In this document: one piece after another, positions 1 through 64,000 of the stretch | How the letters are laid out: each line of letters begins with the position of its first letter | Numbering within the stretch: the first letter of the stretch is position 1 | NCBI RefSeq assembly: GCF_000378465.1 | Contig: NZ_KB899929.1 | Location: 1-64,000, forward strand | Direction: 5' to 3' | From: Elioraea tepidiphila DSM 17972 | Lineage (GTDB): Bacteria; Pseudomonadota; Alphaproteobacteria; Acetobacterales; Acetobacteraceae | Length of the DNA stretch: 64,000 nt | Made by a program: the position numbers and the translations under genes | The notes under the pieces: model-generated | What the model was told of the DNA's origin: nothing | Seen by the model: the letters and a program-made list of their open reading frames with translations, nothing else | Database searches by the model: none

Positions 1-206
1 CCCCGTAGCCTGCGCCGCAGAGCCCCGCAGAGGCTCGAAACCGGCACACTCGCAAGCGCGGCCGCCCCCAACGACCCTCAGCAGCATCCAGCCGGCCCGT
101 CATTCGAGGTGTCCATTTGACTTCCCGCCCCCGCCTCCCCAGACTCGGCCTTTCCCGCGGCACACCGCCCGGGAACCCACCACCCGGAGAGGATCGTAGA
201 GACCCC

Positions 207-1412
207 GTGATCACGCCCCTGATGCCGACCTACAACCGCGCCGACCTCGCCTTCGAGCGGGGCGAGGGCGCGCGTCTGTGGACGGCCGACGGGCGACGTT
301 TCCTCGACTTCGGCTCCGGCATCGCCACCTCCTCGCTCGGCCACAACCACCCCCACCTCGTGCGCGCCATCTGCGACCAGGCCGCCAAGGTGATGCACGT
401 CTCCAACCTCTACCGCGTGCCCGAGGCCGAGCGGCTGGCCGCGCGCCACGTCGCCGCCTCCTTCGCCGACAGCGTGTTCTTCTGCAACTCGGGCGCCGAG
501 GCGAACGAGGGCATGATCAAGGCCATGCGCAAGGCGATGGCCGAGACGGGCCGGCCCGAGCGCTTCCGCATCATCACCTTCGAGGGCGCCTTCCACGGCC
601 GCACCCTCGCCATGCTCGCCGCCACCGGCAACCCGAAATACCTGGAAGGCTTCGGCCCCAGGGTGGACGGGTTCGACCAGGTGCCGTTCGGCAACATGAA
701 CGCGGTGCGCGACGCGATCGGCCCCGCCACCGCCGGCATCCTGATCGAGCCGGTGCAGGGCGAGGGCGGCGTGCGCCCGGCCGAGCTCCGCTTCCTGCGC
801 GAGCTGCGTGCCACCTGCGACGAGTTCGGCCTGCTGCTCGGCCTCGACGAGGTGCAGATCGGCATGGGCCGCTCCGGCAAGCTCTGGGCGCACCAGTGGG
901 CCGGGATCGAGCCCGACGTGATGTCCTCGGCCAAGGGCATCGGCGGCGGCTTCCCGCTCGGCGCGATCCTGGCCAAGGAGCATGTGGCGAAGCACCTCAA
1001 GCCCGGCACGCACGGCACCACCTATGGCGGCAACCCGCTCGCCTGTGCGGCCGGCAACGCGGTGCTGGACGTGATCCTCGCCCCCGGCTTCCTCGACGGC
1101 GTCGATCGCGTCGCGCGCCATCTGTGGCGCGCGCTCGTCGCGCTGAAGGACCGCCACCCCGAGCTGATCGAGGACGTGCGCGGCGCGGGCCTGCTGCTCG
1201 GCATCAAGCTGCGCGAGCCGCTCGTCAACACCGACGCCCAGGCGGCCGCGGTGGCCGAGGGGCTGCTGACGGTCGCGGCCGGGATGAACGTGCTGCGGCT
1301 CGCCCCGCCGCTGATCATCACCGAGGCCGAGGCGGACGAGGCGGTCGACCTGCTCGACCGGGCGCTCCGGCGCGCCAAGGCCGCGCTGGCCCCGGCCAAG
1401 GCGGCCGAATGA
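207..1412 (+). CDS. argD: Acetylornithine/succinyldiaminopimelate aminotransferase
   Basis: Class III PLP-dependent aminotransferase of 401 residues that makes N-acetylornithine from the semialdehyde in cytosolic arginine synthesis. Visible are the N-terminal [15 protein letters not shown] block, [17 protein letters not shown] (cofactor phosphate region), [16 protein letters not shown] and the PLP-lysine segment [14 protein letters not shown]. The GTG at 207 is preferred because GGAGAGGA lies 13 bases upstream; an in-frame ATG at 222 is the alternative, and the open frame reaches back to 117. The stop overlaps the argF start (ATGA), so the two are translationally coupled. The 206 bases to the left edge show no gene. 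Confidence 0.93.
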
Positions 1413-2389
1413 GCGCGCAGGCGGCGGTGAGGCTGACCCCGCGCCGCGGCAAGGCCACCCCGCCGCCTGCGGAGCCACGCCACTTCCTCGACGTCTCGGC
1501 GCTGGACCATGCCACGCTGCGACGGATCCTGGAGTTCGGCGCCGGGTTCAAATCCGGCGCCGGACCGCTCTCCGCGCGGCCGCTGGTCGGGCGCACGCTC
1601 GCGCTGATCTTCGAGAAGCCCTCCACGCGCACGCGCGTCAGCTTCGAGGTGGCGATGAAGCGGCTCGGCGGCGATGTCGTCGTGCTGAGCGCCAAGGAGA
1701 TGCAGCTCGGCCGCGGCGAGACGGTGGCGGACACGGCCCGCGTGCTGTCGCGCTACGTGGACGCGATCATGCTGCGCACCGACAGCGCCTCGAAGCTGAA
1801 CGAGCTCGCCGAGGCCGCGACCGTGCCGGTGATCAACGGGCTGACCGACCAGTCGCACCCGTGCCAGATCATGGCCGACGTGATGACCTTCGAGGAGCAT
1901 CGCGGCCCGATCGCCGGCCGCGTGGTCGCGTGGTGCGGCGACGGCAACAACGTCGCGCGGAGCTGGATCCACGCGGCCGCCCGCTTCGGCTTCACGCTGC
2001 GGCTGGCCACCCCCGAGGCGCTGCGCCCGCCGGCCGAGATCCTCGCCTGGGCGCGCGAGCAGGGCGCGGTGATCGAGCTCACCGAGGACCCGGTCGCGGC
2101 CGTGCGCGGCGCGGATGCGGTGGTGACGGACACCTGGGTCAGCATGAACGACGCGCCGGGCACGAACCGCCACAACCTGCTCAAGCCCTATCAGGTGAAC
2201 GAGGCGCTGATGGCGCATGCGCCGGAGGCGATCTTCATGCACTGCCTGCCGGCGCATCGCGGCGAGGAGGTCACCGACGCGGTGATGGACGGGCCGCAAT
2301 CCGTCGTGTTCGACGAGGCCGAGAACCGCCTGCACGCCCAGGCCGGCGTGCTCGCCTGGTGCCTCGAGCCCGCGGTGGCGAGACGATGA
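1409..2389 (+). CDS. argF: Ornithine carbamoyltransferase
   Basis: Anabolic ornithine carbamoyltransferase (326 aa), which joins ornithine and carbamoyl phosphate to give citrulline. The carbamoyl-phosphate loop STRTRVSFE and the ornithine/catalytic-cysteine motif [12 protein letters not shown] are intact. An N-terminal extension of about 25 residues rich in Arg/Pro precedes the conserved FLDVSALD start of the fold; it is probably disordered. The ATG overlaps the argD stop, and its own stop overlaps the hslO start, again as ATGA, giving a tight argD-argF-hslO operon that is a common arrangement in alphaproteobacteria. Confidence 0.94.
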
Positions 2390-3339
2390 TCCCCGGGGGC
2401 GAGGCAGAGCCGGGCCGCGCCCCCGTGCCGATCCTGACCGTTCCGTCAGCGGTCCGGCCGTTCTACCTGGAGGCGGCCCCCGCGCGCGGCCAGCTCGTGC
2501 GGCTCGGCTCGCTCGCGGATGCGCTGCTGACGCGCCACGCGCTGCCCGATGCGGTGGCGCAACTGCTCGGCGAGGCGCTGGCGCTGACCGCGGGGCTCGC
2601 GGCCGCGCTGAAGTTCGAGGGCTCGTTCTCGTTGCAGGCGCGCGGCGACGGGCCGGTGGGCATGCTGCTCGCCGACTGCACCGGCCAGGGGGCCTTGCGC
2701 GGCTACGCGCGCATCGACGCGGAGGCGTTGGCACGGCTCGACGGCGCGCCCTCGGCCGCGCGGCTGCTGGGCGCGGGGCATCTCGCCTTCACGGTCGATC
2801 AGGGGCCGGAGATGGACCGCTACCAGGGCATCGTGCCGCTGGAGGGATCGAGCCTGTCCGATCTCGCGCATACCTGGTTCCGCACCAGCCAGCAGGTGGA
2901 GGCGGCGGTGAAGCTCATCGCCGCGCGCACGCCGCAGGGATGGCGCGCGAGTGCGCTGCTGCTGGAACGCATCGCCTTCGCGGGCGGCGAGCGGCGCCGT
3001 TCGCCCGAGGACGACGACGAGGCCTGGCGCACCGCGGTGATGCTGGCGGGCAGCGCGACGGGGCCCGAACTGCTCGACGAGGCGCTCTCGGCCGAGCGGC
3101 TGCTGTGGCGGCTGTTCCACGAGCTCGACCCGCGCGTGCAGTCCGCCAAGCCGGTGTCGTTCGGGTGCCGCTGCTCGCGCGAGCGGATCGAGCGTGTGCT
3201 CGCCGGGTTCGGCGCCGACGACCTCGACCACATGGCCGAGGACGGCACCATCACGGTCACCTGCGAGTTCTGCAACGTTGACTTCCGCTTCGACCGTGGC
3301 GATGTGGGGGCCGCGTCGCCGGCGGGCGGCGCGGCCTGA
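2386..3339 (+). CDS. hslO: Redox-regulated chaperone Hsp33
   Basis: Hsp33 (317 aa), a cytosolic holdase that unfolds and becomes active when its zinc-binding cysteines are oxidised. The zinc centre is clear near the C terminus: [13 protein letters not shown] followed about 30 residues later by [11 protein letters not shown], i.e. CxC...CxxC. The core also has [20 protein letters not shown] typical of the family. The start codon overlaps the argF stop, which links this stress chaperone to the arginine genes by translation. An N-terminal tail of about 20 residues precedes the first conserved block. Confidence 0.93.
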
Positions 3340-3357
3340 CTTGGTGCAGGAGGCGGC

Positions 3358-4029
3358 ATGATTGGCAGGCGGGGGCTGATCGCGCTCGGCGCGGTGGTGG
3401 CGGGCTGCGCAGGCCCGGCCGAACAGCCGCGCCCGGTGATGCGGCCGTTCGACTACTCCCATCTGACGGTGATCCAGCTCGACGTCGCACAGGTCGAGGT
3501 GGTGGACCGGTGGGTGCCGCCGCGCGCGCCGCCCAATGTCGATCACCGCATGTCGGTCGAGCCGCGCGAGGCGCTGCGGCGCATGCTGACGGACAGGGTG
3601 CAGGCCTGGGGCCGGCAGGGCCGCGCACGCGCGATCATCGAGGAGGCGAGCCTGATCGAGGAGCGCCTGCCACGGCAGACGGGGATCGGCGCGCTGTTCT
3701 CGACCCAGCCCTCCGAGCGCTACGTGCTGACGCTCAGCGTGCGGCTGGAGGTCGAGGGGGGCGACGGGCGGCGCGGCTCGGCGCAGGCGACGGTGACGCG
3801 CACGCGCACGGTGCTGGAAGGCACCTCCCTCGCCGCGCGCGAGGCCGTCTGGTACGAGATGCTGCGCTCGGCGATGGATGACCCGCAGGGCATGAACGTG
3901 GAGTTCGAGTTCCAGGTGCGGCGCGCGCTGCGCGGGTTCATCGTGCCGGAGGGCGCGCCGCGTCCGCCGCCCGGTGGCGGGATCGAGACCGAGGAGCTGC
4001 CGTCGCCTGCGGCGCGGCCGGCGACCTGA
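3358..4029 (+). CDS. Predicted lipoprotein of unknown function
   Basis: A 223-residue protein I cannot assign to a named family. The N terminus is a lipoprotein signal peptide: MIGRRG, a short hydrophobic stretch and lipobox VVAGC with the lipidated Cys at position 17. The mature part contains a long mixed region with VQLDVAQVEVVDRW-like beta strands, and ends in a Pro-rich tail. Starts 18 bases after hslO with a GGAGG Shine-Dalgarno, so it probably belongs to the same transcript. Likely anchored to the periplasmic side of a membrane; the pattern recalls small envelope lipoproteins kept in Acetobacteraceae, but the role is unknown. Confidence 0.75.
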   Translation: MIGRRGLIALGAVVAGCAGPAEQPRPVMRPFDYSHLTVIQLDVAQVEVVDRWVPPRAPPNVDHRMSVEPREALRRMLTDRVQAWGRQGRARAIIEEASLIEERLPRQTGIGALFSTQPSERYVLTLSVRLEVEGGDGRRGSAQATVTRTRTVLEGTSLAAREAVWYEMLRSAMDDPQGMNVEFEFQVRRALRGFIVPEGAPRPPPGGGIETEELPSPAARPAT

Positions 4030-4043
4030 GCGGGGAGGAGAAA

Positions 4044-4436
4044 ATGGCGGTCCTGCAGTTCGTCAATCCGCCGGGGGTGCATGATCCGGCGGGGCGCTAC
4101 AGCCATGTCGCGGTGGCGACCGGCGCGACGCGCTGGGTGTTGCTGGCCGGCCAGGTCGGCACGCGGCCGGACGGAACGGTGCCCGAGGAGATCGGCGCGC
4201 AGTGCGAGCAGGCGATGGCGAATCTGCTGACGCTGTTGCGTTCGCAGGGGCTGGGGCCGGAGTCGATCGCCAAGATGACGGTGTTCCTGACGGATGCGTC
4301 GTACATCCCGGCGGCGCGCGAGGCGCGCATGAAGGCGCTGGGCGCGATCACGCCGCCGGCCTCGACGCTGCTGATCGTCGCGGGTCTCGCGGCGCCGATC
4401 TACAAGGTCGAGATCGAAGCGATCGCCTGTGCGTAG
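4044..4436 (+). CDS. RidA family protein
   Basis: A 130-residue member of the RidA/YjgF/UK114 family, which form trimers and typically hydrolyse reactive enamine/imine intermediates released by PLP enzymes. Family hallmarks: YSHVAVATGATRWVLLAGQVG near the start, EQAMANLLTLL in the helix, and the strand KMTVFLTDASYIPAAREAR. The usual C-terminal CEIEAIA-type strand is KVEIEAIACA; the Arg of the canonical RidA active site is not obvious, so it may be one of the divergent Rid subgroups. Starts 14 bases after the lipoprotein gene with GGGGAGGAG just upstream. Confidence 0.85.
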   Translation: MAVLQFVNPPGVHDPAGRYSHVAVATGATRWVLLAGQVGTRPDGTVPEEIGAQCEQAMANLLTLLRSQGLGPESIAKMTVFLTDASYIPAAREARMKALGAITPPASTLLIVAGLAAPIYKVEIEAIACA

Positions 4437-4442
4437 GTTCCT

Positions 4443-4522
4443 GGGATAGGGGGTGTGGGGGAAAGGGGCGGCCTCTGATGCTTCGCTGGCCCGAGGGCCA
4501 GCTACGCCCGGCCCTTTCCCCC
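4443..4522. repeat. Palindromic repeat element, copy 1
   Basis: A REP-like element of about 80 bases between the RidA gene and recR. An outer inverted repeat pairs GGGGGAAAGGG (4457-4467) with CCCTTTCCCCC (4512-4522), and an inner perfect 8-base stem pairs GCTGGCCC (4485-4492) with GGGCCAGC (4495-4502) across a 2-base loop. The first 25 bases (4443-4467) recur exactly on the opposite strand at 49869-49893, so this is a dispersed repeat rather than a chance terminator. It may still act as a transcription terminator for the upstream operon. Confidence 0.7.
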
Positions 4523-4533
4523 GCGGATTGTTC

Positions 4534-5124
4534 GTGGGTCCAGAGCTCGACCGGCTGATCGCCTTGCTCGCGAAGCTGCCCGGCCTCGGCCCGCGCAGCG
4601 CGCGGCGTGCGGCGCTGGCGTTGATCCAGAAGCGCGAGGCGCTGTTGCAGCCCTTGGCGGCGGCGCTCGAAGCGGCCGCGGCCGCGATCCGCCCATGCTC
4701 CGTCTGCGGCAATCTCGACAGCACCGATCCGTGCGGGACCTGCGCGGACGACCGTCGCGACCGTTCGGTGATCTGCGTGGTGGAGTCGGTCGGCGATCTC
4801 TGGGCGTTGGAGCGTGCGGGGGCGCATCGCGGGCTCTACCACGTGCTCGGCGGCACGCTGTCGGCGATCGGTGGGCGCGGGCCGGAGGATCTGACGATCC
4901 AGCAGTTGCTGCGCCGTGTCGCGGGTGGCGGTGTGTCGGAGGTGATCCTCGCCCTGGGCGCGACGGTGGACGGCCAGGCGACGGCGCATCTGGTGGCGGA
5001 TCGGTTGCGGCCGTTGGGCGTGGCGGTGACGCGGCTCGCCCATGGTGTGCCGGTGGGCGGCGAGCTCGGCTATCTCGATGACGGAACGCTTGCCGCCGCC
5101 CTCAAGGCGCGCCGGCCGGCGTGA
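4534..5124 (+). CDS. recR: Recombination mediator RecR
   Basis: RecR (196 aa from this start), which works with RecF/RecO to load RecA on gapped DNA. The helix-hairpin-helix [17 protein letters not shown], the four-cysteine zinc finger [16 protein letters not shown] and the Toprim segment [15 protein letters not shown] are all present. The family length is about 200, which fits the GTG at 4534 or the TTG at 4528; the open frame back to 4453 merely reads through the repeat element and is not used. The last 23 bases overlap the convergent nucleoside transporter gene. It is not beside dnaX and the YbaB gene, its usual partners. Confidence 0.9.
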
Positions 5125-6361
5125 GGATGCCGACGACCGCGCCCGTCATCAGGCAGGCGAGCGTGCCGCCGATCACGGCGGGAATGCCGAGGCGGGCGAT
5201 GTCCTCGCGTCGTTCCGGCACCAGCGCGATGAGGCCGCCGACCATAATGCCGAGGCTGCCGGGATTGGCGAAGCCGCACAGCGCGTAGGCGAGGATGATG
5301 CGGCTGCGCTCGTCCAGCCCTGCGCCGCCGCGTGCGAGATCGAGATAGGCGACGAACTCGTTGATGATGGCCTTGAGGCCGAGCAGGCGTCCCGCCTCCG
5401 CCACGTCCGCAGGCGCGATCCCCATGGCGAGGGCGAAGGGGCGCATGGCGATGCCGGCCCAGTGCTGCAGCGGTGCACCGGTGATCGGAACGATCGCCTC
5501 GTTCAGCAGCGCGACCAGCGCGATGAACACGATCAGGGAGGCGATCACGCCGAGCATGATGGCGAGCCCTTCCGCGGTGCCGCGCGCGATCGCCTCCATC
5601 GAGGTGGCGTAGAGCCGCGGCGCGGCGGCCTCCTCCGGCGGGGTGCCCGGCGCCTCGGTCTCCGGGCGCATCAGTCGCGCGACCAGCACCGAAGCCGGCG
5701 CGCTGATCACGCTCGCGGTGAGCAGATGGCCGGCGGCATCGGGCAGGGCATCGCGCAGGAAGATCGCGTAGATCGCGAGCGTGTTGCCGCTGATGGTCGC
5801 CATGCCCGCGGTCATCACCACGAACAGCTCGGCGCGGCTGAGCGCGGCGAGATACGGGCGCACCAGCAGCGGTGCCTCGACCATGCCGACGAAGATGTTG
5901 GCGGCGGTCGCGAAACCGGCGGCGCCCGAGAGCGCGAAGCCTCGCCGCAGCACCCGCGCGAGCGCGCCGACCACGGCAGGCAGCACGCGCCAGTGATAGA
6001 GCACGGCCGAGAGCGCACCGACCACCAGGATCAGCGGCAGCACGCGGAAGGCGAGGATGAACGAGGCGCCGGGCGCAGTCTCGGCGAAGGGCAGGGCACC
6101 GCCGCCGAGATAGCCGAACACCAGGCTGGTTCCGGCCTCGGTCGCGCGTTGCAGCGCATCGACCGCGCGGCCGATCGCGCCGATGGCGCTGCGCAGCGGC
6201 GGGATCGCGAGCAGCGCCGCGGCCACCGCGATCTGCAACGCGAGCCCGATCGCGATCATGCGCCACGGCACGTCGGCGCGCCGCGTCGCCAGCGCGCCCC
6301 AGCCCCAGGCGAGGGCGGCGAAGCCGACCAGGCCCAGCGCCGAGACGAGCTGCGCGCTCAT
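5102..6361 (-). CDS. Concentrative nucleoside transporter (NupC/CNT family)
   Basis: A 419-residue multi-pass inner-membrane protein of the CNT family, which import nucleosides with H+ or Na+. Characteristic segments are FVFGYLGGG-like [57 protein letters not shown] and the C-terminal [17 protein letters not shown]. Its start overlaps the rmuC stop by 4 bases, making it the last gene of a purH-rmuC-transporter operon; salvage uptake beside de novo purine synthesis is a sensible pairing. The C-terminal end overlaps convergent recR by 23 bases. Confidence 0.9.
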
Positions 6362-7374
6362 TCCTTCTCCGTCTCGATCGCGGCGACGCGGAGGGCGCGC
6401 CGGCGGATCGCCTCGGCCGAGACCTCGATGCCCTGGATGTCGCCGCGCGCCTGGTCGAGATGCCGGCGCAGCGCGGCCACACGCTCCGCGAGCCGCCCGG
6501 TGTCCTCGGCGAGCCGAGCGACCTCGGCCTGGATCGCGCGCGCCTCGTCGCGCAGCCGCGCATCGCGCAGCACCGCGGCGAGGGTCGTCAGCACCGCCAT
6601 CAGCGTGGTCGGCGAGGTGATCCAGACGCGCCGGCGGATCGCCTCCTCGACGATCTGCGGGAAGTCGGCGTGCAGGGCCGCGTACACCGCCTCGCTGGGC
6701 ACGAACAGGATGGCGCCGTCCGCGGTCTCGCCCGGCACGACGTATTTCGACGCCACGGCCTTCACGTGCGCCAGCACGTCGGCCGCGACGTCGCGGCCGG
6801 CGGCGTTGCGCGCGGCGTCATCGGACGCGTTGCGCAAGCGGCGGAACGCCTCGAGCGGGAACTTGCTGTCCACCGCGATCGGGCCGGGCGGCGTGGGAAG
6901 GCGGATCAGCGCATCGGCGCGCGCGCCGGTCGAGAGCGTGTGCTGGAACGACAGCGCCGCGGCCGGCAGGGCGTCGCGCAGCAGCGCCTCCATCTGCGCC
7001 TCGCCCAGCGCGCCGCGCGCCTGGCGGTTCGACAGCACGGCGGAGAGATCGGTCACCTGCGTCGTCAGCGCCGACAGGTTCGCCTGCGCCGCGTCCAGCA
7101 CCGACAGCCGCTCGCCCATGCGCGCGAGCCCCTCGGCGATCGCGAGCTGCTGCGCCGCGAGCCGATCCGCGAGCGCGGTTTCCTGGGAGGCCAGCGCCAT
7201 GCCCTGGGCCTGCGCCGTGCGCGTGAGCTGATCGAGCCGTCCGGACAGCTCCGCGAGCCCCGCGACCAGCTCGGGCGGTGCCGCGGGCCGGCGCATCAGC
7301 AAGACGACGACCAGCAGCGCGAGCCCAAGTGCGATCCAGGCGAGCGGTTCGGCGGCGAGGCGGTCGAGGGTCAA
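6358..7374 (-). CDS. rmuC: DNA recombination protein RmuC
   Basis: RmuC family (338 aa), a membrane-anchored nuclease-like protein that limits rearrangement at inverted repeats. Order: one N-terminal transmembrane helix ([17 protein letters not shown]), a coiled-coil region of about 90 residues rich in Gln/Leu, then the PD-(D/E)xK-like core with [15 protein letters not shown] and [22 protein letters not shown]. It is shorter than the E. coli protein (about 475) through a shorter coiled coil. Start overlaps the purH stop by 4 bases and its stop overlaps the transporter start. Confidence 0.9.
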
Positions 7375-8948
7375 TGGCGGAAATGCCGGATGCCGGTGAA
7401 CACCATCGCCAGACCGCGCGCGTCAGCGGCGGCGATCACCTCGGCGTCGCGCATCGAGCCGCCCGGCTGGATCACCGCGGTCGCGCCCGCCTCGGCGGCG
7501 GCGATCAGCCCGTCGGCGAACGGGAAGAACGCGTCGGAGGCGACCACCGATCCCTTCGCCAGTGTTTCCGGCAGACCGGCCGCCTTCGCCGCCTCGGCCG
7601 CCTTCCACGCGGCGATGCGCGACGAGTCGACGCGGCTCATCTGCCCCGCGCCGATGCCGACCGTCGCGCCATCCTTCGCGTAGACGATCGCGTTCGACTT
7701 CACGTGCTTGGCGACACGGAAGGCGAAGACCAGATCGGCGAGCTCCGCCTCGGTCGGCGCGCGCTGCGTCACCACCTTCAGCGTCTCGCGCGTCACCCGG
7801 CCGGCGTCGCGCGTCTGCGCGAGGAACCCGCCGCCGACGCTGCGCACCGTCGTGCCCGGCGCGGACGGGTCGGGCAGGCCGTGCGCGAGCAGCAGGCGCA
7901 GGTTCTTCTTGCGCGCGAACACCGCCTTCGCCGCCTCCGACGCATCGGGCGCGATCACCACCTCGGTGAAGATCGCGGCGATCTTCTCGGCGGTCGCCTC
8001 GTCGAGCGGACGGTTCGCCGCGACGATGCCACCGAAGGCCGAGACGGGATCGCAGCGCAGCGCGAGGTCCCACGCCGCGGCGAGCGAATCGGCCGTCGCG
8101 ACGCCGCACGGGTTCGCATGCTTGACGATCACGATCGCCGGGTCCTCGAACTCGGCGACGCACTCATAAGCGGCGTCGGTGTCGTTGATGTTGTTGTAGG
8201 AGAGCTCCTTGCCCTGCGCCTGCGTCGCGGTTGCGACACCCGGGCGCCGGTCGGTGACGTAGAACGCCGCCTGCTGGTGCGGGTTCTCGCCGTAGCGCAG
8301 CGTCTGGGCGAGCGCGCCCGACACCGCGAGACGCGGCGGGAACGCGACACCGTTCTGGCCCGAGAACCAGCTGCTGATCGCCGCGTCGTAGGCCGCCGTG
8401 CGGGCATAGGCCTCGGCCGCGAGGCGGCGGCGTGTGGTCAGCGTGGTGCCGCCATGCGCCGTGATCTCCTCGATGACGGCAGTGAGCTGCGACGGGTCGG
8501 TGATCACCGTCACCCACTCGTGGTTCTTCGCCGCCGCGCGGATCAGCGCCGGGCCGCCGATGTCGATGTTCTCGACGCAGGTCTCGAACGCGGCATGCGC
8601 GGCGACGGTCTGCTCGAACGGGTAGAGGTTCACCATCACCAGGTCGATCGGCGCGATGCCGTGCTCGGCCATCTGCGCGAGATGGTGCGGGTCGTCGTGC
8701 CGGCCGAGAATGCCGCCGTGGATCTGCGGCACCAGCGTCTTCACGCGGCCGTCGAGAATCTCGGGGAAACCGGAGACGGCGGAGACGTCGGTGACGTCCA
8801 GGCCGGCCTCGCGCAGCGCGCGCGCGGTGCCGCCGGTGGAGATCAGGGCTACGCCGCGCGCAGCGAGCAGACGGGCGAAGTCGGCGAGGCCGGACTTGTC
8901 GGAGACCGACAACAGAGCGCGGCGGAGGGGAACAAGACCTTCGGGCAT
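7371..8948 (-). CDS. purH: Bifunctional AICAR formyltransferase/IMP cyclohydrolase
   Basis: PurH (525 aa) carries out the last two steps of IMP synthesis. The N-terminal third (about 1-150) is the MGS-like IMP cyclohydrolase ([34 protein letters not shown]); the rest is the AICAR transformylase, with the catalytic region [13 protein letters not shown] and the C-terminal [10 protein letters not shown] and [10 protein letters not shown] blocks. The open frame extends to 9047 but through a hairpin repeat; ATG at 8948 matches the family N terminus ([20 protein letters not shown]). First gene of a purH-rmuC-nucleoside transporter operon. Confidence 0.95.
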
Positions 8949-8972
8949 GGAGGAGTCCTGAGAAGAAACGAG

Positions 8973-9099
8973 GCGGGGGGCCGCAAGGCCCCCCGCGCCC
9001 CCCTGGAGGGCGCCCCTCCCGTTGGTCGGGGCGCGGGCCGCGACCAACGGGAGCGGCCCCCAGGTGCGGGGGGTCCGGGGGACCAGCGTGGTCCCCCGG
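8973..9099. repeat. Array of three perfect hairpins
   Basis: Three consecutive perfect inverted repeats fill the gap between the glycosyltransferase stop and the purH start. Hairpin 1: 10-base stem 8973-8982 with 8987-8996, GCAA loop. Hairpin 2: 13-base stem CTCCCGTTGGTCG (9016-9028) with its complement at 9041-9053. Hairpin 3: 11-base stem CCGGGGGACCA (9075-9085) with TGGTCCCCCGG (9089-9099), 3-base loop. None is followed by a clear T-run on either strand. They could stop the leftward heparinase-asnB-glycosyltransferase transcript; the stacking looks like palindromic repeats inserted side by side. Confidence 0.7.
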
Positions 9100-9101
9100 C
9101 T

Positions 9102-10226
9102 CTATAACTCCAAAGCCTCGATCTGGCGCGCGATCACTTTCGCCTCGTCATAGAGATCGAGCGCCCGCGCCCGCCCGGCCGCCCCCATCCGCGCCCGCAA
9201 GCGCTCATCCGTTACCAGTTGCCCAAGCGCCTCAGCCAAGGCCTCCGGATCGCGCACCGGCACCAGGAACCCGGTCTCGCCGTCCACCACCTGCTCGCGC
9301 GCCCCGCGAATCCGCGTCGCCACCACCGGCAGCCCCGTCATCATCGCCTCGATGATGCTGCGCGGCATGCCCTCGCGATGGCTCGGCAGCACGAACAGAT
9401 CGGCCCCGCGCAGCAGCGCGGCGACATCCGTGCGATAGCCGAGCAGCCTGAGCCGCGCCGCCACGGCCGGATCGCCCTCGGCCCGCGCGAGCGCCCCCGC
9501 GACGTCGCCCTCGTGGTCGCTCTCGAGCCGCGTGCCGACACAGGCGAGCGTCAGTCCTGGCACGCGCGCCAGCGCCTCGAACAGTTCGGGATAGCCCTTC
9601 TCGGCGACCATCCGCCCGATTATCAGCGCGACCGCCGCATCGTCGGGGACGCCCAGCGCGGCCCGTGCGGCCGCGCGCTCCTCCGCGGTGCCCGGACGAA
9701 ACACGTCCGGATCGACCCCGTTGCCGATCGCCAGCACCCGCCCGCCAGGCGCGATCCGCTCCACGATCGCGGTCTCGGCATCCTCGGCGCTCTGGGTGAA
9801 CAGGACGTCCGTGAACCGGCGGCCGAACCGCTCCAGCCCGACATGCAGCCGCCGCTTCGCCGGCGCCATCGCCTCGTGGAAGTAGAACCCGTGCGCCGTG
9901 TAGACGATGCGCGGCACACCGGAGATGCGCCCGGCGACGCGCCCGAGCAGCCCGGCGAGCGGCGTGTGCACGTGCAGGAGATCGAACCGCTCGCGCCGGA
10001 ACAGGCGCAGCAACGCCAGGAACGCGGGCAGGTTCGAGATCGGGTTCAGGCTGCGCGCGAACGGCACGGGCTCGATGCGGAAGCCTTCCGCGCGCGCGGG
10101 CGCGAGCTTCGGCCCGTCGGCGCAGATCCCCACCACCTCGTGGCCGCGGTCGCGTAAGGTCCGCATCAGCGGCAGCAGGAAATGCGTCAGCGAGAAGTCG
10201 ACATTGGTGAGCTGCGCGATCTTCAC
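9102..10226 (-). CDS. Glycosyltransferase family 4 (GT-B)
   Basis: A 374-residue GT-B enzyme of family GT4, transferring a sugar from a nucleotide donor, probably to a lipid-linked or surface glycan in the cytoplasm. Seen are the N-terminal acceptor domain (MKIAQLTNVDFSLTHFLLPLMRTL, YTAHGFYFHE) and the C-terminal donor domain with IGNGVDPDVFRPG, ALIIGRMVAEKGYPELFEA and the E-x7-E motif EGMPRSIIEAM. The start overlaps the asnB stop by 4 bases. The HGFYFHE segment resembles enzymes that add the second sugar in polysaccharide or O-antigen assembly; substrate unknown. Confidence 0.88.
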   Translation of the reverse strand: MKIAQLTNVDFSLTHFLLPLMRTLRDRGHEVVGICADGPKLAPARAEGFRIEPVPFARSLNPISNLPAFLALLRLFRRERFDLLHVHTPLAGLLGRVAGRISGVPRIVYTAHGFYFHEAMAPAKRRLHVGLERFGRRFTDVLFTQSAEDAETAIVERIAPGGRVLAIGNGVDPDVFRPGTAEERAAARAALGVPDDAAVALIIGRMVAEKGYPELFEALARVPGLTLACVGTRLESDHEGDVAGALARAEGDPAVAARLRLLGYRTDVAALLRGADLFVLPSHREGMPRSIIEAMMTGLPVVATRIRGAREQVVDGETGFLVPVRDPEALAEALGQLVTDERLRARMGAAGRARALDLYDEAKVIARQIEALEL

Positions 10227-12097
10227 GCCCGCGCCTCCAGCCAGCCGCCGAGCATCAGCACGGCCCAGAGGGGGGACGCGTGGTCGCGCCGTCCGGCGCG
10301 GTGTTCGGCCCAGAGACGCGACACCCGCTCGCGATCGACCAGCCCCGATTCGCGCAAGCGGTGCGAGGCGAGCCGATCCTCGGCCCAGCCGCGCAACGGT
10401 CCGCGCAGCCAGGCGCCGACCGGGAACGAGAACCCCGTCTTCTCGCGCTCGAACAGGGCGCGCGGCGCGTGGCGCGCCAGCGCATCGCGCAGCACCGCCT
10501 TGCCGCCGTCCGCGCGCACCAGCAGGTCGGGCGGCAGCGAGAACGCGAGGCGCATCATCGCTGGCGACAGCATCGGCACGCGCACCTCCAGTGCGACGCT
10601 CATGGACGCGCGATCGACCTTGGTCAGCACGTCGTCATGCAGGTAGCCGGCGGCGTCGAGGGCGCGGAAGCGCGCCAGCGGCTCCGCGGGCGCGCCGTCA
10701 TGCGCAACCGGCTCGCCGTCGGTTGTCGTCAGCCGCGCGTACACCGCATCGAGATCGCGCGCGGCCAGCACGGCGGCGAGCTTGTGCAGCGTCTCGCCAG
10801 GGCGTCGCGGTGCGCGGGGCAGGGGGCCCAGCGCGGCGTCCCACCAGCCCGGCGGCACGGCGCCGATCGCGTCGGCGAGCGCGCGCCGCAGCGGCCACGG
10901 CACGCGCGCCAGACGCGGCCAGAGACGCGCGGCGAGCACGTGCCGGCGATAGCCGCCGAACAACTCGTCGCCGCCATCCCCCGACAGCGCGACCGTCACA
11001 TGCGCGCGCGTCAGGCGGGACAGGAGCAGCGTCGGCAGTTGCGAGGAGTCCGCGAAGGGCTCGTCGTGGATGCGCGGCAGCTCGTCCACCAGCGCCAGCG
11101 CATCCGCCTCCGTGGCGCGCAGCACCGTGTGGCGCACACCGAGCGCGCTGGCGATGCGTGCCGCGTCGGCGCTCTCGTCATAGGCCGGATCGTCGAAGCC
11201 GATGGTGAAGGCATGCGCGGCTCCGGGTGCGGCACGCGCCATCGCCGCGACCACGGAGGAGGAGTCCACCCCGCCCGAAAGGAACGCGCCCACGGGCACG
11301 TCGGCGACGAGCTGCGCGCGCACGCTCCTGCTCAGCGCCGCATCCACGGCCTCCGCCGCCTCGGCTCTGCTCAACCGTGCCGGCGCGGCCTCGCGCGCGA
11401 GTGCCAGGATGTCGAACCAGCGCCGCTCCTCGGGCGTGCCGTCCATGCCGATCCGCACCAGGCCGCCGGGCGGCAGCTTGCGGACGGCCCGGAACACCGT
11501 GCGCGGCGCGGGGATGCAGCCGAGGCGCAGATACGCGGCCACACTCTCGGGATCGATCTCGGGCGACCAGCCGCCCGCCGCCTCCAGCGCGCGGAGTTCG
11601 CTGCCGAACAGCACCGAACCGTCGGGCAGCATCGTCCAGACCAGCGGCTTGATGCCGGCATGGTCGCGCGCGAGCCAGAGCACGCGCTCGGCCCGGTCCC
11701 AGAGCGCGAAGGCGAACATGGCATCCAGCCGCGCCAGCGCCTCGGCGATACCCCACTGCGCGCAGGCCTCCAGCAGCACTGCGGTGTCGCTCTCGCCCTG
11801 CACGGGCCGACCGCATGCGGCGAGCGCGTCGCGCAGCGCACGGTAGTTGTAGAGCTCGCCGTTATACGTGACGACGTAACGACCGCAGGACGAGGCCATC
11901 GGCTGGGCGCCGCCCGGCGAGAGATCGATGATCGCCAGCCGGCGGTGCGCCAGCGCGACACCGCACGCGGCATCGGCCCAGACGCCCGCGCCATCCGGCC
12001 CGCGATGCGCAACTGCTTGCCCCATCGCCGCCGCGCGCGCGCGCAGCGGCGCCTCGGCCTCGGGCCGGCGCAGGAACACCCCCGCGATGCCGCACAT
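10223..12097 (-). CDS. Asparagine synthase (glutamine-hydrolysing) family amidotransferase
   Basis: A 624-residue class II glutamine amidotransferase of the AsnB family. Cys2 of MCGIAGVF is the N-terminal nucleophile, RRLAIIDLSPGGAQPM and YNGELYNYRALRDAL define the glutaminase domain, and FLSGGVDSSSVVAAM is the ATP-pyrophosphatase loop of the synthetase domain. It lies between a heparinase II/III-like gene (9 bases upstream) and a GT4 gene (4-base overlap). In such glycan clusters AsnB-like enzymes often amidate sugar acids rather than aspartate, so classical asparagine synthesis is possible but not proven. Confidence 0.88.
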   Translation of the reverse strand: MCGIAGVFLRRPEAEAPLRARAAAMGQAVAHRGPDGAGVWADAACGVALAHRRLAIIDLSPGGAQPMASSCGRYVVTYNGELYNYRALRDALAACGRPVQGESDTAVLLEACAQWGIAEALARLDAMFAFALWDRAERVLWLARDHAGIKPLVWTMLPDGSVLFGSELRALEAAGGWSPEIDPESVAAYLRLGCIPAPRTVFRAVRKLPPGGLVRIGMDGTPEERRWFDILALAREAAPARLSRAEAAEAVDAALSRSVRAQLVADVPVGAFLSGGVDSSSVVAAMARAAPGAAHAFTIGFDDPAYDESADAARIASALGVRHTVLRATEADALALVDELPRIHDEPFADSSQLPTLLLSRLTRAHVTVALSGDGGDELFGGYRRHVLAARLWPRLARVPWPLRRALADAIGAVPPGWWDAALGPLPRAPRRPGETLHKLAAVLAARDLDAVYARLTTTDGEPVAHDGAPAEPLARFRALDAAGYLHDDVLTKVDRASMSVALEVRVPMLSPAMMRLAFSLPPDLLVRADGGKAVLRDALARHAPRALFEREKTGFSFPVGAWLRGPLRGWAEDRLASHRLRESGLVDRERVSRLWAEHRAGRRDHASPLWAVLMLGGWLEARA

Positions 12098-12106
12098 CGG
12101 CGGCTC

Positions 12107-13711
12107 TCAGGCCCCGCCCATGCGCGTGATCGCCCACTTCACCACCGAGGCGCCGTCGGCCGGGCCGCCGGTCAGCACCACCTGCTGGGTCCGCCGCCGG
12201 TCGTCGGTGCCGGCATAGATGCTCTCCTCGAGCGCGAGCTTCGCCCCGTCCGCCCGCAGCACCCAGCCGCCCGAGCTCGGCGTGCGCAGCAGCACGCCCG
12301 CGCCGTCCTGTTGCAGGCTCGCGCTGATGGCGGGGTGCAGGTGGAAGCGGATCGCGAAGGGCTGCGGATGCGGCGCCTCGACGCTGTCCTCGCCGCGCAC
12401 ATCCTCGCCGGTATCGCCGAGATAGAGCCGGCGGCGATGGATCGCGTTGAACGGCTTCTTCCAGCCGTCATGGCTGGCGTCCAGCCAATGCGCGCCGTTC
12501 GCCTCGTGGCGCTGCACCGCGACCTGCTCCGGCCGGCGGCCGAGCCCGCGCTCCTTCAGCTCCGAGGAGTTCACGTCCGCGATCACCAGCGTCGAGTGCG
12601 CCGCGGTGGCGCGCAGCGCGTCGCGCCAGGCTGACGCGGCGGCGGGTGCGGCGCCGCAATTGACGATCAGCCGGTCGCGCCCCACCGACATCTCGAAGGC
12701 GAGCGTGCCGGCATGCGCGAGCCGGTCCTGGCCGCGCGCGGGTGGCGGGCCGGCATCGACGATCAGCACCGTGCGCCCGGCCGCGAGGCGCTCGAAGCGC
12801 ATCTCGGGCGCGCGCGTCGCCGGGCGGGCGCGCAGCGCGCTCTGCGCCTGCACCAGGGAGAGCAGCGTCGGGTCGCCCTCGCGCGTGCCGTTGAACAGCG
12901 CGAGTCCGCCATCGCCGTGGCGCAGTGCGGCGAGCATCGGCATCGCGCGGTCGATCGCCGCGGTGAGCGTGTCGGGCACGGCCACGCGGGCGGTCGCGAG
13001 CATGCCGCGGATCTCGATCAGGTCCATCACGACCGCGAGCAGCGCGGCCGGGCTGCGCTCGACATGGCCGCCATCGGCCAGCATCTGGCGGTCGATCTCC
13101 TGGCCGAGGAAGCGGAGCGCGCGCGCGAGATGCGGCTCGCCGCCGGGCAGGCTGACCCCCGCCGCGACCAGGCCCTTGAGCGCGGTGAAGGCGCGCGCGT
13201 CCATGGTCTCGGCCGGCAGCAGGCCCGAGAGCGTGCGCGCGTCCTCGACGATGCGGCCCATCACGCCGGCGCGGAACGTCGCCTCGGCGCTCGCGGCGAG
13301 GAAGTCCCAGTGCGACAGCAGCGCGGTGATGCGCGCGCCGAGCACCGCCTCGCGCGCGGCGGGCATCCGGGGGGCGGCCTCGATCCAGCCGCCGACCAGC
13401 GAGCGCGCGCGCAGCCTTGCCGCATCGCTGCCGACCGCGCGCAGGTCGCGCAGCCAGGCGAAGCCGTGCGCCGCCTCGCTCCAGGGATCGTCGCCGGCCG
13501 AGGCCGGGTCGAGCGGCCGCGCCGTGCCCTCGACCACCAGCTCGCCCTTGAGCAGCCGCGTGCCGCGTCCGGCGTCCCCCGGCCACGGGTCGCGCAGCGG
13601 CACGCCGGGCGACTCGGGCGGCCGCGCGAAGGGTGCCGAGACCGTCGGCAGGCGGCCGAGCACGCGCTGAGCAGCGCGCATCCAGCGGCGCGGATCGAGA
13701 TCGGCGGGCAT
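12107..13711 (-). CDS. Heparinase II/III family protein
   Basis: A 534-residue protein of the heparinase II/III-like type: an alpha/alpha toroid (about residues 60-290, with WLRDLRAVGSDAARLRARSLVGGWIE) and a C-terminal beta-sandwich (about 310-530, with GTLAFEMSVGRDRLIVNCG, AHSTLVIADVNSSEL, HDGWKKPFNAIHRRRLYLG and FHLHPAISASL). Related enzymes cleave uronate-containing polysaccharides by elimination. No signal peptide is visible. Many alphaproteobacteria keep such a gene near purH; here it heads a heparinase-asnB-GT4 operon pointing toward purH. Substrate unknown. Confidence 0.85.
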   Translation of the reverse strand: MPADLDPRRWMRAAQRVLGRLPTVSAPFARPPESPGVPLRDPWPGDAGRGTRLLKGELVVEGTARPLDPASAGDDPWSEAAHGFAWLRDLRAVGSDAARLRARSLVGGWIEAAPRMPAAREAVLGARITALLSHWDFLAASAEATFRAGVMGRIVEDARTLSGLLPAETMDARAFTALKGLVAAGVSLPGGEPHLARALRFLGQEIDRQMLADGGHVERSPAALLAVVMDLIEIRGMLATARVAVPDTLTAAIDRAMPMLAALRHGDGGLALFNGTREGDPTLLSLVQAQSALRARPATRAPEMRFERLAAGRTVLIVDAGPPPARGQDRLAHAGTLAFEMSVGRDRLIVNCGAAPAAASAWRDALRATAAHSTLVIADVNSSELKERGLGRRPEQVAVQRHEANGAHWLDASHDGWKKPFNAIHRRRLYLGDTGEDVRGEDSVEAPHPQPFAIRFHLHPAISASLQQDGAGVLLRTPSSGGWVLRADGAKLALEESIYAGTDDRRRTQQVVLTGGPADGASVVKWAITRMGGA

Positions 13712-13772
13712 GGCGCCTCTTTAGACCGGCTGGGGCAAGCCGCCGCAAGAGGGAGGCCGCAGCCGCCCGGGG

Positions 13773-15566
13773 TCAGTGGCTGTGCCGGCTCTCGCCGCGC
13801 GTGGCGATGATGTCGAGATAGAGGGTCGCCGGCTCCAGGCAGGCGCCCGTGCCGAGCTGGCCCACCAGGGAACGGTAGATCTCCTCCCACGGGGTCTTGT
13901 GATCGAGCGCGGGCGGCGTCCAGGCGGCCCGGCGGGAGGCGAACTCGGTCTCGTCGATCAGCACATCGACGCGGCGGGTGTTCAGGTCGATCCGCACCCT
14001 GTCGCCGGTGCGCAGCAGAGCCAAGCCCCCGCCCACCGCCGCCTCGGGCGAGACGTTCAGGATCGAGGGGCTGCCCGAGGTGCCGGACTGCCGCCCGTCG
14101 CCCATGGTCGGCAGGGCGGCCACCCCCTTGGCGAGCAGCGCGCTCGGCGGCTGCATGTTCACCACCTCGGCCGAGCCCGGGTAGCCGACCGGGCCGCAGT
14201 TGCGGATCACCAGGATCGACCGCTCGTCCACCCCGAGCGCCGGGTCCTCGATGCGCGCGTGGTAGTCCTCCGGTCCCTCGAACACGATGGCCTTGCCCTC
14301 GAACACGTCGGGCGGATCGGAGAGGAAGCGCTTGCGGAACTCGGGATCGATCACGCTCACCTTCATCACCGCGTTGTCGAACAGGTTGCCCGACAGCACG
14401 ACGAACCCGGCCTTCTCCTTCAGCGGCCTTGCGTAGGCGCGGATCACCTCGCGGTCCGGCTCCGGCACCGCGGCGAGGTTCGCGGTGACGCTCATCCCGG
14501 TCACGGTCATCGCCTCGCCCTGGAGACGCCCGGCATCCAGCAGCTCCTTCATCACCGCGGGGATGCCGCCCGCGCGGTGGAACCGCTCGCCGAGGAAGCG
14601 GCCGGCGGGCTGGCAATCGACCAGCAGCGGGATGTCCGCGCCGATCGTCTGCCAGTCCTCGATCGTGAGCTCGACGCCGATGTGGCGCGCGATCGCGATG
14701 ATGTGCGGCGGGCAGTTCGACGACGCGCCGATGGCGGAGGCCACTGCGATCGCGTTCTCGAACGCCGCGCGGGTGAGGATGTCGGAGGGGCGGAGGTTCT
14801 CGCGCACCATCGCGACGATGCGCCGTCCGGTCTCGTAGGCCATCCAGCCGCGCTCGCGATAGGGTGCGGGGATCGCGGCGCAGCCCGGCAGGCTCATGCC
14901 CAGGGCCTCCGCAAGCGAGTTCATCGACAGCGCCGTGCCCATGGTGTTGCAGTGCCCGACCGAGGGCGCCGAGGAGGCGGCGATCTGCATGAACTGCTCG
15001 GTGTCGATCTGCCCGGTGGCGAGCAGCTTGCGCGCCTCCCAGATCACCGTGCCCGAGCCCGCGAGCCGCCCGTTCCACCACCCGTCCAGCATCGGCCCGC
15101 CGGAGAGCACGATCGCCGGGATGTTCACGGTCGCGGCCCCCATCAGGCAGGCGGGCGTGGTCTTGTCGCAGCCGGTGGTCAGCACGACCCCGTCGAGCGG
15201 GTAGCCGTGCAGCACCTCGACCAGCGACAGATAGGCGAGGTTGCGGTCCAGCGCCGCGGTCGGGCGCTTGCCGGTCTCCTGGATCGGGTGGATCGGGAAC
15301 TCGATCGGCACGCCGCCCGCGTCGCGGATGCCGTCCTTCACCCGGCTCGCGAGCTGGACGTGGTGGCGGTTGCAGGGGGCGAGGTCGCTGCCCGTCTGGG
15401 CGATGCCGATGATCGGGCGGCCCGACTGCAGCTCCTCGCGGGTCAGGCCGTAGTTCAGGTAGCGCTCGAGATAGAGCGCGGTCATGCCCGGATCGTGCGG
15501 ATCGTCGAACCACTCGCGGCTCCTCAGCCGCCTCTTGCCGTCATCCGCCCCGTTGCCCTTGGCCAT
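13773..15566 (-). CDS. IlvD/Edd family sugar-acid dehydratase (L-arabonate dehydratase-like)
   Basis: A 597-residue iron-sulfur dehydratase of the IlvD/Edd family. The opening REWFDDPHDPGMTALYLERY, the blocks GIAQTGSDLAPCNRHH, TTGCDKTTPACLMGA and SVGHCNTMGTALSMN, and the end HSH match the sugar-acid branch typified by rhizobial L-arabonate dehydratase rather than the branched-chain amino acid enzyme. The Cys residues in those blocks would hold the cluster. A good AGGAGG precedes the ATG. Alone on its strand between the glycan operon and lepA; no neighbouring pentose pathway gene, so the exact aldonate is uncertain. Confidence 0.85.
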   Translation of the reverse strand: MAKGNGADDGKRRLRSREWFDDPHDPGMTALYLERYLNYGLTREELQSGRPIIGIAQTGSDLAPCNRHHVQLASRVKDGIRDAGGVPIEFPIHPIQETGKRPTAALDRNLAYLSLVEVLHGYPLDGVVLTTGCDKTTPACLMGAATVNIPAIVLSGGPMLDGWWNGRLAGSGTVIWEARKLLATGQIDTEQFMQIAASSAPSVGHCNTMGTALSMNSLAEALGMSLPGCAAIPAPYRERGWMAYETGRRIVAMVRENLRPSDILTRAAFENAIAVASAIGASSNCPPHIIAIARHIGVELTIEDWQTIGADIPLLVDCQPAGRFLGERFHRAGGIPAVMKELLDAGRLQGEAMTVTGMSVTANLAAVPEPDREVIRAYARPLKEKAGFVVLSGNLFDNAVMKVSVIDPEFRKRFLSDPPDVFEGKAIVFEGPEDYHARIEDPALGVDERSILVIRNCGPVGYPGSAEVVNMQPPSALLAKGVAALPTMGDGRQSGTSGSPSILNVSPEAAVGGGLALLRTGDRVRIDLNTRRVDVLIDETEFASRRAAWTPPALDHKTPWEEIYRSLVGQLGTGACLEPATLYLDIIATRGESRHSH

Positions 15567-15722
15567 CGCGTTCCCTCCTGCCCGTCGCGCAAGCCTCGGC
15601 GGCGGCTCACGCGGCTGTCAATGCCGCCTCCGCGCTTTGAAATCCGGCCCGTTTGGCCTAAGTGACCCCTCGACGGCCCGGCGCCATTCCGCCCGGGTTT
15701 TTGGCGCGCGACGCCCGGACCC

Positions 15723-17528
<1,806 letters not shown>

Positions 17529-17617
17529 CGAGGACGGTGCGCGGCGCTCCGTAACCGCTCCGCATCAACGCCGTCCGCTGCCTTGACGTCGCGCTCGCCT
17601 GTGCGAGCCTCGCGCGC

Positions 17618-18610
17618 ATGCGCATCCACATCCAGAACCCGGCCGACGACGCGGACTTCGCCTTCACGCCCGTGCAATGGGCGGCGGCCGTATCGCGCGC
17701 CGCGGACCCGGGACATCTCGACGTCTCCTTCGCCTCGGACGAAGCCGGCTTCGCGGCCGCCATGCGCGAGGCGGAGGTGCTGCTGACCTGGACCAGGATC
17801 GTGAAGGAGCGTTTCCCGGTCGGGGCGCTGCCGGCACGCGCGCCGCGTCTCAAGGTGATCGCCTGCAATTCGGCCGGGCTGGATCGGCTTGCTCCGTTCG
17901 ACTGGCTGCCGCCGGAGGTCACGCTGCTGAACAACCGCGGCACGCATGCGCGCAAGGCCGGCGAGTTCGCGCTGATGGCGCTGCTGATGCTGGCGAGCCA
18001 CATCCCGCATTTCGCGACTGCCCAGCGCGCGGAGACGTGGGAGCCGCGTTTCGGCTCGGTGCTCGCCGGCCGGACGGTCTGCATCGTCGGGCTGGGCACG
18101 CTGGGCGGCGCGGCGGCCGAGCAGGCGCGCGCCTTCGGGATGCGCGTGCTCGGCGTGCGCACCACCCCCGCGCCGCACCCGGCCTGCGACGAGGTCCATG
18201 CGACCGCGTCGCTGGATGCGGTGCTGCCGCGGGCCGAGTTCCTGCTGCTCGCCTGCCCGCTCACCCCGGCCACGCGCGGCCTGATCGACCGCCGCCGCCT
18301 CGGCCTGCTGCCCCGCGGTGCGAAGGTGGTGAACATGGCGCGCGGCGCGGTGTGGGACCAGGACGCCGTCTGCGACGCGCTGGAGGCCGGCCATCTCGCC
18401 GGCGGCGTCACCGATGTCGCCGTGCCCGAGCCCCTGCCGCCCGGGCATCGGCTCTGGCGCACGCCCGGACTGATCGTGGTGCCGCACGTGTCGTCGGACG
18501 ATCCCGCGACCTACAACGACCGCACGCTCGACATCCTGCTCGCGAATCTCGCGGCGATCCGGGATGGCCGGCCGGCGCCGAACCGCGTCGATCCCGCCCG
18601 CGGCTACTGA
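17618..18610 (+). CDS. D-2-hydroxyacid dehydrogenase family protein
   Basis: A 330-residue NAD(P)-dependent D-isomer-specific 2-hydroxyacid dehydrogenase. The Rossmann loop is CIVGLGTLGGAAAEQARAFGM; the catalytic Arg is in VNMARGAVWDQD, the Glu in DVAVPEPLP and the His in VVPHVSSDDP. It would reduce a small 2-oxoacid such as glyoxylate or hydroxypyruvate, or oxidise the reverse; the substrate cannot be read from sequence. It lies 89 bases after lepA and converges on the PASTA gene with a 17-base gap. Unrelated to lepA in function as far as can be seen. Confidence 0.88.
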   Translation: MRIHIQNPADDADFAFTPVQWAAAVSRAADPGHLDVSFASDEAGFAAAMREAEVLLTWTRIVKERFPVGALPARAPRLKVIACNSAGLDRLAPFDWLPPEVTLLNNRGTHARKAGEFALMALLMLASHIPHFATAQRAETWEPRFGSVLAGRTVCIVGLGTLGGAAAEQARAFGMRVLGVRTTPAPHPACDEVHATASLDAVLPRAEFLLLACPLTPATRGLIDRRRLGLLPRGAKVVNMARGAVWDQDAVCDALEAGHLAGGVTDVAVPEPLPPGHRLWRTPGLIVVPHVSSDDPATYNDRTLDILLANLAAIRDGRPAPNRVDPARGY

Positions 18611-18627
18611 CGGGCGCGGCAGCGGGG

Positions 18628-19965
18628 CTATCCGACCTCGCCCTTGAGCGCCTTGCGCAGCGCCATCTGAGCGTCCTGCAGGCCGCGCGGCGTCGGTGCG
18701 CCGATCGCCTTCTGCAGTTCCTCCAGCGAGGCCGAGGCGAGCGTCTCGAAGGCCGCGTAATCCTTCAGCTCCAGGGCGCGCAGACGGTCGCCGAGCAGCT
18801 TGCCGCTGATGCCGGCCCGTGTGCCCGCCGCGGCCTTCACCGCGCGGTCGATCAGGATGTCCACGGCGATGTCGGCGGCCACGATCAGCGACACCGGCGC
18901 GCCGGGCGGCACCTCGGTGCCGGCTTTCGGCGCCTGCGCCAGCACGAGCCCCGGCTTGCCGCCCTCCTTCTCGGCCACCTCGCCGAGCGCGAGCCCGGCC
19001 GCCTTGAGCAGCCGCTCGGCCTCGGCGCGCGACCGTCCGGCAAGGTCCGGTACGGCGACGGTAGGCGGCGGCGCGACCGCGGCCACCAGCGCCACCGCCG
19101 AGCCGGGCTCGACCCGCATGCCCGCGAGCGGCTCCTGCGCCAGCACCGTCCCTTCCGCGACGTCCTTGGACTCGCGCTGCGCGACCCTGCCGCGCACGAG
19201 ACCGAGCGCCTCGATCCGCCCGGTCGCCTCCTCGAGCGGCAGGCCGCGCAGATCGGGCACGGTCGGCTTGATCGCCACCGCGACCACGATGTCGACGGGC
19301 ACCTCCGGCGCGATCTCGTCGGCCGGATCGGGCGTCTGGCCGATCACCGTGCCGGGCGCGTAGCGGCTCTCCTGCTCCGCAACCTTGCCGAGCTTGAGCC
19401 CGGCCCGCGCGAGCGCCGTCTCGGCCGCCGCGCGCGGCAGGCCGAGCAGGTTCGGCACGGGGATGAGTCCCGGCGCGGCGGCCGCCGCCTCGCTCGCCGC
19501 GCGTAGCGTGAACTTCACCTCCGTCAGCTGCGCCGGGTCGAACCGCTCATCCGGCGCGGGCAGCACGAAGCGCAGCCCACCCGACTCGTCGAGGGCCACC
19601 AGCGACTTCAGCCCGACCTGCATCTCGCTGACGGTGTAGGCCGTGCGGTCGCCCGGCCGCGGCTCCAGCCCGCCCTGGAACGCCTCGATCGCCTTGCGGA
19701 ACCCGACCGTGACCTGCTCCGGGCTCGCCTGCAAACGCCCTGCGGCGAGTGTCTTCACCCGGTCGCTGAGCGCGACCTTCTCGGCCTCCAGTTCGGCGAC
19801 GCGCGCTTTCAGCAGCGTCTCCTCGCGCGTCGGCTCCGCCGCGGTCATGCGGGGTGTGACGCCGCTGCGCACGGCCTCCTCCAGCGCGGAGAGCCGCATC
19901 TGAAACGCATCCAGCGTCTTCTCGATCCGCGCCAGACGCTCGGCGATCGCGTCATTCTCCGGCAT
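18628..19965 (-). CDS. PASTA-repeat protein without kinase domain, unknown function
   Basis: A 445-residue protein with an unusual layout. Residues 5-75 form a predicted coiled coil. Residues about 84-156 are a mixed domain (VTVGFRKAIEAFQGGL, then AYTVSEMQVGLKSLVALDE). Three PASTA repeats follow at about 168-230, 234-297 and 302-363, each with a P-DL-G-x-x-x-x-A opening and a P-x-A-G-x-x-V-x-P-G-x-x-V close. A helical C-terminal domain (about 366-445) ends ELQKAIGAPTPRGLQDAQMA. No signal peptide or membrane helix, so it is probably cytoplasmic, unlike peptidoglycan-sensing PASTA kinases. Last gene of the four-gene operon beginning at 21326. Confidence 0.8.
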   Translation of the reverse strand: MPENDAIAERLARIEKTLDAFQMRLSALEEAVRSGVTPRMTAAEPTREETLLKARVAELEAEKVALSDRVKTLAAGRLQASPEQVTVGFRKAIEAFQGGLEPRPGDRTAYTVSEMQVGLKSLVALDESGGLRFVLPAPDERFDPAQLTEVKFTLRAASEAAAAAPGLIPVPNLLGLPRAAAETALARAGLKLGKVAEQESRYAPGTVIGQTPDPADEIAPEVPVDIVVAVAIKPTVPDLRGLPLEEATGRIEALGLVRGRVAQRESKDVAEGTVLAQEPLAGMRVEPGSAVALVAAVAPPPTVAVPDLAGRSRAEAERLLKAAGLALGEVAEKEGGKPGLVLAQAPKAGTEVPPGAPVSLIVAADIAVDILIDRAVKAAAGTRAGISGKLLGDRLRALELKDYAAFETLASASLEELQKAIGAPTPRGLQDAQMALRKALKGEVG

Positions 19966-19998
19966 GCGCCGGGACCCTCCACCGCATTCGGCCGGCGC

Positions 19999-20391
19999 TC
20001 AGCCCCCGGCGCGCGGCGGCGGCGGGATCGACACGATCCGCGCCTTCACCACGCTGGTGCCCTGGACGTCGAGGCCGAGCGTGTTCTGCACCTTCGCGTT
20101 GTGCGGGGCGGCCAGCAGGCTGAGCCTGCTGACCAGCACCCGCCCCGACGTGTCGGTCCTGGTCTCGCGCTTCAACGCCAGCGACATCTTCAGCTCGAGC
20201 GTCACCTCGGGCATGTGATACCACGTCGCCTGCAGGCCGTACTCGCTCAGCACCGGATCGTTGTCGATCAGCGTCTGGGTGGCGATGCTGTTCAGGTCCA
20301 TCGCCCGCTGCGCCTGCGCCACCCCTTCGCCGACCCGCGCGAGCACCTCGCCGAGCGGGCGGACCAGCACCTCCTCGATCTCGTCGGCCAT
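19999..20391 (-). CDS. Conserved hypothetical, paralogue of the next gene upstream (DUF2589-like)
   Basis: A 130-residue protein with no named function. Three blocks match the adjacent 210-residue protein: an N-terminal helix (17-38, sharing the pattern G-x3-A-x-A-Q-x-A-x-DLNSI), a central amphipathic beta hairpin (52-73, GLQATWYHMPEVTLELKM) and a C-terminal strand ending in a proline run (104-127, VQGTSVVKARIVSIPPPPR). The block order recalls DUF2589-type proteins, but that is my inference. It lies 20 bases downstream of the 210-residue gene and 33 bases upstream of the PASTA gene. No signal peptide. Confidence 0.75.
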   Translation of the reverse strand: MADEIEEVLVRPLGEVLARVGEGVAQAQRAMDLNSIATQTLIDNDPVLSEYGLQATWYHMPEVTLELKMSLALKRETRTDTSGRVLVSRLSLLAAPHNAKVQNTLGLDVQGTSVVKARIVSIPPPPRAGG

Positions 20392-20411
20392 CGCGCGCGC
20401 TCAGGCCGCGA

Positions 20412-21044
20412 TCACGGACCGGGCGGCGCCGCCGGCTGCTGGACCGTGATCTTCGGGATCACGCGGCTCGGCGGCGGCACCGGCGTCAGCGTCGTGCGCA
20501 GCAGGCTCGACCCTTCCACCTTGAAGTTGAACTTCGAGGTGTAGGTCGCGTTCATCGTCGAGGTCCGCGCGACGGTGGTGGTGTTCTCCACGCTCGCCTT
20601 GCCTGAGCCGGCGAGCAGCCCGAGCAGACCGCCGGTCTTGTAGCTCGCCTGGAACTTGGTCTTGTTCTCGAACTTCGTGGTCGTGCCGAAGCTGACGCTG
20701 CGCGCGATCTCCAGCGACATGGTGATCGCCATCTTCACTTCGATGATGGTCTCGCTGAAGGCGTAGAAGGTCGGGTTGATGCCGTAGACCAGCAGCGGCA
20801 TCTCCCTGTCGTTGTAGAGCACCTCGGTGTTGGTGACGTTGCCGTCCGCGTCCACCGTCTCCTTGATCGCGACCACCACCGTGCCTTCGGGCAGCATGGT
20901 GTTGGCGAGCGCCTGCGCGGTCTGGATGCTGTTCAGGTCGAGGGCGAGCTGCGCCTCGGCGATCGCGAGGCCCATCTTCTCGACCATCTCGGGGAAGGGA
21001 ACGTCCAGCAGGGCCTGCCCGACGCCACGCGCGAGATTTGTCAT
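20412..21044 (-). CDS. Conserved hypothetical beta-rich protein (DUF2589-like)
   Basis: A 210-residue protein of unknown function. N-terminal helix 20-42 (VEKMGLAIAEAQLALDLNSI), central strands 82-112 (MPLLVYGINPTFYAFSETI, IEVKMAITMSLEI), a Thr/Lys/Phe-rich polar beta region 115-170 and a C-terminal strand 172-193 (FKVEGSSLLRTTLTPVPPPSR). The MPLL...VKM block resembles the VPLL...VDITF core of DUF2589 proteins. The polar Thr/Ser-rich stretch is lower in GC than neighbouring genes. Paralogous to the downstream 130-residue protein. No export signal. Follows the 84-residue gene by 27 bases. Confidence 0.75.
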   Translation of the reverse strand: MTNLARGVGQALLDVPFPEMVEKMGLAIAEAQLALDLNSIQTAQALANTMLPEGTVVVAIKETVDADGNVTNTEVLYNDREMPLLVYGINPTFYAFSETIIEVKMAITMSLEIARSVSFGTTTKFENKTKFQASYKTGGLLGLLAGSGKASVENTTTVARTSTMNATYTSKFNFKVEGSSLLRTTLTPVPPPSRVIPKITVQQPAAPPGP

Positions 21045-21071
21045 AACCCGAACCCTCCGTTCGTCCGCGGC

Positions 21072-21326
21072 CTAGCCGCCGATCCTGTTGCCCGCCTCGT
21101 TCACCCTGATGCGGCGGATGGGTCGTGGGGCGATGTCCACGCCGCCGCAATGACGCACGTCATGTCGTGCCGTGATCGCCTCCTTGGCCGCGTCGGCCAT
21201 CCGCGCCACCAGCGCCCCGGACGATGCCGTCAGGATCACGAAACCGCCGGCCTCCATCACCGCGGCACGCACGCGCTTCTGCGCGGTCGGGCTGGTCGGC
21301 ACAATCAGGTAATGGCGCTCTGTCAC
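21072..21326 (-). CDS. Small protein, possible I9-propeptide-like fold
   Basis: An 84-residue protein starting with GTG, first gene of the operon. The pattern HYLIVPTSPTAQKRVRAAV, then GGFVILTASSGALVARM, then VDIAPRPIRRIRV looks like a beta-alpha-beta-beta-alpha-beta ferredoxin-like unit such as the subtilisin propeptide/inhibitor I9 domain; this is a fold guess, not a family hit. No Cys pair, signal peptide or membrane segment. A 22-base copy of its start region lies 61 bases upstream (21372-21393) in a different frame. A weak GAGG lies about 10 bases before the GTG. Confidence 0.6.
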   Translation of the reverse strand: MTERHYLIVPTSPTAQKRVRAAVMEAGGFVILTASSGALVARMADAAKEAITARHDVRHCGGVDIAPRPIRRIRVNEAGNRIGG

Positions 21327-21393
21327 GCGGGGAAATACCTCGATATCCGGGTTGTCCGCGCCGTGCTCCGAAATGGCGCTCTGTCACGCGGGG
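21311..21393. repeat. 22-base direct repeat spanning a start codon
   Basis: Two exact 22-base copies at 21311-21332 and 21372-21393, 61 bases apart. The first carries the GTG start and the next codons of the 84-residue gene on the minus strand (core GTGACAGAGCGCCAT) plus six bases upstream. The second copy sits in the leader and puts an identical start sequence in another frame, which would read out of frame with the real gene. It may be a short local duplication or a repeated binding site for a regulator of the operon. Confidence 0.7.
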
Positions 21394-21507
21394 GAAACAC
21401 TCATGACACCACTCGCGCAACGGTACGTCTGGGCATCATCGGCTGTCAATCTTTGCGTGCGACGTCCCTGTGGCTGCGCGCGCGGCGATCGGGTCGCCAC
21501 GATCCGA

Positions 21508-22341
21508 TCACTTCCGGTCGAACAGGTGTTTCGGGCTGAACCCGCCCTTACGGCTGTACTCCATGGTGCAGAACGGTCCGCCCTGGTAGCGCTCCTCCAC
21601 CGGATCGCCGCTGACCTTGCCGGCGAGCTGCCCGGCGAAGGTGTCCGCGCTGTCCTGCGGCGCCCAGCCGATCAGGTCGCGCGCGTCCTTGCGCCAGAAG
21701 CTCCGGGCGTTGTTGGACGCCCCCCAGATCACCGCGCAGCCGACGCGCTCGGCGAGCACGCAGCGCTCCACAAGGCGACACAGATCGGGATAGGATAGCC
21801 AGGTGGAGAGCATGCGGTTGTTCACCGGCTCCGGAAGGCACGAGCCGATGCGCAGGAACACGCTTTCGACTCCGTGCTTGTCCCAGTAGAGCCGTCCCAT
21901 CAGTTCGCCATACGCCTTGGCGAGGCCGTAATAGCCGTCGGGGCGCATGTCGCAGTCGTGGTCGAGCGTCTCGCTGCGCTCGTGGAAGCCGATCGTGTGG
22001 TTGGAGGAGGCGAACACCACGCGGGCCTCCTCGCGTCGTGCCGCCTCGTAGATGTGGTAGAGGCCGCGAATGTTCGGCCCCAGCACCTCCTCGAAGGGGC
22101 GCTCGACCGAGACGCCGCCGAAATGGAGGATCGCCCCGCAGCCTTCGGCGAGGCGCAGGATGGCGACCCCGTCGTTCAGGTCGGCGGCGACGAAGCGCGC
22201 GCCCTTCGGCAGCGGGTCCGGGAACGGCGCGATATCGGTCAGGCGCAGCGTCCAGCCGGCCTGCGCGAGATGGCGGGTCAGTTGCCGCCCGAGCGCGCCG
22301 GACGCGCCGGTGAGCAGCACGGGCTTGGCGGGTACGGACAT
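21508..22341 (-). CDS. udh: Uronate dehydrogenase (NAD-dependent)
   Basis: A 277-residue short-chain dehydrogenase/epimerase-type enzyme closely patterned on Agrobacterium uronate dehydrogenase: LLTGASGALGRQL, HFGGVSVERPFEEVLGPNI, VFASSNHTIGFHERSE, the YGLAK catalytic Tyr/Lys, LRIGSCLPEPVNNRMLSTWLS and VIWGASNNA. It oxidises D-glucuronate or D-galacturonate to the aldarolactone. AGGAGG lies six bases before the ATG at 22341; the longer open frame to 23178 is an artefact. Last gene of the leftward uronate operon, 14 bases after the lactonase gene. Confidence 0.93.
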   Translation of the reverse strand: MSVPAKPVLLTGASGALGRQLTRHLAQAGWTLRLTDIAPFPDPLPKGARFVAADLNDGVAILRLAEGCGAILHFGGVSVERPFEEVLGPNIRGLYHIYEAARREEARVVFASSNHTIGFHERSETLDHDCDMRPDGYYGLAKAYGELMGRLYWDKHGVESVFLRIGSCLPEPVNNRMLSTWLSYPDLCRLVERCVLAERVGCAVIWGASNNARSFWRKDARDLIGWAPQDSADTFAGQLAGKVSGDPVEERYQGGPFCTMEYSRKGGFSPKHLFDRK

Positions 22342-22355
22342 CGGAGCCTCCTCGG

Positions 22356-23237
22356 TCAATCGGCGAACATCGGCACGGGCACGCCCGGCTCGTCGGACGG
22401 CATGATGAACAGCGCGCCCGAGAGCGGGCTCGCGCCGACGCCCTCGGCGCCCAGCAGCGTGCGCAGCGACGTCCAGACGATCGTGCGCAGATCCGGCCCG
22501 CAGAAGCAGGGCATGGTGACGCCGAGCGCGGGGAAGGGCAGGCTGTCGATCAGCGTGCCGTCGGTGCGGAAGCGGTTGATCCGCCCCTTGCGCACGCCCG
22601 CCGACCAGTATCGGCCCGCCATGTCGAAGGCCGCGCCGTCGGGCCGGCCGATCGCCTCGGTGTCCGGGGTGACGATGCGGCGGCGGTTCGATGCCGTGCC
22701 GGTCTCGGGGTCGAAGTCCCAGGCATCGATCCAGGGCGCGCCGCTGTCGCTGTGCACCATCGTCCGCCCGTCGCCGGTCCACGCCATGCCGTTGGCGGTG
22801 TAGAGCCCGTCCGTGATCTCGCGCCAGGAGCCGTCGGGCGCGACGCGGAACAGCCGGCCCAGCGGCTCGCGCTGCACCCGCTCGTCCATCGATCCGACCC
22901 AGAACGCGCCGTCCGGGCCGATCTTGCCGTCGTTCAGCCGCCCATGGGGCGGGATCGGTCCCGGCGTGCAGAACGGCTCGATCCGGCGCGCGCGCCAGTC
23001 GTAGCGCACCACCTCGTGGCGCAGCGCGACGATCCAGCGCCCCGAGCGGCAGAGGCCGAAGGATCCGACCTCGGACGGAAAGTGCCAGGTATTGAGCACC
23101 GTGCCGTCCAGGCTGACGGCGGTGATCGAACAGCCGAGGATGTCGGCGACCAGCACCCGGTTGTGCGCCGCGTCCCACACCGGGCCCTCGCCCAGCGCGA
23201 AACGCAGATCGGGGTTCAGCACGCGGATGTCGCTCAT
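22356..23237 (-). CDS. SMP-30/gluconolactonase family lactonase
   Basis: A 293-residue six-bladed beta-propeller of the SMP-30/gluconolaconase/LRE type. Metal-binding motifs are recognisable: GEGPVWD (Glu), RLNDGKIGPDGAFWVGSMD (Asn/Asp), YTANGMAWTGDGRTMVHSDS and PDGAAFDMAGRYW. In this operon it most likely opens the aldarolactone made by uronate dehydrogenase. Its start shares one base with the upstream gene's stop (TGATG), so it is translationally coupled to the enolase-superfamily enzyme. Confidence 0.9.
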   Translation of the reverse strand: MSDIRVLNPDLRFALGEGPVWDAAHNRVLVADILGCSITAVSLDGTVLNTWHFPSEVGSFGLCRSGRWIVALRHEVVRYDWRARRIEPFCTPGPIPPHGRLNDGKIGPDGAFWVGSMDERVQREPLGRLFRVAPDGSWREITDGLYTANGMAWTGDGRTMVHSDSGAPWIDAWDFDPETGTASNRRRIVTPDTEAIGRPDGAAFDMAGRYWSAGVRKGRINRFRTDGTLIDSLPFPALGVTMPCFCGPDLRTIVWTSLRTLLGAEGVGASPLSGALFIMPSDEPGVPVPMFAD

Positions 23238-24430
23238 CAGGTCCTTCCCGTGGTTCGTCGGATCGCCGCTCCGGCCAGCGCCGCCGGCGTGAGCGCGAGG
23301 CCGAGGCCCGGCCCGCGTGTCGGCGCGATCATGCCGTCTGCGACTATCGGCAGCGCCGTGACCAGGTCGCGGTACCAGCCCGACCAGTAGGCGCGCACGC
23401 TCTCCATGAACACCGCGTTCGGCAGCGCGCAGGCGAGATGCGTGGAGGCCGCGAACACCACCGGGCCGGTGCAGTCATGCGGCGCCACCGGGCGCTGATG
23501 CGCCTCGGCGAGTGCGGCGATCCTGCGCGCCTGCGTCAGCCCGCCGCACCAGCCGATATCGAGCATCACGTAGTCCACCGCCTCGGCCCGCAGCAGGTCG
23601 AGGAACTGTGCGGCGGTCGCGAGCGTCTCGGAGGCGCAGACCGGCAGGCCGGAGCGGCGGCGGTAATCCGCGAGCGCGAGCGGATCGAGGTTGCGCAGCG
23701 GGTCCTCCATCCAGAACGGACGGAAGGGTGCTGCCGCACGCGCGATCGCCAGCGCCGCCGGCAAATCCCAGAGCGCGTGCAGCTCGATCATCACCTCCAT
23801 CGCATCGCCGACCGCATCGCGGATGCGCCGCAGCGGCTCGAGCGCGCGGTCGATCTCGGCAGCGGTGATCAGCTGCCCGGAGGTCGCGCCGGCGAAAGGA
23901 TCGAAGGGCCAGATCTTCATCGCGCCGATGCCCATCGCGAGCAGGCTCCGCGCCAGCGCGCCGGCATCGCGCTCCGCGGCGATCTGATCGTCATACGGCC
24001 CCTGCGGCGCGTCCTCGGCGGCGATGGCGCGCCGCCCGCCGGAGCGGTTGTAGGCGTAGCCGGCGCAGGTGTTGTAGGTCCGGATCGAGGTCCGCGTCAG
24101 CCCGCCGAGCAGGTCATGCAGCGGCCGTCCGCCGGCCTGGCCGGCGAGGTCCCAGAGCGCGATGTCGATCGCCGAGGCGGCGCGCAGCTCCGCGCCCGAG
24201 GAGCGGTAGCCGACATAGGGCCGCGTCAGCTCGGCGTTGAGCGCCTCGATCCGCGACGGATCGGTGCCGAGCAGGCGCGGGGCGATCTCGGCATGGATCT
24301 GCGCCTCGACCGCGGCGGCACCGCGGAAGGTCTCGCCGAGCCCGACCAGGCCCTCGTCCGTTTCAACCCGGACCCAGAGGATGTTGGCATAGTCGGGTGG
24401 GCGGATCGTCTCGATCGCGGTGACGATCAT
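23237..24430 (-). CDS. Mandelate racemase/muconate lactonising family enzyme
   Basis: An enolase-superfamily enzyme of 397 residues. N-terminal capping domain (1-120), then a TIM barrel with a base lysine in GAMKIWPFDP, metal ligands in VMIELHALWD, FWMEDPLRNLD and VCASETLATA, and the late His in PVAPHDCTGPVV. The WPFDPFAG insert and HALWD sequence fit the acid-sugar dehydratase/galactarolactone cycloisomerase group. With Udh and the lactonase it should convert an aldarate or aldarolactone to a keto-deoxy product. Overlaps the DctM stop by 4 bases. Exact reaction is inferred from context. Confidence 0.88.
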   Translation of the reverse strand: MIVTAIETIRPPDYANILWVRVETDEGLVGLGETFRGAAAVEAQIHAEIAPRLLGTDPSRIEALNAELTRPYVGYRSSGAELRAASAIDIALWDLAGQAGGRPLHDLLGGLTRTSIRTYNTCAGYAYNRSGGRRAIAAEDAPQGPYDDQIAAERDAGALARSLLAMGIGAMKIWPFDPFAGATSGQLITAAEIDRALEPLRRIRDAVGDAMEVMIELHALWDLPAALAIARAAAPFRPFWMEDPLRNLDPLALADYRRRSGLPVCASETLATAAQFLDLLRAEAVDYVMLDIGWCGGLTQARRIAALAEAHQRPVAPHDCTGPVVFAASTHLACALPNAVFMESVRAYWSGWYRDLVTALPIVADGMIAPTRGPGLGLALTPAALAGAAIRRTTGRT

Positions 24431-25719
24431 GTCCCGTAGCCGAGCGTCAGGCGGGGCAGCGTCAGCGACAGCGGTGACCAGTAGGTGGTCAGCGCGAGGG
24501 CCACCAGGATGGCGCCGTAGAACGGCCAGATCGTGCGCATCACGGATTCGATCTTCACCCGCGCGATCGCGCAGCCGACGAACAGCACCGCGCCCACGGG
24601 CGGGGTGGTGAGCCCGAGGCCCAGGTTCATCATCACGACCATGCCGAACTGCACCGGATCGACACCGATCTGGGTCGCGACCGGCAGGAAGATCGGCGTG
24701 CAGATCAGGATCAGCGCGGCCATGTCCATGATGCAGCCGAGCACCAGCAGCGCGAGGTTGATCAGCAGCAGCAGCACGATCGGGTTGTCGGAGATCGCCA
24801 GCATGGCGGTCGCGAGCTCCTCCGGAACGCGATGCAGCGCGAGCAGATAGGCGAAGCCCGAGGCGGTGCCGACCAGCAGGAGCACCACGGAGGTGGTGCG
24901 CACGGACTGCGCGACCGCGGTGACGAAGCCTTCCCACGTCAGTTCGCGATAGATCAGCGCGGTACAGAGCACGGCCCAGCCGGCCCCCATCGCCGCGCTC
25001 TCGGTGACGGTGAAGATGCCGCCGAGGACGCCGCCCAGGATGATGATGGCGGTGAACAGTCCCGGGAATGCGACAGCCGCGGCGCGGGCGAGCGCGCGGA
25101 AGCCCGGGAACGGGTCGCCGCGATAGCCGCGCTTGGCGCCGATCAGGTAGGCGGCGACCGCGAGGCAGACGCACATCATCACGCCCGGCGCCACGCCCGC
25201 CATGAACAGCGCCGAGACCGACACGCCGCCGCCGGCCGCGAGCGAATAGAGGATCATGTTGTGCGAGGGCGGGATCATGATCCCCGCGATCGACGACGTG
25301 ACCGTGACGTTCACCGCGTAGTCGGTGTCGTAGCCCTTCTGCCGCATCGCCGGGATCAGGATCGAGCCCAGCGCCGAGGTGTCCGCCACCGCCGAGCCGG
25401 AGATGCCGCCGAACAGCATGGAGGCGAACACGTTGACGATGCCGAGCCCGCCCTTCACGCCACCGACCGCGGAGGAAGCAAGCGTGATCAGCCGGGAGGC
25501 GATACCGCCGTGCAGCATGATCTCGCCGGCGAAGATGAAGAACGGGATCGCGAGCAGCGAGAACACGTTCATGCCGGAGGTCATCTGCATGAACGCAACC
25601 GCGAGCGGCAGGCCCTCCCACCAGAACCCGGCCACCGCGGCAAGCCCGAGCGCGAACGAGACCGGCACGCCCGCCGCGAGGGCAAGCGCGAACACGCCGA
25701 ACAGGATGGCAAGGCCCAT
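24427..25719 (-). CDS. dctM: TRAP transporter large permease (DctM type)
   Basis: A 430-residue inner-membrane protein with about 12 hydrophobic segments, the ion-coupled channel of a TRAP transporter. Diagnostic parts are FIFAGEIMLHGGIASRLI, GGISGSAVADTSALGSILIPAM, MIPPSHNMILYS, ILICTPIFLPVATQIGVDP and GLTTPPVGAVLFVGCAI. It overlaps the enolase-superfamily gene by 4 bases and follows dctQ by 6 bases. Likely moves uronates or aldarates captured by the neighbouring binding protein. Confidence 0.94.
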   Translation of the reverse strand: MGLAILFGVFALALAAGVPVSFALGLAAVAGFWWEGLPLAVAFMQMTSGMNVFSLLAIPFFIFAGEIMLHGGIASRLITLASSAVGGVKGGLGIVNVFASMLFGGISGSAVADTSALGSILIPAMRQKGYDTDYAVNVTVTSSIAGIMIPPSHNMILYSLAAGGGVSVSALFMAGVAPGVMMCVCLAVAAYLIGAKRGYRGDPFPGFRALARAAAVAFPGLFTAIIILGGVLGGIFTVTESAAMGAGWAVLCTALIYRELTWEGFVTAVAQSVRTTSVVLLLVGTASGFAYLLALHRVPEELATAMLAISDNPIVLLLLINLALLVLGCIMDMAALILICTPIFLPVATQIGVDPVQFGMVVMMNLGLGLTTPPVGAVLFVGCAIARVKIESVMRTIWPFYGAILVALALTTYWSPLSLTLPRLTLGYGT

Positions 25720-25725
25720 GCGGGT

Positions 25726-26238
25726 TCAGTCCGAAGCGGGGCGGCCGAGCGGCGGCAGGCCGGCAAGGCGGCGCAGCAGGTGTTCGGCGACGAACAGCAT
25801 GGTGAGCGCGCCGCAGATCACCATCGGCACGAACTGCCAGCCCTGGCTGATGCCGAGCAGAGGGATGCGGAAATTCCAGTAGTTGCCCACCAGCACCCAG
25901 GCCCATTCGACCATGATCCAGCCCAGCGCGAACAGCGCGAGATCGGCCGCGACCGCAACGACGGGCCGTGCCGCCGGCGGCAGGGCGGCGACGACCAGCT
26001 CGACCGCCATGTGGAACCGCTCGCGCACGCCGACACCCGCGACCGGCAGGGCGACGAACAGGATCGCCAGCAGGGCGCCGCGCTCGACCCAGGTGGGGGT
26101 GTCGTTCAGCACGTAGCGGCCGAACACCATCCAGATCAGGCTGACGACGAGGGCGACCAGCGCCGCCCCCGCCAGCAGGATCACGCCGCGCGCGACGAGG
26201 TCTAGGATCGCCGAGAGGGCGGCGACGGCCGCCCTCAC
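25726..26238 (-). CDS. dctQ: TRAP transporter small permease (DctQ type)
   Basis: A 170-residue membrane protein with four transmembrane helices, the small partner of DctM. Typical features: VVSLIWMVFGRYVLNDTPTWVERGALLAILFVALPVAG, then VRERFHMAVELV and a last helix FVPMVICGALTMLFVAEHLL. The GTG at 26238 is chosen because it starts immediately before the first helix and leaves a 13-base gap after dctP; an in-frame extension to 26307 would run into the dctP gene and is Arg/Ser-rich filler. Confidence 0.88.
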   Translation of the reverse strand: MRAAVAALSAILDLVARGVILLAGAALVALVVSLIWMVFGRYVLNDTPTWVERGALLAILFVALPVAGVGVRERFHMAVELVVAALPPAARPVVAVAADLALFALGWIMVEWAWVLVGNYWNFRIPLLGISQGWQFVPMVICGALTMLFVAEHLLRRLAGLPPLGRPASD

Positions 26239-26251
26239 GCGCGTGCTCCGC

Positions 26252-27223
26252 TCACTGCGTCGCCCGGATCTGCTCGACCAGCGCCTTGAGGTTCGGCGTG
26301 CCGGCATACTTCGCGTAGATCGGTTCCATCAGCCGTGCGAAGGGCGTACGGTCCTGGATGTCGGTCACGGTCACGCCGGCGGCGATCACGCGCTCGCGCG
26401 ACTGCTTCTCGCGCTCGGCCCAGAGTCGGCGCTGCAACGCGGATGCCTCGCGCGCGGCCGTGCGCACGATCTCCTTGTCGGCCGCCGAAAGGCGGTCCCA
26501 GCGCTGCTTGTTCACCACCACGATCTCCGGGACGTTGGAGTGCTCGGTGGTGGAATAGAAGCGGGCGTGCTCGTAATGCCGCTGGCTCTCGAAGGAGGGC
26601 CAGTTGTTCTCGGCGCCATCGACCACGCCGGTCTGGAGAGCGGTGTAGAGCTCGCCGAAGGGCAGCGGCACCGGATTGGCACCGAGGGCGCGCATCAGGT
26701 CGATGAACAGGTCGGAGGTCTGCACGCGGATCTTCAGGCCGCGCATGTCCTCGGGCGTGCGGATCGCGCGGTTGCGCGTGTAGACCGAGCGCGCGCCGGC
26801 ATCGAACCAGCTCACGACCACCATGTTGAGCTTGGCCTCGATCTCGCGCGCGATCGCGTCACCCACCGCGCCATCGACCACGCGGTGGCTGTGCGGCACA
26901 TCGCGGAAGATGAAGGGCAGGGTCAGCACCTGGGTCTCGGGCACCAGGTTGTTGAGCGGCGTGATGTTGAAGTTCGCCACGTCGATCGCGCCCAGGCGAA
27001 GCTGCTGGATCGCCTCGTCCTGCTGGCCGAGCTGCGCCGAGTGGAACATGCGCATGCGGATGCGGTTGTTGGTCCGCTGCCCGACCAGCTCGGCCCATTT
27101 CTCGAGCCCCTGGCTGTTCGGATAGTCCGGCACATGGATGTTCCAGCCACGCCATTCCTGCGCGGCGGCGGGCGAGGCGGCGATGGCGATGGCGGCGGCG
27201 GCCGCGAGCAGACGTCTGGACAT
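26252..27223 (-). CDS. dctP: TRAP transporter substrate-binding protein (DctP type)
   Basis: A 323-residue periplasmic binding protein with a Sec signal peptide (MSRRLLAAAAAIAIAASPAAAQ, cleavage after AAA). The family hallmark RGLKIRVQTSDLFIDLMRALG carries the Arg that pairs with the substrate carboxylate, followed by PVPLPFGELYTALQTGVVDGAENN. GGAGGATCC lies just before the ATG. First gene of the leftward uronate operon, divergent from the GntR regulator. By family precedent and context the ligand is probably a hexuronate or aldarate. Confidence 0.92.
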   Translation of the reverse strand: MSRRLLAAAAAIAIAASPAAAQEWRGWNIHVPDYPNSQGLEKWAELVGQRTNNRIRMRMFHSAQLGQQDEAIQQLRLGAIDVANFNITPLNNLVPETQVLTLPFIFRDVPHSHRVVDGAVGDAIAREIEAKLNMVVVSWFDAGARSVYTRNRAIRTPEDMRGLKIRVQTSDLFIDLMRALGANPVPLPFGELYTALQTGVVDGAENNWPSFESQRHYEHARFYSTTEHSNVPEIVVVNKQRWDRLSAADKEIVRTAAREASALQRRLWAEREKQSRERVIAAGVTVTDIQDRTPFARLMEPIYAKYAGTPNLKALVEQIRATQ

Positions 27224-27301
27224 GGATCCTCCGTAATCGTTGCGGGCTGGACACCCGACGCCGCGGCGCGCACCGTGCCGCGTTGTCCCCGAGACTGCCA
27301 C

Positions 27302-27313
27302 CTGATACATCAG
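27302..27313. promoter_or_regulatory. Candidate GntR operator between dctP and its regulator
   Basis: CTGATACATCAG is a perfect 5-base dyad (CTGAT/ATCAG) with a 2-base centre, lying just before the GntR ATG at 27320 and in the divergent dctP leader. It overlaps a plausible minus-10 (TACATC 27306-27311) whose minus-35 TTGTCC (27283-27288) is 17 bases upstream, so the regulator could block its own promoter. Half-sites like this are usual for FadR-type GntR proteins. No footprint evidence; inferred from symmetry and position only. Confidence 0.5.
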
Positions 27314-27319
27314 TACGCA

Positions 27320-28069
27320 ATGCCGAGTTTCGTCAGGGAGGAACCGGGCCGCAGCACCGCCGTCACGATCGGGACGGAAGGGACGGTGCCGGTCGCGGAG
27401 CAGGTCTATCGGCGGTTGCGCGACGCGATCGCGGCCGGCCGGCTTGCGCCGCGCGCGCGGCTGTCCGAGCGCGAGCTCTCCGCCTCCTTCGGCGTCTCCA
27501 CCAGCCCGATCAAGGCGGCGCTGAAGCGGCTGGAGCAGGAAGGCATGGTCGTGACCCAGCCGCGGCGCGGCACCTGGGTCGCCTTCGCGCCGGAGAAGGC
27601 GCACGAGATGGGGCTGATCCGCGCGGCGCTGGAGGGGATCGCCGCACGGCTCGCCGCCGAACGGATCGCGCCCGAGGATCTCTCCCGGCTCCAAGCGATC
27701 ATGGAGGAGCTGCGAGCGGCGACCCGCGCGCTCGACCGGGATGCGCTGGTGGACGCGAACGACCGCTACCACGCGCTGATCCTGAAGGCGGCCGACAACG
27801 TGTTCCTGACCAATGCGGTGCGCGGCCTGCGTGGCTACTTCCTGATCACCCAGGCGCGCATGCGCACGATGCGGCTGAAGCCCGAGCTCGCGATGGCGGA
27901 GCACGAGGCGATCTTCGCCGCGCTCGCGGCGCACGACGCACCGGCCGCCGAGCAGGCGATGCGCGCGCATATCGCGCGCACGGTGGAGACGTTGTGGGGG
28001 GAGGGGGCCGCGCCGGCGCCGCTCAGGCGCGCGCGGGCGCGGCGGTCCGTGCCGGCAACGCAAGGCTGA
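27320..28069 (+). CDS. GntR family regulator, FCD (FadR) subfamily
   Basis: A 249-residue DNA-binding regulator. The winged helix-turn-helix (about 25-95) has EQVYRRLRDAIAAGRLAPRARLSERELSASFGVSTSPIKAALKRLEQEG; the FCD sensor domain (about 105-225) has DANDRYHALILKAADN and AEHEAIFAALAAHDAPAAEQAMRAHI, whose Asp/His residues normally bind metal and an acid ligand. Divergent from dctP, so it most likely represses the uronate operon and responds to a uronate pathway acid. Its last 47 bases overlap the convergent arsJ pseudogene. Confidence 0.9.
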   Translation: MPSFVREEPGRSTAVTIGTEGTVPVAEQVYRRLRDAIAAGRLAPRARLSERELSASFGVSTSPIKAALKRLEQEGMVVTQPRRGTWVAFAPEKAHEMGLIRAALEGIAARLAAERIAPEDLSRLQAIMEELRAATRALDRDALVDANDRYHALILKAADNVFLTNAVRGLRGYFLITQARMRTMRLKPELAMAEHEAIFAALAAHDAPAAEQAMRAHIARTVETLWGEGAAPAPLRRARARRSVPATQG

Positions 28070-29249
28070 TTGCGGCACTCGCCGCGAGCATCGCGAACGA
28101 GCCGAGCAGGCACAGGCTGAGCCCGCCCGCCTGATAGAGCAGGCCCGAGAGCAGCGTGCCGGCAAGCCTGCCGGCCGCGTTCGCCGCGTAGTAGAAGCCC
28201 ACGTCCTCGGCCACCTTCTCCGAACCCGCATAGGCGACGATCAGGTAGGAGTGGACCGAGGAGTTGATCGCGAACGCGACGCCGAACAGGCCGAGCCCGA
28301 TGACGACGACACCCTGCGCGGCCGTCGAGGGCAGCGCGCCGAGCGCCAACGCGATCGCGAGCGGAACGACAGCGAGCACGGCGGCCCAGAGCCGCGCGGC
28401 CGGCACCTCGGCGCTGAGCCCGTCGGCGCTGCGCGGCACGACGCGGTAGGCGAGGCCCTGCACCACACCGTAGCCGATCGTCCAGGCGGCGAGGAACGCC
28501 CCGACCTCGGCGAAGGCCCAGCCGTGGGCGTAGAGGAACACCGGCAATCCGACCACGAACCACACGTCGCGCGCGCCGAACAGCGCGATGCGCGCGGCAG
28601 CGAGCAGATTGATTGCGCGCGTCTTGGCGAACAGTTCGCGGAGCCGCGACGCGTTCTTGGCTTTGCCGAACATGCGCGGCAGCGCCAGCACGGTCGCGAC
28701 GAACACCACCGCGAGCGCCGCCGCCATCGCCTGGAGGGCAGGGACGAAGCCGAGGGTCGACAGAAGCAGCCCGCCGAGGAAGAACCCCACCCCCTTCAGC
28801 GCGTTCTTCGAGCCGGTGAGCCAGGCGACGGTGCGGAACAGCGTGCCGGCCTGCCCCTCCGGTGTGACGAGCTTGATCGCCGATTTCGCACTCGTCTTGG
28901 TCAGATCCTTCGCCACACCGGCGAGCCCCTGCGCGAGCACCACGTGGACGACCGACTAGGCGGGCGACCACGCGGGGTCGAGAGCCGAGAGCATCAGCAG
29001 CGCGGCGACCTGGAGCGCGAGGCCGAAGGCGAGCGTGACGTTGATGCCGAAACGCGTCGCCGCCCAGCCGCCGAACAGATTGGTCGCCATGCCGGCGATC
29101 TCGTAGAGCACGAACAGCAGCGCGAGCTGGAACGGTGTGTAGCCGAGCGTGAAGAAGTGCAGCAGCACCAGCATGCGCAGCGCGCCGTCGGTGAGCGTGA
29201 AGCCCCAATAGGCGGCGACCACGCTCGCATAGGCGCGCTGGTTGCTCAC
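28023..29249 (-). pseudogene. arsJ: arsJ organoarsenical efflux MFS transporter, broken by in-frame amber codon
   Basis: Reading from the GTG at 29249, codons 1-97 give the N-terminal part of ArsJ ([35 protein letters not shown]-like FVLYEIAGMATNLFGGWAATRFG), codon 98 is TAG (28956-28958), and the same frame then continues for 310 residues with VLAQGLAGVAKDLTKTSAKSAIKLV to the stop at 28023. No frameshift is needed. ArsJ exports 1-arseno-3-phosphoglycerate made by the partner GAPDH. A restart at GTG 28943 would lack the first three helices and probably not work. The GTG overlaps the GAPDH stop by 4 bases. A sequencing error or suppression cannot be excluded. Confidence 0.85.
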
Positions 29250-30280
29250 AGACCCGCTCCGGCGACGCAGGCGAGATCGACCATGCGGCAGGCATAGCCC
29301 ATCTCGTTGTCGTACCAGGCATAGACCTTCAGCATGGTGCCGTCGGTCACCATGGTCGAAGGCGCATCGACGATCGCGCTGCGCGAATCGCCGCGGTAGT
29401 CGGCCGAGACCAGCGGGCGGCGCTCGATGCCCAGAATGCCGGCGAGCGGACCCGCCTCGGCGGCTTCGAACAGCGCGTTCACCTCCTCGACCGTGACCGC
29501 GCGCGCCATCTCGAACACCGCGTCGGTCAGCGAGGCGTTCAGCACCGGCGCGCGCACCGCGTGTCCGTTCAGCTTGCCCTGGAGTTCGGGATAGATCAGC
29601 CCGATCGCGGTGGCGCTGCCGGTGGTGGTCGGCGCGAGGCTCAGCATCGCCGAGCGCGCGCGGCGGAGGTCCTTGTGCGGCGCGTCCACCACCACGTTGG
29701 TGTTGGTCGGATCGTGGATCGTGGTGATCTGGCCGTGGCGGATGCCGATCGCCTCGTGCAGCACCTTCACCACCGGCGCGAGGCAGTTGGTGGTGCAGGA
29801 GGCCGCCGTCAGCAGGTGCTGCGAACCGTCGTAGAGGTTGTCGTTCACGCCGACGACGATGTTCAGCGCCGAGCCGTCCTTCACCGGTGCGGCGACGATG
29901 ACGCGCTGGACGCCACGGTCGAGATAGGCTTCGAGATCGGGCCGGGTGAGGAACTTGCCGGTGCACTCCAGCACCACGTCGCAGCCGAGCGCGCCCCAGG
30001 CGACATCGCCGGGATGCGCGGCGGACGAGAACCCGATGCGATGGTTGCCGATCGCGATCGCATCGCCCTCCGCGGCGATCGGCGCGCGCCAGCGGCCCTG
30101 GATGGAGTCGAACTCCAGCAGATGCGCGGTCGCGGCCGCACCACCCTTCAGTTCGTTGACGTGCACCACGTCGAGCCGGTTCGCCGCGCGGGGATCGCCC
30201 TCGGCGCGCGCGACACCACCGAGCGCGGCGCGCAGCACGAGCCGCCCGATCCGGCCCATGCCGTTGATGCCGACACGCAT
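29246..30280 (-). CDS. Arsenate-detoxification glyceraldehyde-3-phosphate dehydrogenase
   Basis: A type I GAPDH of 344 residues: [15 protein letters not shown] (NAD-binding), the catalytic [26 protein letters not shown] and the end [17 protein letters not shown]. Its place directly between arsRC and arsJ identifies the arsenate-operon form, which makes unstable 1-arseno-3-phosphoglycerate for ArsJ to export; the TIHDPTNTN replacing the usual TIHSYT-type stretch also suits that subgroup. Starts 2 bases after the arsRC stop and overlaps arsJ by 4 bases. With arsJ broken, its product would have no exporter here. Confidence 0.9.
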
Positions 30281-30282
30281 GG

Positions 30283-31152
30283 TTACGCCGCCGTGGGCGT
30301 GACGCCGGGTGTGCGCGGCAGCCGGCCGATCTCGTCGAGGCGCTGCTGCAGGCTGAGGCGATCGAGGCTCTTCATCGGCAGATTGACGAAGACCGCGATG
30401 CGGTTGGCGAGCATCCGGTACACATCCGAGATGAAGGCGCCGCGTTCGGCCGCACTGCCCTCGAACCTCGCCGGGTCGGGCACGCCCCAGTGCGCCGTCA
30501 TCGGCTGGCCGGGCCAGGTCGGGCAGATCTCGTGCGCGGCATCGTCGCATACGGTGAACACAAAATCGAGCTTCGGCGCGCCGGGAGCGGCGAACTCGTC
30601 CCACGACTTCGAGCGCAGGCCGTCGGTCCGATAGTTGAGCCTCTTCAGCAGATCGATCGTCTGCGGATCGACCTCGCCCTTCGGGTGGCTGCCCGCGGAG
30701 AAGGCGCGGAAGCGGCCCATGCCTTCGCGGTTGAGGATCGCCTCCGCCATGATCGAGCGGTTGCTGTTCCCGGTGCAGAGGAACAATACGGAGTAGACGT
30801 TCGGCGGGTTGGTCATGCTGGGTCCCTCCCAGGGCGTGGTGGCGAAGTCCCCGCCGCACAGCCCAGGGTGACCGTCGCAGCAGGCCTCGGTCAGAAAGAC
30901 GGCGAGCCGGCGCACGACGTCGATCTCGGCAGCGTAGCGGATCGACCGGCCGGCCCGGGTGGCGCGGATCAGGCCCGCCCGTTCCAGCTCGCGCAGGTGG
31001 AACGAGAGGCTGGAGGGCGCGACGTTGAGTGCGATCGCAATCTCGCCGGCGGGCAGTCCGCCCGTGCCCGCACGCACGAGCAGACGGACCAGGGCGACCC
31101 GGGTCGGGTGGGCAAGGGCGGCGAAGCGGGCCGAGATCGCAGCAAATTCCAT
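30283..31152 (-). CDS. arsRC: ArsR-ArsC fusion: arsenic-responsive repressor joined to arsenate reductase
   Basis: One 289-residue frame encodes two proteins. Residues 1-100 are an ArsR/SmtB winged helix ([34 protein letters not shown]) with a cysteine set C91, C92 and C99 like the As(III) site of Acidithiobacillus ArsR. Residues 118-289 are a low-molecular-weight-phosphatase ArsC with P-loop CTGNSNRS (C126-R132), further cysteines C202 and C210, and [10 protein letters not shown]. Linker 101-117. An internal ATG at 30816 (residue 113) has GGGAGG eight bases upstream, so free ArsC may also be made. The ATG at 31152 sits at the predicted transcription start. Confidence 0.9.
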
Positions 31153-31158
31153 ATTTGG

Positions 31159-31187
31159 AGAATAGTCGAAATGTCGCCATGCATCAA
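31159..31187 (-). promoter_or_regulatory. Predicted sigma-70 promoter of arsRC
   Basis: On the minus strand TTGATG (31187-31182) and TATTCT (31164-31159) are 17 bases apart, four of six matches each to the consensus boxes, in an AT-rich patch of an otherwise GC-rich region. Transcription would start about at the arsRC ATG (31152), giving a leaderless or near-leaderless message; there is indeed no Shine-Dalgarno before that ATG. A weak inverted repeat ATTC...GAAT at 31146-31163 overlaps the minus-10 and start codon and could be the ArsR site. Confidence 0.5.
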
Positions 31188-31209
31188 GAGGCGACACACG
31201 ATCGCGGAC

Positions 31210-32184
31210 CTACTGCGACGGCGCGGCCGCCAGCCAGTCCGCGATCGCCTGGTCGAGACCGGCGAAACGCGGCTGGAATCCCGTGGCCTCGCGGATGCGG
31301 CGGATGTCCATCGCGACGCGATCGAACGGCACATGCGTGACGACCGTCGCCGTCTCCTGCGGCCCGGCGGCGCGCCAACGGAACCCCGGCACGTGGTGGG
31401 CGAGCACGCGGCAGAACTCGGCGACATCGGTCGCGACGCCACTGCCGAGATTGAACACCGCGCGGTCGAGGGACGGCGCATCGAGCAGCGCGATCAGCCC
31501 GGCGGCGACATCGCGAACATAGACGTGATCGCCGCGCGTCGGCCGGTTCAGCAGCGCGACCTCGCCCCGTTGCGCGGCGAGGAAGGCCGAGCGGTGCGCG
31601 GAGAGCGTGTCGCGCACCCCCGTCTCGCGCTCCCACGGTCCGTAGACCGAGCCGATGCGCGCGGCGGCAAAGGAGAGACCGTGCACCGCGGCGAGACGCG
31701 CGAGCATCTGCTCGGTCGCGAGCTTGGTGATGCCGTAGAGCGCGGCGGGCCGCGGCCAGGTCTCGTCCTCGCCGAAGGCGGTGCAGCCCGGCGGCGGCGC
31801 GCCGTAGACCGAGACCGAGGAGGGCGACACCAGCCGCGTCACGCCCTGGGCCAGTGCGGCGCGGAACACCGCGAGCGCGCCCAGAACGTTGACGCCGACG
31901 ATCGTCTCGGGATCGGATTTCTCGCGCGCGGGGCCGGCTGTGATCACGGCCAGGTGCAGGATGCGCCGGATCTCCGCGGCGGCAAAGGCGCGCGCGAGAT
32001 CCTCCGCCGAGCGCACATCGCCCGCGACCTCGATCAGGGTTCCCGGCAGGCGCGCGAACGCCCCGCGCGCGTCCTCGGGCAGGGCGGCGCGGTCGAAGGC
32101 GACGACGGTATCGCCGCGCGCGAGCAGGGCCTCGACGGTCGCGAGCCCGACGAAGCCCGCCGCGCCGGTGACCAGCACCGTCAC
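31210..32184 (-). CDS. NAD-dependent epimerase/dehydratase family protein
   Basis: An extended short-chain dehydrogenase of 324 residues. The Rossmann loop is VTGAAGFVGLATVEALL, the active-site Ser/Tyr/Lys appear in LVSPSSVSVYG and YGITKLATEQML, and SVYGPWERETGVRDTLSAH plus RGDHVYVRDVAAGLIALL follow the sugar-nucleotide epimerase pattern. The GTG start at 32184 overlaps the SDR stop by 4 bases; the longer frame to 32430 only shadows the SDR gene. Third in a purF-SDR-epimerase string. Substrate unknown. Confidence 0.87.
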   Translation of the reverse strand: MTVLVTGAAGFVGLATVEALLARGDTVVAFDRAALPEDARGAFARLPGTLIEVAGDVRSAEDLARAFAAAEIRRILHLAVITAGPAREKSDPETIVGVNVLGALAVFRAALAQGVTRLVSPSSVSVYGAPPPGCTAFGEDETWPRPAALYGITKLATEQMLARLAAVHGLSFAAARIGSVYGPWERETGVRDTLSAHRSAFLAAQRGEVALLNRPTRGDHVYVRDVAAGLIALLDAPSLDRAVFNLGSGVATDVAEFCRVLAHHVPGFRWRAAGPQETATVVTHVPFDRVAMDIRRIREATGFQPRFAGLDQAIADWLAAAPSQ

Positions 32185-32891
32185 CTGAACGACACCACCT
32201 CGCCGGAGCGCGTCTCCTCGGGCCGGCACAACGCGACGATCGCGGGGGCGACGTCCGCGGGCTGCGGGATCGTCGCCGGGTCCTCGCCGGGCATGGCGGC
32301 GGCGCGCATCCGGGTCGCCACGGGCCCGGGATTGAACGCGTTCACCTTCACGGGCGTGATCGCGAGCTCGGCCGCCCAGGTCTTCACCAGGTGATCGAGT
32401 GCGGCCTTGCTCGCGCCATAGGGACCCCAATAGGCGCGCGCCTTGGTCGCCGCACCGGAGCTGACGAACACCGCGCGGCCGGCATCGGAGGCGCGCAGCA
32501 GGGGCTCGGTGGTGCGCATCAGGTGCCAGTTCGCGGTGACGTTCACCGCCCAGAGATCGGTCCAGTCCTTCTCCGGCAGATGCGTGAGCGGCCCGAGCCG
32601 CCCGAGCAGCCCGGCATTGCCGACGACGATATCGAGCCGGCCGAAGCGTTCCGCGAGCGTCGGACCGATCGCGTCCACCTTCGCCCCGTCGCGCAGATCG
32701 AGCACGAGCAGCGTCGCGTTGCGGCCCGTCGCGGCCGCGATCGCGTCGTCGGTCTCCTCGAGCCCGGCCTTGCTCCGCGCGACCGCCACCACCTGGGCGC
32801 CCTGGCGCGCGAGTTCCACCGCCACCGCGGCCCCGATGCCGCGCGACGCGCCGGTGACGAGCGCGACGCGCCCGGCCAACCCCTCCGCCAT
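32181..32891 (-). CDS. SDR family NAD(P)-dependent oxidoreductase
   Basis: A classical short-chain dehydrogenase of 236 residues: TGASRGIGAAVAVELARQG for cofactor binding, NAG in VVGNAGLLGRLG, catalytic Ser in VFVSSGAAT and Tyr/Lys in YGASKAALDHLVKTWAAE. An SDR directly after purF is conserved in many alphaproteobacteria, though its substrate is not known to me. It begins one base after the purF stop and overlaps the epimerase gene by 4 bases, so the three are one transcript. Confidence 0.9.
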   Translation of the reverse strand: MAEGLAGRVALVTGASRGIGAAVAVELARQGAQVVAVARSKAGLEETDDAIAAATGRNATLLVLDLRDGAKVDAIGPTLAERFGRLDIVVGNAGLLGRLGPLTHLPEKDWTDLWAVNVTANWHLMRTTEPLLRASDAGRAVFVSSGAATKARAYWGPYGASKAALDHLVKTWAAELAITPVKVNAFNPGPVATRMRAAAMPGEDPATIPQPADVAPAIVALCRPEETRSGEVVSFR

Positions 32892-32892
32892 C

Positions 32893-34350
32893 TCAGCGCG
32901 TCTCGGCGAGCAGGCTGAGCTGCCGGTCGTTCGACTGGTCGGACTGGTCGGTCAGCGGGATCGGGTAGTCGCCGGTGAAGCAGGCATCGCAGAACTGCGG
33001 CCGCCTAGCGTCGCGCGCGGCCCCGGCGACCGCGCGGTAGAGCCCGTCGATCGAGATGAAGGCGAGGGAATCCACACCGATGATGCGCGCCATCGCGTCG
33101 ACGTCGTTGCGGGCGGCGAGCAACTGGTCGCGCTCGGGCGTGTCGATGCCGTAGAAGCAGGAATGCGTGGTCGGCGGCGAGGAGACGCGCATGTGCACCT
33201 CGGTGGCCCCGGCCGCGCGCACCATCTCCACGATCTTGCGGCTGGTGGTGCCGCGCACGATCGAATCGTCCACCAGGATCACGCGCTTGCCCGCGAGCAG
33301 CGCGCGGTTGGCGCTGTGCTTCAGCTTCACGCCGAGATGGCGGATCTGGTCGGTCGGCTCGATGAAGGTGCGGCCGACATAGTGGTTGCGGATGATGCCG
33401 AGCTCGAACGGCACGCCGGCCTCGGCCGCGTAGCCCATCGCCGCGGGCACGCCGCTGTCGGGCACCGGCACGACGATATCCGCCGCGGTGTGGCTCTCGC
33501 GCGCGAGCTCGGCGCCGATGCGCTTGCGCACCTCGTAGACGGCGGTGCCCTCGACGATGCTGTCGGGCCGGGCGAAGTAGATGTGCTCGAAGATGCAGAA
33601 GCGCGACGGCTGCTTCGCCCAGGGCTTGATCGAGCGCACGCCGGCATCGTCGATCACCACGATCTCGCCCGGCTCGACATCGCGCACGAAGGCCGCGCCG
33701 ACGATGTCGAGCGCGCAGGTCTCCGAGGCGAGCACCCAGGCCCCGTCCCTGCCCGCGAGCCGGCCGAGGATCAGCGGTCGTACGCCGAACGGATCGCGCA
33801 CGCCGATCAGCGCCTCCGAGGTCAGCGCGACCAGCGAATAGGCCCCCTGCACCTGCTTGAGCGCGTCGATCAGCCGGTCCACCACCGTGCCGTAGAGGCT
33901 GATCGCGATCAGGTGGACGAACACTTCCGAATCCGTGGTGGACTGGAACAGGCAGCCGCGGCGGACCAGCGCGCGCCGCAGCGCATGCGCGTTGGTGAGA
34001 TTGCCGTTGTGCCCGACCGCGAGCCCGCCGAACTCGAAATCGGCATAGAGCGGCTGGACATTGCGCAGCACGGTGTCGCCGGTGGTGGCGTAGCGGTTGT
34101 GGCCGATCGCCGCCGCCCCCGGCAGCCGCGCCATCACCCGTGCGTCCGAGAACGCATCGCCCACCAGCCCGAGCGCCTTGTGGCTGTGGAAGCGCTCGCC
34201 GTCGAAGCTGACGATGCCGGTCGCCTCCTGGCCGCGATGCTGGAGCGCGTGCAGCCCGAGCGCGGTCAGCGCCGCCGCGTCGGCGGCCCCCCAGACGCCG
34301 AACACCCCGCACTCCTCGCGCAGGTGGTCGTCGTCGCGCGCCGCGCTCAT
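32893..34350 (-). CDS. purF: Amidophosphoribosyltransferase
   Basis: PurF (485 aa) makes 5-phosphoribosylamine, the committed step of purine synthesis. The class II glutaminase nucleophile Cys follows a short propeptide ([21 protein letters not shown]); [27 protein letters not shown] and the PRPP loop [20 protein letters not shown] are intact. The [21 protein letters not shown] stretch is also typical. ATG at 34350 is preferred; an in-frame ATG at 34380 would add ten residues. Sits 52 bases downstream of cvpA, its usual partner. Confidence 0.95.
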
Positions 34351-34402
34351 CCCCGCCAATCCGCCCGACGGCCTCACCATCCCAATCCCCCTGCGCCGCG
34401 GT

Positions 34403-35032
34403 TCAGCGTGTCACGTTCATCAGCCGGTCGAGGTCGCGCCGCTCCTCGGGCCGGTACCCCTCGGGCCGCACCGCGGAGGCGGCTGTGGGCGGGCGCATCA
34501 GCTCGGTCGCGGAGGGTGCGTCCGGCGTGGTGCGCGGCGGCGCGGGCAGGAGCCCCGGCGGCAGCTGGCGCACGATCCAGGCCCCGCCCGCCTCCAGCGC
34601 CGGGCGGGTGCGCGCCTCCGAGGCCCAGGACGGCCAGCGATCCGGCGGTTGCAGCCACGCCGCTGCTATATAGGCGATGCACACCAGCGCCGCACCCCGC
34701 GCGAGCCCGAACACCAGCCCGAGCGTGCGGTCGATCGCGCCGAGCGCGCTGTCCTGCACCCGGTCGGAGATCGCGCCGGCGATCAGCGCGAACACGATCA
34801 GCGCGACGAGGAAGATCACGCCACCGGCGGCGATGTTGGCGACCGGCCCCTTCTCGATCACGCCGAACAGCCCCTCGATGTAGGGCGCCAGATGCGGGTA
34901 GCCGAACACGCCGGCCGCCGCCGCGCCGACCCAGGCGGCGATCGACAGCACCTCGCGCACGAAGCCGCGGAACAGCGCGAGCAGCCCCGAGACGGCGAGA
35001 ACGGCGAGGACGGCGATGTCGAGCCAGGGCAT
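34403..35032 (-). CDS. cvpA: CvpA family membrane protein
   Basis: A 209-residue inner-membrane protein of the colicin V production family, with four hydrophobic segments (MPWLDIAVLAVLAVSGLLALFRGFVREVL; AAWVGAAAAGVFGY; VIFLVALIVFALIAG; LGLVFGLARGAALVCIAYIAA). The FRGFVREVLSI motif is the family signature. A Pro/Arg-rich cytoplasmic tail of about 60 residues follows. Start at 35032 fits the family; the longer frame to 35170 reads radA downstream sequence. In the conserved radA-cvpA-purF order. Confidence 0.9.
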   Translation of the reverse strand: MPWLDIAVLAVLAVSGLLALFRGFVREVLSIAAWVGAAAAGVFGYPHLAPYIEGLFGVIEKGPVANIAAGGVIFLVALIVFALIAGAISDRVQDSALGAIDRTLGLVFGLARGAALVCIAYIAAAWLQPPDRWPSWASEARTRPALEAGGAWIVRQLPPGLLPAPPRTTPDAPSATELMRPPTAASAVRPEGYRPEERRDLDRLMNVTR

Positions 35033-35105
35033 GCGGTCGGCGGTCTGGAGAGCGGAGAGGGGCCCCCACGCGATGACGGATCGCGGAAGGCACCCCGGCC
35101 CCTCC

Positions 35106-36542
<1,437 letters not shown>

Positions 36543-36742
36543 GGGGCTACGGTACCGGCTCCATCGGAGAGTGCGACTCTGGATCCCGGAGCGCTGGATG
36601 CAGTCGGCTGCGGCAGGCCGTCTTGGGAGCGCCCAGCATGGCGCCGGAGACGCCATCTCTCGCGTCTTGCTGGCGTTTCCGCCTGCGAATACCTTACGCG
36701 CAAGAACAGGGACGCGGGTCACAGAAATCATAGGGAGACGAC

Positions 36743-37732
36743 ATGATCAGTTCTCTGTGGTTGTCCCGACGCAGCCTGCTCGCGGCAGGTCTGGCCATGT
36801 CCGCTGCGGCGACGCATGCACAGCCGGTTTGGCCGACACGCCCGATCCGCTTCATCATCTCGTTCCCGCCGGGCGGTGCGATCGATACCGTGATGCGCCT
36901 CATCGGTCCGTCGATGGCGGAGACCCTGGGCCAGCCGGCGGTGCTCGAGAACCGTCCGGGGGCGGCGGGCAGTATCGCCGCCGGCGTGGTGGCGGTCGCG
37001 CCACCGGACGGCTACACCTTCCTCTGCGACACGTCCACGCACGCGACGGCACCCCATCTGATCCGTAACCTGACGTTTCGGTACGAGACGGCGTTCACGG
37101 CGGTCACGCACTTGACGTCGGTGCCGTTGCTCGTCGTGGCGCATCCGTCCTTGCCGGCGAACACCATCGCCGAGCTGTTGGCCCTTGCGCGCAGTCGCGC
37201 TGCCGCGGGGCGGCCGCTGGCATATGCATCGGGCGGCAACGGGTCGGCATCGCACTATGCGGCGGCGCTCTTCCAGAAACTGGCCAGAATCGAGTTCCTG
37301 CATGTTCCTTTCCGCGGCGGCGGACCGGCGGTGCAGGCCTTGCTGGCCGGCACCGTGGACTTCCACATCGGCACCGCCGGGTCTTCCGCGGCCTTGGTGC
37401 AGGAAGGACGGCTCAAGGCGTTCGCCGTGAGCACGCGCGAGAGGCTCGGCCAGTTCCCCGATCTGCCGACGCTGCATGAGGCCGGTCTTCCGGGATACGA
37501 GTTCCTCGAATGGGGCGCGATCCTCGCCCCCGCCGCGACGCCTCCCGTGGTCGTGGCGCGCGTGCAGGCGGCTGCCTCGGCGGCGCTGCGCTTGCCCGCC
37601 GTCCAGGAACGATTGGACCGGATCGGCATCCTGCCGGTGGGCAGCCCGCCGGAGGAGTCCGCGCGGTTCATCGCCGAGCAACGGACGCTCGCCGGCGAAC
37701 TGACCCGCAGCGCTGCCATCACGCTCGACTGA
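36743..37732 (+). CDS. Bug family tripartite tricarboxylate transporter substrate-binding protein
   Basis: A 329-residue periplasmic binding protein of the TctC/Bug family. The export signal has a twin-arginine look (LSRRSLLAAGLAMSAAATHA). Mature features are WPTRPIRFIISFPPGGAIDTVMR, LENRPGAAGSIAAGVVA, PDGYTFLCDTSTHA and LHEAGLPGYEFLEWGAIL. Bug proteins bind small carboxylates or amides. No TctA/TctB permease is nearby, so it is an orphan receptor, as is common. Six bases upstream of the deacetylase gene. Local GC (about 60%) is well below that of flanking genes. AGGGAGACG precedes the ATG. Confidence 0.88.
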   Translation: MISSLWLSRRSLLAAGLAMSAAATHAQPVWPTRPIRFIISFPPGGAIDTVMRLIGPSMAETLGQPAVLENRPGAAGSIAAGVVAVAPPDGYTFLCDTSTHATAPHLIRNLTFRYETAFTAVTHLTSVPLLVVAHPSLPANTIAELLALARSRAAAGRPLAYASGGNGSASHYAAALFQKLARIEFLHVPFRGGGPAVQALLAGTVDFHIGTAGSSAALVQEGRLKAFAVSTRERLGQFPDLPTLHEAGLPGYEFLEWGAILAPAATPPVVVARVQAAASAALRLPAVQERLDRIGILPVGSPPEESARFIAEQRTLAGELTRSAAITLD

Positions 37733-37738
37733 CTTCCG

Positions 37739-38689
37739 ATGCTGGTGCCGCCGGCGAGAGGCTCCGACCGCGACCTTACGGGACGGGGAGGGCGGGATCC
37801 CGATTTCGTCTGGCCAAACGGCGCACGGCTCGCCGTTTCGGTGGTGGTCAACTTCGAGGAGGGGGCTGAACATCAGGTGGGCGACGGCGATCCCCAGAGC
37901 GAACGCATCGGCGAGGTGATCAGCGTCGTCGAGCCCGGCACCCGCGACCTGGGGCAGGAGCAGATCTTCGCCTACGGTATGCGGGCAGGTCTGTGGCGGA
38001 TCCTGGACGCGCTCGACCGGTTCCGGATCGAGGCCACGTTCCTGATGTGCGGCCGGGCCGTCGAGCGCGCGCCGCTGCAAGCGGCGGCCGTCTGTCGGCG
38101 GGGCCATGAGGCCGCCGTGCACGGCTGGCGGTGGCGGCCGCATGCCGACTACCGCGATCCCACGGAAGAGGCGCGGGATCTCGACCGTTGCGTGGCGGTG
38201 ATCAGCACCGTCTGCGGGATCAGACCCTGCGGCTTCTTCTGTCGCGGCAGCGAGAGTGCCTGGACGCGCCGCCAGCTTTCCGAGCGCGGTTTCCTGTACA
38301 CCTCGAACGCGTTCGATGACGACTTGCCCTACCGTGATCCGGAGCACCCGGGGCTGATCGTGCTGCCCTACGCGCTCGACAGCAACGACATGAAGTTCTT
38401 CCATCCGAACGGCTTCGTCCGGGCGCGCGAGATGGTGGAATACGTGAATGACGCCCTCGCGACGCTTCTTGCCGAGGCGGACCGCGGCAAGCCCAGAATG
38501 CTGACCATCGGCTACCACCTGCGCATTGTCGGCCGTCCAGGGCGTTTCGCGGCCTTCGAGGGGGTGCTCGCCCGCCTGAGCGCGCTCGGTGACCGTGTCT
38601 GGGTGGCACGACGGGACGCGATCGCGCGCGCCTGGGCACGCGTGGAGAGCTCCTCGATGCGAGGTGCCGAGACTCTGTCCGGTTGCTGA
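37739..38689 (+). CDS. Polysaccharide deacetylase/PuuE-type amidohydrolase
   Basis: A 316-residue NodB-homology barrel resembling PuuE allantoinases and related amide hydrolases: SVVVNFEEGAEHQVGDGD replaces the NYEEGGE of PuuE, followed by YGMRAGLWRILDALDRF, EAAVHGWRWRPHADY and GFFCRGSESAWTRRQL. The canonical metal-binding DD and HxxxH set of chitin deacetylases is not obvious, as in PuuE. Overlaps no neighbour but follows the Bug gene by 6 bases without its own Shine-Dalgarno, so the two are likely coupled: receptor plus enzyme for one nitrogen-containing carboxylate. Same low-GC island. Confidence 0.82.
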   Translation: MLVPPARGSDRDLTGRGGRDPDFVWPNGARLAVSVVVNFEEGAEHQVGDGDPQSERIGEVISVVEPGTRDLGQEQIFAYGMRAGLWRILDALDRFRIEATFLMCGRAVERAPLQAAAVCRRGHEAAVHGWRWRPHADYRDPTEEARDLDRCVAVISTVCGIRPCGFFCRGSESAWTRRQLSERGFLYTSNAFDDDLPYRDPEHPGLIVLPYALDSNDMKFFHPNGFVRAREMVEYVNDALATLLAEADRGKPRMLTIGYHLRIVGRPGRFAAFEGVLARLSALGDRVWVARRDAIARAWARVESSSMRGAETLSGC

Positions 38690-38950
38690 CGGCACGCAGC
38701 CGAGACGCGGCTCGGGCGACGACCGCCGCGGGTCCCCGGCGTCTCGCGCAGCGCGACGGCCGAGCACCGGTCGCTTGTGCGGAGCGGACCGACATGGCGC
38801 GTCCCGGTGCCTGGCTTGGCGTCGGCCTCCGATGTGAGGCTGCACGACGGACGAAGATGCTGCCGTGTTCCGGCCGGACCACCAGCCCCGTGCGGGCTCG
38901 TCGATCGATCGGTTGACCCACCCCCTCCCGCGCGCCGACCATCCCCGGCG

Positions 38951-40602
38951 ATGACCGACTCCGCCCCCGTTACCCGCTCCACGCCCTGGGCCCAGCTCGC
39001 CGCGCGCGCCGCCGACCCCGCCGCGAGCGCGATCCGCGCCCGCCTCGCGGCCGACCCGAACCGCTTCGCCCGCCTCTCCCGCACAGGGGCCGGCCTGCTG
39101 CTCGACCTCTCGCGGACCGCGCTCGACGCGCCGCTGCTCGACGACCTGCTGGCGCTGGCCGAGGCCGCCGAGCTCCGCGCCGCGCTCCGCCGCATGGCCG
39201 GCGGCGCCTGGGTCAACGCGACCGAACGCCGCGCCGCGCTGCACATCGCCCTTCGCGCCCCGCGCAGCGCCGGCTACCGCGCCTGCACGGCCGAGGGCTG
39301 GGAGGATGCCTCCGGCTACATCCACGCCGAGCTCGACCGGATGCACGACTTTGTCACGGCCGTGCACACCGGCCGCATCACGGCGGGGAACGGCGCGCCC
39401 TTCGCCAATGTGCTCAATCTCGGCATCGGCGGCTCCGATCTCGGCCCGGCCATGGTGACCGAGGCGCTCGCCCACACGGGCGCGCGGCTCGATGCGCGCT
39501 TCGTCGGCAACGTGGACGGCCACGCGCTCGCGCCGGTGCTCGCACGGCTCGATCCCGCGCGCACCCTCGTGCTGATCGCGTCCAAGTCCTTCACCACCCA
39601 GGAGACCATGGCGAACGCCTCCGTCGCGCGCGAATGGCTCGCCGCGACGCTCGGCGCGGATCGCATCGGGCAGCATCTCGCGGCCCTCTCCACCAATCTC
39701 GCCGCGACCTCCGCCTTCGGCATCCCGCGCGAGCGCGTGTTTGGCTTCAAGGACTGGGTGGGCGGGCGCTATTCGCTCTGGTCGCCGATCGGGCTCGGCA
39801 TCGCGCTGGCGCGCGGCTGGGAGGTGTTCGCGGACCTGCTCGCCGGCGCGCATGCGATGGACACGCACGCGCTCGCGGCCCCACCGCGCCGCAACCTGCC
39901 GATGTTGCTCGCGCTCGCGCACACCTGGCACGCGACCTTCCTCGGCCGCGCGGCCTATGCGTGCCTGCCCTACGACCAGCGGCTCGCGCGCCTGCCGGCC
40001 TGGCTGCAACAGTTGGAGATGGAGAGCAACGGCAAGCGGGTCGATCTCGCCGGGCGGCCGGTGCCGTTCCCGACCGCGCCCGTGGTGTTCGGCGAGCCGG
40101 GGACGAATTTCCAGCACAGTTTCGGCCAGTTGCTGCACCAGGGCACGGCCGTGATCCCGGCCGATCTCGTGCTGGTCGCGCGGCCCGATCACGAGCTCGA
40201 AGCGAACCACCGCATCCTGCTCGCCCATGCCGCGGCGCAGGGTGCCGCGCTCGCGCTCGGCCGCAGCGAGGAGGAGGCGGTCGCGGAACTGACCGCCTCC
40301 GGCACCGATCCCGCGCGTGCCGCCGCCCTCGGCCCGCACCGCAGCTTCCCCGGCGACCGCCCGACCATCTCCATCATCCTGCCGCGCCTCGACCCGCACC
40401 ATCTCGGCGCGCTCTTGTCGCTCTACGAGCACAAGGTCGCGCTGCAAGCCGCCCTCTGGGGGATCAACGCCTTCGACCAGTGGGGCGTGGAGCTCGGCAA
40501 GACGCTCGCCGGCGGCACCGAGGCGGCGCTTGCCACGGGCGACACGGCGGCACTCGATCCCGCGACCGCCGGGCTGGTCGCCGCGCTGCGGCGGATGGGC
40601 GG

Positions 40603-40606
<4 letters not shown>
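38951..40606 (+). CDS. pgi: Glucose-6-phosphate isomerase
   Basis: PGI (551 aa) interconverts glucose-6- and fructose-6-phosphate in the cytosol. Family segments: NLGIGGSDLGPAMVTEAL, ASKSFTTQETMANA, FGFKDWVGGRYSLWSPIGL (signature 1), MESNGKRVD, GEPGTNFQHSFGQLLHQGT and WGVELGKTLA (signature 2). ATG at 38951 gives the expected length; the frame extends upstream to 38777 through sequence without conserved residues. The stop overlaps the mutL start (ATGA). The upstream 261 bases (38690-38950) hold no gene that I can support. Confidence 0.95.
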
Positions 40607-42303
<1,697 letters not shown>

Positions 42304-42316
42304 CCGAGGAGTGCCG

Positions 42317-43843
42317 ATGACCGTCGATCTCGCCCGCGCGCAGGCGCACGCCGACGCGATCGCCGCCTCCTGGGCCGCCGCGCGCGGACCCGGCGGCGCG
42401 ATCGTGCTGTTCGACCGCGACGGTCCGCGCGCCACCGCCTGCGGCGGGCTCGCGAGCCTCGACCACGCGCTCGCGATCACGCCCGACACGGTGTTCCGCT
42501 GGGCCTCGATCACCAAGCACGTGCTCGCCGCGCTGGTGCTGCGCGAGGGCGGGATCCGGCTCGACGATCCGCTCGGCACGCATCTGCCCGATCTCGCGCC
42601 CGCGCCCGCCGCGGTGCCGGTCGGCCGCGCGCTCGACATGACCAGCGGCATCCCAGACGCGATGGAGGCGCTGTGGCAACTGGGCGTGCCGTGGACCGCG
42701 ACCCATGCGCGCGATGCGCTCTACCGCTTCACCGCCGCGATCGACGCCCTGAACTACCCCGCCGGCACCGAGATCTCCTACTGCAACACCGGCTATCGCT
42801 GGATGCAGCATGCGCTGGAGCCGCGCGTCGGCCCGCTCGCCGACGCGTGGCAAGGGGCGTTCTTCGCCCCGCTCGGGCTGCACTCGGTGCGGTTCCCCGA
42901 GGACTTCACCGATCCGGTGCCGAACCTTGCCACCGGCTACTGGCGCGACGAGTCCGGCGCATGGCACAGCGGGCGCTACGGCACGCATCTCTCCGCTTCG
43001 GGTGGGCTTGCCGGTTCGGCGCGCGACCTCGCGATCTGGCTTGCGGCCCTGCTCGCCGAGCGCGAGGCCGTGCAGGGCCTGCTGCCGCGCCTCGCCGCGC
43101 GTCGGCGCCTGACCGACGGGCGCGAAACGGGTTACGGGCTCGGCATCGCCCACGCGCCCTTCCTCGGCATCCCGCTGTTCGGACACGGCGGCTCGCTGCC
43201 GGGGTACAAGAACCACGTGCTGATCGCGCCCGAGCACGGCATCGGCGTTGTGCTGCTGTCGAACCGCGAGGACACCGATCCGCTCGGGCTCGCGCTCGAC
43301 GTGATCGCCGCCGGGCTCGGCGCGACCCTGCCGCCCGCCACCACCGCGCTGCCGGACGGGCTGTTCGCCGCCGCGGACGGTTCGCCGTTCTGGATCGAGC
43401 TCGCCAACGGGCGCGTGACCTTCCTCGGCGCGGCCGAGCAGCTCTTCGACGGTGGCGATGGCTGGGCGGTCTCGCGCAGCCCGTACATGTGGATCCGGCT
43501 CCGTCACGAGGGCGCCGCGATCGCGGGTGAGATCAACCACGTGGCGCGCCGCTTCGTCCCTGTGCCACGCGACGCCACACCCGATCCGGCGTGGGTCGGG
43601 CCGTGGCGCAACGACGCGCTCGGCGCCGCGTTCGAGGTCGCGGTCGCCGACGGCGCCGCGACGCTGACCATGGGCGCAGGTCCGCTCCGCCAGGCGATGC
43701 CGCTCGTGCCGCTCGGGGCCGGGCGCGCCCTCGGCCGCCGCAGCGACGGGCCCTGGGCGCAGCGCCCATGCTTCGCCTTCAGCGGCGACACATGCCGGGT
43801 TGTCACCAACCGCTGCCGCGTGTTCACCTTCCGCCGCGCCTGA
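42317..43843 (+). CDS. Serine hydrolase, beta-lactamase/D-aminopeptidase family
   Basis: A 508-residue protein of the class C beta-lactamase-like (S12) group: nucleophile SxxK as WASITKHVLAALVL, YxN as ISYCNTGYRWM, and HGG as FGHGGSLPGYKNH. The C-terminal third (about 360-508) is an all-beta domain like those of D-aminopeptidases. No signal peptide, so it is probably cytosolic, consistent with D-amino acid peptide or amide cleavage. GAGGAG lies five bases before the ATG at 42317. Follows mutL by 13 bases and precedes a peptide-binding protein gene, which supports peptide substrates. Confidence 0.85.
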   Translation: MTVDLARAQAHADAIAASWAAARGPGGAIVLFDRDGPRATACGGLASLDHALAITPDTVFRWASITKHVLAALVLREGGIRLDDPLGTHLPDLAPAPAAVPVGRALDMTSGIPDAMEALWQLGVPWTATHARDALYRFTAAIDALNYPAGTEISYCNTGYRWMQHALEPRVGPLADAWQGAFFAPLGLHSVRFPEDFTDPVPNLATGYWRDESGAWHSGRYGTHLSASGGLAGSARDLAIWLAALLAEREAVQGLLPRLAARRRLTDGRETGYGLGIAHAPFLGIPLFGHGGSLPGYKNHVLIAPEHGIGVVLLSNREDTDPLGLALDVIAAGLGATLPPATTALPDGLFAAADGSPFWIELANGRVTFLGAAEQLFDGGDGWAVSRSPYMWIRLRHEGAAIAGEINHVARRFVPVPRDATPDPAWVGPWRNDALGAAFEVAVADGAATLTMGAGPLRQAMPLVPLGAGRALGRRSDGPWAQRPCFAFSGDTCRVVTNRCRVFTFRRA

Positions 43844-43862
43844 ACAACGGGGAAGGACCACC

Positions 43863-45437
43863 ATGACGACCTTGCGCCGAACGATGCTCGCGGCGGCGGC
43901 TGCGCTCGCCCTCGCCGCGCCTGCGGCAGCCCAGGACAACGTGCTGCGCGTCGTGCCGCACGCCGATCTGCGCACGCTCGATCCCGTCGCGGTGTCGGTG
44001 GTGATCACCCGCATGCACGGGCTGATGATCTACGAGACGCTGTTCGCCTGGGACGAGAACCTCCAGCCCAAGCCGCAGATGGTCGAGCGCTGGTCGGTCT
44101 CGCCGGACGGCCTGACCTGGGAGTTCACGCTGCGCGACGGGCTGAAGTTCCACGACGGCCAGCCTGTGACCACCGCCGACGTGGCGCAGAGCCTGCGCCG
44201 CTGGATGGCGCGCGATACGGTGGGCTCGCGCGTGGGCGACGCGCTCGCCTCGCTCGACATTGTCGATGCCAAGACCTTCCGCATGGTGCTGAAGCGCCCC
44301 TTCGGCCTGATGGAATACGCGCTAGGCTCGGCGGTCGGGCAGATCCCGGTGATCATGCGCGAGGAGGATGCCAAGACCGATCCGGCGCGCCCCATCACCA
44401 CGACGGTCGGCTCCGGCCCGTTCCGCTTCAACCGCGATCGCTGGATGGCCGGCCAGGTGGTGGTCTACGACCGCAACCCCGACTACGTGCCGCGATCCGA
44501 GCCGCCCTCGGGCCTCGCGGGCGGGCGCGTCGTGAAGGTCGCGAGCGTCGAGTGGCGCAACATTCCCGATGCCTCGACCATCGCCGCGGCGCTGCAATCC
44601 GGCGAGATCGACATCTGGGAACAGCCCGCGACCGACCTGATCCCCGTGCTGACACGCGCACGCACGGTCGCGCTCGACAAGCTCAACACCATCGGCACGC
44701 AGGGGATGCTGCGGCCGAACAGCCTCTATCCCCCCTTCAACGACCATCGCGCGCGGCTCGCGCTCGCCTACATGTTCGACCAGGCCGACACCATGGCGGC
44801 CGGGTTCGGCGACGAGCGCTGGTGGCGCCGCTGCGAGGCGTTCTTCATCTGCGGCAGTGTCTACGGCTCCGAGGCGGGCACGGAGGATCTGCGGCGGCCG
44901 AACATCGAGAAGGCGAAGTCGCTGCTCGCCGAGGCCGGCTACAAGGGAGAGCGCATCGTGTTCGTCACCACCAACGACATCGCCCCGATCGGACGGATGG
45001 CCGAGGTGGCCGCGGCGGGGATGCGCCGGGCCGGGATGAACGTCGATCTGCAATACAACGACTGGGGCACGGTCATCACGCGGCAGGTGAACCGCAACCC
45101 GCCGGACCAGGGCGGCTACAACATCTTCCTGACCTACGCCTCGGGCGCGACGATGTTCCACCCGCTGACCAACATCGGCACCAACATGTCCTGCGACGGC
45201 CGCAACTGGGCCGGCTGGCCCTGCGACGAGGAGGCCGAGCGCATCCGCGGCGCGTTCATCGACGCGACCGACGAGGCGACGCGCAAGCGCCTCGCCGAGG
45301 AGCTGCAGAGGCGGCTCGCGGTGGTGCAGCCCTACCGCGTGCTCGGCCAGGCGGACCTGCCCTATGCGCGGCGCACCGCGGTGACGGGCGTGCTCGCCTC
45401 GCCGGTGATGGTGTTCTGGAACATCGAGAAGCGGTAG
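43863..45437 (+). CDS. ABC transporter substrate-binding protein, peptide/nickel type (SBP family 5)
   Basis: A 524-residue periplasmic binding protein of the DppA/OppA type. A Sec signal MTTLRRTMLAAAAALALAAPAAAQ is followed by LRVVPHADLRTLDPVAV, VERWSVSPDGLTWEFTLRDGLKFHDGQPVTTADV and GSGPFRFNRDRW, the standard family blocks. No permease or ATPase gene adjoins it; only the serine hydrolase 19 bases upstream, which hints that both serve the same peptide or amide. GGGGAAGG precedes the ATG at 43863; upstream codons in the frame belong to the hydrolase gene end. Confidence 0.9.
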   Translation: MTTLRRTMLAAAAALALAAPAAAQDNVLRVVPHADLRTLDPVAVSVVITRMHGLMIYETLFAWDENLQPKPQMVERWSVSPDGLTWEFTLRDGLKFHDGQPVTTADVAQSLRRWMARDTVGSRVGDALASLDIVDAKTFRMVLKRPFGLMEYALGSAVGQIPVIMREEDAKTDPARPITTTVGSGPFRFNRDRWMAGQVVVYDRNPDYVPRSEPPSGLAGGRVVKVASVEWRNIPDASTIAAALQSGEIDIWEQPATDLIPVLTRARTVALDKLNTIGTQGMLRPNSLYPPFNDHRARLALAYMFDQADTMAAGFGDERWWRRCEAFFICGSVYGSEAGTEDLRRPNIEKAKSLLAEAGYKGERIVFVTTNDIAPIGRMAEVAAAGMRRAGMNVDLQYNDWGTVITRQVNRNPPDQGGYNIFLTYASGATMFHPLTNIGTNMSCDGRNWAGWPCDEEAERIRGAFIDATDEATRKRLAEELQRRLAVVQPYRVLGQADLPYARRTAVTGVLASPVMVFWNIEKR

Positions 45438-45473
45438 CGCGATCGGGGGCCGGCATGGCGCCGGCCCCCCTTG

Positions 45474-47297
45474 TCACTTGGCCGGGAGGAGCGCGCGGGC
45501 GCCGAGGCGTTCCGGCACATAGCCGTTCTCGCGCGTCAGGCTCGGGTCGAGGCAGAGGATGTCCTCGAACTCGTTCACGCTGTCGATCTCGGTGCCCATG
45601 GCGATGTTGGTCACCCGCTCCAGGATGAACTCGAGCACCACCGGCACCTGGTGCTCGGCCATCAGCCGCTCGGCCTCGGCGAAGGCCTCCTTGAACTGGT
45701 TCGGGCTGGTCACGCGCAGCGCCTTGCAGCCGAGCCCCTCCGCCACCGCGACGTGATCGACGCCATAGCCGGCAACGTCCTCGCCCTGCTCGGCCATGTT
45801 GATGTTCACGAAGGCGAGGCTCACCTCGAAATCCATCTGGAAGCCGCGCTGCGCCTGGCGGATCAGGCCGAGATAGGAGTTGTTCACGACGATCTGGAGG
45901 AAGGGCAGCTTGTGCTGCGCGCCGACCGCGAGTTCCTCGATCAGGAACTGGAAGTCGTAGTCGCCGGAGAGGGCGACGATCCTGCGGTCCGGATCGGCCG
46001 CGCGCACGCCGAGCGCCGCCGGCAGCGTCCAGCCGAGCGGGCCGGCCTGGCCGCAATTGATCCAGTTGCCGGGCTTGTAGACTTTCAGGAACTGCGCGCC
46101 GGCGATCTGGCTCAGCCCGATCGTGGTGACGTAGCAGACATCGCGGCCGAACTGCTCGACCATCTCCTGATAGACGCGCTGTGGCTTCAGCGGCACCTGG
46201 TCGTAGTGCGTGCGCCGCAGCATCGTGGTCTTGCGGTGGAGGCACTCCGCGGCCCAGGCGGAACGGTCGGCGAGCCTGCCGTCGCGCGCCCACTCCTCGG
46301 CGGCCGCCACGAAGAGCCCGAGTGCTGCCTTCGCGTCCGAGACGATGCCGAAATCGGGGGCGAACACGCGGCCGATCTGGGTCGGCTCGATGTCCACGTG
46401 CACGAATTTCCGGCCCTTGGTGTAGGTCTCGATCGAGCCCGTGTGCCGGTTCGCCCAGCGATTGCCGATGCCGAGCACGAAATCCGAGCGCAGGAAGGTC
46501 GCGTTGCCGTAGCGGTGGCTGGTCTGGAGCCCGACCATGCCGGCCATCAGCGGGTGATCGTCCGGGATCGCGCCCCAGCCCATCAGTGTCGGGATCACCG
46601 GGATGCCGGTGAGCTCGGCGAAGCGGACCAGCAGATCGGACGCGGCGGCGTTGATGATGCCGCCGCCGGCGACGATCAGCGGGCGTTCGGCGGCGTTCAG
46701 CATCGCCATCGCCTTCTCGACCTGCCGGCGGGTCGCGGCCGGCTTGTAGACCGGCAGCGGCTCGTAGGTGTCGATGTCGAACTCGATCTCGCCCATCTGC
46801 ACATCGACCGGCAGGTCGATCAGCACGGGGCCCGGGCGGCCCGAGCGCATGACGTGGAAGGCCTGCTGGACCACCATCGGCACCAGGGCGGGCTCGCGCA
46901 CCGTCACGGCCCACTTGGTCACCGGCTTGGCGATCGCCTCGATGTCGACCGCCTGGAAATCCTCCTTATGGAGCTTGGCGCGCGGCGCTTGGCCGGTGAT
47001 GCACAGGATCGGCAGGCTGTCGGCCTGGGCGGTGTAGAGGCCGGTGATCATGTCGGTGCCGGCCGGGCCCGAAGTGCCGATGCAGACGCCGATATTGCCG
47101 GGCTTGGCGCGCGTGTAGCCGTCGGCCATGTGCGAGGCGCCCTCGACATGGCGGGCGAGGATGTGGCGGATGCCGCCGTGGCGCCGCATCGCCGAATAGA
47201 GCGGATTGATCGCCGCGCCGGGCACGCCGAAGGCGCACCTGACGCCCTCGCGCTCCAGCACCAGGACGGCGGCATCGACGGCGCGCATTCTCGGCAT
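45474..47297 (-). CDS. gcl: Glyoxylate carboligase (tartronate-semialdehyde synthase)
   Basis: A 607-residue thiamine-diphosphate enzyme that condenses two glyoxylates to tartronate semialdehyde with loss of CO2. The N-terminal [15 protein letters not shown] lacks the usual catalytic Glu and instead has the Val/Ala arrangement diagnostic of Gcl. Also seen: [37 protein letters not shown] and the TPP-binding [21 protein letters not shown]...[15 protein letters not shown] at 47297 gives the standard [18 protein letters not shown] start. Divergent from an IclR regulator across 206 bases with candidate operators; hyi, glxR and glxK genes are not in the window. Confidence 0.95.
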
Positions 47298-47362
47298 GGC
47301 GGTCTCCCTCTCCGGACGTGCAGGGGAGATACCGGGGCCACCGATCACGGCGCAACTTTTTC

Positions 47363-47465
47363 GGAAAACTTTTTCATGACGTTCAAACCCGGCCTAATGC
47401 CCTGACAGAACAAGCAAAAACCTTTTCCATCCGCGCTCGCGCCCAATCCGATGAAATAGTTTTCC
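47363..47465. promoter_or_regulatory. Candidate IclR/AllR-type operators between gcl and iclR
   Basis: Three related GGAAAA sites lie in an AT-rich patch. GGAAAACTTTTTC is at 47363-47375 on the plus strand; GGAAAACTATTTC (12 of 13 identical) is at 47465-47453 on the minus strand; GGAAAAGGTTTTTG is at 47428-47415 on the minus strand. Each is a rough GGAAAA-spacer-TTTTTC palindrome resembling the GGAAAATTTTCC type of AllR boxes. Their position in the divergent leader fits control of gcl and of the regulator itself. Inferred from pattern only. Confidence 0.5.
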
Positions 47466-47503
47466 TCTTCACAGCCGCGCGAGCCCGTGCCACATCGTCA
47501 ACG

Positions 47504-48331
47504 ATGTCCGTGCCGCAGAAACGCCTGCGCGGCCGCCCGCGGCTTGCGCAGAGCGCCACCGAGGCCGGTGGCGTGCAGACCCTCGATCGCGCGGTCGCGC
47601 TGATGCGCCATGTCGCGGAGGCGAACGGCCTCTCGCTCACCGAGGCCGCGGCCGCCGCCGGCCTGCCACCCTCCACCGCCTACCGCATGCTCGCGACGCT
47701 TCAGCACCACGGCATCGTCGAGTTCGACGAGACCGCCCAGCTCTGGCATATCGGCGCGGAGTGTTTCCGCATCGGTGCCGCGTTCCTGCGCCGGCGCAAG
47801 ATCGCCGAGCACGGACGCCAGGTCATGCAGGCCCTGGTCGCCCGGAGCGGCGAGACCGCGAATCTCGCCGTCGCCGAGGAGGACGGCGTCGTGTTCGTCA
47901 GCCAGGTCGAGACGCACGAGCCGATCCGCGCCTTCTTCCGCCCCGGCACGCGCGCGCCGTTCCATGCCTCGGGGGTGGGCAAGGCGATCCTCGCGCATCT
48001 CTCGGCCCAACGCGCCGCGGCGATGCTCGATCGCCTCGCGCTCGACCGTTTCACCGAACACACGATCACCGACCGCGCGAGCCTCGCGCGCGACCTCGCG
48101 CGCATCCGCGCACGCGGCTGGGCGCTCGACGACGAGGAGCGCAATCCCGGCATGCGCTGCGTCGCCGCGCCGATCTTCAACGAGTACGGCGAGCCGATCG
48201 CGGGCCTCTCGCTCTCCGGCCCGACTGTGCGGATGACGCGCGCCACGGTCGCGGCCCTCGGCCCGGTCGTGCGCGAGGCGGCCGTCGCGATCACCCGCTC
48301 GATCGGCGGGACCGTGCCGGCTCAGAAATAG
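47504..48331 (+). CDS. IclR family transcriptional regulator
   Basis: A 275-residue IclR-type regulator. N-terminal basic tail (QKRLRGRPRLAQ), winged helix (about 25-85, VQTLDRAVALMRHVAEANG, TEAAAAAGLPPSTAYRMLATLQHHG) and the C-terminal effector domain (about 95-265) with GETANLAVAEEDGVVFVSQVE, RAPFHASGVGKAILAHL and RGWALDDEERNPGMRCVAAPIF. Divergent from gcl, so it is best seen as the AllR-like controller sensing glyoxylate or allantoin products. ATG at 47504 excludes a leader frame from 47318. Overlaps the convergent membrane-protein gene by 10 bases. Confidence 0.9.
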   Translation: MSVPQKRLRGRPRLAQSATEAGGVQTLDRAVALMRHVAEANGLSLTEAAAAAGLPPSTAYRMLATLQHHGIVEFDETAQLWHIGAECFRIGAAFLRRRKIAEHGRQVMQALVARSGETANLAVAEEDGVVFVSQVETHEPIRAFFRPGTRAPFHASGVGKAILAHLSAQRAAAMLDRLALDRFTEHTITDRASLARDLARIRARGWALDDEERNPGMRCVAAPIFNEYGEPIAGLSLSGPTVRMTRATVAALGPVVREAAVAITRSIGGTVPAQK

Positions 48332-48810
48332 GCGATCGCGCGTCCGCTGGAGGCGACGCCGAGCCACAGGACCGCCGAGAACGCGGCGAGCGTGCGGGCG
48401 AGCTGCCCAGGTTCCTGGCCCTCGGACGGCCAGGCGATGCGGTGGAACAGGAGCACGTTGGTCAGCGCCAGCACCACCAGCACCGTCTTCACCGCGAAGG
48501 CGTCGTTGGTCGCGACATGCGTCGCGTCCGCCGCCAGCATCACCACACCGGAGAGCACGATCATCACGAAGCCGAGGCGCGCGACCGGCAGCAGCAACCC
48601 GGCCGCCGCAGCGAACGGCACCGCGCGCGCCACACCCAGCACGCGCAGATCGAACGAGATGATCGAACCGATCAGCAGCGCGATCCCCAGCACATGCGCG
48701 ATCGAGGCGATCGGGTAGAGCCAGAGCGAGTCGCGCGCGATCTCGCCGAGGGCGCTCGCCTCCAGCCAGACCGCCCAGTCCGGGGCGCTGACGCCGTGGT
48801 CGTGTTCCAT
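48322..48810 (-). CDS. Small integral membrane protein, unknown function
   Basis: A 162-residue protein with four predicted transmembrane helices (about 28-50 LYPIASIAHVLGIALLIGSII; 62-80; 83-103 GFVMIVLSGVVMLAAD; 112-132 and a last one at 145-160). His and Asp residues near the N terminus (MEHDHG) and in helix 1 (AHVLG) could bind metal or haem, as in related DUF2214/DUF6644-type proteins, but I cannot assign it. Seven bases downstream of the exported DUF6152-like gene and probably co-transcribed; overlaps convergent iclR by 10 bases. Confidence 0.75.
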   Translation of the reverse strand: MEHDHGVSAPDWAVWLEASALGEIARDSLWLYPIASIAHVLGIALLIGSIISFDLRVLGVARAVPFAAAAGLLLPVARLGFVMIVLSGVVMLAADATHVATNDAFAVKTVLVVLALTNVLLFHRIAWPSEGQEPGQLARTLAAFSAVLWLGVASSGRAIAYF

Positions 48811-48817
48811 GCTCGGG

Positions 48818-49168
48818 TCAGCGGAGCTGCGTCACCTGCTCGCCGATGCGGATCCACTCCGCGCGCAGCTCCTCCTCGCGCTGGCGGTGCGGATAGCCCA
48901 TCACCGTCACGGTCATGCCCGCGCGCAGCCCCTCCCGCGGCAGGCCGCGGTTGATCATGCGGAACGGCGGCGCCAGTACCACCTCCCAGGTCTTGCCCGG
49001 CGTCTTCAGCCAGAGCGTCGCGTGCGGATTGGCGAACTCCACGCGTTCGATCTCGCCGGTCAGCGTTTGCGGAGTCTGTGCCTCGTAGCTGCCCCAGCCG
49101 TGGTGCGCCGCGGCCGGGGCGGCGAGCAGCGCGGGCGCAAGTGCCAGCAACATGCGACGTGTCGGCAT
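48818..49168 (-). CDS. Exported DUF6152-like protein
   Basis: A 116-residue protein with a signal peptide (MPTRRMLLALAPALLAAPAAAHH) followed by the AHHGWGSYE motif, TLTGEIERVEFANPHATLWLK and the C-terminal RQREEELRAEWIRIGEQVTQLR, the arrangement of the DUF6152 family. The mature part is probably a small OB-like beta barrel in the periplasm. Function unknown; the pair with a four-helix membrane protein recurs in proteobacteria by memory, and metal handling has been suggested from the His-His motif. ATG at 49168 places the signal peptide correctly. Confidence 0.8.
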   Translation of the reverse strand: MPTRRMLLALAPALLAAPAAAHHGWGSYEAQTPQTLTGEIERVEFANPHATLWLKTPGKTWEVVLAPPFRMINRGLPREGLRAGMTVTVMGYPHRQREEELRAEWIRIGEQVTQLR

Positions 49169-49264
49169 GGCGGTCTCCCGGTCCTGTTGCACCCGCAGAC
49201 TGCGCCTTTCGATGCCGCCGCGGAACCCCTGCGCACGCGCCCGTGAGTCCACGGGCCTCAGCCG

Positions 49265-49822
49265 CTATCCCAGCGGCACCAGCCGGAGCGCCGAGGACAG
49301 GGTCCGCCGCGTCGCTGTCAGATCGCCCGAACGGTCGAGCGCGAAGGTCGCAAGCGTCACGAGGAAGGCGTCCGTCAGCCCGATCTCCTCGATCGCCCGC
49401 ACCGGCCCGCTGCGGTCGAGCTGCGCGGCGTCGCGCACCCAATGGATCAGCCGCGACAGGTTGAAGATCATCGGCACCCAGTGATGCGGGTGGAACGGCC
49501 AGGCCTTCTCCTGGATCATCGCGATGGTCACGGCGCGCCGCGCCGCCGCCGCCTCGAACCAGCGCAGCATCACCGCCTCGGCCCGCTCGCGCGGCGACAG
49601 GATCGCGAAGGCCGCCGGATCGGAAGGCGGGGCGATCATCGCCGCGAGCAGGCGCTGGAAATGCGCATCCGCGATCGCATCCTGGTCGCGGAACCGGGCC
49701 AGCACCTCGGTCAGCGGCAGGCCCAGTTCGCCCGCGACCTCGCGCAGCCGGAGATCGAGCCAGCCCACCACCTGGGCGCGGTCGAGCGCCGTGTCGAGGA
49801 TGCGTTCGGCGAGCGCGTCCAT
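49265..49822 (-). CDS. TetR/COQ9-like helix-turn-helix protein
   Basis: A 185-residue all-helical protein. The first 55 residues look like a TetR-type HTH (VGWLDLRLREVAGELGLPLTEVLARFRDQDAIADAHFQRLL), and the rest is helical with MIQEKAWPFHPHHWVPMIFNLSRLIHWVRDAA. COQ9, the ubiquinone-synthesis lipid-binding protein, shares this fold, so either a regulator or a COQ9-like protein is possible. It ends with RTLSSALRLVPLG. A hairpin repeat follows between it and the upstream exporter gene. ATG at 49822; the long frame to 51472 is a shadow. Confidence 0.65.
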   Translation of the reverse strand: MDALAERILDTALDRAQVVGWLDLRLREVAGELGLPLTEVLARFRDQDAIADAHFQRLLAAMIAPPSDPAAFAILSPRERAEAVMLRWFEAAAARRAVTIAMIQEKAWPFHPHHWVPMIFNLSRLIHWVRDAAQLDRSGPVRAIEEIGLTDAFLVTLATFALDRSGDLTATRRTLSSALRLVPLG

Positions 49823-49849
49823 GGCAGACAGATAAGGAACGCCTGTAGC

Positions 49850-49893
49850 GGGGGAAAGGGTCAGCCGACCCTTTCCCCCACACCCCCTATCCC
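49850..49893. repeat. Palindromic repeat element, copy 2
   Basis: A perfect 13-base stem GGGGGAAAGGGTC (49850-49862) pairs with its complement (49867-49879) across an AGCC loop, and the minus-strand stretch 49893-49869 is a 25-base exact match to 4443-4467. The element supplies the last codons of the MATE gene ([10 protein letters not shown]), so it was probably inserted at the gene's 3' end and extended the reading frame. Stem geometry would suit a terminator after the exporter, though no T-run follows. Confidence 0.7.
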
Positions 49894-51270
49894 GAGAGCC
49901 TCCCGCCGCGACCACCGCACCACCAGGAGCCCGGCCACGATCGCGAGGCCGAAGGCAAGCCCGAGCCAGATCCCCAAGGCCCCGAAGCCGGCGCCGAAGG
50001 CCAGCAGCGCGCCCACCGGCAGCCCCAGCACCCAGTAGCCGAGACCCGCGAACAGCATGGGCACGCGCGTGTCCTTGAGCCCGCGCAGCGCGCCGGCCCC
50101 GACCACCTGGAGCCCGTCCACCACCTGGAACAGCCCGGCCACCCGCAAGAGCCGCGCGCCGAGTGCCGCGACCTCCTCCGCCTGCGCGAGCGTCGGGTCG
50201 AGGAACAGCGCCACGATCGGACCCGGCGTCAGCACGAACACCAGCGCCATCGCGCTCATGAACCCGCCGGCGAGCCCGAGCGCGGTCCAGCCCGCGCGCG
50301 CGACGCCCTCGCGGTCGCGCGCCCCGGCCGCCAATCCCACCCGCACCGTCGCGGCCTGGCTGATTCCCATCGGCACCATGAAGGTGAGGCTCGCGCACTG
50401 GATGGCGATCGCGTGGGCGGCCACCGACACCGCGTCGATCCACCCCACCAGCAGCACCGCCGCGTTGAACACCATCACCTCGAACAGCAGCGCACCGACG
50501 ATCGGCAGCGACACCCGCAACAGCTCCGCCATGCGGTCGCGGTCGAGCCGCCACAGCCGCCCGAGCAGCGCGTAGCGGCGGAACTGCCGGTCCGTCACGC
50601 ACACGCCGAGCAGCATCGCCATCATCGCCGTCATCGACGCCGCACTGGCGATGCCCGCGCCGACGATGCCGAGCTCGGGCAGGCCGAAACGGCCGAAGAT
50701 GAACAGCCAGTCGAGCAGGCCGTTCAGCGGGATCGCGATCATGGTGGCGACCAGCGCGGGTTTCGGCCGCTCGAGCGCGGAGACGAAGCTGCGCAGCACC
50801 ATGAACCACCAGAACGGCAGCAGCCCTGGAAGCAGGGTGCGTACATAGACCCCGCCGAGCGCGGCGATCGGCGGCTCCTGGCCGAGCAGCAGCAGGATCG
50901 CCTCGGCGTGCCAGAGCATGAGCGACGCGGGCAGGGCGAATCCGGCCGTCGCCCACAGACCCATCCGTGCCGAGCGGCGCACGTCGCGCACCGCATGCCG
51001 CCGCCGCCCGAGCGCCTGCGCCATCAGCGGCGCGGTGCCGAAGGCGAGCCCGAGCCCGGCGATCGCGAAGGTCCAGTAGAGCGCGAGCCCGATAGCCGAG
51101 GCCGCGAGCGCCACCGGGTCGTAGTTGCCGAGCATCGCCGCATCGGTGATGCCCATCGCCATCTGCGACAGGTTCGTCAGCGCGATCGGCCAGGCGAGCG
51201 AGACGGTCGAGCGGATCTCGGCCGACCATGCGCCACCCGCCGCGCGTGCGGGCAGCGCGGTTGCGGTCAT
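49861..51270 (-). CDS. MATE family multidrug efflux protein
   Basis: A 469-residue multi-pass membrane protein of the MATE/NorM family, exporting cationic drugs or metabolites with H+ or Na+. Family stretches: SLAWPIALTNLSQMAMGITDAAMLG, AQALGRRRHAVRDVRRSARMG, IPLNGLLDWLFIFGRFGLPELGIVGAGIAS and VPMGISQAATVRVGLAAG, repeated in the two halves. The C terminus ends inside the palindromic repeat. ATG at 51270 gives a normal length. Divergent from the ABC importer at 51396 across 125 bases. Confidence 0.92.
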   Translation of the reverse strand: MTATALPARAAGGAWSAEIRSTVSLAWPIALTNLSQMAMGITDAAMLGNYDPVALAASAIGLALYWTFAIAGLGLAFGTAPLMAQALGRRRHAVRDVRRSARMGLWATAGFALPASLMLWHAEAILLLLGQEPPIAALGGVYVRTLLPGLLPFWWFMVLRSFVSALERPKPALVATMIAIPLNGLLDWLFIFGRFGLPELGIVGAGIASAASMTAMMAMLLGVCVTDRQFRRYALLGRLWRLDRDRMAELLRVSLPIVGALLFEVMVFNAAVLLVGWIDAVSVAAHAIAIQCASLTFMVPMGISQAATVRVGLAAGARDREGVARAGWTALGLAGGFMSAMALVFVLTPGPIVALFLDPTLAQAEEVAALGARLLRVAGLFQVVDGLQVVGAGALRGLKDTRVPMLFAGLGYWVLGLPVGALLAFGAGFGALGIWLGLAFGLAIVAGLLVVRWSRREALGIGGVGERVG

Positions 51271-51395
51271 GCGCGCGGCTATAGCCGGGATGGTCCCGCC
51301 TGTGCCATCCCGCATCGCACCATGCGCCGTCTCGACAGCGTCTGGCTGCGCGCGCAAGATCGCGGGCCGAGGTTCGGGCACGGGAGAGCGTGAGG

Positions 51396-52445
51396 ATGCG
51401 AAGGATCGCAATCGCAGCCGCGGCGGCGGCGATGGTCGGCGGCACGGCGGACGCGCAGGTCTCCGGCACCATGACCCTGATGGCCTACACGGGCATCTTC
51501 CAGGAGAACTACACCGCGGTCGTGGTCGAGCCCTTCCGCGCCCGCAACCCCGGCCTCAGCGTCACCTATTTCGCACCCGTGACGTCGGCGGCGATGCTCG
51601 GCACGCTGCGCAGCCAGCGCACCGCGCCGCAGACCGACGTGGTGATCATGGACATCACCACGGCCGCGATCGCCTGCGCCGAGGGTCTGGTGGAGAAGAT
51701 CACGCCCGCCGAGGTGCCGGCGATCAACGATCTCGTGCCGCTCGCGCGCGAGGCGGGCGGGGAGTGCGGCCCTGCCGTCACCTTCGATCACTTCGTGATC
51801 GTCTACGACACCACCAAGGTCCGTCCGGCGCCGACCAGCCTGCGGGTGCTGTGGGACGAGGCCCTGCGCGGCCGCATCGCGGTCTCCGCGCCGCCGAACA
51901 TCCAGGGACTCGTGCTCACCGCGATCGTCGAGCGGATGGAGGGGGGCGACTACACCCGCGGCGTGGACCGCGCCATCGCCAAGTTGCGCGCACTCGCGCC
52001 GCTGGTGCAGACCTTCGATCCGCGCCCCGACGGCTACAGCCTGATCCTGAACGACCAGGTCACCTACGCCACCGGCTGGAACGCGCGCAGCCAGCTCTAC
52101 CACGACCAGTCGAACGGACGGATCGGCGTGATGCTGCCGGAGGAGGGCACGGCCTTCCAGATCAACACCATCAACGTCGTGCGCGGCGGGCCGAACCGCG
52201 CCGCCGCCGTCGCCTTCATGCAGTACGCGCTCGACGCCGAGGCGCAGACCGCCTTCACCAACCGCATGTTCTACGGCCCGACCAACGCCAAGGCGACGCC
52301 GAACCCGGACGCGCTCGCCCGCACGGCCGCCGATCCGCGCTATCGCGACCGCGTCATCCCGCTCGACTGGGCCGACATCGTGAAGGTGCGCGATACCTGG
52401 AACAACCGCTGGCGTCGCGAGGTGATCGCCGCCGGCGGGCGCTGA
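51396..52445 (+). CDS. ABC transporter substrate-binding protein (polyamine/Fe-type)
   Basis: A 349-residue periplasmic binding protein. Signal peptide MRRIAIAAAAAAMVGGTADAQ, then GTMTLMAYTGIFQENYTAVVVEPFRARNPGLSVTYFAP, the SBP_bac type seen in spermidine/putrescine and thiamine/iron receptors. A WGW or Asp/Glu polyamine pocket cannot be confirmed by eye. ATG at 51396 has GGGAG nine bases upstream; GTG at 51390 is an alternative. First gene of a five- or six-gene operon; 7 bases before the ATPase gene. Confidence 0.87.
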   Translation: MRRIAIAAAAAAMVGGTADAQVSGTMTLMAYTGIFQENYTAVVVEPFRARNPGLSVTYFAPVTSAAMLGTLRSQRTAPQTDVVIMDITTAAIACAEGLVEKITPAEVPAINDLVPLAREAGGECGPAVTFDHFVIVYDTTKVRPAPTSLRVLWDEALRGRIAVSAPPNIQGLVLTAIVERMEGGDYTRGVDRAIAKLRALAPLVQTFDPRPDGYSLILNDQVTYATGWNARSQLYHDQSNGRIGVMLPEEGTAFQINTINVVRGGPNRAAAVAFMQYALDAEAQTAFTNRMFYGPTNAKATPNPDALARTAADPRYRDRVIPLDWADIVKVRDTWNNRWRREVIAAGGR

Positions 52446-52452
52446 GGAGCGC

Positions 52453-53481
52453 GTGGCGGAACTCGCGCTCGCGGGCCTCACCAAGCGCTACGGTGACGGT
52501 CCGCCGGCGGTCGATGCGCTCGATCTGACCGTGGCCGAGGGCGAGTTCCTCGCCCTGCTCGGCCCCTCGGGCTGCGGCAAGACCACCACGCTCCGGATCG
52601 TCGCCGGTCTCGTGCCGCCGGATGCGGGCGCGGTGCGCCTCGGCGGGCGCGACATCACCGCCCTGCCGGTGCACCGGCGCGACATCGGGCTGGTGTTCCA
52701 GTCCTACGCGCTGTTCCCGCACATGACCGCCGGGGCGAATGTCGGCTTCGGGCTCGAGATGCGGGGGCTCGCGCGCGCCGAACGCGACCGGCGTGTGGCC
52801 GAGGCGCTGCGCATGGTGCGGCTGGAGGGGCTCGCGCACCGCAAGCCGCGCGAGCTCTCGGGCGGGCAGCAGCAGCGCGTCGCCCTCGCGCGCGCGATCG
52901 CGATCCGTCCCAGCCTGCTGCTGCTCGACGAGTGCCTCTCCAACCTCGATGCCAAGCTGCGCGAGGAGATGCGCGGCGAGATCCGCGACATCCAGCGCGC
53001 GGCAGGGATCACCGCGGTGTTCGTCACGCACGACCAGACCGAGGCGCTGGCGATGTGCGACCGCGTGGCCGTGATGCGCGAAGGCCGGATCGAGCAGACC
53101 GGCACGCCGGAGGAGGTCTATGAGCGCCCGGCCACACCCTTCGTCGCGGGCTTCCTGGGGCGGATGAACCGGATCGCCGCGCCGGTCGCGACCGCGCAGG
53201 GCACGCTCCGGCCCGGCCAGGTGGCGATGGTGCGGCCGCATCGCGTGCGCATCCTGCGCGACGGCGCCGATCCGGACGGCGCGGAGAACCGCGCCGAAGG
53301 CACCGTGCGGCGCATCACCTATATCGGCGACGTGGTGCAGGTGGAGGCGGAGACGCCGCTCGGCCGTCTCGCCGCCGAGGTCTCGGGGGCGGCGCCCGAG
53401 TGGCGCGGCCTCGCCCCCGGCGCGCCGGTCGGCTTCGCCTGGTCCGCCGCCGATACCCTCGCCTTCGCCGAGCGGGCATGA
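52453..53481 (+). CDS. ABC transporter ATP-binding protein (PotA-like)
   Basis: The 342-residue ATPase of the importer. Walker [17 protein letters not shown]-loop [13 protein letters not shown], signature [16 protein letters not shown], Walker [13 protein letters not shown] and the H-loop [19 protein letters not shown] are complete; the C-terminal TOBE-like domain (about 235-342) is typical of polyamine/sugar importers. GTG start with GAGGAG upstream. The stop overlaps the first permease start by 4 bases. The PotA-type architecture supports polyamine or similar small cation import, not proven. Confidence 0.93.
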
Positions 53482-54320
53482 CGCGCCCCTATCTCCCCTG
53501 GCTGCTGCTCGCGCCCGCGCTCGCGGCGCTCGCGATCGTGTTCGTGCTGCCGATCGCCTGGCTGTTCCGCATCTCGCTCAACATCTCCGAGGGCTCGGGC
53601 GCGATGGTCGAGGCGGTCGCGCTCGACAGCTACGCCAAGCTGTTCGCCGACGACTTCACCTGGACGCTGACGGCCAACTCGTTCCGGCTCGCGGCGACGT
53701 GCAGCACCGCGGCGGTGGTGATCGCCTATCCGATCGCGCTCTTCCTGTTCCGCACCACCAGCCGCTGGCGCGGCCTGCTCGCGATCCTCGCGGTGGCGCC
53801 GCTGCTGGTCTCGGGCGTGGTGCGCGTGGTCGGCTGGCTGGTGGTGCTTGGCGATCAGGGGCTCGTGAACGCCGCGCTGCTGGGCCTCGGCCTCGCCTCC
53901 CGGCCGGTGCCGCTGATCAACAACTGGGATGGCGTCGCGATCGGGCTGACCGAGAGCGTGATGCCCTATGTGATCCTGTCGCTGCTTGCGGGATTCGGCC
54001 GGCTCGACCGCGCGGTGGAGGAGGCGGCGGCCACGCTTGGCGCGCCGCCCTGGAAGGTCTTCCTGCGCGTCACCCTGCCGCTCTCGCTGCCGGGCGTGAT
54101 CCTCGGCTGGCTGATCGGCTTCGTGCTCGCCATGAGCGCCTTCATCACGCCGAAGCTGCTGGGCGGCGGGCGGGTATTCGTGCTCGCGACCGAGATCTAC
54201 GACCTCGCGCTGCAGTCGGTCGATTGGCCGGCGGCGGCGGCGCTCGCGATGTATGCGCTGACGCTGCTGCTGTTGATCCTTGCCGCCTACACGGCGCTGA
54301 CGCGGAAGGTGGCCGCCTGA
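53478..54320 (+). CDS. ABC transporter permease 1 (PotB type)
   Basis: A 280-residue inner-membrane permease with six predicted helices. The EAA loop is [32 protein letters not shown], which contacts the ATPase. Start [29 protein letters not shown] fits PotB/CysW-type subunits. ATG at 53478 overlaps the ATPase stop; the last codon's stop shares a base with the next gene (TGATG). Forms a heterodimeric pore with the next permease. Confidence 0.92.
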
Positions 54321-55093
54321 TGGGCTTCCGCCTCGTCGTATTGTGCGGCTACCTGTTCCTGCTCGCGCCGGGAATCTTCGTCGCGATCATCGCGTTCTCC
54401 TCGGACCGGTTCCTGACCTTTCCGCCGCCCGGGTTGTCGCTGCGCTGGTTCGCGGCGCTGTGGGAGCACGAGGCGCTGATGGGCGCGATGCGGCGCAGCG
54501 CCATCCTCGCCTCCGTCGTGACGGTGACGGCGCTCGCGATCGGCGTGCCGGCGGCCTATGCGATCGCGCGGCTCAGCTTCCGCGGCCGCGACGCGATCTT
54601 CGCCGCGCTGACCGCGCCGCTCCTGCTGCCGACCCTCGTGCTGGGCCTGGGCATCCTGCTGGTGTTCTTCCCGTTCGGCCTCGCCGCCACCTGGCCGGGG
54701 CTCGCGATCGCGCATCTGGCCGTCACGTTGCCCTTCGTCGTGCGCATCATGGTGACCGCGCTCTCGACGCTGCCGCCCGATCTCGAGGATGCCGCCGCCA
54801 CGCTCGGCGCGACACCGTTCACAGTGGTTCGCCGGATCACCCTGCCGCTCGCGCTGCCCGGGCTGATCGCCTCCGCCGCGCTCGCCTTCCTGATCAGCTT
54901 CGACGAGGTGGTGATCTCCCTGTTCATCGTCGGCCCGCGGCTCTCGACCCTGCCGGTCGAGATGTACCGCTATGTCGAAGGCCATACCGATCCGCTGGTC
55001 GCCGCGCTCGCCGTGGTGCTGATCACGCTCTCGCTCGGTGTGGTGCTGCTGGTCGAGCGGCTGCTCGGGTTCATGCGCGCCGTGGGGCGCTAG
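54320..55093 (+). CDS. ABC transporter permease 2 (PotC type)
   Basis: A 257-residue permease with six hydrophobic segments and an EAA loop LEDAAATLGATPFTVVRRITLPLALPGLIASAAL. SSDRFLTFPPPGLSLRWF near the N terminus is the PotC-type sequence of spermidine/putrescine permeases. Coupled to permease 1 by TGATG. Ends 11 bases before the RraA-like gene, so the transport genes and the following two metabolic genes look like one transcript. Confidence 0.92.
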   Translation: MGFRLVVLCGYLFLLAPGIFVAIIAFSSDRFLTFPPPGLSLRWFAALWEHEALMGAMRRSAILASVVTVTALAIGVPAAYAIARLSFRGRDAIFAALTAPLLLPTLVLGLGILLVFFPFGLAATWPGLAIAHLAVTLPFVVRIMVTALSTLPPDLEDAAATLGATPFTVVRRITLPLALPGLIASAALAFLISFDEVVISLFIVGPRLSTLPVEMYRYVEGHTDPLVAALAVVLITLSLGVVLLVERLLGFMRAVGR

Positions 55094-55104
55094 GGAGAGT
55101 CGTG

Positions 55105-55776
55105 ATGCCGAAATACGAGATCGGGCCGATGCCGGAGACGCTGCCGGCGGCACTCGTCGCCAAGCTGGAACAGGTCGAGACCGCGACGATCGGACACTGG
55201 CGCCACTGGGGCTTCATGGATCGCGGCATCCAGCCGCTGTTGCGCGAGAAGCGCATCGCCGGGGTCGCCGTCACGCTGGCGATTCCGGGGCCGGACTCGA
55301 CGCTGCTGCACCACGCGCTCGGCCTCCTGCGCCCGGGCGACGTGCTGGTGGTGGATCGCCTCGGCGACGACCGCCACGCCTGCTGGGGCGGCGGGGTGAC
55401 GGTCGCGGCGAAGGCGGCCGGCGCAAAGGCCGGCGTGGTCGACGGACCCTGCACCGATCTCACCGAGATCAGGGACAGCGACTTCCCGATGTGGTGCCGC
55501 GGCCTCGCGCCCATCACCACGCGCCTCTACGACCTCGGCGGGCGGCTGAACAAGCCGGTCTCCTGCGGCGGGGTCGCGGTGATGCCGGGCGACGTGATTC
55601 TCGCGGACGAGTCGGGCGTGCTCGTGCTGCCGCGCGACGAGGCCGAGGCCGAGGCCGACGCGGCGATCGCGCGCCAGGCGCGCGGGCTGGAGAGCCAGGA
55701 CAGGGTCAAGGCGGGGGCGAAGCTCGGCGAGCTGTCCGGCGCCACCGCGAAGGTGACGGCCGCGCTCGGCGGCTGA
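55105..55776 (+). CDS. RraA family protein (aldolase-like)
   Basis: A 223-residue member of the RraA/HMG aldolase family. The core GGVTVAAKAAGAKAGVVDGPCTDLTEIRDSDFPMWCRGLAP has the Gly-rich loop, the VDG...D motif with Arg/Asp used by oxaloacetate or 4-carboxy-4-hydroxy-2-oxoadipate aldolases, and GGVAVMPGDVILADESGVLVLP. It could be an RNase E inhibitor homologue by name, but in bacteria with ABC importers such genes more often encode aldolases. ATG at 55105; stop shares one base with the next start. Confidence 0.85.
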   Translation: MPKYEIGPMPETLPAALVAKLEQVETATIGHWRHWGFMDRGIQPLLREKRIAGVAVTLAIPGPDSTLLHHALGLLRPGDVLVVDRLGDDRHACWGGGVTVAAKAAGAKAGVVDGPCTDLTEIRDSDFPMWCRGLAPITTRLYDLGGRLNKPVSCGGVAVMPGDVILADESGVLVLPRDEAEAEADAAIARQARGLESQDRVKAGAKLGELSGATAKVTAALGG

Positions 55777-56336
55777 TGGACGCGACGCTGGCGGAGATAC
55801 TGGCGAGCGCCTGGGCGCTGCTGGTCCGCGCCGCGGCCGATCCGCGTCATCCCGGCCGCATCGTCCAGCTCGCCACCGCCGGACGCGACGGCGCGCCGCG
55901 GCTGCGCAGCGTGGTCCTGCGGGGCGTCGATCCTGTCGCACGCGTGCTGTGCCTTCACACCGACCGGCGCAGCGCCAAGGTGGCCGAGATCGCCGCCGAG
56001 CCGCGCGTCGCGCTTCTGGCATGGGATCCCCGGGCGCGCATGCAGCTTCGCCTCGCGGGCGCGGCCGCGGTGCTCACCGATGGGCCGGTCTGGCGGACGG
56101 CATGGGAAGCGACGCCGATCGGGTCGCGTGCCGACTATGCGCAGGCCGACCCGCCCGGTACGCTCGCCGCGGTCCCACCCGGCGAACCGACGCACCCGCA
56201 GCCGATGCAGAACTTCGCCGTCATCCTGCTGACCATCGATCGCCTCGACTGGCTCAGGCTTGCGCCCGGGGCGCATCGGCGCGCAGGCTTCGCCTGGGAA
56301 AGTGGCGCCGTGCAGGGCTCATGGCTGGTGCCCTGA
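55776..56336 (+). CDS. Pyridoxamine-phosphate-oxidase-like flavin protein
   Basis: A 186-residue split-beta-barrel protein of the pyridoxamine 5'-phosphate oxidase-like (Alr4036-type) group. VQLATAGRDGAPRLRSVVLRGV and CLHTDRRSAKVAEIAAEPRVALLAWDPRARMQLRLAG form the FMN-binding core; WLVP ends it. True PdxH is longer with different C-terminal motifs, so the substrate is unclear; these proteins usually use FMN or haem. TGATG coupling to the RraA-like gene and 18 bases before ftsH. Confidence 0.82.
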   Translation: MDATLAEILASAWALLVRAAADPRHPGRIVQLATAGRDGAPRLRSVVLRGVDPVARVLCLHTDRRSAKVAEIAAEPRVALLAWDPRARMQLRLAGAAAVLTDGPVWRTAWEATPIGSRADYAQADPPGTLAAVPPGEPTHPQPMQNFAVILLTIDRLDWLRLAPGAHRRAGFAWESGAVQGSWLVP

Positions 56337-56354
56337 CGCACTCGGGAGCAGGCC

Positions 56355-58178
56355 GTGGAGAAGAAGACCCAGATCAACACCTGGTACATCCTCGCCGCCG
56401 TGCTCGGCGTGCTGCTGATCCAGGACGTCATCACGGCGGCGCGCCAGACCGAAACCCTGCCCTATTCGGACTTCAAGCGTCTGGTGGCGGAGGGCAAGGT
56501 CGCCGAGGTGACGGTCGGCGACCGGCGCATCACCGGCCGTTTCCGCGAGCCGATCGACGGGCGACCCTATTTCGTCACCCAGCGGGTGGACGACAGCCTC
56601 GCCGAGGACCTCGCCAAGGCCCACGTGACGTTCACCGGCGCGCCCGAACCCGGCTTCCTGGTGACGCTGATGTCCTGGATCGTGCCGGCCCTGGTGTTCT
56701 TCGGCCTCTGGTTCTTCTTGATCCGCCGCTTCGCCGACCGCGCGGGGTTCGGCGGCATGATGACGGTCGGCAAGTCGAAGGCGAAGGTCTATGTCGAGAA
56801 GAACACCGGCACGACCTTCGCCGATGTCGCCGGCGCCGACGAGGCCAAGGCAGAACTCGAGGAGATCGTCGCCTTCCTGAAGGACCCCGAGACCTACGGC
56901 CGGCTCGGCGCGCGCTCGCCGAAGGGGGTGCTGCTGGTGGGCCCGCCCGGTACCGGCAAGACGCTGCTCGCGCGCGCGGTCGCGGGCGAGGCGGGCGTGC
57001 CGTTCTTCTCGATCTCCGGCTCGGAGTTCGTCGAGATGTTCGTGGGCGTCGGGGCCGCGCGCGTGCGCGACCTGTTCGAGCAGGCGCGCAAGGCGGCCCC
57101 CTGCATCATCTTCATCGACGAGCTCGACGCGCTCGGGCGGGCACGCACCGCAGGTCCGACCACGGGCGGCTATGACGAGAAGGAGCAGACGCTGAACCAG
57201 CTCCTCGTCGAGCTCGACGGCTTCGATGCCTCCGCGGGGATCGTTCTGCTTGCCGCGACCAACCGGCCCGAGATTCTCGACCCGGCGCTCACGCGTGCCG
57301 GGCGCTTCGATCGCCAGGTCGCGCTCGACCGGCCGGACCGCAAGGGGCGGCGCGACATCCTCGCGGTGCATGTGCGCAAGGTGAAGCTTGCCCCGGGCGT
57401 CGATCTCGACGCGATCGCCGGGCTGACGCCCGGCTTCACGGGCGCCGACCTTGCCAACCTCGTGAACGAGGCCGCGCTCGCGGCCACGCGCGCGAAGCGG
57501 ACCGCCGTGACGAACGAGGACTTCACGGTCGCGATCGAGCGCATCGTCGCCGGGATCGAGCGGCGGTCGCGGCTGATGAACGCGGAGGAGCGCAGGCGCG
57601 TCGCCTATCACGAGCTCGGCCATGCGCTGGTGGCGCTGTCGGTGCCCGGGGCCGATCCGGTGCACAAGGTCAGCATCATCCCGCGCGGCGTCGGCGCGCT
57701 CGGCTACACGATGCAGCGCCCGACGGAGGATCGGTTCCTGCTGACCGCCGCGGAGCTCAAGGGGCGGATGGCCGTGCTGCTCGGCGGACGGGCGGCGGAG
57801 GACCTCGTGTTCGGCGAGGTCTCCACGGGAGCCCAGGACGATCTGATGCGCGCGACCGAGATCGCGCGCGGCATGGTCACGCGCTACGGCATGGCGGAGA
57901 CGCTGGGCGAGGTCGCCTACGAGACCGAGACGAGCCGGTTCCTCGGCCTGCCGGTCGAGGGGGGCGGGCGGCGTTTCTCGGAGCAGACCGCGCGCGAGAT
58001 CGATCTCGCGGTGAAGGGACTGGTGGCGGAGGCGCACGCGACGGCACGATCCATCCTCGAACGCCGCCGCGCGGAGCTCGATGCGCTCGCCGCGACGCTG
58101 CTGGAGCGCGAGACGCTCGGCCCGGAGGACCTGCCGAAACCGGTGTCTGGACGAAACGACACCGAAGCGTCATCCTGA
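56355..58178 (+). CDS. ftsH: ATP-dependent zinc metalloprotease FtsH (paralogue)
   Basis: A 607-residue membrane AAA protease. Two transmembrane helices (about 11-29 and 104-124) flank a periplasmic domain; then Walker [14 protein letters not shown], Walker [12 protein letters not shown], the second region of homology [20 protein letters not shown] and the zinc site [12 protein letters not shown] (HELGH rather than the common HEAGH). The third ligand region [18 protein letters not shown] is intact. GTG start with AGGCC only a weak leader. Not beside tilS or folP, so it is likely a second FtsH besides a housekeeping copy. Degrades membrane and short-lived proteins. Confidence 0.93.
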
Positions 58179-58207
58179 TCCGCCCCGTCTACGCTATCGG
58201 AGACTGC

Positions 58208-59116
58208 ATGACCGAGACGATCATCGCCTACGGGCTCTCGACCGAGGGGCCGTGCGAGCCCGAGCCGCTGGCGCGGGAACTCGCGCTGTTCGCCGAGTCC
58301 GGCTGCACGGCGGCGGAGATCTCGTTGCAGAACGGCTTTGCGGTGACCGGCGGGCGCGTCAATGTGCCGGAGGTGGAGGCGCTGGCTTCCGTGCTGCGGC
58401 GGTTCCCGCTGCGCTACACGGTGCATGGCCCGCTGGGGATGAACCTGATGGACGCGGCGCATCACGACCTGCACCGTGCCGTATGCCGGGCGATGATCGA
58501 GGCGACCGGGGCGCTGGGGGCCGGCGTGCTGGTGGTCCACAGCGGGGTCTGGGAACGCGGCCTCGCGCCGGCGGAGATCGAGCGGCGCAAGCGCATGGAG
58601 GTGGAGGCGCTGCGGGATCTCGGCGAGGTCGCCGCCCGGCACGGCGTGATGCTGGCGCTGGAGAACCTGCCGCCGCTGCCGCACATCCCGGAGACGCACG
58701 ATGCCTGGGGAATCGCCGCGCAGGTGGCGGCGGCGGCGCATCCGCAGGTCGGCGCGACGCTCGATATCGGCCACGCGGCGATGATGGCGGCGGCGAAGCA
58801 GCAGGATCTCGCGGCCTCCATCGCGGCGATGGCGCCGCATGTGGTGCATCTGCACCTCCAGGATCAGTTCGGGCGGCTCGACACGATCCGCCTGCCGGGT
58901 TCCGGGGAGAAGCTCGCCTACGGGACGGGCGATCTGCACGCGCCGCCCGGCTGGGGCGAGATTCCGTTCGAGCAGTTGCTCGCCGGGCTGACGCCGCGCG
59001 CGGGCACGGTGATGATCTACGAGCTTGCGGCGAAATTCTTCCGCTTCGTGCCGGAGACCGCGGCGGCGCTGCGGCGGTTCGCGGCGACGGTCGGGGCGGC
59101 GCGTCAGGCCGCCTGA
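58208..59116 (+). CDS. Sugar phosphate isomerase/epimerase family (TIM barrel)
   Basis: A 302-residue AP-endonuclease-2-like TIM barrel. Divalent-metal and catalytic residues lie in LVVHSGVWERGL, LALENLPPLPH, GATLDIGHAAMMAA and HVVHLHLQDQFGR. Such enzymes isomerise or epimerise ketoses, inosose or hydroxypyruvate. Here it follows ftsH by 29 bases without clear partners, so the substrate is unknown. Its 3' end overlaps convergent sufE by 13 bases. Confidence 0.85.
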   Translation: MTETIIAYGLSTEGPCEPEPLARELALFAESGCTAAEISLQNGFAVTGGRVNVPEVEALASVLRRFPLRYTVHGPLGMNLMDAAHHDLHRAVCRAMIEATGALGAGVLVVHSGVWERGLAPAEIERRKRMEVEALRDLGEVAARHGVMLALENLPPLPHIPETHDAWGIAAQVAAAAHPQVGATLDIGHAAMMAAAKQQDLAASIAAMAPHVVHLHLQDQFGRLDTIRLPGSGEKLAYGTGDLHAPPGWGEIPFEQLLAGLTPRAGTVMIYELAAKFFRFVPETAAALRRFAATVGAARQAA

Positions 59117-59556
59117 GCCGCCGCCGCGGTCGCGATCGCGCGGATGCGACGGATCAGCGCGGCGATGCCGTTGCCCCGGTTGGTGGAGAGGTTGCCGATC
59201 AGGTCGAGATCCGTGAGGAAGCCGGGATCGGTGGCGAGGATCTCCTGCGGCGTGCGGCCGGAATAGACGCGCAGCAGCATCGCGACCAGCCCCTGGACGA
59301 TCGCCGCGTCCGAGGCGCCGGCGAGCCAGAGGCGGCCGTTCTCGAGGCGGGGCTCGATCCACACCTGGCTCTGGCAGCCTTCGACCTTGCGTGACGGCTC
59401 CTTCCACGCGTCCGGAAACGCGGGCAAGGCGCGCCCCCAGTCGATGACCTGCTCGTAGCGGTCCATCCAGTCGTCGAAGAACTCGAACTCGTCCTTCAGC
59501 GCGGCGATGGCGTCGCTGGCGGAGGGTTCGGTCGGGGTGACGAAGGGCGCGTCCAT
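59104..59556 (-). CDS. sufE: SufE family sulfur-transfer protein
   Basis: A 150-residue SufE-like protein that accepts persulfide sulfur from the SufS cysteine desulfurase for iron-sulfur cluster assembly. The active-site Cys lies in KVEGCQSQVWIEPRLENG; other family parts are FDDWMDRYEQVIDWGRALP and LRVYSGRTPQEILA. Standalone, away from the suf operon; ATG at 59556. Downstream of the korBA operon and separated from it by a double hairpin. It could help build clusters for the neighbouring iron-sulfur enzymes. Confidence 0.9.
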   Translation of the reverse strand: MDAPFVTPTEPSASDAIAALKDEFEFFDDWMDRYEQVIDWGRALPAFPDAWKEPSRKVEGCQSQVWIEPRLENGRLWLAGASDAAIVQGLVAMLLRVYSGRTPQEILATDPGFLTDLDLIGNLSTNRGNGIAALIRRIRAIATAAAAQAA

Positions 59557-59604
59557 GTCACAGCAAATGGCGGTTCGGGGGCCGCGCTCAAGTGTTCCCG
59601 GGTT

Positions 59605-59649
59605 CCAAGGGCCTTGCGGCCCTTGGTGGGGTGTGGGGCGAAGCCCCAC
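59605..59649 (-). terminator. Double hairpin after korB
   Basis: Two perfect stems in a row: CCAAGGGCC (59605-59613) with GGCCCTTGG (59618-59626), loop TTGC, and GTGGGGC (59633-59639) with GCCCCAC (59643-59649), loop GAA. They lie between the korB stop (59658) and the sufE start, so they could end the leftward kor transcript. The bases after the hairpins in the minus direction are not T-rich, so a palindromic repeat role is equally possible. Confidence 0.5.
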
Positions 59650-59657
59650 GAGGCGCC

Positions 59658-60710
59658 TCAGCGCAGCGCGGCGTTGATCTTCTCGAGCGCCGCCGAGCCC
59701 GGGCAGAGTGCCGCGTCATCGAGCCGGTTCAGCGGCGTGGCGACCGTGCCGAGATGATCGTGCAGGTCCTCCGGATGCGGATCGATGTAGAGCAGGCCGG
59801 TGACGATCTCGCCCATGGCCTTGTGGCGCGCGAGGTAGTTGAGCGCGGCGACGCGGTCGGTCGGGTCGTGGTCCTCGTGCAGCTTGCGCATCCGCAGCAG
59901 CGAGCCGTCGTGCTGCGTCACCTCCGTCACCTCGCCCGGCGCGTAGGAGGCGGTGATCGGCGTGCGGTCGAAGAACACGTCGAGCCGGTTCACCGCCTCG
60001 TTGTGCTCGCGGACGTAGTCGTAGCTCTTGGTGCTGCCCTCGTGGTTGTTGAAGGCGACGCAGGGGCTGATGCAGTCGATGAACGCGACACCCTGATGGG
60101 TGAGCGCGCCCTTGATCAGCGGCACGAGCTGGTCCTTGTCGCCCGAGAAGCTGCGCGCGACGTAGGTGGCGCCGAGTTCGAGCGCGAGGGCGACGAGATC
60201 GATCGGCTCGTCGGTGTTGACGGCGCCTTTCTTCGCCTTCGAGCCCTTGTCGGAGGTGGCGGAGAACTGGCCCTTGGTCAGGCCGTAAACGCCGTTGTTC
60301 TCGACGATGTAGGTCATGTTCACGCCGCGGCGCATCAGGTGGGCGAACTGGCCGAGCCCGATCGAGGCGCTGTCGCCGTCGCCCGAGACGCCGAGATAGA
60401 TCAGCTCGCGGTTGGCGAGGTTGGCGCCGGTCAGCACCGAGGGCATGCGCCCGTGCACGGAGTTGAACCCGTGCGAAGCGCCGAGGAAGTAGTCGGGCGT
60501 CTTGGAGGAGCAGCCGATGCCGGAGAGCTTGGCCACGCGATGCGGCGGGATCGAGAGCTCCCATACCGCCTGCACGATCGCCGCGCTGATCGAGTCGTGC
60601 CCGCAGCCGGCGCAGAGCGTGCTGATCGAGCCCTCGTAGTCGCGGCGGGTGAGGCCGAGTGCGTTGGTCGGCAGCTTCGGATGGTGGAGGGTGGGCTTCA
60701 GATAGCTCAT
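59658..60710 (-). CDS. korB: 2-oxoacid:ferredoxin oxidoreductase, beta subunit
   Basis: The 350-residue TPP-binding subunit of a ferredoxin-linked 2-oxoacid (probably 2-oxoglutarate) oxidoreductase. Iron-sulfur cysteines: CAGCGHDSIS, GIGCSSKTPDYF and the CISPC segment. TPP-binding GDGDSASIGLGQFAHL with ENNGVYGLTKGQ completes the site. Its start overlaps korA by 4 bases. This enzyme type replaces the 2-oxoglutarate dehydrogenase complex or fixes CO2 in reverse. Confidence 0.92.
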   Translation of the reverse strand: MSYLKPTLHHPKLPTNALGLTRRDYEGSISTLCAGCGHDSISAAIVQAVWELSIPPHRVAKLSGIGCSSKTPDYFLGASHGFNSVHGRMPSVLTGANLANRELIYLGVSGDGDSASIGLGQFAHLMRRGVNMTYIVENNGVYGLTKGQFSATSDKGSKAKKGAVNTDEPIDLVALALELGATYVARSFSGDKDQLVPLIKGALTHQGVAFIDCISPCVAFNNHEGSTKSYDYVREHNEAVNRLDVFFDRTPITASYAPGEVTEVTQHDGSLLRMRKLHEDHDPTDRVAALNYLARHKAMGEIVTGLLYIDPHPEDLHDHLGTVATPLNRLDDAALCPGSAALEKINAALR

Positions 60711-62539
60711 GGCACGGTCTTCCGGAGCGGGACGACGTCGAGGGAGCTGGCCTGGCGGCCGATCGCGGCGCGGATGAAGCGGGCGGTGATCGGCGTGCCG
60801 TCATAGTGCAGGATCGGCACCAGCCGCGCGGGATCGATGCCGCACTCCGTCGTGATGAGGGTGCGCAGCTGCGCGTCGCGGTTCTGCTCGACCACGAACA
60901 CGGTCTCGTGCGCCTCGATGAAGCGGCTGACGTCCTCGGGAAACGGGAAGGCGCGGATGCGCAGCGCGTCGAGGTGGACGCCGTCCTGCTCCAGCCCGAC
61001 CAGGGCCTCGCGCATCGCCGCGGAGGTGCTGCCGTAGTAGATCACGCCGTAGGGCGTGGTGCGGCTCGCCTTGCGCTCGATCGGCGCCGGCACGAGCGAC
61101 TTCGCGGTCTCGAACTTGCGCAGCAGCCGCTGCATGTTGTCGACATAGGCCGCCCCCTGCTCGGTGTATTTCGCGAAGCGGTCGCGCGAGGTGCCGCGGG
61201 TGAAGAACGCGCCCTTCGACGGATGCGTGCCGGGGTAGGTGCGGTAGGGGATGCCGTCGCCATCGACATCGAGATAGCGGCCGAAGGTGGTGCCGGCCTC
61301 CAGCATCTCGGCCGTCATCACCTTGCCGCGGTCCATCCGCTTGGCGTCGTCCCAGGCGAAGGGCTCGCACAGCCAGTCGTTCATGCCGATGTCGAGATCG
61401 AGCAGCACGAAGATCGTGGTCTGGAGCCGGTCGGCGAGATCGAAGGCGGCCGCGCCGAACTCGAAGCACTCGCGCGGGTCCTCGGGCAGCAGCAGCACGT
61501 GCTTGGTGTCGCCATGGCTCGCATACGCCGCAGAGAGGACGTCGCTCTGCTGCGTGCGCGTCGGCATGCCTGTGGAGGGGCCGGCGCGCTGGACGTCGAA
61601 GATCACCGCCGGGATCTCGGCGAAGTAGGAGAGGCCGACGAACTCCTGCATCAGCGAGATGCCGGGGCCCGAGGTCGCGGTGAAGGCGCGCGCGCCGTTC
61701 CACGACGCGCCGATGACGATGCCGATCGAGGCGAGCTCGTCCTCGGCCTGAACGATGGCGTAGCGTTTGCGCCCGTCCGGGTCGGTGCGGAAGCGGCGGC
61801 AGTAGCGCTCGAACGCCTCGGCGAGCGACGTGCTCGGCGTGATCGGATACCAGGCGCACACGGTCGCGCCGCCATAGACGGCGCCGAGGGCGGCGGCGGC
61901 ATTGCCCTCGACATAGATGCGGTTGCCGACCTTGTCGGCCGGCTCGAGCCGCAATCCGATCTCGGGCAGGTTCGCGCGCGCCCAGTCGCGTCCCATGTGG
62001 AAGGCCTCGCGGTTCGACGCGGCGAGCTTCTCCTTGCCCCTGTACTGCTCGGTCAGAAGCTGTTCGACCGCCGCCGGATCGATGCCGAGCAGGGACGACA
62101 GCGCGCCGACATACATGATGTTCTTGAAGAGCTGACGCTGGCGCGCATCGGTGTACCGCGCATTGCACATCTCGGTAAGCGGCACGCCGAGCACCGTGAT
62201 GTCCTCGCGGAAGCGGCTTCGCGGCAGCGGTTTGGTGCTGTCATAGACCAGGTAGCCGCCCGGCTCGAGCTCGGCGATGTCGCGGTCCCAGGTCTGCGGG
62301 TTCATCGCCACCGCCATGTCGACCCCGCCGCGGCGGCCGAGATGGCCCTCGCCGCTGACGCGCACCTCGAACCAGGTCGGCAGGCCCTGGATGTTGGAGG
62401 GGAAGATGTTGCGCGAGGCGATCGGGATGCCCATGCGCAGGATCGACTTCGCGAAGAGCTGGTTCGCCGAGGCGGAGCCCGAGCCGTTGACGTTGGCGAA
62501 CTTGACGACGAAGTCGTTGACGGCACTCAGCTTCTGCAT
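60707..62539 (-). CDS. korA: 2-oxoacid:ferredoxin oxidoreductase, fused gamma-alpha subunit
   Basis: A 610-residue subunit with the gamma domain first (about 1-190, VVKFANVNGSGSASANQLFAKS; EGHLGRRGGVDMAVAMNP) and the alpha domain after (about 230-610, AWYPITPSTSLAEAF, AEDELASIGIVIGASWNGARAFTATSGPGISLM). YPITPSTS and the conserved TSGPGIS motif are standard. It starts inside the last bases of the GltD-like gene (13-base overlap) and overlaps korB by 4 bases, so all three are co-expressed. ATG at 62539 fixes the start; the frame to 62635 belongs to the upstream gene. Confidence 0.92.
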   Translation of the reverse strand: MQKLSAVNDFVVKFANVNGSGSASANQLFAKSILRMGIPIASRNIFPSNIQGLPTWFEVRVSGEGHLGRRGGVDMAVAMNPQTWDRDIAELEPGGYLVYDSTKPLPRSRFREDITVLGVPLTEMCNARYTDARQRQLFKNIMYVGALSSLLGIDPAAVEQLLTEQYRGKEKLAASNREAFHMGRDWARANLPEIGLRLEPADKVGNRIYVEGNAAAALGAVYGGATVCAWYPITPSTSLAEAFERYCRRFRTDPDGRKRYAIVQAEDELASIGIVIGASWNGARAFTATSGPGISLMQEFVGLSYFAEIPAVIFDVQRAGPSTGMPTRTQQSDVLSAAYASHGDTKHVLLLPEDPRECFEFGAAAFDLADRLQTTIFVLLDLDIGMNDWLCEPFAWDDAKRMDRGKVMTAEMLEAGTTFGRYLDVDGDGIPYRTYPGTHPSKGAFFTRGTSRDRFAKYTEQGAAYVDNMQRLLRKFETAKSLVPAPIERKASRTTPYGVIYYGSTSAAMREALVGLEQDGVHLDALRIRAFPFPEDVSRFIEAHETVFVVEQNRDAQLRTLITTECGIDPARLVPILHYDGTPITARFIRAAIGRQASSLDVVPLRKTVP

Positions 62540-64000
62540 GCGCGCGCCCCGTTGGCGTAGGTCTTCGCGGTCTCGAGATAGAATTTCTGCATGTCCCAGG
62601 CCCCGGTCGGACAGCGCTCGGCGCACAGGCCGCAATGCAGGCAGACGTCCTCGTCCTTCACCATCACCCGGCCGGTCTTCAGCCCGTCCGCGACATAGAG
62701 ATCCTGGCTGCGGTTGATCGCAGGCGCCTTCAGCCGCGTGCGCAGGTCATCCTCCTCGCCGTTCTCGGTGAAGGTGATGCAGTCGGTCGGGCAGATGTCG
62801 ACGCAGCCATCGCACTCGATGCAGAGCTTGGCGTTGAACACCGTCTGCACGTCGCAATTGAGGCAGCGCTGCGCCTCCTTGTAGGCGAGCTCGCGGTCGT
62901 AGCCGAGCTCGACCTCGACACGGATGTCGCGGAGCGCGAGTCGCTCCTCGACATGCGGCACCTTGTAGCGCAGGTCGATGGAGACGTCGTTGTCGTAGCT
63001 CCACTCGTGGATGCCCATCTTCTGGCTGGCCATGCGCACATGCGGGTCCGGCCGATCGCGCACATCCTCGCCACGGCAATGGAGGTCGATGGAGACGGCG
63101 GCCTCGTGCCCGTGCGCGACCGCCCAGATGATGTTCTTCGGCCCGAACGCGGCGTCGCCGCCGAAGAACACGTTGGGCAAGGTCGATTGCAGCGTCACCG
63201 GGTCGAGCTTCGGCAGGCCCCAGCGGTCGAACTCCAGGCCGATGTCGCGCTCGATCCAGGGAAACGCGTTCTCCTGGCCGATCGCGACCAGCACGTCGTC
63301 GCAGTCGTAGGTGACGTCCGGCTCGCCGGTGGGCACGAGGTTGCGCCGTCCCTTGGCGTCGTACTCGGCCTTCACCTTCTCGAACACCATGCCGGTGAGG
63401 CGGCCGTTTTCGTGCAGCACGCGCTTCGGCACCAGGTAGTTGAGGATCGGGATGCCCTCGCGCATCGCGTCCTCCTTCTCCCACGGCGAGGCCTTCATCT
63501 CCTCGAAGCCGGAGCGGACGATCACCTTCACGTCCTCGCCGCCGAGCCGGCGCGCGGAGCGGCAGCAATCCATCGCGGTGTTGCCGCCGCCGAGCACGAT
63601 CACGCGCTTGCCGACCCGCTCGACATGGCCGAACGAGACCTTCGCCAGCCACTCGATGCCGATATGGATGTTGGCGGCCGCCTCCTGCCGTCCCGGCACG
63701 TCGAGCTCGCGCCCGCGCGGCGCGCCGCAGCCGACGAACACGGCGTCGAAGCCCTCGTCGAGCAGCGCCTTCAGGCTTTGCACCCGATGGTTGTAGTGCG
63801 TCACCACGCCACCGCGCCCGGTGATGTAGCCGACCTCCTCCTCGATCACGCTCTCGGGCAGGCGGAAGCGGGGGATCTGGGTCCACATGAACCCGCCGCC
63901 GCGCGCCTCGGCGTCATAGACATGGACCTCGTAGCCGAGCAGGGCGAGGTCGCGCGCCACCGTCAGGCTCGCCGGGCCGGCGCCGACGCAGGCGATCCGC
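62527..64000 (-). CDS. GltD-like FAD/iron-sulfur oxidoreductase, partial
   Basis: A partial gene running off the right edge; 491 codons are visible. The edge gives RIACVGAGPASLTVARDLALLGYEVHVYDA, an FAD-binding Rossmann start, then GGGFMWTQIPRFRLPESV, a second nucleotide loop VIVLGGGNTAMDCCRSARRLGG and GLEFDRWGLPKLD as in glutamate synthase small subunits. A C-terminal ferredoxin domain has CIECDGCVDICP and CLHCGLCAERCP, i.e. two [4Fe-4S] sites, plus CLNCD. Overlaps korA by 13 bases, so it is likely the electron link between KorAB ferredoxin and NAD(P). Start lies beyond the window. Confidence 0.88.
   Translation of the reverse strand, partial: RIACVGAGPASLTVARDLALLGYEVHVYDAEARGGGFMWTQIPRFRLPESVIEEEVGYITGRGGVVTHYNHRVQSLKALLDEGFDAVFVGCGAPRGRELDVPGRQEAAANIHIGIEWLAKVSFGHVERVGKRVIVLGGGNTAMDCCRSARRLGGEDVKVIVRSGFEEMKASPWEKEDAMREGIPILNYLVPKRVLHENGRLTGMVFEKVKAEYDAKGRRNLVPTGEPDVTYDCDDVLVAIGQENAFPWIERDIGLEFDRWGLPKLDPVTLQSTLPNVFFGGDAAFGPKNIIWAVAHGHEAAVSIDLHCRGEDVRDRPDPHVRMASQKMGIHEWSYDNDVSIDLRYKVPHVEERLALRDIRVEVELGYDRELAYKEAQRCLNCDVQTVFNAKLCIECDGCVDICPTDCITFTENGEEDDLRTRLKAPAINRSQDLYVADGLKTGRVMVKDEDVCLHCGLCAERCPTGAWDMQKFYLETAKTYANGARACRS

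What the first reader, a model, noticed from the sequence alone, without database searches (positions are those of the whole stretch)
18628..21326. Four-gene operon of unknown function: small protein, two paralogous beta proteins and a kinase-less PASTA protein
Seen: four leftward genes in tandem with gaps of 20-33 bases, all without export signals, and none with a catalytic motif I recognise. Known: PASTA repeats usually sit outside the cell on Ser/Thr kinases or PBPs. Inference: a cytoplasmic assembly, perhaps a scaffold or conflict system, in which PASTA repeats serve as an intracellular binding arm and the paralogous beta proteins form the body. This is the best candidate in the window for an undescribed system.
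Basis: partly seen in the sequence, partly recalled or inferred. Interest (0 to 1): 0.75.

Follow-up and report, generated by a model that had tools for sequence, protein, structure and literature searches.

The report
Widespread four-gene cassette, function unknown
Four neighbouring genes make the parts of an apparently undescribed protein assembly whose relatives sit together as a set in many bacteria and in salt-loving archaea; it may act at the cell envelope, but its function is untested.

Summary
In detail: four leftward genes (A 84 aa, B 210, C 130, D 445; gaps 27, 20, 33 bp), no signal peptide seen, B and C paralogous, D with three PASTA repeats. Outer neighbours vary, and a same-genus genome has an empty site: a portable accessory cassette. 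B is a remote relative of DUF2589 (hhalign P 95; controls at most 1.3); C joins B (P 99.8); D's middle may be Trypco2-like (P 86). Models show a long helix plus a beta-hairpin whose tip is unresolved; in four larger relatives an OmpA domain is inserted in the hairpin region. Some relatives sit beside wall hydrolases. Best reading: a cytoplasm-made hetero-oligomer whose hairpins and PASTA arms engage the cell envelope, most likely in lysis or conflict. Shared inheritance is well supported, assembly and function are inferred, a pore is unproven. No family library or paper seen here describes the cassette.

The parts
21072..21326 (-). gene A, 84 aa, GTG start; small protein of one family with the A proteins of other cassettes
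   Evidence: phmmer to L013, L014, L016; A of window-like loci vs A of the common layout, disjoint sets, P 96.6, reversed 1.2; weak, non-significant match to Tk-subtilisin propeptide
20412..21044 (-). gene B, 210 aa; helix plus beta-hairpin subunit, remote DUF2589 relative
20901..20996 (-). B residues 17-48, long helix with the conserved A-x-x-Q-x-x-L-D signature
   Evidence: AF2 block means 77 to 96; A29 and Q32 invariant, L35 and D36 nearly invariant in 92 rows
20478..20768 (-). B residues 93-189: strand 93-110 (PTFY.F.E..IEV), S/T-rich unresolved part 111-172 with GGLLGLLAG, strand 173-189 before PVPPP
   Evidence: residues about 101-180 have low to very low pLDDT
19999..20391 (-). gene C, 130 aa; shorter paralogue of B
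18628..19965 (-). gene D, 445 aa; coiled coil (by eye), middle domain, three PASTA repeats, C-terminal HhH-like stretch (by eye)
19471..19746 (-). D residues 74-165, middle domain shared with D proteins of other layouts
   Evidence: disjoint sets: P 97.0 to D of the common layout, 98.6 to D of the large layout, 96.0 to C of the common layout; reversed at most 0.3
18877..19461 (-). three PASTA repeats of D
18646..18822 (-). C-terminal stretch of D (residues 382-440), HhH-like by eye
   Evidence: 68% identical in L014; HHH_5 at the D C-terminus of L061, L053, L069; no Pfam hit in the window
17525..21517 (.). segment (hydroxyacid dehydrogenase-type gene + cassette) absent from a same-genus genome, where its flanks lie 209 bp apart
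   Evidence: G006, L135

Best explanation
A self-contained, patchily distributed cassette makes the parts of a hetero-oligomeric assembly in the cytoplasm. SHOWN: A, B, C and D families keep together, on one strand, in a few fixed layouts; B and C are one family, B a remote DUF2589 relative; D joins a conserved middle domain to PASTA and, in relatives, HhH domains. PREDICTED: a B-type subunit is a long helix plus a beta-hairpin (base confident, tip not). INFERRED: subunits pack side by side through the helices, hairpins form a beta stalk or barrel, D clamps the subunits and offers PASTA arms, A (perhaps propeptide-like) chaperones or restrains assembly. Because an OmpA domain is inserted in the hairpin region of four large relatives and wall hydrolases without obvious leader sit beside some relatives, the hairpin end most likely engages a cell envelope (own or foreign) after activation or lysis: an envelope-directed lysis/conflict device. 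Whether the hairpins form a membrane pore or a wall-anchored stalk is open.
For: Co-conservation: of 69 loci 66 have at least two B/C genes, 59 of these also D, 44 also A. No other gene family is in more than 7 of the loci clustered. B profile vs DUF2589 P 95.2 over 155 columns, reversed 1.3, 15 shuffles at most 0.3; 1 of 86 members hits PF11655 at E 2.1e-4. C vs B P 99.8. Helix plus hairpin in two models; strands amphipathic against shuffles (rows related, so inflated). OmpA inside the B-like domain of L067, L070, L086, L088. Amidase_2 in L067, L078, L091, GH5 in L066, GH19 beside DUF2589 in L112 and L114, Amidase_3 in L113. PASTA on D or C in L053, L061, L065, L067, L069, L073, L078, L091. 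Patchy: 1 of 296 genomes of one class, the query's own; empty site.
Against: No complex has been shown. The minimal cassettes, the window's included, carry no enzyme. Haloarchaeal sets keep PASTA although haloarchaea lack peptidoglycan (recalled). The hairpin beyond its base has pLDDT mostly under 55 in both models, pTM about 0.5, and Foldseek found nothing significant in PDB. With disjoint sets C vs DUF2589 is only P 24 and C of the common layout P 2, so the DUF2589 link rests on B. A folded OmpA domain in the hairpin speaks against membrane insertion of that hairpin. Wall hydrolases were found beside a minority of loci. No PADLOC system match for the B family; no sequence relative in phage records or viral contigs. 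No export route is known.
Confidence: 0.3

Rival explanations
1. Intracellular adaptor/scaffold of a conflict system: B, C and the D middle are Trypco2-like adaptor modules, A is a protease-propeptide-like regulator, PASTA and HhH bind cytoplasmic ligands; effectors lie elsewhere.
For: 4 of 86 B-type members hit Trypco2 (best E 0.003); Trypco2 profile (7 rows) vs D middle of window-like and haloarchaeal sets P 85.5, vs C P 71.2, vs C of the common layout P 40.3, reversed controls at most 1.1; passages of PMC7159879 and PMC10907252 describe Trypco1/2 as partners or adaptors in trypsin-type conflict systems; no signal peptide seen.
Against: Few, similar Trypco2 rows; Trypco2 vs B1 P 26 and vs DUF2589 P 2, vs D of the common layout P 3.4 and of the large layout P 8.5. 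No trypsin, caspase, MoxR or TIR gene was recognised by eye among nearest neighbours (these were not annotated by a library).
Confidence: 0.25
2. A non-conflict structural or stress assembly (wall-linked, cytoskeletal or storage-like scaffold) that serves the cell that owns it.
For: PASTA, OmpA and HhH are binding modules and the minimal set has no enzyme; purifying selection.
Against: Patchy, with an empty site and with copies in pieces in the same genus.
Confidence: 0.25
3. A domesticated phage-tail-like particle released by lysis; B/C form a tube or spike.
For: T4 gp19-type tail tube gene just upstream of the cassette in L065; wall hydrolases beside some relatives; one predicted viral protein resembles the B model (A0A516MP19, Foldseek E 7.5e-4, TM 0.43/0.50, unnamed in the tool).
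Against: The tail gene was seen in one locus, a metagenome-assembled contig (neighbours of most loci were not annotated); no tail gene family recurs; no sequence relatives in 50,697 phage records by tblastn or in viral contigs by pattern scan.
Confidence: 0.1
4. Chance neighbours without common function.
For: None found.
Against: Same families together in two domains of life.
Confidence: 0.01

Closest known systems
DUF2589 (Pfam PF11655)
   Same: B profile matches end to end (155 columns, P 95.2); two nearby copies in 6 of the 8 genomes with hits
   Different: Window proteins do not match the Pfam model; C alone gives P 24; no A, C or D family member found in 7 DUF2589 loci by hmmsearch at E 0.1; function also unknown
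Trypco2 (Pfam PF19631), adaptor of conflict systems
   Same: Profile similarity to the D middle (P 85.5) and C (P 71.2)
   Different: About 80 residues, few rows compared; neighbours trypsin-type genes according to passages of PMC7159879
Aerolysin-type beta-pore-forming proteins
   Same: Amphipathic strands around an S/T-rich part with a hydrophobic stretch; some appear among non-significant Foldseek rows
   Different: No significant structural match; no signal peptide seen; OmpA in the hairpin of some relatives; hairpin length uncertain
PASTA kinases and penicillin-binding proteins
   Same: PASTA repeats
   Different: No kinase or transpeptidase domain and no convincing membrane segment

Membership tests
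DUF2589 (PF11655) | match to the Pfam model | tested here: not met
   no hit for window B and C up to E 1; 1 of 86 B-type members at E 2.1e-4
DUF2589 (PF11655) | profile-level homology of the B family over the whole domain | tested here: met
   P 95.2, E 2.8e-8, 155 columns; reversed P 1.3, 15 shuffles at most 0.3
DUF2589 (PF11655) | profile-level homology of the C family by itself | tested here: inconclusive
   P 23.9 with a pure C set; the P 84.8 came from a set that also held B rows
Trypco2 (PF19631) | profile-level homology | tested here: inconclusive
   P 85.5 (D middle), 71.2 (C), 40.3, 8.5, 3.4 for other sets, 26 for B1
[quoted passage not shown]
   none recognised by eye among nearest neighbours; two genes beside L027 look vWA-like by eye but Pfam finds only OmpA in one of them
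Aerolysin-type pore formers | significant fold match | tested here: not met
   Foldseek PDB best E 0.78 and 0.43; low-confidence tips weaken the test
Aerolysin-type pore formers | membrane pore activity | not testable with these tools
   needs a liposome or bilayer assay
Subtilisin propeptide / inhibitor I9 (gene A) | profile match to I9 or a solved propeptide | tested here: inconclusive
   9 of 13 PDB rows up to E 10 are Tk-subtilisin propeptide, E 0.11-0.36; no I9 hit among 38 members up to E 1
PASTA Ser/Thr kinase or PBP | kinase or transpeptidase domain plus membrane segment | tested here: not met
Known anti-phage defence systems (PADLOC) | match to a system model | tested here: not met
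   D hits PD-T4-6 only over its PASTA part; 5 families with 1 weak hit each among 86 B-type members
Phage or contractile injection system | tail, sheath or capsid genes in the cassette | tested here: inconclusive
   gp19 gene in L065; no such family recurs, but most neighbours were not annotated

The most novel reading that the evidence does not exclude
A new class of cytoplasm-made, multi-subunit beta-barrel machine shared by bacteria and haloarchaea, built from a DUF2589-like superfamily, that punctures or clamps the cell envelope and in larger versions works with wall hydrolases: a holin-endolysin-like or gasdermin-like principle outside phages.
Probability: 0.18. Interest if true: 0.92.

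Novelty: categorically new. Interest (0 to 1): 0.72.

Why it matters
A gene set that keeps its composition across many bacterial phyla and haloarchaea, yet matches no annotated system in the libraries searched, is a gap in the catalogue of portable microbial machines. It gives DUF2589, and perhaps Trypco2, a common frame (helix plus hairpin, paralogues close together, wall-binding or wall-cutting partners), and because the cassette is small and self-contained its function can be tested directly.

Tried and rejected
Rejected: chance adjacency; PASTA kinase or PBP; the PD-T4-6 defence hit of D, which covers residues 233-365, its PASTA part. No phage link by sequence: no match of window B or of a haloarchaeal B in 50,697 phage records, none in viral contigs by peptide-pattern scans, which see only close patterns, PHROG hits of the B family limited to 4 families with 1-2 members each at E 0.004-0.009. 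Plasmids: 1 of 72,556 records. A link to sugar-acid catabolism (similar genes beside the window and Sphaerotilus cassettes) was considered; in E. thermophila the cassette sits between sucCD-type genes and lepA (named by eye), so it is left unexplained. An I9 profile comparison for gene A could not be made: 0 of 40 relatives carry PF05922. Promoter and terminator scan: nothing.

Led nowhere: Foldseek in PDB for both models and in the viral library for B (one row under E 0.001, A0A516MP19, without a name); a class-wide search around L065 for more tail-tube-linked copies.

One search repeats the tests with disjoint sets. The C-DUF2589 link fell, the D middle-C link rose. Confidence in the best explanation was lowered from 0.33 to 0.30 and the novel case from 0.20 to 0.18 for this and for the low confidence of the hairpin tips; the structural-scaffold rival rose from 0.22 to 0.25.
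Full report
OBSERVATION. D is the only place in the genome as held (4.3 Mb, 56 contigs) with PASTA matches at E <= 0.001 (3 matches). A, B and C match no family of Pfam, NCBIfam, PHROGs or PADLOC at E 0.01 or better; D matches PASTA, hits over its PASTA part, and PHROG 9146 (unknown function, E 2e-4) over its coiled-coil part. B and C are paralogues. No signal peptide was seen; the highest 19-residue hydropathy is 1.79 in D, at the end of the third PASTA repeat, above the customary 1.6 (recalled) but not read as a membrane segment. Compared with the copy in L013, dN/dS is 0.36 (A), 0.32 (B), 0.35 (C) and 0.37 (D) by simple counting.

WHERE IT IS. The genome is called same-genus with G001, whose contig 2 has the length and coordinates of NZ_QMDI01000002.1, Elioraea thermophila; the window is therefore from an Elioraea-type genome (inference). 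G001 has A-B-C-D in order, between sucCD-type genes and lepA (gene names by eye). In G005 the same place holds an A-like frame and B, C and D in pieces; in G003 only pieces of B were found (both are draft assemblies, so assembly error is possible). In G006 the flanks of the segment 17525-21517 lie 209 bp apart and no A-D match better than E 0.27 was found in the 9 kb fetched: an empty site. Of 60 relatives (own included) 5 have B; of 296 genomes sampled from the class of L065 only its own has the family.

CO-CONSERVATION. A scan of one genome per species with an alignment of 6 B proteins found 152 stretches and 139 relatives; 80 were kept, in 78 loci. With L012-L017 this makes 84 loci; 15 were dropped before the count, 13 as near-duplicates by my judgement and 2 as broken copies (L014, L015), leaving 69, among which some close relatives remain (for example 6 Halorubrum). 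Loci were found through B, so B itself is no evidence; the rest is: 66 of 69 have at least two B/C genes, 59 of 69 at least two B/C plus D, 51 of 69 have A, 44 of 69 everything. The core genes lie on one strand in all 69. Several exceptions run into a contig end (for example L016, L038, L042, L054, L076); in L065 an A-like frame is visible by eye but not counted. Layouts: A-B1-B2-C-D (most loci); A-B-C-D with PASTA (window, L013, L073, and L065 with A by eye; L069 starts inside B); A-B-x-B-C-D in Comamonadaceae-type and Plastoroseomonas loci; B1-B2-C-D-A in most haloarchaea; and sets without a recognised A, mainly C-D-B-B or with more B genes, in Bacteroidota, Clostridia, Fibrobacter and some others. 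Outside the cassette families no cluster is in more than 7 of the loci compared; the nearest neighbours look diverse by eye. A tree of 41 B1 proteins covers 13 phylum-level groups. Pseudomonadota need 5 changes, at least 3 forced by supported branches. Against free transfer: labels are far more clustered than shuffled ones (16 changes, least possible 12, shuffled mean 26.4), and 8 of 9 archaeal rows form one branch. Metagenome bins may be contaminated, so transfer is suggested, not proved.

WHAT THE PARTS ARE. With disjoint sets (reversed controls in brackets): C vs B P 99.8 (9.7); C of the common layout vs C P 96.4 (0.2) but vs B 40.5 (0.1); D middle of window-like and haloarchaeal sets vs D of the common layout 97.0 (0.3), vs D of the large layout 98.6 (0.2), vs C of the common layout 96.0 (0.3), vs C 36.3 (0.2); A of window-like sets vs A of the common layout 96.6 (1.2), haloarchaeal A vs the latter 99.0 (1.1). 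B vs DUF2589: P 95.2, E 2.8e-8 over 155 columns; reversed 1.3; 15 shuffles at most 0.3. One of 86 B-type members hits the DUF2589 model directly at E 2.1e-4. But pure C vs DUF2589 is 23.9 and C of the common layout 2.3, so the link runs through B. DUF2589 genes stand as two nearby copies in 6 of 8 genomes with hits, and no A, C or D family member was found in 7 DUF2589 loci. Trypco2 (7 rows): D middle 85.5 (0.9), C 71.2 (0.2), C of the common layout 40.3 (1.1), D of the large layout 8.5 (0.1), D of the common layout 3.4 (4.1), B1 26, DUF2589 2: suggestive only. A's best PDB rows are Tk-subtilisin propeptide (9 of 13 rows, E 0.11-0.36, not significant).

SHAPE. AlphaFold2 of window B (mean pLDDT 71.5, pTM 0.51): helix 17-48 and strands up to about residue 100 confident, end strand partly (block means 61 and 88), 111-138 and 148-172 under 50. 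AlphaFold2 of B1 from L024 (72.9, 0.50): helix 13-44; DSSP gives strands 84-110 and 127-152, but blocks from 101 to 140 have pLDDT 36-53, so only the base of the hairpin is confident. The strands alternate hydrophobic and polar residues beyond shuffles (z 27 and 14, inflated by relatedness); residues 110-172 of window B are 32% Ser/Thr against 13% elsewhere. A two-faced soluble sheet would alternate too, so this shows no pore. Foldseek found nothing significant in PDB; aerolysin-type proteins, tail tubes and secretins are among the insignificant rows. In the viral library one predicted protein, A0A516MP19, matches at E 7.5e-4 (TM 0.43/0.50); the tool has no name for it.

CLUES TO FUNCTION. In L067, L070, L086 and L088 a B-like protein is interrupted, at model positions about 96-156, the hairpin region, by a long insert that holds an OmpA domain (in L088 below Pfam's cut-off). 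OmpA-like domains usually bind peptidoglycan (recalled), so the hairpin end probably faces the wall. Wall or glycan enzymes without obvious leader (by eye) stand in the same rows: Amidase_2 in L067, L078, L091, GH5 in L066; beside DUF2589 genes GH19 in L112 and L114 and Amidase_3 in L113, 3 of the 7 DUF2589 loci fetched (L116 is only 3.3 kb, L111 partly masked). Only chosen neighbours were annotated and no control set of loci was run, so enrichment is not shown. PASTA recurs on D or C, with HhH or DUF4332. L065 has a T4 gp19-type tail tube gene just upstream. Against a simple wall story: haloarchaeal sets keep PASTA, and minimal sets have no enzyme.

MECHANISM. The best-supported reading is an assembly of paralogous hairpin subunits, clamped by D and checked by A, acting on an envelope; assembly itself is inferred from co-inheritance and paralogy. 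Pore and stalk cannot be told apart; the OmpA insert speaks for a stalk in those subunits. Lysis or conflict is preferred over housekeeping because the set is patchy, is absent or in pieces in sister genomes and sometimes keeps company with wall enzymes. The Trypco2 similarity offers a rival in which the set is an adaptor of a conflict system; passages of PMC7159879 and PMC10907252 were read for Trypco2, and a passage of the former lists PASTA and OmpA among envelope-linked conflict components.

NOVELTY. Paper searches (open-licence PMC only, listings) gave one paper that mentions DUF2589 (not opened) and two that mention Trypco2 (passages read). None describes this cassette in what was seen; subscription papers and preprints were not searched. 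As a gene set it appears new; as a functional kind it is undetermined.

Noticed in passing
window 21311-21335 and 21372-21396: A 25-bp direct repeat (96% identical), 61 bp apart; one copy spans the GTG start of gene A. Function unknown.
   Followed up: no
window 21508-26307 and L012 6761-11453: Sugar-acid catabolism-type genes (TRAP transporter, NAD-dependent dehydrogenase, SMP-30, IlvD-type dehydratase; window genes named by eye) lie near the cassette both in the window and on the Sphaerotilus plasmid; one IlvD-type cluster spans 5 loci. Coincidence or a shared insertion habit.
   Followed up: partly
window 23249-24433: The stretch between the SMP-30 and TRAP genes (an enolase-superfamily-type gene by eye) is also missing from the same-genus genome G006.
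   Followed up: no
L065 510-941: T4 gp19-type tail tube gene directly upstream of an A-B-C-D-like row in an Acidimicrobiaceae bin.
   Followed up: partly
L112 4642-5274, L113 7576-8238, L114 7914-8471: GH19 or Amidase_3 genes follow DUF2589 genes, without obvious leader peptides by eye: DUF2589 may belong to a lysis module.
   Followed up: partly
L067, L070, L086, L088: A family of about 350-400 aa without Pfam hit (L067 member tested) and a TPR-type family recur in all four loci that carry the OmpA-B fusion (clusters 12 and 16).
   Followed up: no
L027 4943-7126: Protein with a vWA-like start by eye (not found by Pfam) and a C-terminal OmpA domain beside a cyanobacterial cassette.
   Followed up: no
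L015 9663-11687: LepA-type reading frame with an apparently mosaic N-terminal part, perhaps an assembly error.
   Followed up: no
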